From: a virus | Reading direction: 5' to 3' (one strand) | Virus record (IMG/VR): IMGVR_UViG_3300010334_000088 | Location: 1 to 48,058 of that record | Length of the DNA stretch: 48,058 nt | In this document: positions 1 to 48,058 of the stretch, piece after piece | Position numbering within the stretch: position 1 is the first letter of the stretch | Layout of the letters: every line of letters starts with the position of its first letter | Translations under genes and position numbers: made by a program | Notes under the pieces: model-generated | The model's database searches: none | The model's input: only the letters and a program-made list of their open reading frames with translations | What the model was told of the DNA's origin: nothing

Positions 1-1
1 A

Positions 2-529
2 ATGTTGCAGGACATTGTGAAACAAGGCGGCTCACCCATGAGCCGGATCATTGACGCACAAGTGGCAGTGGAAAAGATTTTGAATCGCGGCATTGTGTGT
101 GGCGATGGTAAAGTTCGCAAGTATCACATTGACTACAACTCAGATTTTGACGGTGTAGAAATCTACAGCGATGACTACTATAACCATGGTGATCATGATG
201 ACTCCATAGACAGTCGTACCGGCCAACCATTTGGCCCCTATGAGCACGTGGAGTTTGCAGGCGATGAACTAGACGAAAGCATCGACGAAGCCAAGTATCA
301 CGGTCATGAAGTGTCTTTGGGCAAGAAAATGTCCGGCGATGTGAAAAAATACAAAGTGTATGTTCGCAATCCCAAAACTGGCAACATCAAAAAAGTCAAC
401 TTTGGTGACCCCAACATGCGTATTCACAAGAGCAACCCTGCACGTCGTAGAAGTTTTAGAGCAAGACATCACTGTGACAATCCCGGCCCAAGAACCAGTG
501 CCAATTATTGGTCATGCCGTAACTGGTAA
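2..529 (+). CDS. Conserved phage protein, 5' end probably cut by the window
   Basis: The frame is open to the left edge, so the visible ATG may be internal; another possible start is the ATG at 38 (MSRIID). The last ~60 residues form a compact basic module: a KVYVRNPKTGN segment, then FGDPNMRIH, then PARRRSFRARHHC and a tail ending YWSCRNW. I recall this module as the C-terminus of several T4-like marine phage proteins of unknown role. Two cysteines and clustered His/Arg could bind metal or nucleic acid, but this is inference. The middle is rich in Asp, Tyr and His. It lies ahead of virion-like genes, so a late or structural role is plausible. No enzymatic motif is visible. Confidence 0.7.
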   Translation: MLQDIVKQGGSPMSRIIDAQVAVEKILNRGIVCGDGKVRKYHIDYNSDFDGVEIYSDDYYNHGDHDDSIDSRTGQPFGPYEHVEFAGDELDESIDEAKYHGHEVSLGKKMSGDVKKYKVYVRNPKTGNIKKVNFGDPNMRIHKSNPARRRSFRARHHCDNPGPRTSANYWSCRNW

Positions 530-534
530 ATGCC

Positions 535-714
535 ATGACACAACAATATCAAACCTATGCCGAAACAATGTCACGCTTGGCCGAACGTCACCCGCCAGCA
601 CCAACACCTGCAGAGGTACGCAATCAACCTGCAATGATACCCGGCGTATTAAGTCAGACCACAAATCTGTTTCGCCCAGTGGCAGTGGCAGATCTCAATA
701 AGGAATCAAAATAA
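535..714 (+). CDS. Small hypothetical protein, 59 residues
   Basis: A short frame beginning MTQQYQTYAETMSRLAERHP and ending in NKESK. It fills the gap between the upstream gene and the virion-like gene at 714, and its stop overlaps the next start (ATAATGG), which suggests translational coupling. The middle is rich in Pro and Ala (PPAPTPAEV). No domain is recognised. It is preferred over the competing frame at 360-701 because it has the right spacing and coupling and does not run through the upstream gene. Function unknown; probably a late gene by context. Confidence 0.6.
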   Translation: MTQQYQTYAETMSRLAERHPPAPTPAEVRNQPAMIPGVLSQTTNLFRPVAVADLNKESK

Positions 715-1037
715 TGGCTATTCAAGTCGTCAACGCCGCAGCCAACGTGCTGTGGACCACAGATAAAGTAGAAATCGCTACCACAACTGCCAACGTGACT
801 TTTCAAGTGTCGGTTGTGCAACTGACCTACTCACAGTACAATGGTAACGTTGCCAACGCCAACATGACCACACCCACTGGCAATCTATACGCCAACGCTA
901 TAGTTGTTCCTGGCAACACAGTACAACAGTATTATGTTGGTGCCGGTAACTATCTTAACATAATCACAGGCACTGGCTTCTCGGCCACTGCACTGGGCAC
1001 AGCAACATCAGCCACAGCGGGCTCAAACGGCATCTAA
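714..1037 (+). CDS. Small Ala/Thr/Asn-rich virion-like protein
   Basis: A 107-residue protein starting MAIQVVNAAANVLW and ending in a Gly/Ala/Thr/Ser-rich tail. The composition (many Thr, Val, Asn, Ala; no Cys; few charges) and predicted beta-rich alternation resemble small structural proteins of T4-like marine phages, and it recalls the 143-residue protein at 34239. Its start overlaps the preceding stop. It is the first of a run of late-type genes. No catalytic motif is visible. A capsid decoration or tail-associated role is possible but unproven. Confidence 0.65.
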   Translation: MAIQVVNAAANVLWTTDKVEIATTTANVTFQVSVVQLTYSQYNGNVANANMTTPTGNLYANAIVVPGNTVQQYYVGAGNYLNIITGTGFSATALGTATSATAGSNGI

Positions 1038-1038
1038 C

Positions 1039-1422
1039 ATGCGGGCCCGAGAATTTGTTGCTGAGGATCGCAAAGGCGATATTCCTGGCGGACATCACAA
1101 CGCCATGCCATCTGCTTGGCGCATGCGTGATAACGGTGGTTACGACAGAAGCAATCACTTGAATCGTGTGATGATGGCAGCAGCCATGCATGATGGCAAG
1201 ACCAATAAGCCCATACCTCGTGATCAAATGGATCCTGCATCCTGGGTAGAAAAATACAACACTGCCCATCCCTACACCCAGGAAGAAGACAACATGGTTC
1301 AGGGTGCGTTAAAAACCATTGGCGCCGAATCGGAACATATTGTTAGTAGTCGAAAAAGTTCTGAAAATCCCGACGTACACAAAACCAGTCCAGTTCGGGG
1401 ATTTGCCGGATATCCCAGATGA
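1039..1422 (+). CDS. MRAREF-family protein, copy 1; possible capsid-targeted internal protein
   Basis: 127 residues, first of three tandem paralogues. The N-terminus MRAREFVAE resembles the T4 capsid-targeting sequence MKTYQEFIAE, which directs internal proteins into the prohead and is cleaved by gp21 protease after the Glu. The C-terminus ends TSPVRGFAGYPR, matching the other copies. The middle (His, Met and Asn rich) differs most from copies 2 and 3. The stop overlaps the next start (ATGA), implying coupled translation. Seen: the shared ends. Known: T4 CTS processing. Inferred: packaging with or inside the head. No enzymatic domain is recognised. Confidence 0.75.
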   Translation: MRAREFVAEDRKGDIPGGHHNAMPSAWRMRDNGGYDRSNHLNRVMMAAAMHDGKTNKPIPRDQMDPASWVEKYNTAHPYTQEEDNMVQGALKTIGAESEHIVSSRKSSENPDVHKTSPVRGFAGYPR

Positions 1423-1802
1423 GAGCCCGAGAATTCATTACAGAGCAAATGGGTCGACTGCCAGACACGGCTGCCAAACCATTGCAACACACATATTTTA
1501 TTCCAGGTATCAAAAACAACGATGCCTATCACACCTATAGACTCAGCGTGGCCATAGCCCGAGCCCGAGCCAACAACGGCGGCTATGGGGATGACATGCC
1601 TGAATTCACCAGCGTGAGTGCGTTTGGGCAAAATGCCATTGTGGCTGGATTCAATGACAGTGTGGAAACAGTACTAGACCAAGCACTGGCCATGACAGAT
1701 ACCCCGGGCGGCAAACACCTGGTTGGCACCAAACCCAGCCAGGAACCTGATTTTGTAAATGATCACAGCATAGTACGACCGTTCCGAGGCTACCCCAGAT
1801 GA
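1419..1802 (+). CDS. MRAREF-family protein, copy 2
   Basis: 127 residues with N-terminus MRAREFITE and C-terminus SIVRPFRGYPR. The middle aligns by eye with copy 3: an IPGIKNND segment, then a YRLSVAIARARA helix, then a conserved acidic/Gly region. The first ~18 nt of the gene are identical to copy 3, so the duplication is visible in DNA as well as protein. It overlaps both neighbours by 4 nt (ATGA). By analogy with the T4 CTS, cleavage after Glu9 would remove the leader. Function of the mature part is unknown. Confidence 0.75.
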   Translation: MRAREFITEQMGRLPDTAAKPLQHTYFIPGIKNNDAYHTYRLSVAIARARANNGGYGDDMPEFTSVSAFGQNAIVAGFNDSVETVLDQALAMTDTPGGKHLVGTKPSQEPDFVNDHSIVRPFRGYPR

Positions 1803-2191
1803 GAGCCCGAGAATTCGTCAGCGAAGGACGCACCGGCTCTATCACACGTGATGTGGGCTTGGCCTTGCCTGGCGCTTTCAAGATTCCTGCACTACAAAAC
1901 AACGATCCCTACAAGCAGTACAGATTTGGAGTGGCCATTGCTGGCGCCAAGGGTGCCGCACAACGTGCCCGGGACGGAGTACCACCTTTTGACGGCCCAT
2001 CCAGTACGTTTGGTGAAGACATGATCATTGTGAGTTATGATCCGCATGTTAAAACCTATATCGACGATGCGCTACACAGTATGGATATGCCATCAAGCGA
2101 TGCTGTACAAGTTGGCACCATGGCCAGCGAAGAAGCACCTGATGTAGACACAACAAGCCCTGTGCGCGGATTCCAAGGGTATCCAAGATAA
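1799..2191 (+). CDS. MRAREF-family protein, copy 3
   Basis: 130 residues with N-terminus MRAREFVSE and C-terminus TSPVRGFQGYPR. It shares with copy 2 an IPALQNNDPY segment, a YRFGVAIAGAK helix and the spacing to the C-terminal GYPR box. The stop overlaps the start of the Ntn-hydrolase-like gene (TAATG), so all four genes from 1039 look co-translated. As with the other copies, the N-terminus fits a T4-type capsid-targeting leader; the remainder has no recognised domain. Three linked diverged copies suggest selection for variants, for example internal proteins with different host targets. Confidence 0.75.
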   Translation: MRAREFVSEGRTGSITRDVGLALPGAFKIPALQNNDPYKQYRFGVAIAGAKGAAQRARDGVPPFDGPSSTFGEDMIIVSYDPHVKTYIDDALHSMDMPSSDAVQVGTMASEEAPDVDTTSPVRGFQGYPR

Positions 2192-3075
2192 TGTGTGTGA
2201 TTGTGGCCAAATACTTTGACGAGATAGGATGGGTCGCTGTCAAAAATCGCGACCGCAACTACACCCCTGAAATCAGTTTTGAGAGAATCAACGACAAAGA
2301 CGGCATAGAACGACTGCTGTTTGAAGATGACGTGACCAAGTACATGGAAGGCATCAACTCTGAAGGTGTGGGCATACTCAGCGCCAGTCTCATGGTACAG
2401 GATGATGAAAAAGAAATCACCAAGCACACCAAAGAAAAGTCTCCTGACGGCGAACGCATTCGTCGTGCTTTGAAAATGCCCACAGCAAGAACAGCCGCCG
2501 AAGCCTGTGCAGAATACCGACTCACTGGCAACTCAGTGATCATTGATCGTGAACATTGTTTTTTGCTGGAAAGTTGCAACGATGCCAATGGTGACTATCA
2601 CCATGTGTTGAGAGAAATTCCTCGAGATCACACAGTGGCCAGAAGCAATCATGGCATATGGTTGCAATGGGCCGGCTATCAGCGTGATCCCAAAAATGAA
2701 AGTGGTACTCTAAGTAGAATTTCCAGCGAAGCGCGACGCTTGCAGGCGCAAGCAGTGGTACGCACTGCGGATGATCCTGAAGACCTGATTGATGGTCTGT
2801 GCCAAGTGTATCTGGAAAATCCACAAATGAACATCATGCGTACCAGTACCGATCGTAAAAAAATGCGCACCACAGCCCAGATCATGATCATACCCAGTGA
2901 AGAAACCATGTTTGTTCGTCCAGTCAGTAGTAACATAACTTTTGACTTTTGGAAACTCAACCGCCCAGGAGCAGATACCTGGGTAGAAATACTCAGTAAC
3001 AGAGCATTGTACCGCAAGGTGCGTGATACAGATCCACCGTTTGGTGAAATAAATCCCACGCATCAAACCGAATAA
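2191..3075 (+). CDS. Ntn-hydrolase-fold protein (NRDE / C45 / choloylglycine-hydrolase-like)
   Basis: 294 residues beginning MCVIVAKYF, so removing Met would expose Cys2 as an N-terminal nucleophile. The following GWVAVKNRDRNY (about residues 13-24) is typical of Ntn hydrolases that cleave or form amide bonds (acyltransferase, acylase and NRDE families). A conserved-looking TGNSVII segment and a RSNHG box further on fit the same fold. The substrate cannot be read from the sequence. It is coupled to the MRAREF genes, so it may act late, perhaps on the envelope, on host metabolites or on a virion protein. Length is normal for the fold. Fold fairly likely; activity uncertain. Confidence 0.6.
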   Translation: MCVIVAKYFDEIGWVAVKNRDRNYTPEISFERINDKDGIERLLFEDDVTKYMEGINSEGVGILSASLMVQDDEKEITKHTKEKSPDGERIRRALKMPTARTAAEACAEYRLTGNSVIIDREHCFLLESCNDANGDYHHVLREIPRDHTVARSNHGIWLQWAGYQRDPKNESGTLSRISSEARRLQAQAVVRTADDPEDLIDGLCQVYLENPQMNIMRTSTDRKKMRTTAQIMIIPSEETMFVRPVSSNITFDFWKLNRPGADTWVEILSNRALYRKVRDTDPPFGEINPTHQTE

Positions 3076-3078
3076 ATA
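3071..3078 (+). promoter_or_regulatory. Late-promoter-like box AATAAATA
   Basis: Seven of the eight bases of the T4 late -10 element TATAAATA, 23 nt upstream of the endonuclease start. No sigma-70 -35 box lies at the correct distance. A GAGG ribosome site follows at about 3091. Confidence 0.45.
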
Positions 3079-3101
3079 TTATACTATTTAGAGGTTACTT
3101 T

Positions 3102-3920
3102 ATGAAACAAATTCTCGCCCTTGTGGTCTTGGCCGCAAGCCTCTCTGCTCAGGCCTGGACACAACGTGCTCCAAATCCTCCTGCTCAATGTCAAATACAT
3201 GCACCTTATGGTTTCCCACAAACCGCCGGCGTTGCTCCTATTTGCCGTCAGGCATATTTAGTGGGTTACGATGCGGCAGCCCGGTTGCCCAAGTATGTGA
3301 CCTATGAACTCATACCACCTAACGCACTAGGCTGTGTTGCTAGAACCAATGCATTTGCCGCTGACCAATCAGTGCCCGGTGGAGCCACACCAGACGACTA
3401 TGCTGGTACTGGCTATGACAAAGGACATATGAGTCCAGATGGTGACTTGTCATGGGATCCACAAGTTGAGTATGAATCATTCCTCATGACCAACATGAGT
3501 CCACAAGCAGGCTCACTCAATCGTGGTATTTGGAAACTGTTGGAAACAAGTGTGCGTGGTTGGGTAGTGCAACTTAATCAAAGTTATACTGTTTATGTTG
3601 GTGGCGTTTACAATGCACAAGATCTCAAAATTGGCCGAGGCGTTGTTGTGCCACATGCATTCTACAAGATTGTGATCAACAATCAGACCAACGAAGTTGC
3701 AGGTTGGATGTTTCCGCATGTCAAGCCATATCCTAACTTGGGCAATGACTTGACCCGGTTTCGTTTGTCAGTGGCAGATATCCAGAAACAAGGTGGTGTG
3801 ATTTATGCGTTTCCTGCTGGTGCAAAAGAATTACCGCCTGGTAAAGAATGGCCTGTGGATTTTGGCAAGTTGACCAACGCAAAACGTGCCAAGTGTGGTA
3901 CCAATGCTTCCGCAGACTAA
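3102..3920 (+). CDS. Exported DNA/RNA non-specific endonuclease (NUC1 family)
   Basis: 272 residues. Residues 1-18 form a Sec signal peptide: a Lys, a Leu/Val/Ala core and a probable cleavage at SAQA. The DNA/RNA non-specific (beta-beta-alpha metal) nuclease motif is at about 105-116, GYDKGHMSPDGD, a variant of DRGH with His109 as general base; NMSPQAGSLNRGIWKLLE at 131-148 supplies the metal-binding Asn. Cysteines at 30, 48, 78 and ~266 could form disulfides in the periplasm. It should degrade nucleic acid outside the cytoplasm, perhaps competing DNA or lysis debris. Export of a nuclease by a lytic phage is unusual. A GAGG ribosome site precedes the ATG. Confidence 0.85.
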   Translation: MKQILALVVLAASLSAQAWTQRAPNPPAQCQIHAPYGFPQTAGVAPICRQAYLVGYDAAARLPKYVTYELIPPNALGCVARTNAFAADQSVPGGATPDDYAGTGYDKGHMSPDGDLSWDPQVEYESFLMTNMSPQAGSLNRGIWKLLETSVRGWVVQLNQSYTVYVGGVYNAQDLKIGRGVVVPHAFYKIVINNQTNEVAGWMFPHVKPYPNLGNDLTRFRLSVADIQKQGGVIYAFPAGAKELPPGKEWPVDFGKLTNAKRAKCGTNASAD

Positions 3921-3993
3921 TCCTGATCAGTATCCTGTATACCCCGAGGACGACGGTCGCGATCGATATCGTAATCCTTACAGTCCAGTTTAA
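3904..3993 (+). CDS. Possible very small protein, 29 residues
   Basis: A frame starting MLPQTNPDQYPVYPEDDGRD begins inside the end of the nuclease gene and ends 3 nt before the terminase start. It fills the only gap between these genes. It is rich in Pro, Tyr and Asp with no hydrophobic segment. There is no clear ribosome site, so translation would depend on coupling with the nuclease stop at 3918-3920. It may equally be a non-coding spacer. Confidence 0.3.
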   Translation: MLPQTNPDQYPVYPEDDGRDRYRNPYSPV

Positions 3994-3996
3994 TCC

Positions 3997-5568
3997 ATGA
4001 ACAAAACACCAGAAGGCGTACTGGTCAAAGCACCATACAAGCGTCAAACATTTTCAGACGATCAACTGCAAGAGTTTCTTGCCTGTGCTGATCCTCAGGA
4101 TGGCCCGCACTTCTTCCTGGACAACTTCTTTTACATACAGCATCCCACACAGGGCAAGATGCTGTATCATCCGTTTCCTTATCAAAAGCGACTGATTGAA
4201 ACTTATCACAACAATCGCTATTCAATCTCCATGATGCCGCGACAGACCGGCAAGTCAACATCGGCGGCTGGTTACATTCTTTGGTACGCTATGTTTGTGC
4301 CAGACTCAACTATCCTCATTGCCGCACACAAGTACACAGGTGCTCAAGAGATCATGCAACGTATTAGATTTGCATACGAACTGTGTCCAGATCATATCCG
4401 CGCAGGTGTCACAAGTTACAACAAAGGCTCCATAGACTTTGAAAACGGATCACGCATAGTGTCAGCCACAACAACTGAAACAACTGGTCGTGGTATGTCA
4501 ATAACACTCTTGTACGCTGACGAGTTTGCGTTTGTGCGGCCCACTATTGCTACTGAGTTTTGGACTAGTATCTCTCCTACCTTGGCCACAGGTGGTAAGG
4601 CAATTATTACGTCAACCCCCAACTCAGACGAAGATCAGTTTGCCTTGATCTGGAAAGGTGCCAACAAATGTATAGATGAGTTTGGCAACCCAACTGAACT
4701 GGGCATGAATGGGTTCCGAGCATTTAGAAGTTACTGGCAAGAGCACCCGGATCGCGATGAGGCCTGGGGCGAGAACATGCGGGCACAGTTAGGTGATGAT
4801 CGTTTCCGCCGAGAGATTGGCTGTGAGTTCATTATCAATGATGAAACCTTGATTGCTCCGGCTAAACTGTTGGACTTGGAAAGTCGTGATCCTTGGAAAC
4901 GCACAGGACATGTGCGTTGGTACGAAGCCATCAAGCCCGACTCAATCTACGTAGTAGCACTAGATCCCTCATTAGGCACTGGTGGAGATCCTGCGGCCAT
5001 ACAGATCTTTGAAGCCAACACCACACGCCAAGTGGGTGAGTGGACACACAACCGCACACCCATTCCAGAACAGATACGCATCCTGTCAGACATCTGTAAG
5101 TACATCAACGAAACTGTGCAAAACGACAAGAATATCTACTACAGCATTGAAAATAACACCATTGGCGAAGCAGGCTTGATCTCTATTGCAGAATTTGGCG
5201 AAGAAAACATACAGGGTTACTTTTTGTCAGATCCACACATGAGCGGCAGTAACCGCCGTATGCGCAAGGGCTTTAATACCACGCACAAGAGCAAATTGTC
5301 GGCCTGTGCCAAAGTCAAAAATCTCGTAGAAACCAACAGAATGACTGTGCATAGTGCGGCACTAATAAGTGAACTCAAAACCTTTGTAGCATCAGGACTA
5401 AGTTTTGCCGCTAAGATAGGCGAAACAGACGACCTGGTCATGAGTATGTTGCTGGCCGTGCGCATGATGCAGGTTTTACAGAGTTTTTACACAGAACTAG
5501 ACAGTCAAATGAAGGATCACACTGACAATGTAATTGAGCCCATGCCCTTTATATCAACTATGTATTGA
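3997..5568 (+). CDS. Terminase large subunit (gp17-like)
   Basis: 523 residues. This is the packaging motor that pumps DNA into proheads at the portal and cuts concatemers. The N-terminal ATPase has Walker A MMPRQTGKST (79-88), Walker B ITLLYADEFA (169-178) with the catalytic Glu after Asp, and coupling motif STPN (206-209). The C-terminal RNase H-like nuclease has acidic residues in ALDPSLGTGG (Asp323), YYSIENN (Glu385) and ETDDL (Asp478/479). The length is shorter than T4 gp17 (610) but complete for marine relatives. No small terminase gene was recognised next to it. The start lies 3 nt after a small upstream frame; there is no strong ribosome site. Confidence 0.95.
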   Translation: MNKTPEGVLVKAPYKRQTFSDDQLQEFLACADPQDGPHFFLDNFFYIQHPTQGKMLYHPFPYQKRLIETYHNNRYSISMMPRQTGKSTSAAGYILWYAMFVPDSTILIAAHKYTGAQEIMQRIRFAYELCPDHIRAGVTSYNKGSIDFENGSRIVSATTTETTGRGMSITLLYADEFAFVRPTIATEFWTSISPTLATGGKAIITSTPNSDEDQFALIWKGANKCIDEFGNPTELGMNGFRAFRSYWQEHPDRDEAWGENMRAQLGDDRFRREIGCEFIINDETLIAPAKLLDLESRDPWKRTGHVRWYEAIKPDSIYVVALDPSLGTGGDPAAIQIFEANTTRQVGEWTHNRTPIPEQIRILSDICKYINETVQNDKNIYYSIENNTIGEAGLISIAEFGEENIQGYFLSDPHMSGSNRRMRKGFNTTHKSKLSACAKVKNLVETNRMTVHSAALISELKTFVASGLSFAAKIGETDDLVMSMLLAVRMMQVLQSFYTELDSQMKDHTDNVIEPMPFISTMY

Positions 5569-5574
5569 TAAATA
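5567..5574 (+). promoter_or_regulatory. Late-promoter-like box GATAAATA
   Basis: Overlaps the terminase stop and ends 7 nt before the ATG of the 798-residue protein. If transcription starts about 6 nt past the box, as at T4 late promoters, the mRNA begins at or next to the start codon. Confidence 0.5.
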
Positions 5575-5581
5575 TAACACT

Positions 5582-7978
5582 ATGGCAGCCAACTCACCCG
5601 GACAACAACTTAACGATCTATTGGTCACTAGAAATTTTGACCCTGAAGCACTGGATGCACGAACCGGCAAGCCGCCCTTGGATGCACAAGGCGCTCCTGA
5701 TTCTGAAGCAGCCGACATGTTCACATTTGACTGGGTTGCCAACTCTGGTAAAAACTACGGCACAGTGGTTTGCTTGCTGGGCGCTGACAACAATTTTGAA
5801 GTTTACTTTGGCGACAATCTAGGCCGTGGCATGGAGTTTGACGACAAGAATGACTGGTATGAATTCCTGGCACAATTGCGCAACTTTGCCAAACGCAATC
5901 TCTTGCGTTACGACCTTCAAAATCTTCGCAGACTAAAATACACCATGGCCGGAATGGCAGCCATCAAAGAAGGCCTGTTTGAAGGCTACTATGGCAACCG
6001 CAAGGTCAGTTATGCTGGCAAGCCTACCGAAGCCAGACTCATGATCAAACATGATCGCACACTAGGCGAGAACGATGCACGTTTCCGCTATGTGGAAAGC
6101 ATATTCATTGAAACAGTGGCCGGAGAGCGTTTCCGACTGCCATTCCGTAAACTGGCCGGTGGCCGTGCCATGTTGGAACATGTGCGCCACGGTGGCACAC
6201 CTTATGATGCACGTGGACAGCACATTGTGGAAATGGTTGAACAGATCAATGTGCTGAGCCAGTTCCGCAGAGCACACCAGGGTCGAGTGTTTGAAGGTGC
6301 TGCCGGCGAACTGGTAGCAGAAACAACAGAATATCTTGACCGACTGCGTCACAATCTCAAAGCAGTCAGTCACGATCGCGGTTACACACAATACTTTGAA
6401 TCCTGGAGCCCGGCTGATGTGTTGGAATCAGATCTCATAGTGGAAGATTTAAAAAGCCTGTTTGTGGAAACACGTATTGATCCACGCATAGAGCAGGCAT
6501 TGCCCATGTTGGCACGAATACAAAAGGAAGCACAAGCCATGAAAGAAGCAGAAATATTTGAATCCTGGGCCAATCGTATCGTAGAAGGTACCTGGGCCCT
6601 GCCAGAAACTCCCGAGCAACAGGATGAACTCAAGCAGTTGATGAGCCAGCCCTTGCCAGTAGGCGCTGACGGTATGAATGCTACAGAACAACTGTATGGT
6701 TTGATTGGTGATGACGAGTTGTTTGACATCATTGGCAACATCGCTGAAGAAAATCCCGACGCCAACTGCTGGGAAGATCCACGTGTGCAGGACCGACTGG
6801 AAGAACTGGGCGTGTACATGGTCACACCAGTAGAACCTGCTCAAGCAACTGAAACACCTCCTGTGGCCGAAGGCAGACCAGAAGACTTGCCTGGTATTGA
6901 TTACCCACGTCCAGGAGAAGGTCCGCGCAAAGCACCCAAGAGTGATGAACACAATCCATATCCTTTCAGCCGGGAAGAAGACGAAGACTACTTCCGTGAA
7001 ATCTTCCGCAAGAAGCGTGAAGCCGCCAAACAACAAGGCATGTCGGAAGGCGACATGGATGACGACGAGCCATGGCACGGTATCCATGATCCAGAATTGT
7101 TGCAAGATTTGATTGCTGATGCAAAGAGCATGGATTATGATGATTTCCATGACACACATAGCAACCTGCTCAATGATACTCATGAGTTCTGGGATCACTA
7201 TCACGGTGGTGTAGCAGAAGGCGACAACCTGAGCACATTCGAAGAGGCTGAATGCAACCATACTGAGGCAGGAGAACACTGCCCAGAACACGGCCTGGCC
7301 GAGTGCGGCAACTACGGCATGTACGAATCGGAATTGGCAAGAATAAAATCATTGGCCATGGTAGAGGGAGTAGTAGGTGCCGCAATAGGCGGCATTGGTG
7401 GAGCCTTGGTAGGTGGCCCAGCCGGAGCAAGAATTGGTGCATCACTTGGTAATGCGATTGGTAATGCAATTGACAGTGATAACAAAGAAACCACAGATGA
7501 AGCAATTATGGTCAACCCAGGCACTACTATTATGAACCCTGATACTGAAAAGATGGCCAACCCTGAATTAGAAAAACACAATACTTGGCAGAAACAGGAT
7601 GCAGAAGCAGATAGAATAAAATGGGGCGGCGGCGGAGTTCCTGCCAACACATCAGCACCTCAAAAATCTGGTCTTGCTGCCAAACCTGGTGATGTAATTG
7701 ATGTTGATGCCAAAGAAGTAGAAGAAGGCGATATTCCACCTGAATTTGTTAGCGGAGCACGTGGACAACCGACTACACTTGATGTAATAAATTACAAAGA
7801 TTACACATCTGACATGAAAAGTAATTTTGGTCAAGACTGGAAACCTGATCCAAAACCAACAGGACCATACGATACTGCTAAACTTGGATCGCCCCGATAT
7901 TCTCAACCACCAGTAGAGGAATCTCAAGATACCGATGCACTTTTGGCAAGAATAAAATCATTGGCTTTGCTCAAATGA
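5582..7978 (+). CDS. Large multidomain phage protein with glycine zipper and duplicated LARIKSLA motif
   Basis: 798 residues from MAANSPGQQL; the frame extends upstream into terminase, but this ATG follows a late box. The N-terminal ~320 residues form a domain I recall as conserved in T4-like marine phages but without assigned function. A motif FESWANRIVEGTWALPET lies near residue 327. The middle is acidic. A CNHTEAGEHCPEHGLAECG stretch at about 559-577 could bind zinc. A glycine zipper (VVGAAIGGIGGALVGGPAG) follows at about 596-614. LARIKSLA occurs at 585-592 and again at 788-795, just before the C-terminus. A head-associated or membrane-contacting virion protein is plausible; no enzyme motif is seen. 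Confidence 0.8.
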   Translation: MAANSPGQQLNDLLVTRNFDPEALDARTGKPPLDAQGAPDSEAADMFTFDWVANSGKNYGTVVCLLGADNNFEVYFGDNLGRGMEFDDKNDWYEFLAQLRNFAKRNLLRYDLQNLRRLKYTMAGMAAIKEGLFEGYYGNRKVSYAGKPTEARLMIKHDRTLGENDARFRYVESIFIETVAGERFRLPFRKLAGGRAMLEHVRHGGTPYDARGQHIVEMVEQINVLSQFRRAHQGRVFEGAAGELVAETTEYLDRLRHNLKAVSHDRGYTQYFESWSPADVLESDLIVEDLKSLFVETRIDPRIEQALPMLARIQKEAQAMKEAEIFESWANRIVEGTWALPETPEQQDELKQLMSQPLPVGADGMNATEQLYGLIGDDELFDIIGNIAEENPDANCWEDPRVQDRLEELGVYMVTPVEPAQATETPPVAEGRPEDLPGIDYPRPGEGPRKAPKSDEHNPYPFSREEDEDYFREIFRKKREAAKQQGMSEGDMDDDEPWHGIHDPELLQDLIADAKSMDYDDFHDTHSNLLNDTHEFWDHYHGGVAEGDNLSTFEEAECNHTEAGEHCPEHGLAECGNYGMYESELARIKSLAMVEGVVGAAIGGIGGALVGGPAGARIGASLGNAIGNAIDSDNKETTDEAIMVNPGTTIMNPDTEKMANPELEKHNTWQKQDAEADRIKWGGGGVPANTSAPQKSGLAAKPGDVIDVDAKEVEEGDIPPEFVSGARGQPTTLDVINYKDYTSDMKSNFGQDWKPDPKPTGPYDTAKLGSPRYSQPPVEESQDTDALLARIKSLALLK
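7334..7356 (+). repeat. 23-nt direct repeat, copy 1 (encodes LARIKSLA)
   Basis: Identical over 23 nt to 7943-7965 in the same gene and frame. Copy 1 lies just before the glycine zipper. Perfect identity at synonymous positions suggests recent duplication or gene conversion. Confidence 0.9.
7943..7965 (+). repeat. 23-nt direct repeat, copy 2 (encodes LARIKSLA)
   Basis: Second exact copy, encoding the last residues of the 798-residue protein. The repeat could allow deletion of the ~600 nt between the copies without shifting frame (609 nt, divisible by 3). Confidence 0.9.
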
Positions 7979-7986
7979 GATAAATA
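7979..7986 (+). promoter_or_regulatory. Late-promoter-like box GATAAATA
   Basis: Directly after the stop of the 798-residue gene and 73 nt before the homing endonuclease start. Confidence 0.35.
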
Positions 7987-7997
7987 AAACAAACAAA

Positions 7998-8023
7998 GAA
8001 GTGTGTGTTGTAGCACACACTTC
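7998..8023 (+). terminator. 10-bp stem-loop, possible mRNA end or processing site
   Basis: GAAGTGTGTG (7998-8007) pairs with CACACACTTC (8014-8023) around a 6-nt loop. No U-run follows, so it is not a standard intrinsic terminator. It lies between a late gene and an inserted homing endonuclease gene and could block readthrough, protect a 3' end or hide the endonuclease ribosome site. Confidence 0.4.
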
Positions 8024-8059
8024 CGTAAGCAACAAATTAGGCAGAAAGATAGGCAACGA

Positions 8060-8812
8060 ATGAAACCATATACATATCTCATTGGCTGGCCCGACCAAGA
8101 CAAATGGTACTACGGAGTCAGATACGCAAAAGGGTGTGATCCTACAGATCTCTGGAACCCTTATACCACTTCAAGTAATCATGTAAAACAATTTGTGCAA
8201 CAGCACGGTGTTCCATCTGTGAGAACAATTCGCCGTACATTCAACAGCATTACCAAAGCACGAGTCTGGGAAGAACGTGTGCTCAAACGTATGCACGTGG
8301 TTGAGGATAGCAAGTGGTTGAACAAAACTGATAATAAATCAATTGCTCCGCAGTGTGGGGAAGATCATCCACATTACGGAAAAACTGGCCCTGCTCATCA
8401 TTCTTATGGCAAGAAAAAGTCAGAAGTGTTTGTAGAAAAACAAAGACAAAGATGGTTACTCACTGGCGGGCCAATGAAAAATCCAGAATCGGTAAAAAAA
8501 CAAAAAGCAAAAACATGTGGCGATAACCATCACATGAAACGTCCCGAGATAGCAGAAAAAGTATCTGGTAAAAATAATTGGATCTATCAAAAGCCCGGTG
8601 CCTTAGAAGAAAGACAACAAAAATTTATAGAAATGAACAAGGCTCGCAAAGGAACACACTACAGAAGATTGCAATGCCAATATTGTTCAAAAGATTATTC
8701 TTCAGTACAAATTAAACAACATGAAAAACATTGCCAAACTAATTTAACCAGTTTGGTAGGAAACACAGACAAGGCTGTGTATAATAACCTTGTAGGCAAC
8801 ACATTTAAGTAA
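8060..8812 (+). CDS. GIY-YIG homing endonuclease with NUMOD3-like repeats
   Basis: 250 residues from MKPYTYLIGWPDQDKWYYG. The opening YLIGW and following YYGVRY are a divergent GIY-YIG pair, and RVWEERVLKR at about 72-81 supplies an expected catalytic Glu. The middle has several HxxYGK/NHHMKRPEIAEKVSG segments like the NUMOD3 DNA-binding repeats of phage homing enzymes. A zinc-finger-like CQYCSKDYSSVQIKQHEKHC lies near the C-terminus. These enzymes cut a target in a related phage genome and spread by repair. It is free-standing beside the gp32 gene. I chose this ATG because the GIY domain begins immediately. Confidence 0.8.
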   Translation: MKPYTYLIGWPDQDKWYYGVRYAKGCDPTDLWNPYTTSSNHVKQFVQQHGVPSVRTIRRTFNSITKARVWEERVLKRMHVVEDSKWLNKTDNKSIAPQCGEDHPHYGKTGPAHHSYGKKKSEVFVEKQRQRWLLTGGPMKNPESVKKQKAKTCGDNHHMKRPEIAEKVSGKNNWIYQKPGALEERQQKFIEMNKARKGTHYRRLQCQYCSKDYSSVQIKQHEKHCQTNLTSLVGNTDKAVYNNLVGNTFK

Positions 8813-8859
8813 ATCTTAAATTTTTAAATCATATTACATCTTTAGAAAGGCAACATAAT

Positions 8860-9858
8860 ATGGCATCGTTACAAGAAATTCGCGCCCGTTTACAGGCAGC
8901 AGAATCAAAAGGTGGGCAATCCACCGAACGCGGGGACAATGCAATTTATCCGCATTGGACCATGGAAGAAGGCCAATCGGCCACACTGCGCTTCCTACCC
9001 GACGGTAACACAAAAAACACTTTCTTTTGGCAAGAACGAGCAATGATTCGTTTGCCTTTCAATGGCATCAAAGGAGAGATGGAATCCAAGCAAGTGATGG
9101 TACGTGTGCCCTGCGTGGAAATGTACGGCGAAGCCTGCCCTATTCTGGCAGAAGTACGCACCTGGTTCAAGGACAAGAGCCTTGAAGAAATGGGTCGCAA
9201 GTACTGGAAAAAGCGTGATTACATTTTCCAGGGTTTTGTTCGTGAAAACCCACTCAGCGATGACAAGTCACCAGAGAATCCCATACGCAGATTCATCATT
9301 GGTCCACAAATCTTTACCACTATCAAGGGTGCTTTGATGGATCCTGAACTGGAAGAATTGCCCACCGACTACCTGCGTGGTCTAGACTTCCGTGTTTCAA
9401 AAGGTTCCAAAGGTGGCTATGCTGACTACAATGGATCAAAGTGGGCACGTAAGGAATCAGCACTCACAGAAGCAGAACAAGCCGCAGTTGACTCGTATGG
9501 TTTGTTTGACTTGAGCACATTCTTGCCCAAGAAGCCTACAGACGTTGAGTTGAAAGTTATCAAAGAGATGTTTGAAGCATCAGTTGATGGCCAACCATAC
9601 GATACTGAGCGTTGGGGTCAATACTTCCGTCCTGCTGGTGTTCAAGCACCTGCTGGTGGATCCGCTCCAGCACCTGCGGCAGATGAAGACACACCTGCTC
9701 CGGCAGCCAAGCCTGCACTCAAGATAGCGGCTCCGGCAAGTGACTTTGATGACGAGGATGACACACCTGTGGCAACTGCTCCTGTGGCAAAACCTGCTGG
9801 TGGTGGTCAAAAGGCCGAAGACATTTTGGCCATGATCCGCGCACGACAAGCCAAGTAA
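8860..9858 (+). CDS. Single-stranded DNA-binding protein (gp32-like)
   Basis: 332 residues. It starts MASLQEIRARLQAAE, a basic/helical N-terminus like that used for cooperative binding in gp32. The core (about 30-250) has the long aromatic- and Lys-rich OB-fold region of cyanophage-type gp32. The C-terminal ~80 residues are Pro/Ala-rich with acidic patches (DFDDEDD) and end EDILAMIRARQAK; acidic tails of gp32 recruit replication partners. It coats ssDNA in replication and recombination with UvsX, gp41 and gp61, all in this window. An AT-rich 47-nt leader with AGAAAGG precedes the ATG. The stop overlaps the next start. Confidence 0.9.
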   Translation: MASLQEIRARLQAAESKGGQSTERGDNAIYPHWTMEEGQSATLRFLPDGNTKNTFFWQERAMIRLPFNGIKGEMESKQVMVRVPCVEMYGEACPILAEVRTWFKDKSLEEMGRKYWKKRDYIFQGFVRENPLSDDKSPENPIRRFIIGPQIFTTIKGALMDPELEELPTDYLRGLDFRVSKGSKGGYADYNGSKWARKESALTEAEQAAVDSYGLFDLSTFLPKKPTDVELKVIKEMFEASVDGQPYDTERWGQYFRPAGVQAPAGGSAPAPAADEDTPAPAAKPALKIAAPASDFDDEDDTPVATAPVAKPAGGGQKAEDILAMIRARQAK

Positions 9859-10484
9859 TGCGAACTGCTCTGGACACAGAGTTGTTTCCAGATCTATGTG
9901 AAGTGGTAGCGATGCCACTTCACAATCAATGTGTTTATCTAATTCAGAAAAACGGAAACAGCAGTTTGAGACTTCAGCAAACAAGAGATAATCTTGTTGT
10001 GTTTGCCAATGACCAGATTCGGGCACTTGACCATGTGGATGTCTACATACGCAACCCCCGAGCCAGATATGTCAGCGGAGTCAACACATACCTGCAACAT
10101 CTTCAACGCGATCACCCTGAATTAGATTTCTCTACAGCATTTTGGTTTGCCAAACGATACAAATTTTTAAACACACATTACTTGCCCCAATTTCACTGGT
10201 TGGCCAATCTCTCTCGCTACATGCGTAGCGATGCAAAAATACGCATTAGAGACTTTAGAGATTTTGGTTCTATAACTGATTTTAGATATCAGGCCGAAAT
10301 CACTGCACCAACTGAACAATTTGTTAGTGATCTCCTGCATGATGACATGGATTTAGAATTGTGGTTGTATCTAGATCAAATTTTACTAAACCTAGCAGGT
10401 CAAGCATATACTTGGACCGAATTGCTAGAACACTATCAGCGCAATCACAAAAATATTATAGAAAATGTATTGCCCAAGACTTGA
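9858..10484 (+). CDS. P-loop sulfotransferase-like protein
   Basis: 208 residues. VYLIQKNGNSSLR (26-38) resembles the 5'-phosphosulfate-binding loop of Sulfotransfer_2/HNK-1-type enzymes (PKxGxTS), and YIRNPRARYVSGVNTYL (63-79) resembles their 3'-phosphate box (RDPxxRxxSxY). Such enzymes move sulfate from PAPS to sugars or other acceptors. The two boxes are about 35 residues apart, shorter than in most families, so this is a compact version. It overlaps gp32 by one base and the next radical SAM gene by 20 nt, placing it first in the accessory cassette. Fold likely; acceptor unknown. Confidence 0.6.
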   Translation: MRTALDTELFPDLCEVVAMPLHNQCVYLIQKNGNSSLRLQQTRDNLVVFANDQIRALDHVDVYIRNPRARYVSGVNTYLQHLQRDHPELDFSTAFWFAKRYKFLNTHYLPQFHWLANLSRYMRSDAKIRIRDFRDFGSITDFRYQAEITAPTEQFVSDLLHDDMDLELWLYLDQILLNLAGQAYTWTELLEHYQRNHKNIIENVLPKT

Positions 10485-11436
10485 TCATTTTGCAAGATTC
10501 AATCCCAATGGCTCCGTGAGTCGATGTGGTCACATGGTAAATCCACCTGAGTTTGTCACACTGGAACAAATGGATTCAAGCAAGTGGTTGAGTGACATCA
10601 AAAGCCAACCTGACGTCTGGCCCAGAGAATGCATACGATGCCAGCAAACTGAACAGATAAATGGCACCAGCATAAGACTCAATGCCATTGAATTTGATAA
10701 AACACAAACACGTTCAGACTATCTGTCAGTGGGCGGAGTACTGGACAACATTTGCAACAGTGCTTGTCAGTCCTGCAACTCAAATCTAAGTACCAAGATT
10801 GGTAGTCTGATATCCAACGATTATCCAATGATAGACAATTCCGCGGCGTTTTGGCAACTGCCTCTGAGCCGTGTGGTACACTTGGATATCAATGGTGGTG
10901 AGCCCAGCGCCAGCCGAAACTATCGACACATACTGAAAAATATTCCACCATCAGTCACCAGTGTGAGAATCAACACCAACTGTTCCCAGGTCATACCCGA
11001 AATCGCAGGACTACTAGAGCGCGGCATACATGTGACTGTGACTGTGAGTTTGGATGGCCTAGGACCCATACACGATTATGTGCGTTGGCCCATCAAATGG
11101 AAAAACTTTGAACGCAATCTTGATATATACACGGGTCTGGGTATTCAGGCGCTTAACACCTGGACCACAGTGAGTTCACTCAATATCGGCAATTTAAAAA
11201 ACATAATCATGTACACAAAGGATCGCGGCCTTGATCATTCATGGGCACTACTAGAACAGCCTGACATATTGAATGTCAAATACAGCAACCACTTGACAAG
11301 AACAGCAGATGTTCCAGATGAACTCAAAACAGTTGTGGGGCAGGATCGGGATAACACAGTGGAACTACAATTGTGGACCCACGCACAAGATCATTTGCGT
11401 GGTATCAAACTTTGGGATTACTATCAAGATGTCTGA
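10465..11436 (+). CDS. Radical SAM enzyme 1, twitch-type, extra N-terminal cysteines
   Basis: 323 residues. The radical SAM cluster motif is CNSACQSC (Cys97, 101, 104), followed by NGGEPS at 143-148 for SAM binding. Upstream lies a second set: Cys3, Cys21, then CIRC (56-59), which I read as ligands of an auxiliary Fe-S cluster. The same arrangement occurs in the enzymes at 12519 and 29376. It fits the group annotated as twitch-domain radical SAM proteins in T4-like phages. Such enzymes start radical chemistry from SAM and often modify peptides, RNA or sugars; the substrate here is unknown. It overlaps both neighbours. Confidence 0.8.
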   Translation: MYCPRLDHFARFNPNGSVSRCGHMVNPPEFVTLEQMDSSKWLSDIKSQPDVWPRECIRCQQTEQINGTSIRLNAIEFDKTQTRSDYLSVGGVLDNICNSACQSCNSNLSTKIGSLISNDYPMIDNSAAFWQLPLSRVVHLDINGGEPSASRNYRHILKNIPPSVTSVRINTNCSQVIPEIAGLLERGIHVTVTVSLDGLGPIHDYVRWPIKWKNFERNLDIYTGLGIQALNTWTTVSSLNIGNLKNIIMYTKDRGLDHSWALLEQPDILNVKYSNHLTRTADVPDELKTVVGQDRDNTVELQLWTHAQDHLRGIKLWDYYQDV

Positions 11437-11980
11437 TTTAAAAGCCTATCATGAACTGGCATGTGAAAATTTAGACGTCATATCAGCCAAAGTTTTGGAT
11501 TTTATAGGTCAAGAACTAGCATCTGGACAGACAGGTTGGATTTTTTTGAATACAAAAAATTTACTGTTGGCTGTACCTGAACTAATGACTTTTTTCCAGC
11601 AACACAAATTGCGGCCAATGGACGCATCTATCACTGTGTTGTATGATGATTTTTCTATACATGTTGATACTTTGCCTGTGATAGCAAAGATCAACTTTCC
11701 TATCAAGAACAACCAGGGGTGGGTTAATCGTTGGTACCTACTTGACAATCACATATTAGATGCTTGCGAAACCATTGTTGATCATTTGGGATTTCACAAA
11801 AAAGATGTGTCCACAGTGACTGACAAGATGACCTTGATGGCCGAACTTCGAGATCAGTCACGTCCTATTGTTTTCAATTCAGGTATTCCTCATTCGGTAA
11901 TCAAACAGGATGCAGTTGACCTGCCCAGAGTTGTGTTGAGTGTGACTTTTTTCAATGAGCCATTGGATCAATTAAGATGA
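11429..11980 (+). CDS. 2-oxoglutarate/Fe(II) oxygenase-like protein
   Basis: 183 residues from MSDLKAYHEL; the ATG overlaps the preceding stop by 8 nt, whereas the upstream part of the frame lies inside the radical SAM gene. Candidate iron ligands are His78 and Asp80 (SIHVDT) and His155 (SGIPHSV), with Arg167 (LPRVVLS) placed to bind 2-oxoglutarate. The KINFPIKNN strand after HxD also fits aspartyl/prolyl-hydroxylase-like phage oxygenases. The predicted reaction is hydroxylation of an unknown substrate, perhaps the product of a flanking radical SAM enzyme. Family assignment is by motif only. Confidence 0.55.
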   Translation: MSDLKAYHELACENLDVISAKVLDFIGQELASGQTGWIFLNTKNLLLAVPELMTFFQQHKLRPMDASITVLYDDFSIHVDTLPVIAKINFPIKNNQGWVNRWYLLDNHILDACETIVDHLGFHKKDVSTVTDKMTLMAELRDQSRPIVFNSGIPHSVIKQDAVDLPRVVLSVTFFNEPLDQLR

Positions 11981-12522
11981 AAATAGCAATCACAGGCGGA
12001 ACTGCAGGCATCGGACAGTCACTGGGCAATGCATACCAAAGTCGAGGACACGAAGTTGTGCAACTGAGTAGACGCACAGGCCATAACATACGTGTGATAC
12101 CAAAAATTGCAAATGCAATTGAGCCATGCGATGTGTTTGTGAACAACGCACAAGCAGGATATGCTCAAACTGAATTGTTGTTTGAAATGGCACAACGCTG
12201 GGCCGGCACCAACAAGCAGATCATAGTTATTAGTACCATGATGACCCAGGATCCAGTAAGTGTACTACCTGGTCTAGATATGGATGCCTATCGTGTTCAA
12301 AAAGTTGCTGTTGAAGAAGCAGTAAAACAACTACGGCATCGTCAACTTGGGATCAAGATGACTATAGTTCGTCCAGGTAATATAGCCACCAGTGCCGACA
12401 AAACAGTTCCTCCTGCGGCTGATGTTGACATCTGGGCCAACACACTGATGGCCATGTTAGAAATGGCACATGCAAATGCACTGACCATAGACGACATTTC
12501 ACTAGGGCCAATATACCAATGA
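11977..12522 (+). CDS. Short-chain dehydrogenase/reductase
   Basis: 181 residues with a Rossmann fold. The cofactor loop TGGTAGIG is at 6-13, the NNAQ motif (canonical NNAG) at 57-60, Ser86 in ISTMM, and YxxxK as Tyr105-Lys109. The short SRRTG after strand 2 may favour NADPH. It is near the short end for the family (usually ~230-280), lacking much of the C-terminal substrate region, so it may need a partner or accept a large substrate. It overlaps genes on both sides by 4 nt. The redox step fits the surrounding radical SAM and oxygenase genes; the substrate is unknown. Confidence 0.8.
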   Translation: MKIAITGGTAGIGQSLGNAYQSRGHEVVQLSRRTGHNIRVIPKIANAIEPCDVFVNNAQAGYAQTELLFEMAQRWAGTNKQIIVISTMMTQDPVSVLPGLDMDAYRVQKVAVEEAVKQLRHRQLGIKMTIVRPGNIATSADKTVPPAADVDIWANTLMAMLEMAHANALTIDDISLGPIYQ

Positions 12523-13670
12523 CCCCTAAAGATATGCTGACCAACCCACATTTCTGTCCCATGCCCTGGACTGGTATGATGTACAACTTTGATGGTGTTG
12601 TCAAAAACTGTATTCGCAGTGCCGGACCACTTGGCAATATCAAAGACCAGCCCATTGATCAAATTCTAATCGCTAATAATCAACCTAGACAACAGCACAT
12701 AGTTGATCATGAGCCAGTGGCCACTTGTCACACCTGTATTGACCTGGAACGTGGCAAACGAGGATTTGATCACATCAGCGATCGAGTATTTTACATACGT
12801 GAACTCAAAAACACACCAACTGCAACATATCAAGTGGGTCGTTTTGATCTACAAGCCATTGATGTGCGTTGGTCTAATCTGTGTAATTTTGCTTGTGTTT
12901 ACTGCAATCCGGAATTTAGTAGCAAATGGAGTGATGAATTGAAGATTCGTCATGCTGTGCCATCACAGCAACAGGTGACTGATTTTAAAAATTACATCTA
13001 TGATCATGCTGGTCAACTGCAACATGTGTATCTTGCAGGTGGTGAGCCGCTGTTGATGAAAGAAAATCTCCTGCTGTTGGAGAAATTGGATCCCAGTACC
13101 TCCATCCGGATAAACACCAATCTAAGCAAAGTTGATACTCGAGTGTTCGAGGCTGTGTGTGAATTTCCAAACGTACACTGGACTGTGAGCGTGGAGACCA
13201 TGGGCGAAGAATTTGAATACATTCGCTATGGCGGATCCTGGACTGACTTCCTGGATAATCTTGCCACGATCAAACAGTTGGGGCACAAGATATCATTCAA
13301 CATGTTGCACTTCTTGTTGAACTACAACAGCATATTTGACTGTGTGGACTTTTTGAAACAGCAGGGATTTCACCACAACAGTTTTGTAATAGGAGCATTG
13401 CTGGGCCCAGACCACCTAAACATTAGACATCTGCCCGGCAATGTGTTAAACTCTGTAAAGAGCAAATTGCAGGACAGAATCAACCAAAAGCCTGGTTACC
13501 TACTTGAAGACAGTTATCAAAATATGCTACACTACATTGATCTTCCATTTGAGAAAAATATTCAACTATCAGTTGACAAGATATCTGAAATGGATCAGCG
13601 TAGAGGTCAGGACAGTAGGCTAATTTTTAAAGATTTTTATAAGGACATAGACCATGGGAAAACCATTTGA
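12519..13670 (+). CDS. Radical SAM enzyme 2, twitch-type, extra N-terminal cysteines
   Basis: 383 residues. The cluster motif CNFACVYC (Cys122, 126, 129) is followed by AGGEPLL (173-179). The N-terminal auxiliary set is Cys13 and Cys31 plus CHTC (70-73). FCPMPWTG near the start and the SSKW after the cluster are typical of the SPASM/twitch radical SAM group. It closes the five-gene cassette and overlaps uvsX by 17 nt, so it is probably expressed with recombination genes. Spacing Cys13-x17-Cys31 equals that in the other two radical SAM proteins here. Substrate unknown. Confidence 0.85.
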   Translation: MTPKDMLTNPHFCPMPWTGMMYNFDGVVKNCIRSAGPLGNIKDQPIDQILIANNQPRQQHIVDHEPVATCHTCIDLERGKRGFDHISDRVFYIRELKNTPTATYQVGRFDLQAIDVRWSNLCNFACVYCNPEFSSKWSDELKIRHAVPSQQQVTDFKNYIYDHAGQLQHVYLAGGEPLLMKENLLLLEKLDPSTSIRINTNLSKVDTRVFEAVCEFPNVHWTVSVETMGEEFEYIRYGGSWTDFLDNLATIKQLGHKISFNMLHFLLNYNSIFDCVDFLKQQGFHHNSFVIGALLGPDHLNIRHLPGNVLNSVKSKLQDRINQKPGYLLEDSYQNMLHYIDLPFEKNIQLSVDKISEMDQRRGQDSRLIFKDFYKDIDHGKTI

Positions 13671-14712
13671 CGTAAGCAAGTTCCGCAAGGAAATTACCAA
13701 GAGCATTGACGGCCTGTCAATTGGCTTTAACGATCCAACTGATTGGATTTCCACAGGCAACTATGCCTTGAACTACTTGATATCAGGAGACTTCAACCGT
13801 GGCATTCCCCTGGGCAAGGTCACGGTGTTTGCTGGTGATTCTGGTGCAGGCAAAAGTTATATCTGTTCAGGCAACATTATCAAGAACGCACAAACACAAG
13901 GCATCTTTGTGGTGCTGATCGACTCAGAAAACGCACTGGACGAAGACTGGCTCAAAGCACTTGGAGTTGATACTAGTGAAAGCAAATTACTCAAGTTGAG
14001 TATGGCCATGATTGACGATGTGGCCAAGACCATCTCCACATTCATGAGCGACTACAAGGCCTTGCCCGAAGGTGAGCGTCCCAAGGTCATGTTTGTGATT
14101 GACTCATTGGGTATGTTGTTGACACCCACAGACGTCAACCAGTTTGATGCAGGCGAAATGAAGGGCGATCTTGGGCGCAAACCCAAAGCACTCACTGCCT
14201 TGGTTCGTAACTGTGTCAACATGTTTGGAAGTTACAACGTGGGCCTGGTTTGTACCAACCACACATACGCCAGCCAAGACATGTTTGATCCGGATGACAA
14301 GATTTCCGGAGGCCAAGGTTTTATCTATGCATCAAGTATTGTGGTCGCCATGAAGAAAATGAAACTCAAAGAAGACGAGGATGGCAACAAAGTGTCAGAC
14401 GTAAACGGTATCCGTGCCGGCTGCAAAGTCATGAAAACACGCTATGCCAAACCTTTTGAAGGTGTGCAGGTCAAGATCCCCTACACAACAGGCATGAGTC
14501 CATACTCGGGCTTGGTTGACTTGATTGAAAAGAAAGAAATGCTCAAGCGCGAAGGCAACAGTCTGGTGTTTACCACAAGTGACGGCGAAGTGATCAAGAA
14601 GTTTCGCAAAGCCTGGGAAAAGAATGATGACGGATGTTTGGACCGGGTCATGGCAGACTTTGGAAATCAGAAAGCAGAGGTAAGTACTCCGGAGGAAACA
14701 ACTGATGAGTGA
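13654..14712 (+). CDS. uvsX: UvsX recombinase (RecA family)
   Basis: 352 residues. Walker A GDSGAGKS (61-68) and Walker B VMFVIDSLGM with Asp150, followed by the L1/L2 region and the conserved VCTNHTY (about 207-213). UvsX forms filaments on ssDNA and catalyses strand invasion for recombination-dependent replication with gp32 and UvsY. The length is close to T4 UvsX (391) minus part of the C-terminus. The C-terminal tail is acidic (EETTDE). It is flanked by the accessory cassette and by the small acidic gene at 14705, overlapping both. Confidence 0.95.
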   Translation: MGKPFDVSKFRKEITKSIDGLSIGFNDPTDWISTGNYALNYLISGDFNRGIPLGKVTVFAGDSGAGKSYICSGNIIKNAQTQGIFVVLIDSENALDEDWLKALGVDTSESKLLKLSMAMIDDVAKTISTFMSDYKALPEGERPKVMFVIDSLGMLLTPTDVNQFDAGEMKGDLGRKPKALTALVRNCVNMFGSYNVGLVCTNHTYASQDMFDPDDKISGGQGFIYASSIVVAMKKMKLKEDEDGNKVSDVNGIRAGCKVMKTRYAKPFEGVQVKIPYTTGMSPYSGLVDLIEKKEMLKREGNSLVFTTSDGEVIKKFRKAWEKNDDGCLDRVMADFGNQKAEVSTPEETTDE

Positions 14713-14971
14713 AGCAATAGCCAGTGAAATTTGGGGAGAACTCAAGCGTTTTGTAAACACAGTGGATCGTGCCGAAGCCGCTGAAACTGTGATTCAAATC
14801 TTGATGGATAATGATTCGGATGTAGAAGACATCCGTGACGCCTTCAAAGGCGACTCCGATATCAAACGTGCATTGACTGCATATCTTGATAATGACAAGG
14901 ATTATGTAGAAGATGATGAAGAAGAGCCTGAAGACGAGGATTACGACGAAGACGAAGACTGGGAAAACTGA
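14705..14971 (+). CDS. Small acidic conserved phage protein
   Basis: 88 residues. The N-terminal two thirds look helical (SEIWGELKRFVNTV...AAETVIQILMD). The C-terminal ~25 residues are almost all Asp/Glu with a few Tyr (DDEEEPEDEDYDEDEDWE), suggesting a DNA mimic or a partner for a basic protein. I recall similar small acidic proteins after uvsX in marine T4-like phages. It overlaps uvsX by 8 nt and the next gene by one base. Function unknown; a role in recombination is inferred from position. Confidence 0.7.
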   Translation: MSEAIASEIWGELKRFVNTVDRAEAAETVIQILMDNDSDVEDIRDAFKGDSDIKRALTAYLDNDKDYVEDDEEEPEDEDYDEDEDWEN

Positions 14972-15423
14972 TGTGGTATAGCCGCGTAGTTGCCAGTTTA
15001 GGCGCTATTCCAGACTTTATAAGTCACTACGAGCGTGAACTTGATGATGCCAAAAAGGACTGCAAAATCTACGGCATAGTTGAAAAGAATATCACAGCCC
15101 TGCCCGGCATTACCGAGCACCGTTTCAATCAACTGCAAGAGATTGAAGCGGTGTTAAACTATCTCAATATTCAACTACGCAAAATACGTAGGAAACATTT
15201 CCAAAAATACATGGAAAACTATGCTCGTGCGCTGACCTCAAGAGACGCTGAAAAGTACACAGATGGCGAGGATGAAGTGATTGACTACGAAACCATCATA
15301 AATGAGGTGGCCTATTTGCGCAATCGCTGGCTGGGTATTCTCAAAGGCCTAGATACCAAACAGTGGCAAATGGGTCATGTGGTGCGCCTAAGAACCGCAG
15401 GAATGGAAGATATTCAAGTTTAA
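14971..15423 (+). CDS. Possible UvsY-like recombination mediator
   Basis: 150 residues, largely helical and charged, with a basic centre (LRKIRRKHFQKYMENYAR, about 70-87). The size is close to T4 UvsY (137), and the position just after uvsX matches many marine T4-like phages. UvsY loads UvsX onto gp32-covered DNA. I see no diagnostic motif, so the name rests on size, helicity and position. The C-terminal WQMGHVVRLRTAGMED could alternatively belong to a separate conserved family. A late-like box follows the stop. Confidence 0.4.
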   Translation: MWYSRVVASLGAIPDFISHYERELDDAKKDCKIYGIVEKNITALPGITEHRFNQLQEIEAVLNYLNIQLRKIRRKHFQKYMENYARALTSRDAEKYTDGEDEVIDYETIINEVAYLRNRWLGILKGLDTKQWQMGHVVRLRTAGMEDIQV

Positions 15424-15431
15424 CATAAATA
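15424..15431 (+). promoter_or_regulatory. Late-promoter-like box CATAAATA
   Basis: Overlaps the end of the previous stop codon region and sits 21 nt before the ATG at 15453, with a good AAAGGAG ribosome site between them. Confidence 0.5.
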
Positions 15432-15452
15432 AATCAAAAGGAGTTACCAATT

Positions 15453-16004
15453 ATGGGTACAAAACAAGTTCGAATGCTATTTCAAGTGGCCGCAGATGAC
15501 GGATTATCGGCGCAGGTGACAGTCACCGCTGGTGGCACACAAGTATTTTCTGGTGCATTGGCACAAACAATGAATCCTATTGTTCCAGGAGATGTTCATT
15601 ACTATACTGAGCCATTTGGTTTGGTTGAATTTGATCTAGATGTAGCCGATCAGCCTATACCACCAGGCACTGCTAATCAATACGGTCAATATACAACTCC
15701 AGTCGACATTGGGATAGCAGTTTCGGGAGGTGACATTTGTCTACAGTCAACTCTAACAAACTACAGTGCAATCTATGCCGAAAATATTGAAATTTCTCCT
15801 CCTGCATACAAAATGGGGCCAGGAAGTGTCGGCCAATTTGCTCCAGTAAGGTATGCCAATCAGCCAGTTTGGACTCCAGAGCCAGCAGATCCCTTAGACA
15901 GATTTAATTTCTCAGATAATGTTAATACCGGTTCTGGATCCTTGCCGATTATGGACAATGAGTCAGTGGCCTACCAAGTGGCCATGACTTACTATAGTGT
16001 TTAA
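15453..16004 (+). CDS. Beta-rich protein of unknown function, late-type gene
   Basis: 183 residues, rich in Gly, Pro, Thr, Val and aromatic residues, with no Lys/Arg-rich or enzymatic motifs. The N-terminal half (KQVRMLFQVAADDGL, then VTVTAGGTQVFSGAL) resembles a beta sandwich such as a carbohydrate-binding or virion decoration domain. It has its own late-like box, a strong AAAGGAG ribosome site and a terminator at 16051, so it forms a one-gene transcription unit within the early gene region. A virion or exported binding role is inferred. Confidence 0.6.
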   Translation: MGTKQVRMLFQVAADDGLSAQVTVTAGGTQVFSGALAQTMNPIVPGDVHYYTEPFGLVEFDLDVADQPIPPGTANQYGQYTTPVDIGIAVSGGDICLQSTLTNYSAIYAENIEISPPAYKMGPGSVGQFAPVRYANQPVWTPEPADPLDRFNFSDNVNTGSGSLPIMDNESVAYQVAMTYYSV

Positions 16005-16050
16005 AAACTAAACCCAAAGTATTATCAATTAAAAATACTACTTTTGCAAT

Positions 16051-16078
16051 AACCCTGCCCTGTGCAGGGTTTTTCTTT
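16051..16078 (+). terminator. Intrinsic terminator
   Basis: AACCCTGC (16051-16058) pairs with GCAGGGTT (16064-16071) around a 5-nt loop, followed by TTTCTTT. It ends the unit at 15453 and directly precedes the next promoter. Confidence 0.85.
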
Positions 16079-16083
16079 GACAC

Positions 16084-16112
16084 TTGACCAGCAATTGTAA
16101 ATTTGCTACAAT
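16084..16112 (+). promoter_or_regulatory. Sigma-70 promoter
   Basis: TTGACC (16084-16089), 17-nt spacer, TACAAT (16107-16112). Start site predicted near 16119. It drives the small membrane protein at 16143. The core resembles the promoter at 17508 (shared AATTTGCTA). Confidence 0.8.
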
Positions 16113-16142
16113 AGTGGCATACAAACAAAAAAGGAACCCAAA

Positions 16143-16364
16143 ATGAATATCAAGATCAAAGCCGCATTACAGACAGCAGGAATTCTTGCCGTGATAGTGT
16201 CCGTATCAATCGGACTACAACTTTTGTTAGCAGGCCTAACTGCCAGTGAAATTGCCAAAATTCTGTCAGTAGGAAGTATTACATTTTTGATCTATTGCAT
16301 GTATCAAGTGGTGCTGAGCCGCTTGGAATACAATCAAAAAGTTGACGAAATCGCCAAAAAGTAA
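16143..16364 (+). CDS. Small two-helix membrane protein
   Basis: 73 residues with two hydrophobic segments: about 10-30 (LQTAGILAVIVSVSIGLQLL) and 38-57 (KILSVGSITFLIYCMYQVVL), with a charged C-terminus. It has its own consensus promoter and an AAAAGGAAC ribosome site, so it is probably made early by unmodified host polymerase. A role in the host inner membrane, such as exclusion or altered transport, is possible; a holin is less likely given the early-type promoter. No family recognised. Confidence 0.7.
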   Translation: MNIKIKAALQTAGILAVIVSVSIGLQLLLAGLTASEIAKILSVGSITFLIYCMYQVVLSRLEYNQKVDEIAKK

Positions 16365-16378
16365 TACTTTTAGCGTAG

Positions 16379-16407
16379 TTGACCAATAATCCAAAATCCA
16401 CTATAAT
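16379..16407 (+). promoter_or_regulatory. Sigma-70 promoter
   Basis: TTGACC (16379-16384), 17-nt spacer, perfect TATAAT (16402-16407). The downstream leader carries TAACACACAAAAGG (16418-16431), identical to the leader at 17547-17560. Confidence 0.85.
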
Positions 16408-16441
16408 ATAGACTTAGTAACACACAAAAGGGCTAGTAACC

Positions 16442-17464
16442 ATGAGTGCAATTCGAGTAGTAAACGGTACATACCGTAACCGACCCGTCCGTAATCAAGA
16501 GTTTGTTCTTGTGAGCGGTTTCCAAACAGGTGCCAAAGGTAACTTTGTCACTGTGAAAAATGGCGGTGCCTTTCCTAACTGCCCTGATACGATCCGTATC
16601 TCAGTTGACAACATCTCAGACATCGAGTATACTAACGGCATGACACAACCCAACACCATACACTTTGAAAAATCTGTTCCAGTTACCGAGAGTGACGAGG
16701 ATGCAATGACACGTATCCGTGAACGTTTTGACATTCTTACAGAAATGACCAAGGCTGCCACAGCCGGTGACATCCGTGCCATGATTGTGAGTGGTCCTCC
16801 TGGGGTTGGTAAATCCTTTGGTGTGGAACAAGAAATTGAAAAGGCCTGCTTGTTTGACAAGATCTCCGGCAAGAAACTTCGCGCAGAAGTTGTCAAAGGC
16901 TCAGCCACTCCTATTGGCCTGTTCCAAACACTTTACAAATATTCTGATGCCAATTGCGTATTAGTATTTGATGACTGTGATAGCATTTTGCTGGATGACG
17001 TGGCTCTTAACTTGCTGAAGGGCGCATTAGACTCTGGCAAGAAACGTACCATTTCATGGTTGTCGGAGTCCAGTGCCCTGCGTCGTGAAGGCATCCCAGA
17101 TCGTTTCGAGTTCAAAGGTAGTGTTATTTTCATTACCAACTTGAAGTTTGATCAAATGAAGTCGCAAAAATTGCGTGACCACTTGGATGCACTCCAAAGC
17201 CGTTGTCACTATCTGGACTTGACACTTGACTCACAGCGTGACAAATTGTTGCGTATCAAACAGATTGCCAAAGATGGTGTGTTGTTTGCAGACTATGATT
17301 TTGATGAAGCCGTGCAAGACGACATCATTGACTTTATGCACACCAACAAAGATCGTTTGCGTGAATTGAGTTTGCGTATGGCTCTCAAGATTGCAGACTT
17401 GCGCAAGATGTCAGTGCTGAACTGGAAGCGTTTGGCAGAGACCACTTGTATGAAGAGTGCCTGA
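16442..17464 (+). CDS. AAA+ ATPase of unknown role
   Basis: 340 residues. Walker A GPPGVGKS at about 119-126, Walker B VLVFDDCDSIL at about 163-173, sensor 1 at IFITN (about 222-226) and basic residues for an arginine finger further on. The N-terminal ~65 residues are beta-rich (VNGTYRNRPVRNQEFVLVSG) and may be a separate binding domain. It is not the gp44 clamp loader: it lacks the typical collar and SRC motif. Similar stand-alone ATPases occur in cyanophages. It could remodel a host or phage complex. It has a consensus promoter and is followed by a terminator, forming a single-gene unit. Confidence 0.75.
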   Translation: MSAIRVVNGTYRNRPVRNQEFVLVSGFQTGAKGNFVTVKNGGAFPNCPDTIRISVDNISDIEYTNGMTQPNTIHFEKSVPVTESDEDAMTRIRERFDILTEMTKAATAGDIRAMIVSGPPGVGKSFGVEQEIEKACLFDKISGKKLRAEVVKGSATPIGLFQTLYKYSDANCVLVFDDCDSILLDDVALNLLKGALDSGKKRTISWLSESSALRREGIPDRFEFKGSVIFITNLKFDQMKSQKLRDHLDALQSRCHYLDLTLDSQRDKLLRIKQIAKDGVLFADYDFDEAVQDDIIDFMHTNKDRLRELSLRMALKIADLRKMSVLNWKRLAETTCMKSA

Positions 17465-17475
17465 TTGTGTAAGAT

Positions 17476-17505
17476 AACCCTGTCTAGCACAGGGTTACTT
17501 TTTAC
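17476..17505 (+). terminator. Intrinsic terminator
   Basis: AACCCTGT (17476-17483) pairs with ACAGGGTT (17489-17496), 5-nt loop CTAGC, then ACTTTTT. Nearly the same stem as at 16051, and again a promoter follows within 12 nt. Confidence 0.85.
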
Positions 17506-17507
17506 AG

Positions 17508-17536
17508 TTGACTAGTAATTTCTAATTTGCTAAACT
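17508..17536 (+). promoter_or_regulatory. Sigma-70 promoter
   Basis: TTGACT (17508-17513), 17-nt spacer, TAAACT (17531-17536), then leader TAACACACAAAAGG providing the ribosome site. Clearly related to the promoters at 16084 and 16379. Confidence 0.75.
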
Positions 17537-17567
17537 GTAGTCTTATTAACACACAAAAGGAATCTAA

Positions 17568-18026
17568 ATGAGTTATACATCAGTTGACGGTTGGTATGAC
17601 CACATTACATACGAGGCAGAAACCTGGGCCTACACATACAAAAACGATGACTACAAGGAAGGCAATGGTCGTCGGACTGTGTACCTGACTGCTCAAGACT
17701 GTGCAGAGATTGCAGAAATAATGGGACACCCTGATGTGGCAAGTGCCATAATGAAACGATTTAGGTTGCGACAACTAAACTTGCCAGGCAATGTGGGATT
17801 TAAAATTGGCGACAAGGTAATGGAAACTACCGACAAACGTGCATATGATACCATAATTAAAAACGGTAAAATACACAAAGATGAGGTGGGTGAGGTTTTT
17901 GCAATCAAGGGCAAAACGATATATGTATGTTATCCAGATACTGGGTGCTTCAAGGTTGGAGAAACAAACCTCACCCACCTTGGTACAATTACCATCACAA
18001 GTTCTGATCAATTCAGAACTTGTTAA
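17568..18026 (+). CDS. Hypothetical protein in an early single-gene unit
   Basis: 152 residues. The N-terminal part is rich in Tyr, Trp and Asp (VDGWYDHITYEAETWAYTY). The second half, from GFKIGDKVME to GKTIYVCYPDTG, looks like a small SH3/KOW-type beta barrel, with KGKTIYV as a strand. No catalytic motif. It has its own promoter and ribosome site, and an 11-bp hairpin overlaps its last codons. Probably an early accessory protein; a host-takeover function is possible but unsupported. Confidence 0.65.
   Translation: MSYTSVDGWYDHITYEAETWAYTYKNDDYKEGNGRRTVYLTAQDCAEIAEIMGHPDVASAIMKRFRLRQLNLPGNVGFKIGDKVMETTDKRAYDTIIKNGKIHKDEVGEVFAIKGKTIYVCYPDTGCFKVGETNLTHLGTITITSSDQFRTC
17997..18023 (+). repeat. 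11-bp stem-loop at gene end
   Basis: ACAAGTTCTGA (17997-18007) pairs perfectly with TCAGAACTTGT (18013-18023) around TCAAT. It spans the last codons of the 152-residue gene and is not followed by a U-run. It may be a 3' stabiliser or an operator-like palindrome. Confidence 0.7.
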
Positions 18027-18046
18027 CATGTTCTTAGGAGTCTGAT

Positions 18047-18139
18047 ATGGCCTGGATTGGTGTACTCATGTTATTGATGCTAGGACACCTAGGGTGGGCA
18101 CTGTTCTTATCGTTTGTAATTTTGTTTTTGGGAGATTGA
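18047..18139 (+). CDS. Very small single-pass membrane protein, 30 residues
   Basis: Starts MAWIGVLMLLMLGHLGWALF and ends GD. Almost the whole peptide is one transmembrane helix. A good TTAGGAG ribosome site lies 7-13 nt upstream, and the next gene starts 1 nt after the stop. No family can be assigned to so short a peptide; a membrane microprotein made early is the simplest reading. Confidence 0.6.
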   Translation: MAWIGVLMLLMLGHLGWALFLSFVILFLGD

Positions 18140-18140
18140 A

Positions 18141-18314
18141 ATGGCAGGCAAAGCAAAATCGGTTTACCTAACAGTAACTCCCAAAGGCCAACTCCAAAGT
18201 GTTTTTCGCAAAACATTCTTTGACGCCAAAGGCTACAACGACTATGTCCGGAGCGAAGAGTTCCGAGCCAAATGGCCCGCAGATCAATTTGATATTGTAA
18301 AGGAAACCTACTGA
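18141..18314 (+). CDS. Small basic hypothetical protein, 57 residues
   Basis: Starts MAGKAKSVYLTVTPKGQLQS and ends DIVKETY. It is basic, with a beta-strand-like opening and a helix containing FRKTFFDAKGYNDYVRSEEF. The ATG comes 1 nt after the previous stop and its own stop overlaps the next ATG (TGATG), so three small genes appear coupled. Function unknown. Confidence 0.6.
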   Translation: MAGKAKSVYLTVTPKGQLQSVFRKTFFDAKGYNDYVRSEEFRAKWPADQFDIVKETY

Positions 18315-18415
18315 TGTATGAAATTTATGATGGTGACTTTTTGTTGTTTACAACCAACGATGTAGAAGAAGTAGAATACTATCGAATCGAAGGATATGTT
18401 GTACGCAAGATTTAG
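18314..18415 (+). CDS. Very small acidic hypothetical protein, 33 residues
   Basis: Starts MYEIYDGDFLLFTTNDVEEV and ends VVRKI. Acidic and aromatic. The start overlaps the previous stop. Probably beta-hairpin forming. It is the last gene before two terminator-like hairpins, consistent with the end of the transcript begun at 17508. Confidence 0.5.
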   Translation: MYEIYDGDFLLFTTNDVEEVEYYRIEGYVVRKI

Positions 18416-18432
18416 TGTGATACTCCAGATCG

Positions 18433-18467
18433 GGATCGCTAACTCTTACTAGCCCGGCGATCCTTTT
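18433..18467 (+). terminator. Terminator-like hairpin
   Basis: GGATCGC (18433-18439) pairs with GCGATCC (18457-18463) across a 17-nt loop and is followed by TTTTG. Weaker than the next hairpin because of the long loop. Confidence 0.45.
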
Positions 18468-18469
18468 GC

Positions 18470-18502
18470 AACAGGTACCCTTAAAAAGGTACCTGTTTTT
18501 TT
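18470..18502 (+). terminator. Strong intrinsic terminator
   Basis: AACAGGTACC (18470-18479) pairs with GGTACCTGTT (18488-18497), 8-nt loop, then a T-run to 18502. The last T residues are also the first two bases of the next -35 box (TTGACT at 18501). Confidence 0.9.
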
Positions 18503-18529
18503 GACTTGTTAACGCAATAAGTATATACT
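18501..18529 (+). promoter_or_regulatory. Sigma-70 promoter for a nearly leaderless mRNA
   Basis: TTGACT (18501-18506), 17-nt spacer, TATACT (18524-18529). The predicted start is near 18536, leaving about 4 nt before the ATG at 18540 and no room for a ribosome site. Confidence 0.75.
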
Positions 18530-18539
18530 ACTAACTACT

Positions 18540-19343
18540 ATGAAACTCAAACTTGCCTGGACCAAAACTGGAGACTATTTTGATATTGTTGCTACCCATC
18601 CTGAACTGGCAGAATGGTACGTGACAAAATGTATTGAACATCAAACTCAATTTAGAAATAACAGTTTTCGAGAAGAGCATCAATCAAGATCAGTTGATCC
18701 TATGATTCAAGAAATTCAGAAAAATCTTGACAATCTCAATGTCATATTTAAAAAATTAAAAACAAATGAGATAGGTAAACCAAATAATTTTTTTGATCAA
18801 CGTCAATTAAATCAATTGCATAAAGAATGGATCGGCATAGATCAAACATATCCGGGCATTGACACATTGTTGTACAAAGTTGACTCGCACCTTTTTGAAT
18901 CCTATCATGCACTTAATAGACAGATTCATGTGTTGGAAAATTCCTTTAGATACAGACTGAGAGGCATAGATTATTGGCAACAGCCCAATCCGTTTTTTGG
19001 ACAGTCCTTCCCAATGGGAGTTTTTAATGTCATGCTTGATTATATTGACCATGGCAGGAGTTCATGGGAAAAATTCATTAACTTTGAATTGAGTCCCAAT
19101 GATCATGAGTTGAATCAATGGAAACATTTTGGACCTGCAATATCTATCAATTTGGTCAAACCTTATGTTCAAGAATATCCTAGTGAGTTTGTGGCCTATT
19201 GTGCTCAACACAATATAGCAATGACATATACTCAAGTGCCATTGGGCAACGTTGAAGGACTTGAGCAATTGGCCACAGCCAGGGCGATCATGAACAAAAA
19301 CTTGACACAGCCAGACAATTATGTAATACTAGCATGTTATTAA
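18540..19343 (+). CDS. Hypothetical protein upstream of uvsW
   Basis: 267 residues, mostly helical, rich in Gln, Asn, His and aromatic residues. The start MKLKLAWTKTGDYFDI is fixed by the promoter just upstream. I see no catalytic motif or membrane segment. The middle (YHALNRQIHVLENSFR) may form a coiled coil. Base composition is more AT-rich than neighbouring core genes such as uvsW, which hints at recent acquisition. Probably an accessory gene expressed early. Confidence 0.65.
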   Translation: MKLKLAWTKTGDYFDIVATHPELAEWYVTKCIEHQTQFRNNSFREEHQSRSVDPMIQEIQKNLDNLNVIFKKLKTNEIGKPNNFFDQRQLNQLHKEWIGIDQTYPGIDTLLYKVDSHLFESYHALNRQIHVLENSFRYRLRGIDYWQQPNPFFGQSFPMGVFNVMLDYIDHGRSSWEKFINFELSPNDHELNQWKHFGPAISINLVKPYVQEYPSEFVAYCAQHNIAMTYTQVPLGNVEGLEQLATARAIMNKNLTQPDNYVILACY

Positions 19344-19356
19344 CTACAAAACTTCT

Positions 19357-20826
19357 GTGAAAAAAGCAACCATTATCATACGTGATGAAGTCAACATCCG
19401 ACTAGAAGGCCTAGATCTAGATGTACGCAAGGCCTTGGTCACGGCTTTCAAATATGACGTACCTTATGCTAGGTATCTGCCGGCAGTGCGACTAGGACGT
19501 TGGGATGGCAAGGTCAGTTATTTCCAAATGGGTGGCAGCACATACACTAATCTTTTGCCTGAAATCATTCCCATACTGGAGAAGTTTGATTATGATATTG
19601 AACTGGATGACCAAAGAGAGTACTCAACTACATTTGCATTTGAACAAGTGCGTGAAGATTCATTTGCACATATCAAGTGGCCCAAAGGTCACCCTGCTGT
19701 TGGTCAACCCATTGTCATGCGGGACTACCAAGTGGAAATTGTCAACAACTTTCTAGCCAATCCACAGTGCCTGCAAGAAGTGGCCACTGGTGCAGGCAAG
19801 ACCATCATGACAGCGGCCCTGTCAAATGCTGTGGCACCGTATGGACGATCAATTGTGATTGTGCCCAACAAGAGTCTTGTGACACAGACAGAAAAAGACT
19901 ACATCAACATGCAACAGGATGTGGGCGTGTTCTTTGGCGATAGAAAAGAATATGGGCGCCAACATACAATTTGCACTTGGCAGAGTTTGAATGTGTTGTT
20001 GAAGAATACCAAAGCCGGCACAGGCGAAGTGACCATTGGCGAGTTCTTGGAAGGCGTGGTATGTGTTATTGTGGACGAAGTACACATGGCCAAAGCAGAT
20101 GCACTCAAAACCTTGCTCACAAGCGTAATGTCAAGAGTGCCAATTCGCTGGGGTTTGACCGGAACCATACCCAAAGAGAAGTTTGAAAGCCAAGCCCTGT
20201 TGGTCAGCCTTGGTCCTGTCATTGGCAGGCTCAGTGCCAATGAACTGCAACAGCAAGGTGTATTGGCCAACTGTCATGTGAACATTGTGCAGTTGGTGGA
20301 TCATGTGGAGTATGCAGAATATCAAGCAGAACTAAAGTACCTGCTGGAAGAGCCAGGCCGATTGGATACCATGGCCGAACTCATAAGAAAAGTAAATGAA
20401 ACAGGCAACACCTTGGTGCTTGTGGACCGGGTGGCAGCAGGACATGCTCTAGTAGAACGCTTGGGCGATCGTGCTGTGTTTGTGTCAGGTGCAACCAAAG
20501 CAAAAGACAGACAAGACGAATATGATGAAGTTGCAGACAGCACTGATAAGATTATTGTGGCTACCTATGGTGTTGCCGCTGTGGGTATTAATATCCCTAG
20601 GATTTTTAATTTGGTTCTTATTGAACCCGGCAAAAGTTTTGTCCGTGTTATCCAGAGCATTGGACGCGGCATAAGAAAAGCCGAAGACAAAGATCATGTG
20701 CAAATATGGGACATCACCTCAACCTGCAAGTTCGCCAAGCGGCACCTAACCAAACGCAAAACTTTTTATCGAGAAGCCAACTATCCATTCAGTTCAGAAA
20801 AACTTGAGTGGATGAAAATTGCTTGA
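19357..20826 (+). CDS. uvsW: UvsW-like SF2 helicase
   Basis: 489 residues starting at GTG. The N-terminal ~100 residues match the small DNA-binding domain of UvsW. Helicase motifs: Walker A ATGAGKT (143-149), DEVH (240-243), GLTGTIPKEK (motif III region) and motif VI QSIGRGIRK near 440. UvsW branch-migrates Holliday junctions, rewinds D-loops and helps switch from origin- to recombination-driven replication, acting with UvsX here. Length equals T4 UvsW closely (about 500). There is no good Shine-Dalgarno before the GTG. Confidence 0.93.
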   Translation: MKKATIIIRDEVNIRLEGLDLDVRKALVTAFKYDVPYARYLPAVRLGRWDGKVSYFQMGGSTYTNLLPEIIPILEKFDYDIELDDQREYSTTFAFEQVREDSFAHIKWPKGHPAVGQPIVMRDYQVEIVNNFLANPQCLQEVATGAGKTIMTAALSNAVAPYGRSIVIVPNKSLVTQTEKDYINMQQDVGVFFGDRKEYGRQHTICTWQSLNVLLKNTKAGTGEVTIGEFLEGVVCVIVDEVHMAKADALKTLLTSVMSRVPIRWGLTGTIPKEKFESQALLVSLGPVIGRLSANELQQQGVLANCHVNIVQLVDHVEYAEYQAELKYLLEEPGRLDTMAELIRKVNETGNTLVLVDRVAAGHALVERLGDRAVFVSGATKAKDRQDEYDEVADSTDKIIVATYGVAAVGINIPRIFNLVLIEPGKSFVRVIQSIGRGIRKAEDKDHVQIWDITSTCKFAKRHLTKRKTFYREANYPFSSEKLEWMKIA

Positions 20827-20851
20827 CTTTTCAATATAAATCCTGTATTAT
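20823..20851 (+). promoter_or_regulatory. Sigma-70 promoter for a leaderless mRNA
   Basis: TTGACT (20823-20828), 17-nt spacer, TATTAT (20846-20851). It overlaps the uvsW stop. The predicted start coincides with the ATG at 20858. Confidence 0.75.
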
Positions 20852-20857
20852 CTAAAC

Positions 20858-21358
20858 ATGCGCATACTAACACTCGACAACGCTCCTTACGATCTAGATC
20901 ATCTGCCTGAACAGGTAGAAGACATGAGATTTGCAATATTAGACAACTCTGATCCTGCCAATCCAGACTATCACTATATTCCACTGATCTTTTTGGAAAG
21001 TTTCAATGCACCTGCCTTGATATTGCAGATAGGCACCAATAGAATACGAATGCCTGTGGACTGGCAAATACTAATTGGTGAGCCGGATGTGGGCGATTTG
21101 GAAATGTTGCCACTGACATCAATCAATGATCGTGGATTCCGAGCGTTCCAATTCAATCCACTGAGCAGTTTCCGCCCCTCCTTCCCTAACATAGAGATTG
21201 TGGATGTATATCAAGAAGTGGCATGGTATGCACCCAAACTCAAGAACGGTCAAATGTTGTGTGTGCCCATAGATGACAGTGCGACTCCAGACTGTGTGTA
21301 CTTTGTGAAAGACGTCAGTCGCAACTGCGAGATAGTGGACTACAACCGGGCCTGGTAA
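20858..21358 (+). CDS. Conserved hypothetical protein after uvsW
   Basis: 166 residues, beta-rich with many Pro and Ile (YIPLIFLESFNAPALILQI). Contains RMPVDWQILIGEPDVGDLEM and ends VDYNRAW. No Cys cluster, nucleotide motif or membrane helix. I recall similar proteins beside replication genes in marine T4-like phages but know no function. It has its own leaderless promoter and is coupled to the next gene by a 1-nt overlap (TAATG). A regulatory role is possible; evidence is position only. Confidence 0.65.
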   Translation: MRILTLDNAPYDLDHLPEQVEDMRFAILDNSDPANPDYHYIPLIFLESFNAPALILQIGTNRIRMPVDWQILIGEPDVGDLEMLPLTSINDRGFRAFQFNPLSSFRPSFPNIEIVDVYQEVAWYAPKLKNGQMLCVPIDDSATPDCVYFVKDVSRNCEIVDYNRAW

Positions 21359-21672
21359 TGGGAGCACTCAAGCCAGACACCAAGTATATCTACGAACGTG
21401 CTGATGGTATAATCTATGCTCGAGAGTTTGGCGCCGATCCCAGCACACGAAAGGTGGTGGGGTATGAAAGTGGTCGCGAGTACGATCCTATAACAGGACA
21501 CCGGATAGACTACGACTCAAGAACTCCAGATGGTAGACCCTTGCATGATCATATCCGGGAAGATCGACTGTGGGGCAATATTCGGCGCGAGGCACGGACC
21601 AATCCCACTTTACAAGATGCACTGGAACGTGCTATAATGATCTATCAATTGAGTAAAACTGATGAGCGATAA
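21358..21672 (+). CDS. Hypothetical protein
   Basis: 104 residues, charged and rich in Arg, Asp and Tyr. Contains DGIIYAREFGADPSTRKVVGY and a C-terminal helix (PTLQDALERAIMIYQLS). No recognised domain. It overlaps the next gene by 11 nt and the previous by 1 nt, so it is part of a tight set running to 23703. Confidence 0.6.
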   Translation: MGALKPDTKYIYERADGIIYAREFGADPSTRKVVGYESGREYDPITGHRIDYDSRTPDGRPLHDHIREDRLWGNIRREARTNPTLQDALERAIMIYQLSKTDER

Positions 21673-22108
21673 ACTAAACATTGCCAACGAGATGCGTATG
21701 TTTGACCGCAAGGTCAGATCATTCTATGACGACTTGACCCCAGAAGAAAAGAAAAAGTTTTCAAACTATCTCATGATACGTTGGGGTTCGTCAGTAGAAG
21801 GATCACGTGATCTACAAGAGTTTTATGTTATCAGTTGTAACGAGCGATTGAACAAGCACTTCTTTGATGTGGCCAAACATCCGCAACTGCAATGGCTCAT
21901 GGCCACAAGTGTGAGCCCAGGACTGGGCACACCAAGACATCCGTGGATTGCACCACGCAAAAAAGAATCCGGACTCAGTGCCAAACGCAAAGCACTTGTG
22001 ACCATGTATCCAGACTACAAAGATGACGAAATAGATGTCATGGCGCAGATAACCACACAACGAGAAATAGACGAATACAATAAGCAAGCAGGTAATGATA
22101 AGAAATGA
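21662..22108 (+). CDS. Possible clamp-loader small subunit (gp62-like)
   Basis: 148 residues, helical, with NKHFFDVAKHPQLQWLMATS followed by PWIAPRKKE and a C-terminal region KALVTMYPDYKDDEIDV. Size and the pattern of an aromatic helix followed by PWI-basic-acidic segments recall the small clamp-loader subunit gp62 of marine T4-like phages, which helps gp44 load the gp45 clamp. I do not see gp44 or gp45 in this window, so context does not confirm it. It could also be an unrelated conserved protein. Confidence 0.4.
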   Translation: MSDKLNIANEMRMFDRKVRSFYDDLTPEEKKKFSNYLMIRWGSSVEGSRDLQEFYVISCNERLNKHFFDVAKHPQLQWLMATSVSPGLGTPRHPWIAPRKKESGLSAKRKALVTMYPDYKDDEIDVMAQITTQREIDEYNKQAGNDKK

Positions 22109-22779
22109 CATTCACGTGCGAGTATTGTAAGAAAACATTTGCTAGAGAAACTAGCATAGCAGTTCATGCATGTGAACCCAAGCGTAGACGTCTAGCACGA
22201 GATGAAGCAGGTGTGCGCATGGGGTTCCAGGCCTATATCCGGTTCTACGAAACCATGCAAGGCTCAGCAAAGAACAAAACGCACGATGACTTTTGCGACT
22301 CGCCCTACTACCGAGCGTTTGTGAAATTTGGAAACTATTGTGTCAACACCCGTGTGGTAGCACCTGAACGTTTCATGACCTGGTTGCTAAAGGCACAAAA
22401 GAAAATTGATCACTGGTGCAGTGACAACATCTATACAGAGTATCTTGTGGAATATCTGCGTGTGGAAGCAGTGGCGGATGCCTTGGCTCGAGCAGTAGAA
22501 TACAGCATGAGATGGGCAGAGGAAACAGGCAACCCCGCACATGACTGGATGCGTTATGGCAACACCAATGCCTTGTGCTATGCTGTCACAGCCGGACGTA
22601 TTTCACCTTGGGTGATATACAATTCAGAATCAGGACAACGGTTCTTGAGTGAACTGAGTTCAGAACAAGTGGCCATGATATGGCCCTACATTGACTCAGA
22701 TGCTTGGCAACGTAAGTTTGCAAACTACCCAGCGGACCAGGAGTATGCCAAAGAAATATTGAAACAAGCAGGATGGTAA
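22105..22779 (+). CDS. Conserved phage protein with N-terminal C2H2 zinc finger
   Basis: 224 residues. Residues 5-23 (CEYCKKTFARETSIAVHAC) form a CxxC...HxC finger. The rest is a conserved helical domain containing RMGFQAYIRFYE, SPYYRAFVKFGNYC, a GRISPWVIYN motif and WQRKFANYPADQEYAK. I recall this whole architecture in many T4-like marine phages, without a known role. The finger suggests DNA or protein binding. It overlaps the previous gene by 4 nt, and the next gene begins 1 nt after its stop. Confidence 0.75.
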   Translation: MTFTCEYCKKTFARETSIAVHACEPKRRRLARDEAGVRMGFQAYIRFYETMQGSAKNKTHDDFCDSPYYRAFVKFGNYCVNTRVVAPERFMTWLLKAQKKIDHWCSDNIYTEYLVEYLRVEAVADALARAVEYSMRWAEETGNPAHDWMRYGNTNALCYAVTAGRISPWVIYNSESGQRFLSELSSEQVAMIWPYIDSDAWQRKFANYPADQEYAKEILKQAGW

Positions 22780-22780
22780 C

Positions 22781-23137
22781 ATGATCAAAGCAATTCATCA
22801 GAGTGGACGTTATATGCAAGTGATAGGCGGAAGCGCCAGCACCTATGTAAATGGCAACCCACACGCCCAGGGTGTTGGTAACTTACGATTCAACACCAGC
22901 GGTCAGCGCCTGGAAGTATACGACGGCAGCAGTTGGTTAGAACTAAACATGCCACATGTAAGTGTAGGTCTAAACCCAGATGCTGAGGCAGCAATAGAAT
23001 GGGCACATCGACAAATGACAGAAGAAAAAAGACTTGAGGCCTTGGCCAAAGACCATCCTGCTGTGGCAGACGCAGTTGCGGCAGTTGAAAAGGCCCAAGA
23101 GCAGGTTCGTATTGTGACAGCATTGGTGCAAGAATGA
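22781..23137 (+). CDS. Small structural-like protein with coiled-coil tail
   Basis: 118 residues. GNLRFNTSGQRLEVYDGSSW (about 33-52) is the short beta module often found in phage fibre and structural proteins. The C-terminal half is a long helix rich in Ala, Glu and Lys, probably a coiled coil. It lies among replication genes rather than in a fibre locus. It overlaps the next gene by 4 nt. Likely a minor virion protein, but expression context is uncertain. Confidence 0.65.
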   Translation: MIKAIHQSGRYMQVIGGSASTYVNGNPHAQGVGNLRFNTSGQRLEVYDGSSWLELNMPHVSVGLNPDAEAAIEWAHRQMTEEKRLEALAKDHPAVADAVAAVEKAQEQVRIVTALVQE

Positions 23138-23703
23138 GCGCAGACATTGACATTGACTTTGCCAACAGAGATTATGTGCTGAAATTGATTCAGCACACTC
23201 CAGCACGACAAAGCAATGGAAGAAAGCACAACTCGGGTGTGTATGTAACCAATATACCACAGGATCCTGTCAATCGCTGTGCGGCACTAGATTATGAAAC
23301 TGCTGAACAGCGTGGATACTTCAAACTGGACTTTTTGAACATGAGTGTGTACCAATTGGTTCAGGATCCTGTACACTACGAGCAAATGTTGTCTACAACA
23401 CCCCCATGGGAAAGACTATGGACTGATTGTGAGTGGGCACGTCAATTGGTACACGTGGGCAATTATACAGATTTGCTGGCCAATATGCGACCAGATTCAA
23501 TCCCTAGGATGGCGGCTTTTATCAGTATCATTCGTCCAGGCAAAGCACACTTACAAACACGCCCTTGGGCAGAAGTATTTGCCGGTGTTTGGGACGGAGA
23601 TGATAGTCAAGGATTTGTGTTTAAAAAGAGTCATTCAATAAGTTACGCAATGTTGGTTGCGCTTCATATGAATTTGCTCAATCAACCCGACGTACAAGCG
23701 TAA
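23134..23703 (+). CDS. Miniature DNA polymerase III alpha (DnaE)-like protein
   Basis: 189 residues. The start MSADIDIDFANRDYV matches the DnaE palm motif PDxDxDF that holds two catalytic Asp (401 and 403 in E. coli); here Asp6 and Asp8. KHNSGVYV (31-38) matches the family's H-x-GV strand. GYFKLDFLNM (61-70) matches the GLxKxDFLGL segment with the third catalytic Asp (555), here Asp66. FKKSHSISYA (164-173) matches the conserved FNKSHAxxY. PHP, thumb, finger and clamp-binding parts of the ~1160-residue enzyme are missing. It is too small to be an ordinary replicase; activity or regulatory use is unknown. Confidence 0.65.
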   Translation: MSADIDIDFANRDYVLKLIQHTPARQSNGRKHNSGVYVTNIPQDPVNRCAALDYETAEQRGYFKLDFLNMSVYQLVQDPVHYEQMLSTTPPWERLWTDCEWARQLVHVGNYTDLLANMRPDSIPRMAAFISIIRPGKAHLQTRPWAEVFAGVWDGDDSQGFVFKKSHSISYAMLVALHMNLLNQPDVQA

Positions 23704-24064
23704 TACTCTTTCTTTTGCTCTTTTTGCGAGCAATGTCGTTCAAACTGCATATGGGGCCATGCAGAATTTCCAAATCTTTGTTGGCAAATGTTCTGAGTGT
23801 GGGACGGAACAGGTCCCATTCCCCGCGCAAGAATATATTGATAGGTATGCTACGATTGCTTTCCCACCACCAGGTGTTGGCCAGATCTATAAACCTGCGT
23901 TTTTGTTCCGTATCTTGCACAGCCCCAAAGTCGTAGATGGTGGTGATAGCATCATCGCGATTTTGTACTATGCCCACATACTCGTTACTGGCGTAGATGC
24001 ACAGGGTTATAAAGGGATATTTTTCCGCTAATTTTTGAAATAAGTCACTGCCCATAAGTTTCAT
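23678..24064 (-). CDS. Conserved hypothetical protein, the only minus-strand gene
   Basis: 128 residues read leftward, starting MKLMGSDLFQKLAEKYPFIT. It has a WWWESNRSIPINIFL stretch and a basic C-terminus (ARKKSKRKSITLVRR). I recall a protein of this pattern in T4-like cyanophages, function unknown. It is real rather than a shadow: no + strand frame of quality covers it, the composition is protein-like, and a perfect late box TATAAATA lies 7 nt upstream. Its end overlaps the DnaE-like gene by 26 nt in convergent orientation, so antisense pairing of the two mRNAs is possible. Confidence 0.8.
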   Translation of the reverse strand: MKLMGSDLFQKLAEKYPFITLCIYASNEYVGIVQNRDDAITTIYDFGAVQDTEQKRRFIDLANTWWWESNRSIPINIFLRGEWDLFRPTLRTFANKDLEILHGPICSLNDIARKKSKRKSITLVRRVD

Positions 24065-24070
24065 TCGGTT

Positions 24071-24078
24071 TATTTATA
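24071..24078 (-). promoter_or_regulatory. Perfect T4-type late box TATAAATA (minus strand)
   Basis: Reads TATAAATA on the minus strand, 6 nt before the ATG at 24064. The start site should fall at or beside the start codon, giving a nearly leaderless mRNA. It is the best match to the T4 consensus in the window. Confidence 0.7.
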
Positions 24079-24091
24079 CAGTAAACTTTTA

Positions 24092-24099
24092 GGTAAATA
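24092..24099 (+). promoter_or_regulatory. Late-promoter-like box GGTAAATA
   Basis: Nine nt before the ATG at 24109, facing away from the minus-strand box at 24071. Together they form a divergent late promoter pair within 29 nt. Confidence 0.55.
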
Positions 24100-24108
24100 T
24101 TTGGAACT

Positions 24109-25200
24109 ATGTATTCAACCACCGCCTACATTTATCAACAGATCCAGAGAATTTTATTAATCGACACTTCAGGCGAGGGTGATACGTTTGTCCGGAGGTG
24201 GGAACCAGTGTACGCAAAAAAACTAACAATCAACAAGGGCGTGGATAACGTGATCTTGTTTGAATTTGTCAACCAAGACCAAAAACCAGTGAACATCACC
24301 GGTAGTGATCTCATGTTCAGATTGATCAATCTGCCAGGAGACGTTCAACTGCTGGAAAAGCCCATGGTCATACTCAATTCTGTAACAGGTCGTGCCAAGG
24401 TGACTCTGTTGGCAGCAGAAACTACAGAATTGCCAACAGAGCCTGCCAGTTACTCCATAGATAGAACCAGCGGTAATTTGACAGAAGCAGTGTTTGTTAA
24501 TGCACAAGCACAGGCCCGTGCTGACGTGGATATCCAAGATAGTGTACTGCCAGAATTTGTGCCCAGTCACACTGTGACCATACCCACCATATATGGCCCA
24601 GAGATTTATTTAAATCCGGTCAATGCTGGCAACTATCCAGACTGGGCTCTCAATCCGCCCAGTATTGGCAACACAACTCCCAACCCCGAACGTTACACCA
24701 GTCATGTGCCCACAGTCGGTGCCAGCCAAACCACTTTCCAGTTGACCATGGATCACTTTACTGGCAACGTCAAAGCCCAGGCAGCCGAAAATTACGAAAG
24801 TATCTGGTACGATGTCAGCAACATCAACACCTATCTCAACAGAACTGGTCAAGACTATATCAATGTGTTGGGTTACCATCCCTTGTTGCGCTTGGCCATC
24901 AACAGTTATTCGGGTGCAGAGATTGTGAGTATGGCCACAGCCAATGCCACAGTGGCCAATGGTGTGGTCACAGGCATCACTGTAGTTAATTCGGGCAATG
25001 GATATCTAGCACCACCCAAGGTATCAATCATTGGCTTTGGTGCAGGTGCTGTGGCCGAGGCAGAAATCTCCGATGGCATAGTAAGTGCCATAAATGTTAT
25101 TGAAGGAGGCACTGGCTACGTGCCCGGACCGGCCAATCCAAATCAGGCTGTTCAGGTGGTTATTTCAACCGGCGCTATCGTAGACATACTTAGTAGATGA
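24109..25200 (+). CDS. Virion structural protein, probably tail or baseplate
   Basis: 363 residues. The N-terminal ~110 residues have a BppU-like beta pattern (LFEFVNQDQKPVNITGSDLM), common at the start of fibre or baseplate-attached proteins. The C-terminal ~110 residues contain two related beta repeats, VVNSGNGYLAPPKVSIIGFG and INVIEGGTGYVPGP, typical of marine myovirus structural proteins. The middle is rich in Asn, Pro and Thr. No enzyme motif. It has its own late box and shares 4 nt with the SGNH gene. Confidence 0.75.
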   Translation: MYSTTAYIYQQIQRILLIDTSGEGDTFVRRWEPVYAKKLTINKGVDNVILFEFVNQDQKPVNITGSDLMFRLINLPGDVQLLEKPMVILNSVTGRAKVTLLAAETTELPTEPASYSIDRTSGNLTEAVFVNAQAQARADVDIQDSVLPEFVPSHTVTIPTIYGPEIYLNPVNAGNYPDWALNPPSIGNTTPNPERYTSHVPTVGASQTTFQLTMDHFTGNVKAQAAENYESIWYDVSNINTYLNRTGQDYINVLGYHPLLRLAINSYSGAEIVSMATANATVANGVVTGITVVNSGNGYLAPPKVSIIGFGAGAVAEAEISDGIVSAINVIEGGTGYVPGPANPNQAVQVVISTGAIVDILSR

Positions 25201-25928
25201 CATTTAAAAAAATTGTAGGGTTTGGTGACTCCTGGATGTACGGAGATGAGTTGCTGGATCCTGCGCTGATTCAACAGCATTCTGACGCACACACATGCTG
25301 GCATCAAAACGATGACTATCGCAACAGTCATAACTTTTTAGGATTACTGGGCAAACACTATTCTGTACCCGTAGAAAATTTTGGTGTGCCGGGCGGAAGT
25401 ATGCAGAGTTCTATCTGGACTTTTCAGTGGTGGCTGGAACATGAATCTGTGCCAGAAGATTGCCTAGTGCTGGTAGGACATACTGATTCGGATCGACTGA
25501 GTTTTTACAATCCCAATCACCGCAGTTACTCCAATGATCCTCCCTGGAACAAGTTCATACACTCTACCTGGGTAGAATATGGATCCAGTGTTGTACCCGA
25601 AGAGTTCAGAACCATGATCAAACAGCAGTTGGTCCTGACCAATTGTGCAGAACTGGCTAGACTCAATCACATGCAGACCCTGATGTTCTTTGATGGCATA
25701 GCAGCCAGACGCAACATACCCGTCATGCAGTTTCATATCATGCCGGCTGATAATCAAATGAATCTCCCAACAGAGATCTGGCCCGGCTTTGCAACCACCG
25801 TGTGGTTTCGTGATCACCCAGGAAATCAAAAGCGCGAATTGATTATGCCCGGTGGCCATCCCAACGAAATTGGGCACGAAATGATTGCCAACAAGTTGAT
25901 TTCTACCATAGATTCTGCTACAATGTAG
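25197..25928 (+). CDS. SGNH/GDSL hydrolase-like protein
   Basis: 243 residues. Block I is VGFGDSWMYGDEL with the nucleophile Ser12 in GDS; block V is GGHPNEIGHEM near residue 221-231, giving the catalytic His in HPNEIGH. A Gly in NFGVPGGS (about 62-69) fits block II and the LVGHTDSDR region fits block III with a variation. The family removes acyl groups from lipids or sugars. Directly after a tail/baseplate-type gene, it may act on host surface polysaccharide O-acetyl groups, or be a virion enzyme. No signal peptide. The primase promoter lies inside its last codons. Confidence 0.75.
   Translation: MTFKKIVGFGDSWMYGDELLDPALIQQHSDAHTCWHQNDDYRNSHNFLGLLGKHYSVPVENFGVPGGSMQSSIWTFQWWLEHESVPEDCLVLVGHTDSDRLSFYNPNHRSYSNDPPWNKFIHSTWVEYGSSVVPEEFRTMIKQQLVLTNCAELARLNHMQTLMFFDGIAARRNIPVMQFHIMPADNQMNLPTEIWPGFATTVWFRDHPGNQKRELIMPGGHPNEIGHEMIANKLISTIDSATM
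25896..25924 (+). promoter_or_regulatory. Sigma-70 promoter for a leaderless primase mRNA
   Basis: TTGATT (25896-25901), 17-nt spacer, TACAAT (25919-25924), inside the end of the hydrolase gene. The predicted start falls at the ATG at 25931. Confidence 0.65.
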
Positions 25929-25930
25929 CA

Positions 25931-26920
25931 ATGCTTGATATACTTCAGTACCTGCCTGCGAAAAGAAAACCCAGTCCACAAGGCTGGCTGAGTTTCAATG
26001 CGGTGTGTTGTACTCATAATAGCAACAGCCTGGATCGACGTGGACGTGGTGGTATCAAGGTAACCGAACAAGGGTGGAGTTATCACTGCTTCAACTGTGC
26101 CTACACAGCCAGTTTTGTTCTAGGTCGCACAGTGAGTTTCAAGGCCAAGAGATTGCTGTCATGGATGGGTGTGCCCGACAGTGAGATTGACATGCTGAAT
26201 CTCGAAAGCCTGCGTCATCGTAGCATACACGGCATCATTGAAGACCGACAACGAGTATTCAACACACTCAGTGACATCAAGTTTGAAGAGTCGGATGACT
26301 TTCCGCCTTTTTCAGAAGTGGTCACACCGGAACATCCTCTCTACTGGAACTATATCAGGCAACGTCATGTGCCCGAAGACTTTCCTATAATGACTGCAAT
26401 CAAGAACGATGGAGTTCATTGGGTCAGACCATTTGTGTTGGTGCCTTTTACATACGACAATCGGGTGGTGGGCTGGTGTGCTAGATTCCTAGATGACAAA
26501 CAGCCACGGTACATCAATCACTCACAACCGGGATATGTGTTTGGCACAGACTTACAACACTCAGATTGGCAACATGTACTTGTGATGGAAGGTATCTTTG
26601 ATGCACTTTCAATTGGTGGGCTTGCTGTGATGCATAATACCATTAGTGACAGTCAAGCAAGATTGATACGCAGTCTTGGACGTGAAGTCACTGTGGTACC
26701 TGATCAAGACACAGCAGGTGTGGAACTGATTGACCGTGCTCAGGAACTGGGCTGGGCAGTGAGCATACCCGAATGGCCAGAAGGATGTAAAGACGTCAAT
26801 GACGCTGTGATAAAACTGGGCAGACTGGGAGCCCTGCTAACTATTATGGCCGCAAGAGAAACCAGTAAGATCAAAATAGAAATAAGGAAACGACAACTTG
26901 TTAAAAGAATACGGACTTGA
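25931..26920 (+). CDS. DNA primase (gp61-like)
   Basis: 329 residues. The N-terminal zinc-binding domain has Cys26/27, His29, Cys53 and Cys56 (CCTHN...YHCFNC). The TOPRIM domain has VLVMEGIFDA with Glu220 and VVPDQDTAG with Asp258 and Asp260. Gp61 makes RNA primers for lagging-strand synthesis and works with the gp41 helicase, the next gene, overlapping by 23 nt. Length is near T4 gp61 (342). It has its own promoter overlapping the previous gene. Confidence 0.92.
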   Translation: MLDILQYLPAKRKPSPQGWLSFNAVCCTHNSNSLDRRGRGGIKVTEQGWSYHCFNCAYTASFVLGRTVSFKAKRLLSWMGVPDSEIDMLNLESLRHRSIHGIIEDRQRVFNTLSDIKFEESDDFPPFSEVVTPEHPLYWNYIRQRHVPEDFPIMTAIKNDGVHWVRPFVLVPFTYDNRVVGWCARFLDDKQPRYINHSQPGYVFGTDLQHSDWQHVLVMEGIFDALSIGGLAVMHNTISDSQARLIRSLGREVTVVPDQDTAGVELIDRAQELGWAVSIPEWPEGCKDVNDAVIKLGRLGALLTIMAARETSKIKIEIRKRQLVKRIRT

Positions 26921-28346
26921 CGTCCAACGACTATTTCTAGAGATGATGTTGGAAGACGCAACAAGTTATGTGCGTGTTCAAAACATCTATAACCCGCAGA
27001 ACTTTGACAAGAGTTTGAGACCAGCGGCTGAGTTTATCAAAGAACACTCAGACAAACACAAGACCATGCCCGACAGGTCACAAATATCTGCAACCACTGG
27101 TGTTCGACTTGCACCCGTGCCAGACCTAAACGAAGGTCACTTTGACTGGTTCATGGGCGAGTTTGAAGCATTTACTCGACGTCAAGAACTTGAGCGTGCT
27201 ATTTTAAAATCAGCAGACTTGTTGGAGAAGGGCGAGTTTGAACCCGTTGAAAAACTTATCAAAGATGCAGTACAAATTTCACTTACCAAAGACATGGGCA
27301 CGGATTACTTTGCTGATCCTAAGTCTCGCATTGAAAAATACTTCAACTCGGGTGGACAAGTAAGCACAGGTTGGCCACAACTGGACAGACTGCTGTATGG
27401 CGGATTTTCGCGTGGTGAACTCAATATCTTTGCAGGTGGTTCTGGTTCAGGTAAGAGTCTGGTCATGATGAACATTGCGCTCAACTGGTTGCAACAAGGC
27501 TTGAGTGGTGTTTATATCACACTAGAACTTTCAGAAGAACTCACAAGTTTGCGTACTGATGCCATGTTGACCAACATGAGTACCAAAGACATCCGTCGTG
27601 ACATGGACACAACTGAACTCAAGGTCAAACTAGTGGCCAAAAAGTCCGGCAACTATCAAGTGAAAGGCCTGCCAGCACAGAGCAACATCAACGACATTCG
27701 TGCTTATTTGAAAGAATATCAAATTCAAACAGGCAAGCGAGTGGACTTTGTGATGATTGACTATTTGGACTTGTTGATGCCGGTGAGTGCAAAAGTCAGC
27801 CCCAATGACTTGTTTGTGAAAGACAAGTATGTGAGTGAAGAACTGCGTAACTTGGCCAAAGAACTGGCTGTGTTGATGGTCACAGCGTCGCAGTTGAATC
27901 GGTCGGCTGTGGAAGAAGTAGAGTTTGATCACTCGCATATTTCAGGTGGTATTTCAAAGATTAACACAGCAGACAACGTGTTTGGTATCTTTACAAGTAG
28001 AGCAATGAAAGAGCGTGGCAAGTATCAAATACAATGTATGAAGAGTCGGAGTTCAACAGGTGTAGGACAAAAGATTGACTTGGAATACAACATCGAAACC
28101 ATGCGTATCACAGATGAGGGCGGAGACGAGAAGGACAACTTCCGTGGTGGTGCCAAACCCAGCATCATGGATTCAATCAAGGCCCGAAGTCAAGTCAAAT
28201 CCGCAGAAGAAGGCGAGTCCAGTAACCCGCCCTGGGAACGTGCTCGACCTCGAGAAGACTTTGATCTAGAAGCCCCCAAGATCACTGCCGACGTGCAAAG
28301 TGCCAAACTAAAGACGTTGCTGGGACAAATCAAAACCAGTGGATAA
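26898..28346 (+). CDS. Replicative DnaB-type helicase (gp41-like)
   Basis: 482 residues. Start is TTG at 26898, preceded by AAGGA at a suitable distance; the first ATG would remove 15 residues (LKEYGLDVQRLFLE) that look like part of the N-domain. Walker A GGSGSGKS (180-187), Walker B VDFVMIDYLD (Asp288) and later TASQLNRSA and CMKSRSS segments are those of the DnaB/gp41 RecA-like core. It forms the hexameric 5'-3' helicase of the primosome. The C-terminal ~80 residues are charged and Pro-rich and may bind partners. Confidence 0.95.
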   Translation: MLKEYGLDVQRLFLEMMLEDATSYVRVQNIYNPQNFDKSLRPAAEFIKEHSDKHKTMPDRSQISATTGVRLAPVPDLNEGHFDWFMGEFEAFTRRQELERAILKSADLLEKGEFEPVEKLIKDAVQISLTKDMGTDYFADPKSRIEKYFNSGGQVSTGWPQLDRLLYGGFSRGELNIFAGGSGSGKSLVMMNIALNWLQQGLSGVYITLELSEELTSLRTDAMLTNMSTKDIRRDMDTTELKVKLVAKKSGNYQVKGLPAQSNINDIRAYLKEYQIQTGKRVDFVMIDYLDLLMPVSAKVSPNDLFVKDKYVSEELRNLAKELAVLMVTASQLNRSAVEEVEFDHSHISGGISKINTADNVFGIFTSRAMKERGKYQIQCMKSRSSTGVGQKIDLEYNIETMRITDEGGDEKDNFRGGAKPSIMDSIKARSQVKSAEEGESSNPPWERARPREDFDLEAPKITADVQSAKLKTLLGQIKTSG

Positions 28347-28351
28347 CAGCA

Positions 28352-28843
28352 GTGTTTGATTACAATAGTTGGCGTGATCAACAACTAGGTGGATTCGCAG
28401 GTGTACGGCCCACAGATATTCTTGCGCAAGAGCAAGTAATGTTGGATTTTGTAAAAAATCACAATACTATTTGTTGGAAATGGCTGGGAGACAATACCAG
28501 GTTCAAATTGATATGCCAACAGCATTTTTGCATCACCGATGGCCGGGCTCAAGGTGTAATTTTGTTTGGTCAACACCTGCATCGCATGACCACTAAAAGG
28601 CTGGTAACCAAGGTAAAAGAAATTACGAAAGACTTTGATTATGCCTATGTAGCAGTCAATCGTTACGAAGTGATCAGTCATGATTTTGACATGATATTGC
28701 CTGATACAATTGAGGAATCGTTGGACTGTCTAATGCAGTATTGTGATCCTCGATTCACAAGACTTCATACTTTTGATCAAGTGGACGGCAATCATATGGT
28801 TGCCGCGCACCCAATGGATTGTTACAGACTATGCAAGTTATAA
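28352..28843 (+). CDS. Hypothetical protein, first gene of accessory cassette B
   Basis: 163 residues, GTG start 5 nt after the gp41 stop. Composition is rich in Asp, His, Phe and Cys. Contains a central VILFGQHLHRMTTKRL and a YAYVAVNRYEVISHDFD strand pair. No known motif. The coding style is AT-richer than gp41, as in cassette genes downstream. It overlaps the next gene by 13 nt. Role unknown; linked to radical SAM enzyme 3 by position. Confidence 0.6.
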   Translation: MFDYNSWRDQQLGGFAGVRPTDILAQEQVMLDFVKNHNTICWKWLGDNTRFKLICQQHFCITDGRAQGVILFGQHLHRMTTKRLVTKVKEITKDFDYAYVAVNRYEVISHDFDMILPDTIEESLDCLMQYCDPRFTRLHTFDQVDGNHMVAAHPMDCYRLCKL

Positions 28844-29379
28844 CATCTTATCTGGACCAAGGACCTATTAGGGCTGTTCAACAGTGGCGATTGTATCATC
28901 TGAGTAGACCCAATCTAAAACAATGGCGGCAAACACGACATGGCAAAAGATATGTGCTTGACAGCACTGACCATTGGATACTGAATAATCTGCCTGATAA
29001 AAGGCTAACACTAGTTGATTGTGCTGGTTGGTATTTTAAACAATTTGGTATTGCTACCACTTGCCTAGAGTCAGATGAAATTGCCAAACACTACTGGCCC
29101 TCATGCCATGTTGAGCCTGACATATTCACACATCGGCCCACCTATATATCCACAGCCGATCCGGTTGTGTTTAAATACTCTTGGTTTTTGAGATATGCCA
29201 CCGTTGAGCAATTTGTTGAGTTTATTCAAGTCTGGGTGCAATCTACAACCGTTATCAATTTTGAGCCTCGCTATGTGCAACACAATCATCTCAAACACAG
29301 GCTAGTGGACCAGGTACGACCCATGATAAAATTTGATATTCAAGAGGTAGATCACAATTTATGGATCCTTGAGCCATGA
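28831..29379 (+). CDS. Possible degenerate methyltransferase-like protein
   Basis: 182 residues from MQVITSYLDQ; the frame also has a TTG four codons upstream, but the ATG is preferred. RLTLVDCAGWYFKQFG (about 53-68) resembles the first strand and loop of a Rossmann methyltransferase, and TTCLESDE resembles the acidic end of strand 2, but the Gly-rich loop is poor. TTVINFEPRYVQHNHLKHR follows later. It may bind SAM or only share the fold. It overlaps radical SAM enzyme 3 by 4 nt. Assignment is weak. Confidence 0.4.
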   Translation: MQVITSYLDQGPIRAVQQWRLYHLSRPNLKQWRQTRHGKRYVLDSTDHWILNNLPDKRLTLVDCAGWYFKQFGIATTCLESDEIAKHYWPSCHVEPDIFTHRPTYISTADPVVFKYSWFLRYATVEQFVEFIQVWVQSTTVINFEPRYVQHNHLKHRLVDQVRPMIKFDIQEVDHNLWILEP

Positions 29380-30392
29380 TCAAACAGTGTGTGTTGATGC
29401 AACACGGATTGACTTTGCACTCAAAAGGCCTGGGCACTTGCTGTTACAATTACAACAATCCCAAAAGTAATAGTGGTTATGATATAGACCCAGTGGCATG
29501 TGCCACTTGCGTTGATCAAGAAAATGCCAACATAAAAAGTTATCGGCAAGGAGCCAATGAGCAGTATGGTTTATCACATGACCACCGCGATCCATTGGTG
29601 TTGGATTTGTCACCTAATCTGAATTGTAATCTTGTTTGTAAAATTTGCGATGAAAACAGAAGTAGTAGTTGGGCCAAACTCAAACAAATCAAAATTCACC
29701 AAGATTACAATGTGTCAATTGATAAATTTGTGTCCGTGCTTGGATCCGTTGACATGACGCACGTGAAAGAAATAAATTTTTCGGGTGGAGAGCCATTGTT
29801 AAACAACAACATGATTCGATATCTTGAGAAGTTGGAAAATCAAATTGATTTTTCCAAATGCACACTTAGGTTCAGTACCAATGGTACTGTGCCATTGACT
29901 GCAAAGATGTCAAATTTTTTCTTGAAGTTCAAATTGGTATTGGCTAGATTTAGCATTGATGACGTAGAGGCAGGATTTGAATATCAACGATGTCCTGCAA
30001 AATGGGCACAATGCCAGACAAATTGGCAACTGTTCTTGGACAACATGCCACACAATATCATTCCCAGTATCAATCGAACTGTGAGTATACTGAATATTAG
30101 AAGATTGCACCTGCTGGATCAATGGCATGATAATTATCTGCTGACTAGATTCGGCGACCCAATTGAATTGATTGATCATCAGGCTTTTGGTGATTACAGT
30201 TTGAATCATCTCACGTCAGCCCTCAAGCAGGACATACTGCTCCGTGGATCAATTCGTGCTCAAGATGCGGTGCGATCTTACACACCCGGCAACGTGCAAA
30301 AATTGATTTCGGTGATTCAACAACACGATGCCTTGCACCATACTAGTATCATGGATTTTGATGCTGAATTGTATAGATTGATTTGTGAATGA
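29376..30392 (+). CDS. Radical SAM enzyme 3, twitch-type, extra N-terminal cysteines
   Basis: 338 residues. Cluster motif CNLVCKIC (Cys84, 88, 91) followed by SGGEPLL (136-142). N-terminal set: Cys5, Cys22/Cys23 and CATC (42-45). Cys5-x17-Cys23 has exactly the spacing of the first pair in the other two radical SAM proteins of the window. RSSSWA after the cluster matches the SSKW of enzyme 2. It overlaps neighbours by 4 nt on both sides. The substrate is unknown; neighbours are sulfotransferase-like and methyltransferase-like. Confidence 0.85.
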   Translation: MIKQCVLMQHGLTLHSKGLGTCCYNYNNPKSNSGYDIDPVACATCVDQENANIKSYRQGANEQYGLSHDHRDPLVLDLSPNLNCNLVCKICDENRSSSWAKLKQIKIHQDYNVSIDKFVSVLGSVDMTHVKEINFSGGEPLLNNNMIRYLEKLENQIDFSKCTLRFSTNGTVPLTAKMSNFFLKFKLVLARFSIDDVEAGFEYQRCPAKWAQCQTNWQLFLDNMPHNIIPSINRTVSILNIRRLHLLDQWHDNYLLTRFGDPIELIDHQAFGDYSLNHLTSALKQDILLRGSIRAQDAVRSYTPGNVQKLISVIQQHDALHHTSIMDFDAELYRLICE

Positions 30393-31129
30393 AAATAACA
30401 ATTGTATTTTGCGAAGGTCATGGTGGACATTTTTTTAGATCTCTCTTGCTGAATCATCCGTTAGACATGGTTGCTTTTAAAATGTCAGACCTTATGGGCC
30501 AACCTCACCCAGGGCTAGAGGTCATTGTGACTCACAGTGTGGATCAAGTTGCGCTGTCAGATTTGGTATTTAGGATTTTGCCGACACACAATATCTACAA
30601 TCCTATCTATAATGTTTTTATGAAAAAAATGTTGCCGGAGGACTTTCCTGGATTTGACTTGGTCAATTGGGCGGATGATACTGTATTTTGGTACGACAAG
30701 TGCTACTGTCTGATCAAGGAATATTTTGATAGAATACACAGAGATATTGCAACAAATAACATTGCCAATATCATTGATTTTGATCGTTTGACCAAGCCAG
30801 AGTATCTTGCTGATTTGTTAGATCAACACCTTGGCCTGGCATTTGATCACAATCGTCGTGCATTTGCAGAAAAATATGCCCAATTACAACTGCCGATTGC
30901 TCTGGCAGATGATGACGCCACATCAATGCAGGATATTTTGGCACCCATTACTGATCAAATGTTGAGGCAAAATCCATGGTTTTGGGCCTATGCTGTGTTT
31001 AAATTTGAACACAACAACAATTTAACAGAACAGGATCGTGCATGGTCTATCGACAATTGCAAAATCCCCCAAACCCGCTACGATTTGTTGCAATATCAAT
31101 TTCTCAAACAAACTGAATCAAATAAATAA
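30389..31129 (+). CDS. Possible P-loop sulfotransferase-like protein
   Basis: 246 residues. TIVFCEGHGGHFFRSLLL (4-21) could be a divergent P-loop. Later IIDFDRLTKPEYLADLLDQHLGL-type spacing (a strand, an acidic residue, then a helix ending LGL) resembles the C-terminal half of sulfotransferases. A clear 3'-phosphate box is not visible, so another P-loop transferase or a fold without activity is equally possible. It parallels the sulfotransferase-like gene at 9858, also beside a radical SAM gene. Late box follows the stop. Confidence 0.35.
   Translation: MKITIVFCEGHGGHFFRSLLLNHPLDMVAFKMSDLMGQPHPGLEVIVTHSVDQVALSDLVFRILPTHNIYNPIYNVFMKKMLPEDFPGFDLVNWADDTVFWYDKCYCLIKEYFDRIHRDIATNNIANIIDFDRLTKPEYLADLLDQHLGLAFDHNRRAFAEKYAQLQLPIALADDDATSMQDILAPITDQMLRQNPWFWAYAVFKFEHNNNLTEQDRAWSIDNCKIPQTRYDLLQYQFLKQTESNK
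31121..31128 (+). promoter_or_regulatory. Late-promoter-like box AATAAATA
   Basis: Overlaps the end of the previous gene and lies 21 nt before the ATG at 31150, ahead of a block of virion-like genes. Confidence 0.5.
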
Positions 31130-31149
31130 CTCAAAGGTCACTGACTCAA

Positions 31150-31398
31150 ATGCAAAAACGCACCAGAAGTTTGTTAGAAGAATTGGACTCAATGTATGTT
31201 GAGCGTGAGCGCCATCTAGTGATAGAGAGCCGTGCTAGTAATGTGATAGCCAGTGCTATCAATTTGCTGGAACAAATTGACGCTGTTTTTCCGCCTGAGC
31301 AAGCAGAAAATCTCACTCGTAAATTGCTCAATGCTATTCGCACTAGAGATGCTGGCCGTTTCGAAAGAACAGTGAGACGTACCCATGCAGATTCATGA
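31150..31398 (+). CDS. Small helical conserved phage protein
   Basis: 82 residues, nearly all helix: MQKRTRSLLEELDSMYVERE, a central ASNVIASAINLLEQIDAVF and a basic tail (FERTVRRTH). I recall homologues in T4-like cyanophages with no known role. It overlaps the next gene by 14 nt and begins a late block. A head-assembly or small scaffold role is inferred from context only. Confidence 0.65.
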   Translation: MQKRTRSLLEELDSMYVERERHLVIESRASNVIASAINLLEQIDAVFPPEQAENLTRKLLNAIRTRDAGRFERTVRRTHADS

Positions 31399-32257
31399 AT
31401 TAAATCGACGACAGCCCGTAAATGAACTTGATATTGCAGGGCCTGGCGGTTTAGTGGCCGGTGCCAAAGCCGCATTGGGTGCGCTGAAACAACCAGGTGG
31501 CGCAAAAGATGCTCTTAGAACAGTGACCCCTGGGCAAGCACAAGGACTTTCAAACACAGCAGACTTGACTCAAAGTGATTTTGCTCAGCGCATGCAGGCA
31601 GTCAAAAACAATGCCGCCATAAAACAAGTGGCTGCCAATCTGCAACAGCAGTGGAACAAGGTCAGCAAAACTCTTCCGGCAGCAACAACTCCAGCCGCCG
31701 AACCCAATGTAGAACCAGAAACAACACCACCACCAACTACTTCAGCACCTGCATCGCCTTCAAGTCGATCACGATTGGCCAGCAAAGCAGCCGCCTACAA
31801 AGCCACTCGCAAAGAAAGTGTGCAACTCGACGAAGCGGCATCACTGGGTCAATTGACCGATTGGTATAAACAATCAGTTATTCCAAAGTCAATGGCTGCC
31901 GCATCAGCAAAGTATCTAGCAAATCCTGTGATTAAAACTGCTCTTAACAAGATCGTGGCCACCGCTGATAACCCCGGTGAGCAGTCCAAAGCATTTGCAG
32001 ATCTTGTGGCAGCCACAAGCGTTGTGAGTCAGACAATATCAGCGGAAAATCCCCAACTGGCAGCCGCTGGCGCTACTCGTGCGGCAACCAGTCCACCGGC
32101 CGCGCAGGCAGCCAAAACAAACATAGCACAGGCAGCCGGAATGACACCATCACAAATAGAAGCAATAACAAAGATAACAAGTGCGCTGGGACCAGTAAGC
32201 AGTCGTGATCCAGCCACAGTGAACAGTCTACGAGCACTGGGATTTAATGTACAATGA
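31385..32257 (+). CDS. Ala/Pro/Thr-rich virion-associated protein
   Basis: 290 residues. The N-terminus MQIHELNRRQPVNELDIAG is short, charged and includes a possible gp21-type site (ELD). Residues ~95-145 are low-complexity Pro/Thr/Ser/Ala (TTPPPTTSAPASPSS), likely a flexible linker. KESVQLDEAASLGQLTDWYK begins a helical C-terminal half rich in Ala. No enzymatic motif. It ends overlapping the nucleotidyltransferase/ligase-like gene. It may be a head-internal or ejected protein. Confidence 0.6.
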   Translation: MQIHELNRRQPVNELDIAGPGGLVAGAKAALGALKQPGGAKDALRTVTPGQAQGLSNTADLTQSDFAQRMQAVKNNAAIKQVAANLQQQWNKVSKTLPAATTPAAEPNVEPETTPPPTTSAPASPSSRSRLASKAAAYKATRKESVQLDEAASLGQLTDWYKQSVIPKSMAAASAKYLANPVIKTALNKIVATADNPGEQSKAFADLVAATSVVSQTISAENPQLAAAGATRAATSPPAAQAAKTNIAQAAGMTPSQIEAITKITSALGPVSSRDPATVNSLRALGFNVQ

Positions 32258-34179
32258 AACTCCTAGAAGGTGGTAACGTATTCAAAGATGCTGACGGCCA
32301 GCCACTCACACAACGCATCAATCAAACAGACGTACCCAGCACTATAACCTGGCTGGAACAACTGACAGGTCTAGAGTTTCCACGTGAGCGTTGGTTGGGT
32401 TCAACAGGCAAAGCCGCCACATCGGGTGACTTGGATCTGGCAGTGGATGCCAGTCAAATCTCCAAAGATGAACTGGCTGCCCGATTGGAAGCCTGGGCCC
32501 GAAGCCACGGCGAAGATCCCAGAATCTGGGTCAAGAAGTCAGGTGAAGTGCATCTGCGTACCCCCATCACAGGCAGACCTGATCTTGGCTACGTACAAAC
32601 AGACTTTATGTTCTTTCCCAACCTAGATTGGGGCACATTCTACTATAATCAAACATTTCCGTCAGCCTACAAAGGCATGCACCGTGCTGTGCTGATGAGT
32701 TCAATTGCCAAACAACTGGGCCTCAAGATAGGTGCCAATGGCATGTTTAGCCGTGCCACTAACGAATTGATCAGCCAAGACCCAGACACAGTGGCCAAAA
32801 CCATACTAGGTCCCAAAGCCACTAGAGAGGACCTAGGTAACGTGGAAAGCATTTACTCATTCCTGGCTCGTGACAAAGATCGTGACAATAAATTAAAAGA
32901 CTTCCGTGAGTACCTGGCCAAGGAAGGTCTTAAAGAACCCACACAACTGGAAGAAAGCGGTGATGTTTACTTCCTGGCACGACTGCGTGATCGTATTGTG
33001 AATCAAGGCATGTATGCGCTAGTAGAGGCAGCCACACCGGCACCTTCTGCCGCACCTGTGGGCGGCAAGGCCAAGGGTATCGAACACCTTGAAGATTATA
33101 TATTTAGAAATGGCACAGCCGGCGTCAAAACAGCCTTGGCCATTGTGGACAACTTTCGAGACAATTCCAAGACTGCAAGTGTCAAATGGGATGGCATGCC
33201 TGCCGTGATATTTGGCCGCAAGCCCGACACAGGGGAATTTGTGCTCACAGATGGTTCGGGATTTGAGGCTGTGGGCTATGATGGTTTGTTTACCAGTCCT
33301 AGAGCCATTGCCGGCAACATGGCACAGCGTGATGCCAATGCCGCTGCCAAAGGCAATGTGGCCAACCGAGTTCAAACACTACTGCCAGTGTATCAAAAGA
33401 TTTGGCCTCTACTAGAAGCCGCAACTCCAGAAAACTTCCGTGGCTATGTCAAAGGCGATTTGTTGTACACATCAACACCTCCTGTGGAAGCAGGCAATCT
33501 AGTATTCAAACCCAACACAGTAGAATATCGTATTCCACTAAAGAGCACATTGGGCACACGAATTGCCGACAGTGAAGTTGGCATAGCAGTACATACCATG
33601 TATGAGGATGCTGGTGCTGCCAAGCAACCACTTGCCAGAGTTAAGTTTAATCCTGTACCAGGCTTGCTGTTGATTGAGCCCATCTATGCCCGGCCTGTGG
33701 CTATTGAAAATCCTTATGTAAAGAAGATTAAAAGTTTGTTACGTTCAATGGGCCCGGCTATTGACACACTATTCAATCCTGCTGAACTACGTGCGGCCAA
33801 GATAACTGACCTAGCCAAGTTGTGTGTGGACTATATCAACAAGCGCATCAATCCCGAATACCCTGCCTACACCGGAGACTTCTCAGATCTAGTGCCAGGT
33901 TTTATGGATTATTTGAAAAGCACACAGACTCCACAGAAGTTCCGTAACATCACAGAATACCTGCGTAGTCCCTCTTCCAACGAAGGTGCGTTAGCCGCTG
34001 CCTTTGTGCTGTTTGAACTGCTACACGATCTCAAACTGGACTTGCTGGGCAAACTGGATGCACAAGTGCCCGGTAACGAAGGCTGGGTGTTTGCCACCCC
34101 TGCAGGCTATGGCAAAGCAGTAAATCGCTTTGATTTCACTGCCAGAAACCGCCAGAGAAACAATCCCACAACTGCCTAA
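32254..34179 (+). CDS. Nucleotidyltransferase plus ligase-like fusion protein
   Basis: 641 residues. The N-domain has LGSTGKAATSGDLDLAVD (48-65), the GS...DxD signature of polymerase-beta-type nucleotidyltransferases, with a possible third acidic residue in VQTDFMF (Asp117). A linker rich in Ala/Pro follows at ~258-275. The C-domain has SVKWDGMPAVIFGRK (309-323), where Lys311 of KWDG matches the adenylated Lys of ATP-dependent DNA/RNA ligases (KxDG); EYRIPLKS and LLIEPIY lie downstream. It could transfer a nucleotide and seal ends, as in RNA repair. The N-terminus MKLLEGGN and virion-gene context suggest it might be packaged. Confidence 0.6.
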   Translation: MKLLEGGNVFKDADGQPLTQRINQTDVPSTITWLEQLTGLEFPRERWLGSTGKAATSGDLDLAVDASQISKDELAARLEAWARSHGEDPRIWVKKSGEVHLRTPITGRPDLGYVQTDFMFFPNLDWGTFYYNQTFPSAYKGMHRAVLMSSIAKQLGLKIGANGMFSRATNELISQDPDTVAKTILGPKATREDLGNVESIYSFLARDKDRDNKLKDFREYLAKEGLKEPTQLEESGDVYFLARLRDRIVNQGMYALVEAATPAPSAAPVGGKAKGIEHLEDYIFRNGTAGVKTALAIVDNFRDNSKTASVKWDGMPAVIFGRKPDTGEFVLTDGSGFEAVGYDGLFTSPRAIAGNMAQRDANAAAKGNVANRVQTLLPVYQKIWPLLEAATPENFRGYVKGDLLYTSTPPVEAGNLVFKPNTVEYRIPLKSTLGTRIADSEVGIAVHTMYEDAGAAKQPLARVKFNPVPGLLLIEPIYARPVAIENPYVKKIKSLLRSMGPAIDTLFNPAELRAAKITDLAKLCVDYINKRINPEYPAYTGDFSDLVPGFMDYLKSTQTPQKFRNITEYLRSPSSNEGALAAAFVLFELLHDLKLDLLGKLDAQVPGNEGWVFATPAGYGKAVNRFDFTARNRQRNNPTTA

Positions 34180-34193
34180 AATTTTACCGATTT

Positions 34194-34201
34194 CATAAAT
34201 A
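34194..34201 (+). promoter_or_regulatory. Late-promoter-like box CATAAATA
   Basis: 37 nt before the ATG at 34239. The leader contains TTAGGAG as ribosome site. Confidence 0.6.
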
Positions 34202-34238
34202 AAAGCAAGGCGAGAGCCTACTTATTAGGAGATTTAAA

Positions 34239-34670
34239 ATGGCAGGATTTACAAAAACAAATGGCACGATGCAACCAGTATTCCACATGGATACAGGCAA
34301 CGGCAACATTGGCGGCACAGCAAACATTGCGGCAACAGGCTCAGTTAACTTTCAAGGTCCAAAACTTGACTTTTTCTCAGTTGTGGCCAATGCTTCATTG
34401 ATTTCAAGCGCCAATGTCAACGGTTACATCAACAATATTGTGCAAGCAATTCAACAAAAAGGCACCGTGGCTATGTATCAAGTTAGCCCAGCAGCCCCAA
34501 CTGTGTTGAACTTGGCTATCTACCCAACTGATGCCTACACAGCCACAACGCTGTTGGCTCAAGCCAACACAGCCGCTACAGTGGCTTCTGGTGGTCAAAA
34601 CATTCAGTTGAACAGTGCAGCCGGCAATGCTGTGTTTACCACAAGTGCAAGCAACTTCGCTCCAGTCTAA
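34239..34670 (+). CDS. Small virion structural protein
   Basis: 143 residues, rich in Ala, Thr, Asn, Gly and Val, with no Cys and very few charges: MAGFTKTNGTMQPVFHMDTG and a C-terminal TTSASNFAPV. Such composition is typical of capsid decoration or tail tube-like small proteins in marine myoviruses. It has a late box, an excellent ribosome site (TTAGGAG) and its own strong terminator, so it is a highly expressed single-gene unit. It resembles the 107-residue protein at 714 in composition. Confidence 0.75.
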   Translation: MAGFTKTNGTMQPVFHMDTGNGNIGGTANIAATGSVNFQGPKLDFFSVVANASLISSANVNGYINNIVQAIQQKGTVAMYQVSPAAPTVLNLAIYPTDAYTATTLLAQANTAATVASGGQNIQLNSAAGNAVFTTSASNFAPV

Positions 34671-34693
34671 TTATTTTTAGATTGCGTGACGCT

Positions 34694-34724
34694 AACCCTG
34701 GATGTAAAAAATCCAGGGTTTTTT
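34694..34724 (+). terminator. Strong intrinsic terminator
   Basis: AACCCTGGAT (34694-34703) pairs with ATCCAGGGTT (34711-34720), 7-nt loop, then TTTT. Same AACCCTG core as the terminators at 16051 and 17476. A late box follows 7 nt later. Confidence 0.9.
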
Positions 34725-34730
34725 GTTGGC

Positions 34731-34738
34731 CGTAAATA
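34731..34738 (+). promoter_or_regulatory. Late-promoter-like box CGTAAATA
   Basis: Ends 5 nt before the ATG at 34744, so transcription would begin at the start codon. Confidence 0.5.
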
Positions 34739-34743
34739 CAGCC

Positions 34744-35157
34744 ATGACTACCCGGATTCGTGTGACCACTTGCTTTGACTGCACAGCCACAGGAGTTACT
34801 GGACACTTTAGGCAGCATGCACTGCCATTTCAAGATCACGAAGGGCAACATATTCAGGATCAGACTGCCTGGAATAGATCTCGTAATCAACAGCGCAACT
34901 GGGAAACCATACTGCAAATCATTGGCCTGTACACTCAGGCACAGGACATAAGCACTACAGTAAAAACCAGTCAGGGCTGGCAATTTGAATTCTCAACAGA
35001 ATTTGATGATGTGTTCAGTGATCGCGGCGATCCCTTAGGCCTGTTGAAACTGGCCTGCCAGGGTGTGCCCATGTTTGATGATCTAGATCGCCTGCCTCGC
35101 ACTGCCATGTTAGAGCCAGGCAAGAACATTGAATTTACCATAGTGGACCATAAATAA
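34744..35157 (+). CDS. Hypothetical late protein
   Basis: 137 residues from MTTRIRVTTCFDCTATGVTG. It has FDCTATG near the start and an acidic patch DVFSDRGDPLGLLKLAC later, ending TIVDHK. Mostly polar and charged. No known domain; I recall similar short proteins next to virion genes. The ATG is chosen because the frame upstream lies in the terminator. Possible tail-associated protein. Confidence 0.6.
   Translation: MTTRIRVTTCFDCTATGVTGHFRQHALPFQDHEGQHIQDQTAWNRSRNQQRNWETILQIIGLYTQAQDISTTVKTSQGWQFEFSTEFDDVFSDRGDPLGLLKLACQGVPMFDDLDRLPRTAMLEPGKNIEFTIVDHK
35149..35156 (+). promoter_or_regulatory. Late-promoter-like box CATAAATA
   Basis: Overlaps the stop of the previous gene, 16 nt before the ATG at 35173. 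Confidence 0.5.
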
Positions 35158-35172
35158 CACATTGGAGCACAC

Positions 35173-35436
35173 ATGGTCGATACAACTGATATTGAAAAGA
35201 AAAGTCTTGAAGCCCACGTTGAACTGTGTGCGCAACGCTATACTGCATTGGAGCAACGTATAGATGATGTCAAAGCAGACACAGCAGAATTAAAAAGTAC
35301 CATTCAAGAAGTGCATAGATTAGTGCATAAAATGAGTGACAGCCGTAACGCACAATTGATTGGTTGGGGCGTGGGCGTCATTGGATTTTTAACCGCCGCG
35401 CTAGGCTACATGGTCAGTCATTACATACTAAAATGA
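35173..35436 (+). CDS. Coiled-coil protein with C-terminal membrane anchor (XhlA/holin-like)
   Basis: 87 residues. Residues ~8-60 form a helix with heptad pattern (LEQRIDDVKADTAELKSTIQ). Residues ~63-85 are a membrane segment (LIGWGVGVIGFLTAALGYMV). The arrangement resembles XhlA-type haemolysin/holin accessory proteins. It may take part in host lysis or in membrane attachment during ejection. Own late box. It overlaps the next gene by 4 nt. No endolysin was recognised nearby. Confidence 0.65.
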   Translation: MVDTTDIEKKSLEAHVELCAQRYTALEQRIDDVKADTAELKSTIQEVHRLVHKMSDSRNAQLIGWGVGVIGFLTAALGYMVSHYILK

Positions 35437-35924
35437 AACCCAGCCAAAAACTTGCGGCCTTGGCCGAGCAAGAATTACCCCGACTATTGGACCAGGTGAT
35501 CATTGAGGATGGCGAAAAATATCGCGTGTTTGGCACCTATGTATTACGCCAAACAGCCCAGGGCTATAGGTTAACTCAGCACGACGATCCAGTGGGTACA
35601 TTTTCCAGCACTAGAAGTGCAGTGGCCTGGTGCATAGCCGACAAAAAGCGCCAGTACCGCTTGGCCAATGAAATCCAGCATCTTGACTCTACTCTGCTGA
35701 GATTACAAAATGACATACAAGTTCGTGCCGCGGTTGCAAAACACAGTCATGGCTGTTTCTGGGAAACAGTCACAGTCAAAACAGCACAAAAACAAGCACA
35801 ACGTCAGCAGATAGAAAATGAATTAACAAAATGTATAAATTTGGCTAAATACTGGCAACTTCAAGGAAGCAACAATGAAACTGCAAGAACTGGCCGTAAC
35901 ACGCCCTACAAAACAAATCGCTAA
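35433..35924 (+). CDS. Hypothetical late protein overlapping the next gene by 50 nt
   Basis: 163 residues from MKPSQKLAALAEQELPRLLD; this ATG overlaps the previous stop. The N-terminal half has a compact alpha/beta pattern (YRVFGTYVLRQTAQGYRL...TRSAVAWCIADKKR). The C-terminal half is a long Gln/Ala helix. The last ~50 nt overlap the following gene, so the C-terminal TARTGRNTPYKTNR is encoded in another frame of that gene. No catalytic motif. Confidence 0.6.
   Translation: MKPSQKLAALAEQELPRLLDQVIIEDGEKYRVFGTYVLRQTAQGYRLTQHDDPVGTFSSTRSAVAWCIADKKRQYRLANEIQHLDSTLLRLQNDIQVRAAVAKHSHGCFWETVTVKTAQKQAQRQQIENELTKCINLAKYWQLQGSNNETARTGRNTPYKTNR
35844..35851 (+). promoter_or_regulatory. Late-promoter-like box GCTAAATA
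   Basis: Inside the end of the previous gene, 23 nt before the ATG at 35875; AAGGAAG is the ribosome site. Confidence 0.5.
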
Positions 35925-36759
35925 AGTATTCGAAAGTCATTTTGACCAACGTGTATCTTTTGACACAATGGACCGTGGCCAAGTGCGTGGCATGCTGAAC
36001 CGTGTGCGCGGCCTGGTGCAAGAACATCGTGCAAGTCCTGCATTTCATCACAGCGAAAAGAATCCGGCCTATCTCAAACTCATGATGATGGAACAGGCTC
36101 TCTCACAACGCCTTCAAGAGTATGGTGGTGCCACTCCTGGTGCTAGTGCACCTGGTGCTAATCCAGCCGCCACTGCCGCATTGGCCACTGCTCAACAGCA
36201 ACAGAAAAAGCGTGAGATGCAAGATCAAATCAAACAAAAACAAAAAGAAATAACTGACTTGCAAAAGGCCATGGCCAATCCAGCCATGATGGCTGCAGAA
36301 AACAATACCGGCAACTTCTTGCGCGAATCTGAAATTCAACAAGCACAGGTTGTATTGGCTGCACAAGACATGGTTGATCGTGTGCAGAAAATGTTGGAAG
36401 ACACAACAGAAATGCAATTCAAAGAATTGCCTGCCTTGGTTGATTCAATCAAGAACGAAGTAGGTATGGATCAAGCCGCTCAGTTCAACGCCGATGCTGC
36501 CGCCGCACTGTCAGGCCTGGTACAAAACTTGCAAGCCAGCAAAGGCCAATTGGAAGCCGCACTGGGTGTGGTAACAGGTCAAGGTGGTGCTCCTGTAGTG
36601 CCCGGCGCCGAAGCAGGCGCAGACATTGGTGCCGAAATGGGTGCAGATTTGGGCGCAGAAGCCGGACTTGATGCCGCCGCCGCTGACGCAGGTGCCGAAC
36701 TTGAGCCAGAGCCTGAATCAGCAACACCAGCAGCCAGCCTGGGTCGCGGACGTAGATAA
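35875..36759 (+). CDS. Probable prohead core / head-associated protein
   Basis: 294 residues. N-terminal ~75 residues (MKLQELAVTRPTKQIAKVFE, then MLNRVRGLVQEHR and NPAYLKLMMMEQAL) match a conserved block I recall in cyanophage head-gene regions. A Gln/Lys helix (QQQQKKREMQDQIKQKQKEI) follows, then a helical middle, and an Ala/Glu/Gly tail (GAEAGADIGAEMGADLGAEA). Long helix plus acidic tail resembles scaffold/core proteins such as T4 gp22. Functional naming is inference; no enzymatic residue is seen. It overlaps the next gene by one base. Confidence 0.6.
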   Translation: MKLQELAVTRPTKQIAKVFESHFDQRVSFDTMDRGQVRGMLNRVRGLVQEHRASPAFHHSEKNPAYLKLMMMEQALSQRLQEYGGATPGASAPGANPAATAALATAQQQQKKREMQDQIKQKQKEITDLQKAMANPAMMAAENNTGNFLRESEIQQAQVVLAAQDMVDRVQKMLEDTTEMQFKELPALVDSIKNEVGMDQAAQFNADAAAALSGLVQNLQASKGQLEAALGVVTGQGGAPVVPGAEAGADIGAEMGADLGAEAGLDAAAADAGAELEPEPESATPAASLGRGRR

Positions 36760-37097
36760 TGCGTATCAATGAAGTCAACAGCGGCCCAAGTGATGGCACA
36801 GCCGCTAGACTGCTGGGCTTGGCCGAATTCTTGATGGGCCGTGCTCGAGATACCGCAGGCCAAAAACAAATCAGCATGCAGACTTTTTTGAACCTGGCCC
36901 GTAACATGCAGATTGATCTCACCGCAGAAACACTAACAGACATGGTCGGCCAGGCCCCGCTCAACAGTGTGTTCATGCCCATTGAACCCAATTCAGGCAT
37001 GATCAAATTCAAAGGCAATGATAGTGGTCCCATACCCATGCCAGTGAACCAGGCACAAGACATTGTGGCCGCGGCAGCCAAACGGGCAATGAAATAA
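36759..37097 (+). CDS. Small head-region protein
   Basis: 112 residues from MRINEVNSGPSDGTAARLLG. The first residues resemble the short M-basic-x-x-E leaders of nearby virion genes. Contains a helix FLMGRARDTAGQKQISMQTF and ends AAAAKRAMK. I recall homologues following the 294-residue family. Coupled by a TAATG overlap. It ends the late block; a sigma-70 promoter begins 24 nt later. Confidence 0.6.
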   Translation: MRINEVNSGPSDGTAARLLGLAEFLMGRARDTAGQKQISMQTFLNLARNMQIDLTAETLTDMVGQAPLNSVFMPIEPNSGMIKFKGNDSGPIPMPVNQAQDIVAAAAKRAMK

Positions 37098-37120
37098 AAC
37101 CAAATGTAGTCAACTAAAGG

Positions 37121-37149
37121 TTGACCAAACACGTTAAATATAGTATACT
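37121..37149 (+). promoter_or_regulatory. Sigma-70 promoter overlapping a late-like box
   Basis: TTGACC (37121-37126), 17-nt spacer, TATACT (37144-37149). The spacer also contains GTTAAATA (37133-37140), so the same 30 nt may serve early and late transcription. It drives the exported protein and probably iscU-iscA. Confidence 0.8.
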
Positions 37150-37172
37150 ACACTACCTAATAGGAGGTTGCT

Positions 37173-37493
37173 ATGAAAAAACTCATCGCCGTAATTTTAT
37201 TCACTGCTTGGTTATCAGCACAGGCACAGCCAGGATTTAGATACTATCATCACCACGGATACTATTCAGGTCCCAACTACGGATGGGTGGCTCCTACCAT
37301 TATTGGTGGTGTGATTGGCTATGAAATTGCTCGTAATCAACAGCCAGTGATTGTACAACAACCTGTGATAGTTCAACCCACGCCTGTGCCACCCGCCACA
37401 GTGTATTACGGACAAACTCAGACCTGTACTGAATGGACGGAAGTTCAACAGCCAGATGGTACTGTGACTAGAACAAGGACTTGCAGACAATGA
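37173..37493 (+). CDS. Exported glycine-zipper-like protein
   Basis: 106 residues with a Sec signal peptide (MKKLIAVILFTAWLSAQAQ; cleavage after AQA, like the nuclease at 3102). The mature part starts with a Tyr/His-rich stretch (FRYYHHHGYY), has one Gly/Ala hydrophobic segment (WVAPTIIGGVIGYEIA) and repeated PVIVQQP, and ends with Cys-containing TCTEWTEV and TRTCRQ. It probably sits in the periplasm or outer membrane and could alter the envelope. It is expressed from a consensus promoter with a GGAGG ribosome site. Confidence 0.7.
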   Translation: MKKLIAVILFTAWLSAQAQPGFRYYHHHGYYSGPNYGWVAPTIIGGVIGYEIARNQQPVIVQQPVIVQPTPVPPATVYYGQTQTCTEWTEVQQPDGTVTRTRTCRQ

Positions 37494-37621
37494 AACTGAA
37501 ACAACTAAGACACAAATTATACCGAGCAATTTTCAATCACGACAGTGCTAAAGAAAAACAAGTTTGGTTCAAGATACTTAAGAAATCTGTCAAACACAAA
37601 CATACCGAGGACATACGCTAA
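37490..37621 (+). CDS. Small basic protein, 43 residues, upstream of iscU
   Basis: Starts MKLKQLRHKLYRAIFNHDSA and ends HTEDIR. It overlaps the previous stop (ATGA) and the iscU start (TAATG), so it is translationally linked to both. Highly basic helix (KEKQVWFKILKKSVKHK). No known family. It may be a small adaptor or just a coupling peptide. Confidence 0.55.
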   Translation: MKLKQLRHKLYRAIFNHDSAKEKQVWFKILKKSVKHKHTEDIR

Positions 37622-38004
37622 TGGCCTATTCAGAAAAAGTCATAGATCACTATGAAAATCCACGCAACGTGGGCAGATTTGAAATTGACGACTCCATTGG
37701 TACAGGCATGGTAGGAGCGCCTGCTTGCGGTGATGTGATGAAACTACAAATAAAAGTTCAAGATGGGATTATTACAGATGCAAGATTCAAAACATACGGA
37801 TGCGGATCAGCAATCGCGAGTTCTAGCCTCGTTACAGAATGGGTCAAAGGTCGAACACTTGAAGAAGCAGGATCCTTACGAAATAGCCAAATTGCTGAAG
37901 AACTTGCTCTCCCACCAGTCAAAATCCACTGCTCCATCTTGGCCGAAGACGCCATCAAGGCTGCTGTAGCAGACTATCGCAAAAAGCATGATCTCGCTAA
38001 CTGA
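37621..38004 (+). CDS. iscU: IscU Fe-S cluster scaffold
   Basis: 127 residues, full length. IscU assembles [2Fe-2S]/[4Fe-4S] clusters from iron, sulfur delivered by IscS and electrons from ferredoxin. Cluster ligands are Cys36 (PACGD), Cys61 (YGCGS) and Cys104 (IHCS), with Asp38. The LPPVK motif (97-101) that binds HscA chaperone is intact. The protein matches E. coli IscU almost throughout, starting MAYSEKVIDHYENPRNVG, unlike the diverged phage genes around it, which points to capture from a proteobacterium. No IscS is encoded in the window, so host IscS would be required. Confidence 0.95.
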   Translation: MAYSEKVIDHYENPRNVGRFEIDDSIGTGMVGAPACGDVMKLQIKVQDGIITDARFKTYGCGSAIASSSLVTEWVKGRTLEEAGSLRNSQIAEELALPPVKIHCSILAEDAIKAAVADYRKKHDLAN

Positions 38005-38311
38005 TACGGCCCGGAACAAAATACAAAAACTTGTCACAGCCAAAGGTTACGCTGGTATTCGTCTTGGAGTAAAAACTACCGGTTGCTCTGGGCTGGCTTA
38101 TGTGTTAGAATATGTAAGAGAATACACGCCCGAACCCTACGTTACCAACTACGCACAACCTGACTTTGTGGTCTTAGTAAATCACAAAGATGATATCTAC
38201 CTCAAGAACATGACCGTAGACTATGTGCGTCAAGGACTAAACGAAGGCTTTGAATTTTCAAACCCCAATGAACGTGACCGCTGTGGTTGCGGAGAAAGTT
38301 TTAGAGTTTAA
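37988..38311 (+). CDS. iscA: IscA-type Fe-S carrier
   Basis: 107 residues. A-type carrier with Cys33 (GCSG), Cys99 and Cys101 (CGCGE), the three ligands of IscA/ErpA/SufA. RLGVKTTGCSGLAYVLEY and GLNEGFEFSNPN closely follow E. coli IscA. It accepts clusters from IscU and passes them to [4Fe-4S] enzymes. It overlaps iscU by 17 nt, keeping the iscU-iscA order of bacterial operons. A DYVR segment near residue 78 matches the DFVK in E. coli. Likely supplies the phage radical SAM enzymes. Confidence 0.92.
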   Translation: MISLTDTARNKIQKLVTAKGYAGIRLGVKTTGCSGLAYVLEYVREYTPEPYVTNYAQPDFVVLVNHKDDIYLKNMTVDYVRQGLNEGFEFSNPNERDRCGCGESFRV

Positions 38312-38312
38312 T

Positions 38313-39029
38313 TTGTACAATCCAAAATTCGATTATCAACCCATACCCAGGGTCACAATAGAGGGCAAGCGTTACTACGCCACCCCAGATGGCAACAACC
38401 TACCAAGTGTGACCACAATCCTGGACAAGACCAAACCTCCGGAAAAAGTTGAAGCACTCAATCAATGGCGTCGACGTGTGGGTGCGGAAAAAGCACAGCA
38501 GATCACAACCGAAGCAGCCAATCGGGGCACAAGAATGCACACCTATCTTGAGCAGTATGTCAAGGATGGCGCTATTAAGGAGCGCGGATCAAATCCTTTT
38601 TCGTGGCCCAGTCATGTGATGGCGGAAACTGTGATTCGAGAAGGACTTAAAAACGTGAGTGAATTTTGGGGTATTGAAGTTCCACTATATTTTCCTAGCA
38701 TTTACGCAGGCACCACAGACGGTGCTGGTATACACCTAAATGAAGAAAGCATACTGGACTACAAGCAAACCAACAAACCCAAACGGCGTGAGTGGATTGA
38801 CGACTACTTTGTGCAACTGTGTGCCTACGCAGAAGCACACAATGAATTACATGGTACACGCATACGTAAAGGCGTGATCCTGATGTGTGTCAAGCCCGAC
38901 TTAGACGAGCAACACAATATCATTGGCAAGCCGCAGTATCAGGAATTTGTGCTGGAAGGTGCAGAATTTGATCGATACCGCGATCTATGGTGGAAAAAAG
39001 TCGAACAGTATTACATGCTAAATACATGA
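38313..39029 (+). CDS. PD-(D/E)XK exonuclease-like protein (RecB/YqaJ type)
   Basis: 238 residues if it starts at TTG 38313 (LYNPKFDYQPIPRV), directly after the iscA stop; ATGs at 38250 or 38268 would give longer forms inside iscA. LPSVTTILDKT is the usual N-terminal segment. AGTTDGAG supplies the Asp, ILDYKQTNKP the D/E-x-K, and EWIDDYFVQLCAYAEAHNE the QLxxYA motif of RecB-like nucleases. It likely resects DNA ends in recombination or degrades host DNA. I recall the family as common in cyanophages. Confidence 0.8.
   Translation: MYNPKFDYQPIPRVTIEGKRYYATPDGNNLPSVTTILDKTKPPEKVEALNQWRRRVGAEKAQQITTEAANRGTRMHTYLEQYVKDGAIKERGSNPFSWPSHVMAETVIREGLKNVSEFWGIEVPLYFPSIYAGTTDGAGIHLNEESILDYKQTNKPKRREWIDDYFVQLCAYAEAHNELHGTRIRKGVILMCVKPDLDEQHNIIGKPQYQEFVLEGAEFDRYRDLWWKKVEQYYMLNT
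39017..39024 (+). promoter_or_regulatory. Late-promoter-like box GCTAAATA
   Basis: Overlaps the end of the nuclease gene; the GTG start follows at 39049 with an AAGAGG ribosome site between. Confidence 0.5.
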
Positions 39030-39048
39030 TAGCAAGAGGACAATCACC

Positions 39049-39603
39049 GTGGCAATTGTACAAGTATCTCAAATCACAAACCGTAAGGGTCTAGCAGAAA
39101 ATCTACCGCAGTTGGCCGGTGCTGAATTTGGCTGGGCTACTGATCAACGCAGACTGTTTATTGGCAATGGCACACTAGCGGACGGTGCTCCTGTGATTGG
39201 CAACACTGAAATTCTCACTGAGTATTCAGATGTGTTTACTGGACGTACTGAATTTGCATTTGGTGACTTGGTTGTAAAAGCAGGCACCATGGCCACTGTT
39301 GTCAACAATACCACTGCAACTGTGTTTACCATTGATGCCACTGCAATTCCAGCATTCCAAATCCGTTACATGGTAAGACGTGGTGTGTATACCGAAACTG
39401 GCGTGTACAATGTGGTAGCCAGTACCGACGGTTCAGGTGGATCTGGATTTGTGGCCACACCTACCAATGTGGTCAACAATGGCAGTACAGGTGTAACGTT
39501 CAACATAAGTGAAACCACCAGCACTATTTCCGTCGGATATACCAGCACCAACACAGGTGTCACCGGAACACTTTATTATTCCATCAGTTACTTCCAAGTT
39601 TGA
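39049..39603 (+). CDS. Virion structural protein (fibre/receptor-binding type N-terminus)
   Basis: 184 residues with GTG start. AIVQVSQITNRKGL, then LPQLAGAEFGWATDQRRLFI and GNGTLADGAP form the short module common at the N-terminus of phage fibre and tropism-determinant proteins. The rest is beta-rich Thr/Val/Ser (TGVTFNISETTSTISVG). No enzymatic motif. It has a late box. It ends overlapping the next gene's ATG (TGATG). Probably baseplate- or tail-attached. Confidence 0.75.
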   Translation: MAIVQVSQITNRKGLAENLPQLAGAEFGWATDQRRLFIGNGTLADGAPVIGNTEILTEYSDVFTGRTEFAFGDLVVKAGTMATVVNNTTATVFTIDATAIPAFQIRYMVRRGVYTETGVYNVVASTDGSGGSGFVATPTNVVNNGSTGVTFNISETTSTISVGYTSTNTGVTGTLYYSISYFQV

Positions 39604-40028
39604 TGTGGCCCTCTACCTTTGAACAACGCCTACATGCGTGGGGTGTTCTACGTGAATCTATTCAACACGCATCTGTTGAACAAGCCCTTGCTGATATCAA
39701 TGCCTGGTGGTTCCGAACACCTTGGCGAGCATATCATTTGCACTGGGACGATCAGCCAAACTGGCCAGATCCCTGGGAACTTTTGAGCGACAACATCTAT
39801 TGTGATCTTGCTCGCGGGCTGGGAATCCTGTATACTATAACTCTGCTGGATCGACCAGATCTGCAGGATTCAGTATTGACAGAGTCTGATCAGGGCAATT
39901 TAGTCCTGGTCCAGCAGGGGAAATATATACTGAATTGGGATTCTGAACAGGTGTTAAATATCAATCCAGGACAGATCAAGTCTCAACACAGCATAACGCA
40001 AGAACAAATACAACAACAAATCGGGTAA
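39603..40028 (+). CDS. Conserved hypothetical protein upstream of nrdA
   Basis: 141 residues from MWPSTFEQRLHAWGVLRES. A distinctive Trp-rich region: INAWWFRTPWRAYHLHWDDQ and NWPDPWELLSDNIYCDLARG. I recall this family in many T4-like marine phages, function unknown. It starts within the previous stop (TGATG) and is 2 nt from nrdA. It may be virion-associated. Confidence 0.7.
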   Translation: MWPSTFEQRLHAWGVLRESIQHASVEQALADINAWWFRTPWRAYHLHWDDQPNWPDPWELLSDNIYCDLARGLGILYTITLLDRPDLQDSVLTESDQGNLVLVQQGKYILNWDSEQVLNINPGQIKSQHSITQEQIQQQIG

Positions 40029-40030
40029 TA

Positions 40031-42349
40031 ATGAAGCAAATCACAGTACAAAAACGCAGTGGCAGTCGCGAGCCACTAGCATTGGAAAAATGGCAAGCGC
40101 AGATCGCAAAGGTGTGTGCAGGCATAGCGGATGTCAGTCAAAGCATGATTGAGATCAAGGCCCAATTACACTTTTATGACGGAATCACCACAAAAGAAAT
40201 TGATGGCATTACACTCCGAGCCATAGTGGATCTAATTGATGTGGAATCAAATCCTGACATTGGTCATACCAACTATCAGTACGTGGCAGGCAAGCAAAGA
40301 CTCAGTATGTTGCGCAAGGATGTGTATGGCGCATACGATCCTCCCCACCTGTTGGAGATCGTGAAGCGTAACGTGGCCACCGGCCTGTACACTCCTGAAC
40401 TGTTGGAGTGGTATTCAGAAGAAGACTGGAACCGCATGAACGACATGATTGATCATGTGAAAGACGAACAGTATTCTTATGCGGCTGTGGAACAGTTGAT
40501 TGAGAAGTATCTTGTTCGCAATAGATCTACAAAGGAAATATATGAGACTCCCCAAGTGCGTTACATGGTGGCCGCCGCTACAGTCTTTCATCGTGAAGAA
40601 CCTAATGCGGCTCGCATGCGTTACATCAAAGAATACTACAACGCCGCTAGCGATGGCCTGTTTACTCTTGCCACTCCAGTGCTTGCTGGTCTGGGCACTC
40701 CTACCAAGCAGTTCAGCAGTTGTGTGCTCATTCGTTCTGATGATGACCTGGACAGTATATTTGCTAGTGGTGAAATGATGGCCAAGTATGCCAGCAAACG
40801 TGCTGGCATTGGTTTAGAGATTGGGCGACTGCGTCCACTAGGCTCGCCCATTCGTGGTGGCGAAATCATGCACACCGGCATGATACCATTTTTAAAGAAG
40901 TGGTTTGGTGATCTACGCTCATGCTCACAAGGAGGTATCCGTAATGCAAGTGCTACTGTATTCTATCCCATTTGGCATCATCAGTTTGATGATCTTATCG
41001 TTCTTAAAAACAACCAAGGCACAGAAGAAACCCGTGTCCGGCACATGGACTATGGGGTTGTTCTTTCCGCATTTTTCTGGAGACGATTTAAAAATCGAGA
41101 AAACATAACTTTCTTTGATCCCAACCAGGTGCCTGAACTTTACGAAGCATTCTATGCCAACACTGAACGTTTTGAAAAGTTATACGTGGAATACGAAAAA
41201 CGCAAGGACTTGCGTACCAAGACCATGGCGGCCGAAGAAGTATTCAAGTCAGGCATACTCAAAGAACGTACAGACACAGGTCGTATCTATCTTGTGTTCA
41301 TTGACAATGTTATGAACCAAGGTCCGTTTGACACTGAATATCATACCATTTACCAGAGTAACCTTTGCTGTGAAATCTTACTTCCTACAAAACCTTTCAA
41401 GCGCCTGGACGACGATCAAGGTCGCATCGCACTTTGTACACTGGGCTCCATTAACTGGGGAGCATTTAGGAACCCTGAGGACATGCGCCGGGCTTGTCGC
41501 ATTCTGCAACGCTCGCTTTGTAACATTCTTGACTATCAAGACTTCTTATCGATCCAAAGTCAGTTATCAAATGACGAAATTCAGCCGCTTGGTATCGGCA
41601 TTACTAACCTTGCTTACTGGCATGCCAAGCGAGGACTGCAATATGGTAACAAAGACGCTCTTGGAGAGGTCAAATCTTGGATGGAACACCAGGCCTTCTA
41701 CCTTACCGAAGCAACAGTTGAACTTGCTAAGGAAAGAGGCCGTTGCAAAGATTCTGACCGCACCTGGTACGGTAAAGGTATATTTCCTTGGGAACGTCGT
41801 GCCAAAGGCGTCAACGAACTAACAGACTTCGCACCTGAACTGAACTGGGAAGGTCTACGTGCTGAGATGCGTAGTTATGGTGTGCGTAATGCCACACTGA
41901 TGGCTATTGCCCCAGTAGAGTCTAGTTCAGTTGTGATCAACTCAACCAATGGTATTGAAATGCCCATGAGCCTTATTTCAGTCAAGGAATCAAAAGCAGG
42001 CAGCCTCACACAGGTTGTACCTGAATACCACAAGTTGAAGAACCGGTATCAAATGATGTGGGCACAAAAAGACTGTGATGGCTACTTGAAGACAGCGGCT
42101 GTGCTTGCGGCCTATGTTGATCAAAGTATTAGTACCAACACATTCTACAATCCAGCACACTTTGCTGATCGTAAAGTGCCAACTACCCTGATTGCCAAGA
42201 ACTTGATGCAGGCACACTACTGGGGCCTAAAAACATTCTACTACAGCCTGATTAACAAACAAGGTAGCAAACAAGTGGATGAAGTGGCACCACTAGAGGT
42301 CATTGACTTTGACCTTGAAGGTGAAAACTGTGAGGCCTGCAAGTTATGA
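40031..42349 (+). CDS. nrdA: Class I ribonucleotide reductase large subunit
   Basis: 772 residues. Reduces ribonucleotides to deoxyribonucleotides for phage DNA synthesis. An ATP-cone (allosteric activity domain) is present at 1-90. Active-site residues: Cys231 (FSSCVLI), Asn444/Cys446/Glu448 (NLCCEI) and Cys469 (CTLGS); radical-transfer Tyr pair in TFYYSL; C-terminal redox pair in CEACKL. Length equals cellular NrdA. It works with NrdB (43171) and the glutaredoxin (44287). It is separated from nrdB by a small membrane protein and an aldolase gene. Confidence 0.96.
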   Translation: MKQITVQKRSGSREPLALEKWQAQIAKVCAGIADVSQSMIEIKAQLHFYDGITTKEIDGITLRAIVDLIDVESNPDIGHTNYQYVAGKQRLSMLRKDVYGAYDPPHLLEIVKRNVATGLYTPELLEWYSEEDWNRMNDMIDHVKDEQYSYAAVEQLIEKYLVRNRSTKEIYETPQVRYMVAAATVFHREEPNAARMRYIKEYYNAASDGLFTLATPVLAGLGTPTKQFSSCVLIRSDDDLDSIFASGEMMAKYASKRAGIGLEIGRLRPLGSPIRGGEIMHTGMIPFLKKWFGDLRSCSQGGIRNASATVFYPIWHHQFDDLIVLKNNQGTEETRVRHMDYGVVLSAFFWRRFKNRENITFFDPNQVPELYEAFYANTERFEKLYVEYEKRKDLRTKTMAAEEVFKSGILKERTDTGRIYLVFIDNVMNQGPFDTEYHTIYQSNLCCEILLPTKPFKRLDDDQGRIALCTLGSINWGAFRNPEDMRRACRILQRSLCNILDYQDFLSIQSQLSNDEIQPLGIGITNLAYWHAKRGLQYGNKDALGEVKSWMEHQAFYLTEATVELAKERGRCKDSDRTWYGKGIFPWERRAKGVNELTDFAPELNWEGLRAEMRSYGVRNATLMAIAPVESSSVVINSTNGIEMPMSLISVKESKAGSLTQVVPEYHKLKNRYQMMWAQKDCDGYLKTAAVLAAYVDQSISTNTFYNPAHFADRKVPTTLIAKNLMQAHYWGLKTFYYSLINKQGSKQVDEVAPLEVIDFDLEGENCEACKL

Positions 42350-42543
42350 ACAGCGTGGAACGAATCTGGGCCAGAGCCACTGGACATCTAATGGGCGAGA
42401 GCGACCATGATCGTCCAGATGTGCCTATACTGACCTTGCGGGAAGCACGTCTTGCATTGTTCCTCAAAACTTTTTGGGTAGCAATACATGTGGTAACCTG
42501 CTGTTTCATTATTGCAGGCGTGGTAAGACACTGGAACAATTAA
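42346..42543 (+). CDS. Small membrane protein between nrdA and the aldolase
   Basis: 65 residues. N-terminal half charged (MNSVERIWARATGHLMGESD); C-terminal half has a membrane segment (LFLKTFWVAIHVVTCCFIIAGV). It overlaps the nrdA stop by 4 nt (ATGA) and ends 1 nt before the aldolase start, so it is coupled. Function unknown. Cysteines in the membrane segment are notable. Confidence 0.6.
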   Translation: MNSVERIWARATGHLMGESDHDRPDVPILTLREARLALFLKTFWVAIHVVTCCFIIAGVVRHWNN

Positions 42544-42544
42544 C

Positions 42545-43174
42545 ATGCTAGAAACCTGTTGTGACATATTGGTCGATGCGTACAAACGCAATTGGATTAC
42601 CAGTAGAGATGGCAATATCTCTATACGTCATCACGACCGTGATCATTTTTATATCACGCCATCGGGTGTGCGTAAACAAACACTACAACCTGACCAGTTC
42701 AAAAAGATTGGCATCTCACCCAGCAAGTTGCTATGGTTAGATATGCTATACACTGATATTAGTAAAAATCTCAAGCCCAGTGGAGAATTGCCTTTGCACT
42801 TTGGTCTACAAAAGAATATGGGGCAACACAGTAGTGAAGTACGTGTAGTGGTTCACGTTCATCCAACTTATTGTATTGCGGCCATGCATGCTGGTATTGA
42901 TTTGAGCACAGTCAGCGATGCATTTCCAGAACTCAATCGTTACACACGAGTGGCACCCAATGTAGGAGATGTGGCACCCATCAGTCAAGAACTTGCTGAT
43001 GCATGCCATAGTAATCTGGGACTAGACCCAGCAGGCAATATCCAGTTTGATATTGTGGGGATTAAGGGACATGGGGTTGTGGCAATTGATGTCACACCAT
43101 GGCGTGCCTATGAGCACATAGAAAGATTAGAACATATTTGCAAGATAGTGCTTGCATCAGGAAAACACAAATGA
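42545..43174 (+). CDS. Class II aldolase/adducin-family protein
   Basis: 209 residues, the typical length of L-fuculose- or L-ribulose-phosphate aldolase/epimerases. Signature parts: RDGNISIR (21-28) and TPSGVRK (38-44) for phosphate binding, SGELPLH (79-85) with Glu81 as likely catalytic acid, HVHPTY (104-109) with zinc-binding His104 and His106, and GHGVV near 178 with the third His. It would cleave or isomerise a sugar phosphate, or act as an S-methyl-ribulose-phosphate dehydratase-like enzyme. It sits inside the nrd operon and overlaps nrdB by 4 nt, so it may redirect sugar phosphate carbon during infection. Confidence 0.85.
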   Translation: MLETCCDILVDAYKRNWITSRDGNISIRHHDRDHFYITPSGVRKQTLQPDQFKKIGISPSKLLWLDMLYTDISKNLKPSGELPLHFGLQKNMGQHSSEVRVVVHVHPTYCIAAMHAGIDLSTVSDAFPELNRYTRVAPNVGDVAPISQELADACHSNLGLDPAGNIQFDIVGIKGHGVVAIDVTPWRAYEHIERLEHICKIVLASGKHK

Positions 43175-44271
43175 GCCAACAACAATACAATTTAAAAACA
43201 AAAACAGATTATCTCAGTCGCAAGATGTTCTTGGATCCTGCAGGACCAGTGACCATTCAACGATTTGAAGAAGTCAAGTACAACAAACTGGTCAAGTACG
43301 AGCAAGAAGCACGTGGTTTCTTTTGGGTGCCAGAAGAAATTTCTTTGACCAAAGACGCACAAGACTTCAAAGATGCCAGTGATACTGTCAAGCATATCTT
43401 TACGTCAAACCTGTTGCGACAAACAGCATTGGACAGTTTGCAAGGCCGCGGCCCCAGTCAAATCTTTACACCTGTTGTATCAATTCCTGAATTGGAAAGT
43501 TTGGTCTACAACTGGACATTCTTTGAAACCAACATCCACAGTCGCAGTTACAGTCACATTATCCGCAACATCTACAACGTGCCCAAGGATGTGTTCAACA
43601 CAATCCATGACACACAAGAAATTGTGAACATGGCATCAAGTGTTGGCAACTACTACGATCGACTACACATGATCAACTGTCGTAAAGAACTACTAGAAGA
43701 GTTTGCTGAACGCGAACATATCAAGGCCATTTGGTTGGCACTGAACGCAAGTTACGCATTAGAGGCATTCCGCTTCATGGTATCATTTGCCACAAGCCTG
43801 GCCATGGTTGAGAACAAGATTTTTATCGGCAACGGCAATATCATCAGCCTGATCCTGCAGGATGAGATGCTACACAAAGAGTGGACAGGTTGGTTGATCA
43901 ATCAAGTGGTCAAAGAAGACTCACGCTTTGCCGCAGCCAAAGCCGAATGCGAAGCAGAAGTGTATCAAATGTATCTGGACGTGATCCGTGAGGAGAAGGC
44001 CTGGGCTGATTACCTGTTCCAGAAAGGTCCAGTGATTGGTCTCAATGCCAACATTCTCAAAGACTTTGTGGACTTTACAGCATTCAATGCACTCAAAGAA
44101 ATTGGAATCAAGTATACTGAAGACCACCCACGCTCAACACCCATTCCTTGGTTCACCAAACACGTGGACACCAGCAAGAAACAAACTGCACTGCAAGAGT
44201 CAGAATCGACTAACTATGTTATTGGAGTCATGTCCGATCAACTGGACTATGAAGAATTACCAGAATTATAA
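43171..44271 (+). CDS. nrdB: Class I ribonucleotide reductase small subunit
   Basis: 366 residues from MSQQQYNLKT. Holds the metal-radical cofactor that activates NrdA. Ligand candidates: Asp88 (TALDSLQG), Glu119, His123, Glu214, Glu232 and His235 (LQDEMLH); radical Tyr127 in HSRSY. In E. coli the motif is ETIHSRSY; here it is ETNIHSRSY, one residue longer between Glu and His, which would shift Glu119 relative to the metals. Otherwise complete. It overlaps the aldolase stop by 4 nt; the glutaredoxin gene follows after 15 nt. Confidence 0.93.
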   Translation: MSQQQYNLKTKTDYLSRKMFLDPAGPVTIQRFEEVKYNKLVKYEQEARGFFWVPEEISLTKDAQDFKDASDTVKHIFTSNLLRQTALDSLQGRGPSQIFTPVVSIPELESLVYNWTFFETNIHSRSYSHIIRNIYNVPKDVFNTIHDTQEIVNMASSVGNYYDRLHMINCRKELLEEFAEREHIKAIWLALNASYALEAFRFMVSFATSLAMVENKIFIGNGNIISLILQDEMLHKEWTGWLINQVVKEDSRFAAAKAECEAEVYQMYLDVIREEKAWADYLFQKGPVIGLNANILKDFVDFTAFNALKEIGIKYTEDHPRSTPIPWFTKHVDTSKKQTALQESESTNYVIGVMSDQLDYEELPEL

Positions 44272-44286
44272 CAAGGAAAAACAAAA

Positions 44287-44514
44287 ATGACAAAAGCAAT
44301 TGTATGGTCAAAGAATCACTGCCCCTATTGCGATCAGGCCAAGGCCTTGCTCAAGATGAAGGGCATTGAATACGAAGAACGCAACATCAACAACGGTTGG
44401 GACAAAGAAGATTTACTGGCGGCTGTGCCAGGTGCAAGAACAGTACCACAAATTTTTCTGGATGACCAACTTGTGGGTGGATTTACAGAACTAAAGAAAA
44501 GATTTGAGGCCTAG
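44287..44514 (+). CDS. Glutaredoxin
   Basis: 75 residues. CPYC active site at 12-15, TVPQIF cis-proline loop and GGFTEL glutathione-binding tail. It reduces NrdA during turnover and may also assist Fe-S or redox balance. It has its own AAGGAAAAAC ribosome site and is followed immediately by the methyltransferase gene. Length is normal for NrdH/Grx1-like phage proteins. Confidence 0.93.
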   Translation: MTKAIVWSKNHCPYCDQAKALLKMKGIEYEERNINNGWDKEDLLAAVPGARTVPQIFLDDQLVGGFTELKKRFEA

Positions 44515-45120
44515 ATGCCAACATTTACCTCGGACTGGTTTACAAAAAATATTCCAAATTTTGAACACATCAAACGTAATTTGGAAATAAACATAGGTGA
44601 AATCAACAACATACTAGAAATAGGAGCACACGAAGGTCGTGCCACCTGCTGGATGATGCAAAATATGTTGAGCGATACTGGCACAATAACATCAGTAGAT
44701 CCATTTGCCAATCATCACATAAATCCCTTTACTGGTGAGAAAGCCACCGAAGATCGTACCTGGGAAAAAAGATTCAGAGCCAACACAGCCGAAGCCAAAC
44801 GCCCAGGGCAGACCCAGCAGGTTCATGTGGCACTGAGTTTTCCAACCTTGGCACAATTTATTGTGGATCAACGAAGATTTGACTTTATCTATATTGATGG
44901 TAACCACTGTTGTGATGCTGTGATGGCCGATGCAGTGATGGCCTGGAGCCTGTTAGTACCTGGTGGAATCATGCTGTTTGACGATTATCTGTTCGAAGAT
45001 GAACCAGATGTATTGGATCGAGGCAAAATTGCCATAGATGCATTTTGTAATAGTTTTGTCAGACAATTGGATTATTATGTTATTAACTACCAATTGGCTA
45101 TTGCAAAGAAAAAAATTTAA
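44515..45120 (+). CDS. Class I SAM-dependent methyltransferase
   Basis: 201 residues. Motif I is NILEIGAHEGRATCWM (about 32-47), the acidic end of strand 2 is TSVDPFA (59-65 region), and FDFIYIDGNHCCDAV with PGGIMLFDDY match the Methyltransf_24 (O-methyltransferase-like) group. The acceptor cannot be read. It begins directly after the glutaredoxin stop, so it is in the nrd transcript. Could act on a sugar, small molecule or protein. Confidence 0.8.
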   Translation: MPTFTSDWFTKNIPNFEHIKRNLEINIGEINNILEIGAHEGRATCWMMQNMLSDTGTITSVDPFANHHINPFTGEKATEDRTWEKRFRANTAEAKRPGQTQQVHVALSFPTLAQFIVDQRRFDFIYIDGNHCCDAVMADAVMAWSLLVPGGIMLFDDYLFEDEPDVLDRGKIAIDAFCNSFVRQLDYYVINYQLAIAKKKI

Positions 45121-45132
45121 CAAAGGAAAAAC

Positions 45133-45429
45133 ATGTTACTTGAAATTGACAAAGGACTTGCCGAAGGCGACGTGGTCACACTCAAACTCACATCAGGTGA
45201 GGAGATTGTGGCGCGACTGGACAAAGAAACTGACACACACTATCGCTTGACCAAACCCATGGTCATCGCCATGGGTCCAAATGGGCCAGGCCTCCTGCCC
45301 TACTTGTTTACAGTGAGTCCGGACAAGACCATTGGCCTGAGCAAGACCACTGTGACTGTGGCTGTGACTTCGGACAAGCAGTTTGCCAGTCAGTACATGC
45401 AGAGCACAACCAACATTCAAATGGTTTAA
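45133..45429 (+). CDS. Sm-like small beta-barrel protein
   Basis: 98 residues. GDVVTLKLTSGEEIVARLDK and the following HYRLTKPMVI match the Sm1 pattern of LSm/Hfq-like barrels, followed by LPYLFTVSPDKTIGL. I recall similar proteins in T4-like marine phages, without proven function. It may bind RNA or form a ring. Preceded by AAAGGAAAAAC. The Sm2 motif is weak, so another small barrel is possible. Confidence 0.5.
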   Translation: MLLEIDKGLAEGDVVTLKLTSGEEIVARLDKETDTHYRLTKPMVIAMGPNGPGLLPYLFTVSPDKTIGLSKTTVTVAVTSDKQFASQYMQSTTNIQMV

Positions 45430-45448
45430 AACGCCGGCATTTTTCTTC

Positions 45449-45456
45449 CATAAATA
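45449..45456 (+). promoter_or_regulatory. Late-promoter-like box CATAAATA
   Basis: Ends 4 nt before the ATG at 45461, so the late transcript should begin at the start codon. It precedes the PAAR and virion genes. Confidence 0.6.
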
Positions 45457-45460
45457 CACC

Positions 45461-45676
45461 ATGGGACATCGCTTTGTGATCATGCGTGATGAAAAACTGT
45501 ATGAATACACCGAGTACGAGCAAATACCCGATGATTTTGATCATGTGATTGAGTTTGCTCCCGAAGCCCCGCCTGGACCGCACACGGATCAAGATCATGA
45601 AGAAATTGATCAGTGGTATAGCAAATTTGAAAGATTAATGGAAATAGAATATGCCAGCAGCCGCAAGACAAGGTGA
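45461..45676 (+). CDS. Small acidic hypothetical protein
   Basis: 71 residues from MGHRFVIMRDEKLYEYTEYE. Acidic, with Pro-rich centre (FAPEAPPGPHTDQDH) and a short C-terminal helix. It overlaps the PAAR gene by 26 nt. No family recognised. As first gene after a late box, it is probably virion-associated or an assembly factor for the PAAR protein. Confidence 0.6.
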   Translation: MGHRFVIMRDEKLYEYTEYEQIPDDFDHVIEFAPEAPPGPHTDQDHEEIDQWYSKFERLMEIEYASSRKTR

Positions 45677-45941
45677 CAGTTGTGTGATTCATTGCTCGCC
45701 ATTCAATGTGGCAGCAGGCAGTGCCAGTGTATTTACCAATGGCAGAGCCGCCGCCCGAGTAGGAGATCCAGTGGATCTGCATTTGAATCTTGGTAAAAAA
45801 TGTTTCCCACATTCGGCCACCATTGCTTCTGGATCAGGATCTGTGTTTATCAACGGCAAGGCAGCCGCCCGAGTTGGTAGTAAATTAAAAGGTTGCACAT
45901 CAGTCAGTGGCGGGTCAGGTGATGTTTTTATTGGTGGTTGA
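45651..45941 (+). CDS. PAAR-motif tail-spike tip protein (gp5.4-like)
   Basis: 96 residues. Contains two PAAR-type repeats: GSASVFTNGRAAARVGDPVD and, later, GSGSVFINGKAAARVGSK, with His/Cys residues (CVIHC, HLNLGKKCFPH) suited to binding a metal at the tip. PAAR proteins sharpen the central spike of myovirus tails and type VI secretion needles. It is followed by two large late genes, supporting a baseplate locus. The stop overlaps the next start codon. Confidence 0.92.
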   Translation: MPAAARQGDSCVIHCSPFNVAAGSASVFTNGRAAARVGDPVDLHLNLGKKCFPHSATIASGSGSVFINGKAAARVGSKLKGCTSVSGGSGDVFIGG

Positions 45942-46990
45942 TCTTGGCTGAGTCTATCTTAACACCACTGCAATTGATTGCGGGAGCCAGCCTCAGCAAC
46001 AATCAAGGCATACAACTGTCCCCTGACTTTAGCAATGCACTGGCCTCCTACAACGGCACACCATTGATAAACCCCTTGCTGATAGCACTTGGCAATAGTT
46101 CTGCGGCCAATCTGTCCAACGTAACACTACTGGGTCTTGAGACCATGGCAGCCAACACTTGTCCTGCTTTGGCCGACAGCACACCGGCCAACTATGCTCC
46201 TGCTATTGGCAGCAGTCTAGGCAATCCTGCTCTTGGCAACAGTATTTTGGGATTTACTGGGATCATCAGCGGCATAGGCAATTCTTATCTAGGCAACGGC
46301 AATGTGAGTGTGTTTTCTCAGGTGTTTGCTGGTGCTGTGGGCTACATTGATCAGACCAATGCATTTATCAACACAGCCATCAACAGTCAGACCTATCTAG
46401 GCAGCACATTCACCAGCATGAACAGCCTGATCACTGGCAATTTGACTGATGTCAACTTGGCCTTGCCTTCGTTCGGCAGTGACCTAGCACGACTTGGTTT
46501 TCTTATTGACTTGACCAACCTTGGTAACTTTGGCCTGCCTAGCCTAGTGTTCCGGCAGTTGGCCACGGTGACCAATCTCACAGCAAGAATCACTGTGGCA
46601 CTCCGGCAAGTGGGATTCTCTACCTCGCAAATTGAACGCATCACTGACCCTGATGTGCGACTGACCGACACAGAAGAAGCACGACTGTACAGAGCCATGC
46701 TGTTGATTACTGGACAGGCTCTGCAACAGGTATGTGACATTTTGAAAATCACTTTGCCTGTGGCCGGTGTCAATACCACCCAGCCACAAAATCCTGGCCT
46801 GAACTCCATGGCCGATCTCTTAGACCCTGTAAAAATCTTCCCCAACAGTTTTGCCAGCCTCACAGTGAGAACCTATAATCAAAACACCACCAGTGAGTTG
46901 AGATCTATCTATCTGGATGCCACCGGCAATGTCAACAGCAAACTTACAGAATATCTACCAAGATATGTGATAACGGTGGTACCAGCATGA
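45938..46990 (+). CDS. Large virion protein, probably baseplate/tail
   Basis: 350 residues. The start appears to be TTG at 45938 (TTGATC, overlapping the PAAR stop) or TTG at 45944; no ATG lies near. Composition is Asn/Leu/Ser/Thr/Ala rich with repeated NLT/NLG patterns and no Cys-based motif (LGNPALGNSILGFTGIISGI). C-terminal part ends YVITVVPA. It overlaps the next gene by 4 nt. Probably a baseplate or tail component by position next to PAAR. Confidence 0.7.
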   Translation: MILAESILTPLQLIAGASLSNNQGIQLSPDFSNALASYNGTPLINPLLIALGNSSAANLSNVTLLGLETMAANTCPALADSTPANYAPAIGSSLGNPALGNSILGFTGIISGIGNSYLGNGNVSVFSQVFAGAVGYIDQTNAFINTAINSQTYLGSTFTSMNSLITGNLTDVNLALPSFGSDLARLGFLIDLTNLGNFGLPSLVFRQLATVTNLTARITVALRQVGFSTSQIERITDPDVRLTDTEEARLYRAMLLITGQALQQVCDILKITLPVAGVNTTQPQNPGLNSMADLLDPVKIFPNSFASLTVRTYNQNTTSELRSIYLDATGNVNSKLTEYLPRYVITVVPA

Positions 46991-47940
46991 TTACCTATGA
47001 ACGCTTGAGCAAAATTATACCCGCAGATCAGGCCCTGGCCTGCAAGGCTGTGAGTGTGAGTCTACAACAGATAAAAAACATAACCAATTTGTCTTTGCCA
47101 AATTTGGCCACAGCATTTGCAGGCACAGTGACCACTCGAGATCTAAACCTGATCAATGCACTGACCACGGCTGTACCTGCCTCGGTGGCTGCCTACTATA
47201 CCACCAACTATGCCACCGGCACAGGACCGGGCAATACTCTGGTCTTGACCGATCTATTGGGGGCCGCAGTGGGAGTTGACTATATCACTCAATTGAACAA
47301 TGCTGTGACCACTATCAACTCATTGGCCGCTGCCGGACAATTGGCAAATCTCACCAGTATCTATTTGACCATGGCCAACACAGTGAATGGCGTGTATGGC
47401 GATGCAGTAAGTGGTCCGGTCACAATACCGACGGGTCCGGCAGCAGGTACCTACGCCAATGCAGATGAAGCCTTTGGAAATGCGTTGACTCCGGCTGCCA
47501 TAACAGAAATTGGCAGTGTAGTCACAATCAATCCCAACCAAACCACTGCTCTCAATACAGATTTCAACAACATGGCACAAAAGGTGGTAAACGAAAGTCA
47601 CAACCTGGCCTTGGCAGGGATTCAGATAAACAACTTGAATAGCACAGGAGATACCCTGGGCCCGATCATGAGTTTTGTTGAAAGTTTGCCCACATATGGA
47701 CTCAAAAAAGAAGTGAACGGCCCGGTGTACTTTCTAGAACAAGTGGCCAATCTCACTACACTGGGCGGGCAGGCCATTGTGGGCTGTTTGCGCGAAGGAC
47801 AAAATCAAGCAGTGCTGAACAATGTGGGCGTGGGACTAGACACTGACGTTCCTGACACTTCCAGTTTCCCCATTCAGGTTGCAAATCTCATTCCAGCCAC
47901 GTATACTACAGCACAAGCAGCCAATTTAGTGGTAATTTAA
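46987..47940 (+). CDS. Large virion protein paired with the preceding gene
   Basis: 317 residues from MITYERLSKIIPADQALACK. Like its neighbour it is rich in Ala, Asn, Thr and Leu (TTNYATGTGPGN...), with a long repetitive middle. FLEQVANLTTLGGQAIVGCL is a distinctive segment near the C-terminus. No enzymatic motif. It may form the other half of a baseplate or tail complex with the 350-residue protein. A terminator follows. Confidence 0.7.
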   Translation: MITYERLSKIIPADQALACKAVSVSLQQIKNITNLSLPNLATAFAGTVTTRDLNLINALTTAVPASVAAYYTTNYATGTGPGNTLVLTDLLGAAVGVDYITQLNNAVTTINSLAAAGQLANLTSIYLTMANTVNGVYGDAVSGPVTIPTGPAAGTYANADEAFGNALTPAAITEIGSVVTINPNQTTALNTDFNNMAQKVVNESHNLALAGIQINNLNSTGDTLGPIMSFVESLPTYGLKKEVNGPVYFLEQVANLTTLGGQAIVGCLREGQNQAVLNNVGVGLDTDVPDTSSFPIQVANLIPATYTTAQAANLVVI

Positions 47941-47959
47941 GCACCTTGTACGTGTTTCT

Positions 47960-47967
47960 ACTAAATA
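47960..47967 (+). promoter_or_regulatory. Late-promoter-like box ACTAAATA
   Basis: Between the last large gene and the exported protein at 48015. The hairpin at 47975 lies downstream of it, which would end a transcript early, so function is uncertain. Confidence 0.3.
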
Positions 47968-47974
47968 TTATTCT

Positions 47975-47999
47975 GTGTTTGTAATAAAACACTTTTTTT
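47975..47999 (+). terminator. Intrinsic terminator
   Basis: GTGTTT (47975-47980) pairs with AAACAC (47987-47992), 6-nt loop, followed by seven T. It ends the PAAR-virion transcript. Confidence 0.7.
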
Positions 48000-48014
48000 A
48001 AAAGGAAAAACTAA

Positions 48015-48058
48015 ATGAAGAAAATCTTCGCAATCTTGGCCTTGGCCATCACAGGTAC
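48015..48058 (+). CDS. Start of an exported protein, cut by the window
   Basis: The first 14 codons read MKKIFAILALAITG, a Sec signal peptide core. AAAGGAAAAAC provides the ribosome site. It is the third signal-peptide gene in the window, after 3102 and 37173. The rest lies beyond the end. Confidence 0.7.
   Translation, partial: MKKIFAILALAITG

What the first reader, a model, noticed from the sequence alone, without database searches (positions are those of the whole stretch)
23134..23703. 189-residue DnaE-like protein that keeps three catalytic aspartates
DIDIDF, GYFKLDFL and FKKSH match, in order, the palm motifs of bacterial Pol III alpha with Asp401, Asp403 and Asp555 equivalents. Everything else of the 1160-residue enzyme is gone. 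It may be a minimal nucleotidyltransferase, a decoy for the host replisome, or a relic with a new function.
Basis: partly seen in the sequence, partly recalled or inferred. Interest (0 to 1): 0.75.

Follow-up and report, generated by a model that had tools for sequence, protein, structure and literature searches.

The report
C-terminal half of phage split DnaE
This small protein of a giant (jumbo) phage is one half of a stripped-down bacterial-type DNA polymerase whose other half is encoded by a separate, distant gene in all its large relatives; the split enzyme was predicted in 2021 and I found no report that its activity has been tested.

Summary
The 189-aa ORF at 23134-23703 (+) is homologous to DnaE. 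Profile-profile comparison gives E about 1e-11 (97%), against 0.14-0.91 for 20 shuffled controls. All eleven credible PDB fold matches are Pol III alpha. DIDIDF and KLDFL carry the Asp401, Asp403 and Asp555 equivalents, which are invariant in 226 distinct homologs; omega is about 0.08-0.15.

"Everything else is gone" is wrong. This is the C-terminal unit of a minimal split Pol III alpha that Iyer et al. (2021, PMC7824862) described for group 2.2 jumbo phages. The N-terminal unit (about 170-180 aa, GRGSS motif) ends at E. coli residue 393, just before DIDIDF. It was found in 10/10 phage records tested and, with C, in all eleven long contigs where both could be sought. In the window's closest large relatives it lies 96-108 kb downstream, so a 48-kb fragment cannot show it. 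N tails and C heads leave no room for an intein. Almost all these genomes also carry a family B polymerase.

Best explanation: the two units assemble non-covalently into a thumbless, PHP-less polymerase or nucleotidyltransferase core serving alongside PolB. Activity is inferred; part of the dNTP-binding fingers is missing. Decoy and relic readings are disfavoured.

The parts
23134..23703 (+). C-terminal unit of the split minimal DNA polymerase III alpha (189 aa; PHROG 11778)
23143..23157 (+). DIDID: D4, D6, D8 = E. coli D401, D403, D405 (metal-binding aspartates and neighbour)
   Evidence: mapping; invariant in 226 homologs
23227..23238 (+). HNSG: H32 and G35 = E. coli H511 and G514
23323..23337 (+). 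KLDFL: K64 = K553, D66 = D555 (third catalytic Asp)
23533..23544 (+). RPGK finger motif: R134, P135 = E. coli R639, P640
23623..23634 (+). KKSH finger motif: K165, H167 = E. coli K758, H760
22781..23137 (+). upstream ORF (118 aa, no clear family) overlapping the start codon by ATGA; likely translationally coupled
23678..24064 (-). conserved convergent gene (PHROG 11637, unknown function), overlapping the 3' end of the polymerase unit by 26 bp; its orthologs lie next to the C unit in the annotated relatives
19357..20826 (+). UvsW-like DNA helicase (synteny marker)
25931..26920 (+). DnaG/Toprim-type primase (synteny marker)
26898..28346 (+). DnaB-like replicative helicase (synteny marker)

Best explanation
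The ORF is the C-terminal unit of the phage-specific, two-gene minimal Pol III alpha. It supplies the palm strands with the metal-binding aspartates (D4/D6, D66) and the start of the fingers (RPGK, KKSH). A separately encoded N-terminal unit supplies the nucleotide-phosphate-binding GRGS segment. The two assemble non-covalently into one Pol-beta-fold active site of about 360 residues, without PHP, thumb, most of the fingers, clamp-binding and tau-binding parts. It most likely adds nucleotides to DNA as an accessory polymerase (gap filling, repair, or one strand) beside the phage's family B replicase, working with the UvsW/primase/DnaB module among which it is encoded. Shown here: homology, catalytic residues, purifying selection, partner co-occurrence, split point, no intein. 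Inferred: assembly, activity and role.
For: Homology: profile-profile E=1e-11 with shuffled controls; PDB profile search lists only Pol III alpha chains; AlphaFold pLDDT 92.9, pTM 0.83, eleven top PDB fold matches all Pol III alpha with probability 0.85-1.00, the next at E>1. N unit: hhalign E=1.4e-13 and end at E. coli N393; its top twelve fold matches are all Pol III alpha. Catalytic residues invariant in both units. Co-occurrence: N unit in 10/10 isolate records, 60 phage records with N against 63 with C, at least 59 shared, N and C together in all 11 long contigs where both could be sought. N and C distances correlate, r=0.84 over 22 genomes, 0/2000 permutations. Family B polymerase in 10/10 isolates and 10/12 long contigs. 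Prior prediction: Iyer et al. 2021, PMC7824862.
Against: The window lacks the N unit (fragment), so the partner in this phage is inferred. Eleven of 53 near-invariant DnaE positions are absent, including Y686-Q687-E688 and R709 in the fingers, and R390 is replaced: dNTP binding cannot be fully canonical. No complex could be modelled. The mirror-tree correlation is confounded by shared descent. I found no biochemical test among the papers held.
Confidence: 0.7

Rival explanations
1. The pair is an active but non-polymerase nucleotidyltransferase (for example end-tailing, or adding a nucleotide to a small acceptor), the thumb and template-handling fingers having been lost.
For: Thumb and finger segments are missing while the metal site and GRGS remain; small Pol-beta-fold enzymes commonly do such chemistry (general knowledge).
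Against: The gene sits in a DNA replication/recombination cluster in nearly all annotated relatives; RPGK and KKSH finger motifs are nearly invariant.
Confidence: 0.2
2. It is a structural or regulatory protein that uses the DnaE fold without catalysis, including a decoy that binds or blocks the host replisome.
For: It is short and lacks the NTP-binding segment on its own; the host polymerase is a natural target.
Against: D4, D6, D8, D66, H32 and K64 are invariant, and H167 varies only by gaps, across homologs as little as 28% identical to it; the regions by which alpha contacts clamp, tau and epsilon are absent; the phages carry their own family B polymerase.
Confidence: 0.07
3. It is a degenerate relic of a full-length polymerase gene.
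For: Only about a sixth of DnaE is present; one of 294 homologous loci carries an in-frame stop (L362).
Against: Omega 0.08-0.15, precise retention of motifs, conserved synteny and a co-inherited partner.
Confidence: 0.02
4. The two halves are joined by a split intein, as in cyanobacterial DnaE, into one chain.
For: Split inteins in DnaE are well known (general knowledge), and phage MIJ3 of this group has an intein in its split PolB (PMC6892783).
Against: In 22 paired genomes the N unit stops 0-3 residues after EF(L/F) and the C unit starts at most about 20 residues before DxDxD, leaving no room for intein halves.
Confidence: 0.01

Closest known systems
Split minimal DNA polymerase III alpha of group 2.2 jumbo phages (Iyer et al. 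2021, PMC7824862)
   Same: Minimal DnaE core split into an N-terminal NTP-binding and a C-terminal Mg2+/template-binding protein encoded far apart, beside a family B polymerase.
   Different: No difference found; this is an additional member from a metagenomic clade. I found no accessions for the two units in the text I read, so identity rests on the paper's description.
PHROG 11778 ('DNA polymerase'; RaK2 ORF124, GAP32_282, 121Q gene 16)
   Same: Full-length match, E=4e-49; same synteny.
   Different: 27-41% identity to the isolate proteins.
Bacterial DnaE (E. coli Pol III alpha; 2hnh, 5fkw)
   Same: Palm catalytic residues and the RPG and KSH motifs in order.
   Different: No PHP, thumb, finger segment 646-736, clamp-binding, OB or C-terminal parts; N palm in another protein.
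Cyanobacterial split DnaE (split intein)
   Same: A DnaE encoded by two genes (general knowledge).
   Different: Split point in the palm rather than further downstream; no intein sequence; no full-length product expected.

Membership tests
Split minimal Pol III alpha of group 2.2 jumbo phages, C-terminal unit | Small stand-alone protein matching only the Mg2+-binding palm and adjoining fingers of alpha | tested here: met
Split minimal Pol III alpha of group 2.2 jumbo phages, C-terminal unit | N-terminal NTP-binding unit encoded elsewhere in the same genome | tested here: inconclusive
   Not in the 48-kb fragment; present 96-108 kb downstream in five relatives at 73-75% identity
Split minimal Pol III alpha of group 2.2 jumbo phages, C-terminal unit | Genome also has a family B DNA polymerase | tested here: inconclusive
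   Not in the fragment; in 10/10 isolates and 10/12 long contigs, the two without it probably being partial
Split minimal Pol III alpha of group 2.2 jumbo phages, C-terminal unit | The two units together form an active polymerase | not testable with these tools
   Needs biochemistry; predicted in PMC7824862
Family C DNA polymerase (full DnaE/PolC) | Three catalytic aspartates in a Pol-beta-like palm | tested here: met
Family C DNA polymerase (full DnaE/PolC) | GS motif (G363-S364) in the same chain | tested here: not met
   Lies in the separate N unit
Family C DNA polymerase (full DnaE/PolC) | PHP domain, thumb, full fingers, clamp-binding and OB/C-terminal domains | tested here: not met
   189 aa aligning to E. 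coli about 401-775 with gaps of about 80 and 90 residues

The most novel reading that the evidence does not exclude
Two small phage proteins, about 360 residues in all, form the smallest working family C polymerase core, split through the palm without intein splicing and working without thumb, PHP or clamp-binding parts next to a family B replicase.
Probability: 0.5. Interest if true: 0.6.

Novelty: new member of a known kind. Interest (0 to 1): 0.38.

Why it matters
If the pair is active it would define the minimal catalytic core of the bacterial replicase and show that its active site can be shared between two freely encoded chains. It would also raise the question of why phages with their own family B replicase keep it.

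Tried and rejected
Pfam and single-sequence PDB search of the ORF found nothing useful; the family profile was needed. A PF07733 and N-unit profile search of the window and sixteen near relatives, most of them short fragments, was empty, which led to testing longer contigs, where it was found. I tested whether window ORF 18540-19343 is the DnaQ-like exonuclease found at that place in RaK2: no similarity. Split-intein joining was considered and rejected. Modelling the N+C complex was not attempted: the fold tool takes one protein at a time and only unaltered sequences. Inverted repeats around the gene were short and unremarkable. A literature search for the catalytic aspartate numbers gave only unrelated papers.

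Full report
Observation. The ORF at 23134-23703 (+) reads 189 codons. Pfam finds nothing, but PHROG 11778, 'DNA polymerase', matches full length at E=4e-49, and a full-length DnaE PHROG matches residues 46-79, around D66, at 7e-6. tblastn finds orthologs in 63 phage records, all below 60% identity (27-41% for those listed), nearly all jumbo phages. In most of those whose annotated flanks were read, the gene lies between a UvsW-like helicase and a primase plus DnaB helicase and is followed by a convergent small gene; XacN1 keeps the convergent gene after one extra gene but not the rest.

Homology to DnaE. A profile of 27 family members retrieves from the PDB, up to E=10, only Pol III alpha chains, with the motifs in order, though at weak E-values (0.018-0.094). 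Profile-profile comparison with an alignment of E. coli DnaE and ten phage DnaE proteins gives 97.4% probability and E=1e-11. Reversed and 20 shuffled versions give E 0.14-0.91. Cutting the thumb from DnaE raises the match to 1e-14, and cutting finger segment 646-736 as well to 4e-17, with DIDIDF now aligned. The AlphaFold model is confident (pLDDT 92.9, pTM 0.83). The eleven best PDB fold matches are all Pol III alpha and the next is at E>1; TM-scores are modest (0.38-0.51), as expected when domains are missing.

Catalytic residues. On E. coli numbering, D4, D6 and D8 are D401, D403 and D405, and D66 is D555. That D401, D403 and D555 are the catalytic aspartates is established knowledge of Pol III alpha. 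In 226 distinct homologs, as low as 28% identical to the window protein, D4, D6, D8, H32, G35, P42, K64, D66 and L68 never vary, and R134, P135, K137, H167 and Y171 vary only by gaps. One further locus (L362) has a single in-frame stop but keeps the DxDxD motif. Pairwise omega with close relatives is 0.075-0.146. This is a gene under strong constraint at catalytic positions.

The missing half. Iyer et al. 2021 (PMC7824862) report that group 2.2 jumbo phages carry, beside a family B polymerase, a minimal Pol III alpha split into an N-terminal NTP-binding and a C-terminal Mg2+- and template-binding protein encoded far apart. Earlier genome papers had noted a Pol III alpha-like protein, in CBB a truncated one of 172 aa (CBB_328, PMC5259590; Atu_ph07 gp316, PMC6102473). 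I tested this. PF07733 rings once in each of ten isolate records, over positions about 13-125 only. These N units share G-x-GRGS and end with EF(L/F), and align to E. coli alpha up to residue 393 (E=1.4e-13 against the DnaE alignment). Their predicted structure is less certain (pLDDT 86), but its twelve best PDB matches are all Pol III alpha. So N ends at residue 393 and C begins at about 400.

Pairing. In the phage collection 60 records have N and 63 have C; at least 59 are shared. The one listed C record without N is PP728206, 109 kb long. All seven contigs of 228 kb or more found through N also have C, and all four contigs of 175 kb or more found through C and searched also have N. One further long contig, G001 (177 kb), carries C within about 0.7 kb of its end and lacks N; since N lies downstream in its relatives, this is uninformative. 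In the five relatives at 73-75% identity N lies 96-108 kb downstream of C; the window has only 24.9 kb downstream. The distances of N and C across 22 genomes correlate (r=0.84, 0/2000 permutations), which shows co-inheritance but is confounded by shared phylogeny. Family B polymerase is present in all ten isolates and in 10 of 12 long contigs.

No intein. In the 22 paired genomes the N unit stops within three residues of EF(L/F) and the C reading frame begins at most some 20 residues before DxDxD. The halves cannot be trans-spliced by inteins of any ordinary size and must act as separate chains.

What is lost. Of 53 near-invariant DnaE positions between E. coli 280 and 800, 25 are kept, 17 changed and 11 absent; this count uses the window protein for C and the Phosso protein for N. 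Kept: R324, E328, G359, R362, G363, S364, D401, D403, D405, R411, H511, G514, E547, K553, D555, R639, P640, H760, Y764 and others. Absent: Y686, Q687, E688, R709 and others in the deleted finger segment. R390 is replaced by E. The thumb, PHP, clamp-binding and C-terminal regions have no counterpart. The metal site and the GRGS contact are therefore complete only in the pair, while part of the dNTP-binding fingers is gone. This makes canonical, processive replication unlikely and leaves gap filling, repair or a different nucleotidyl transfer open.

Conclusion. It is a further member of an already described but, as far as I found in the papers held, experimentally untested family. The added points here are the exact split site, the residue-by-residue account of what is kept and lost, the near-perfect pairing in isolates and contigs, and the exclusion of an intein.

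Noticed in passing
window 23678-24064 (-): Convergent gene (PHROG 11637, unknown function) directly downstream of the C unit on the opposite strand, conserved with it in the annotated relatives (22-43% identity; P17, Y29, I32, W65, P74 and G103 invariant); in XacN1 one extra gene lies between.
   Followed up: partly
L362:4001-4555: C-unit homolog with a single in-frame TAA stop in the middle of an otherwise intact gene; sequencing error, recoding or a broken copy cannot be told apart.
   Followed up: partly
GenBank records such as KU574722, JN882285, MK773491: Orthologs are annotated 'putative membrane protein', in GAP32 on the strength of one predicted transmembrane helix; possibly a hydrophobic helix of what looks like a soluble fold.
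   Followed up: no
window 18540-19343 (+): In RaK2 and GAP32 a DnaQ-like exonuclease precedes the UvsW helicase; the window has an unrelated 267-aa ORF of no known family at that place.
   Followed up: partly
L008 and L094 (XacN1), L009 and L099 (CM1): In these two phages the N unit lies about 15 kb upstream of the C unit rather than downstream.
   Followed up: no
window 40031-44271 (+): Ribonucleotide reductase large and small subunit genes.
   Followed up: no
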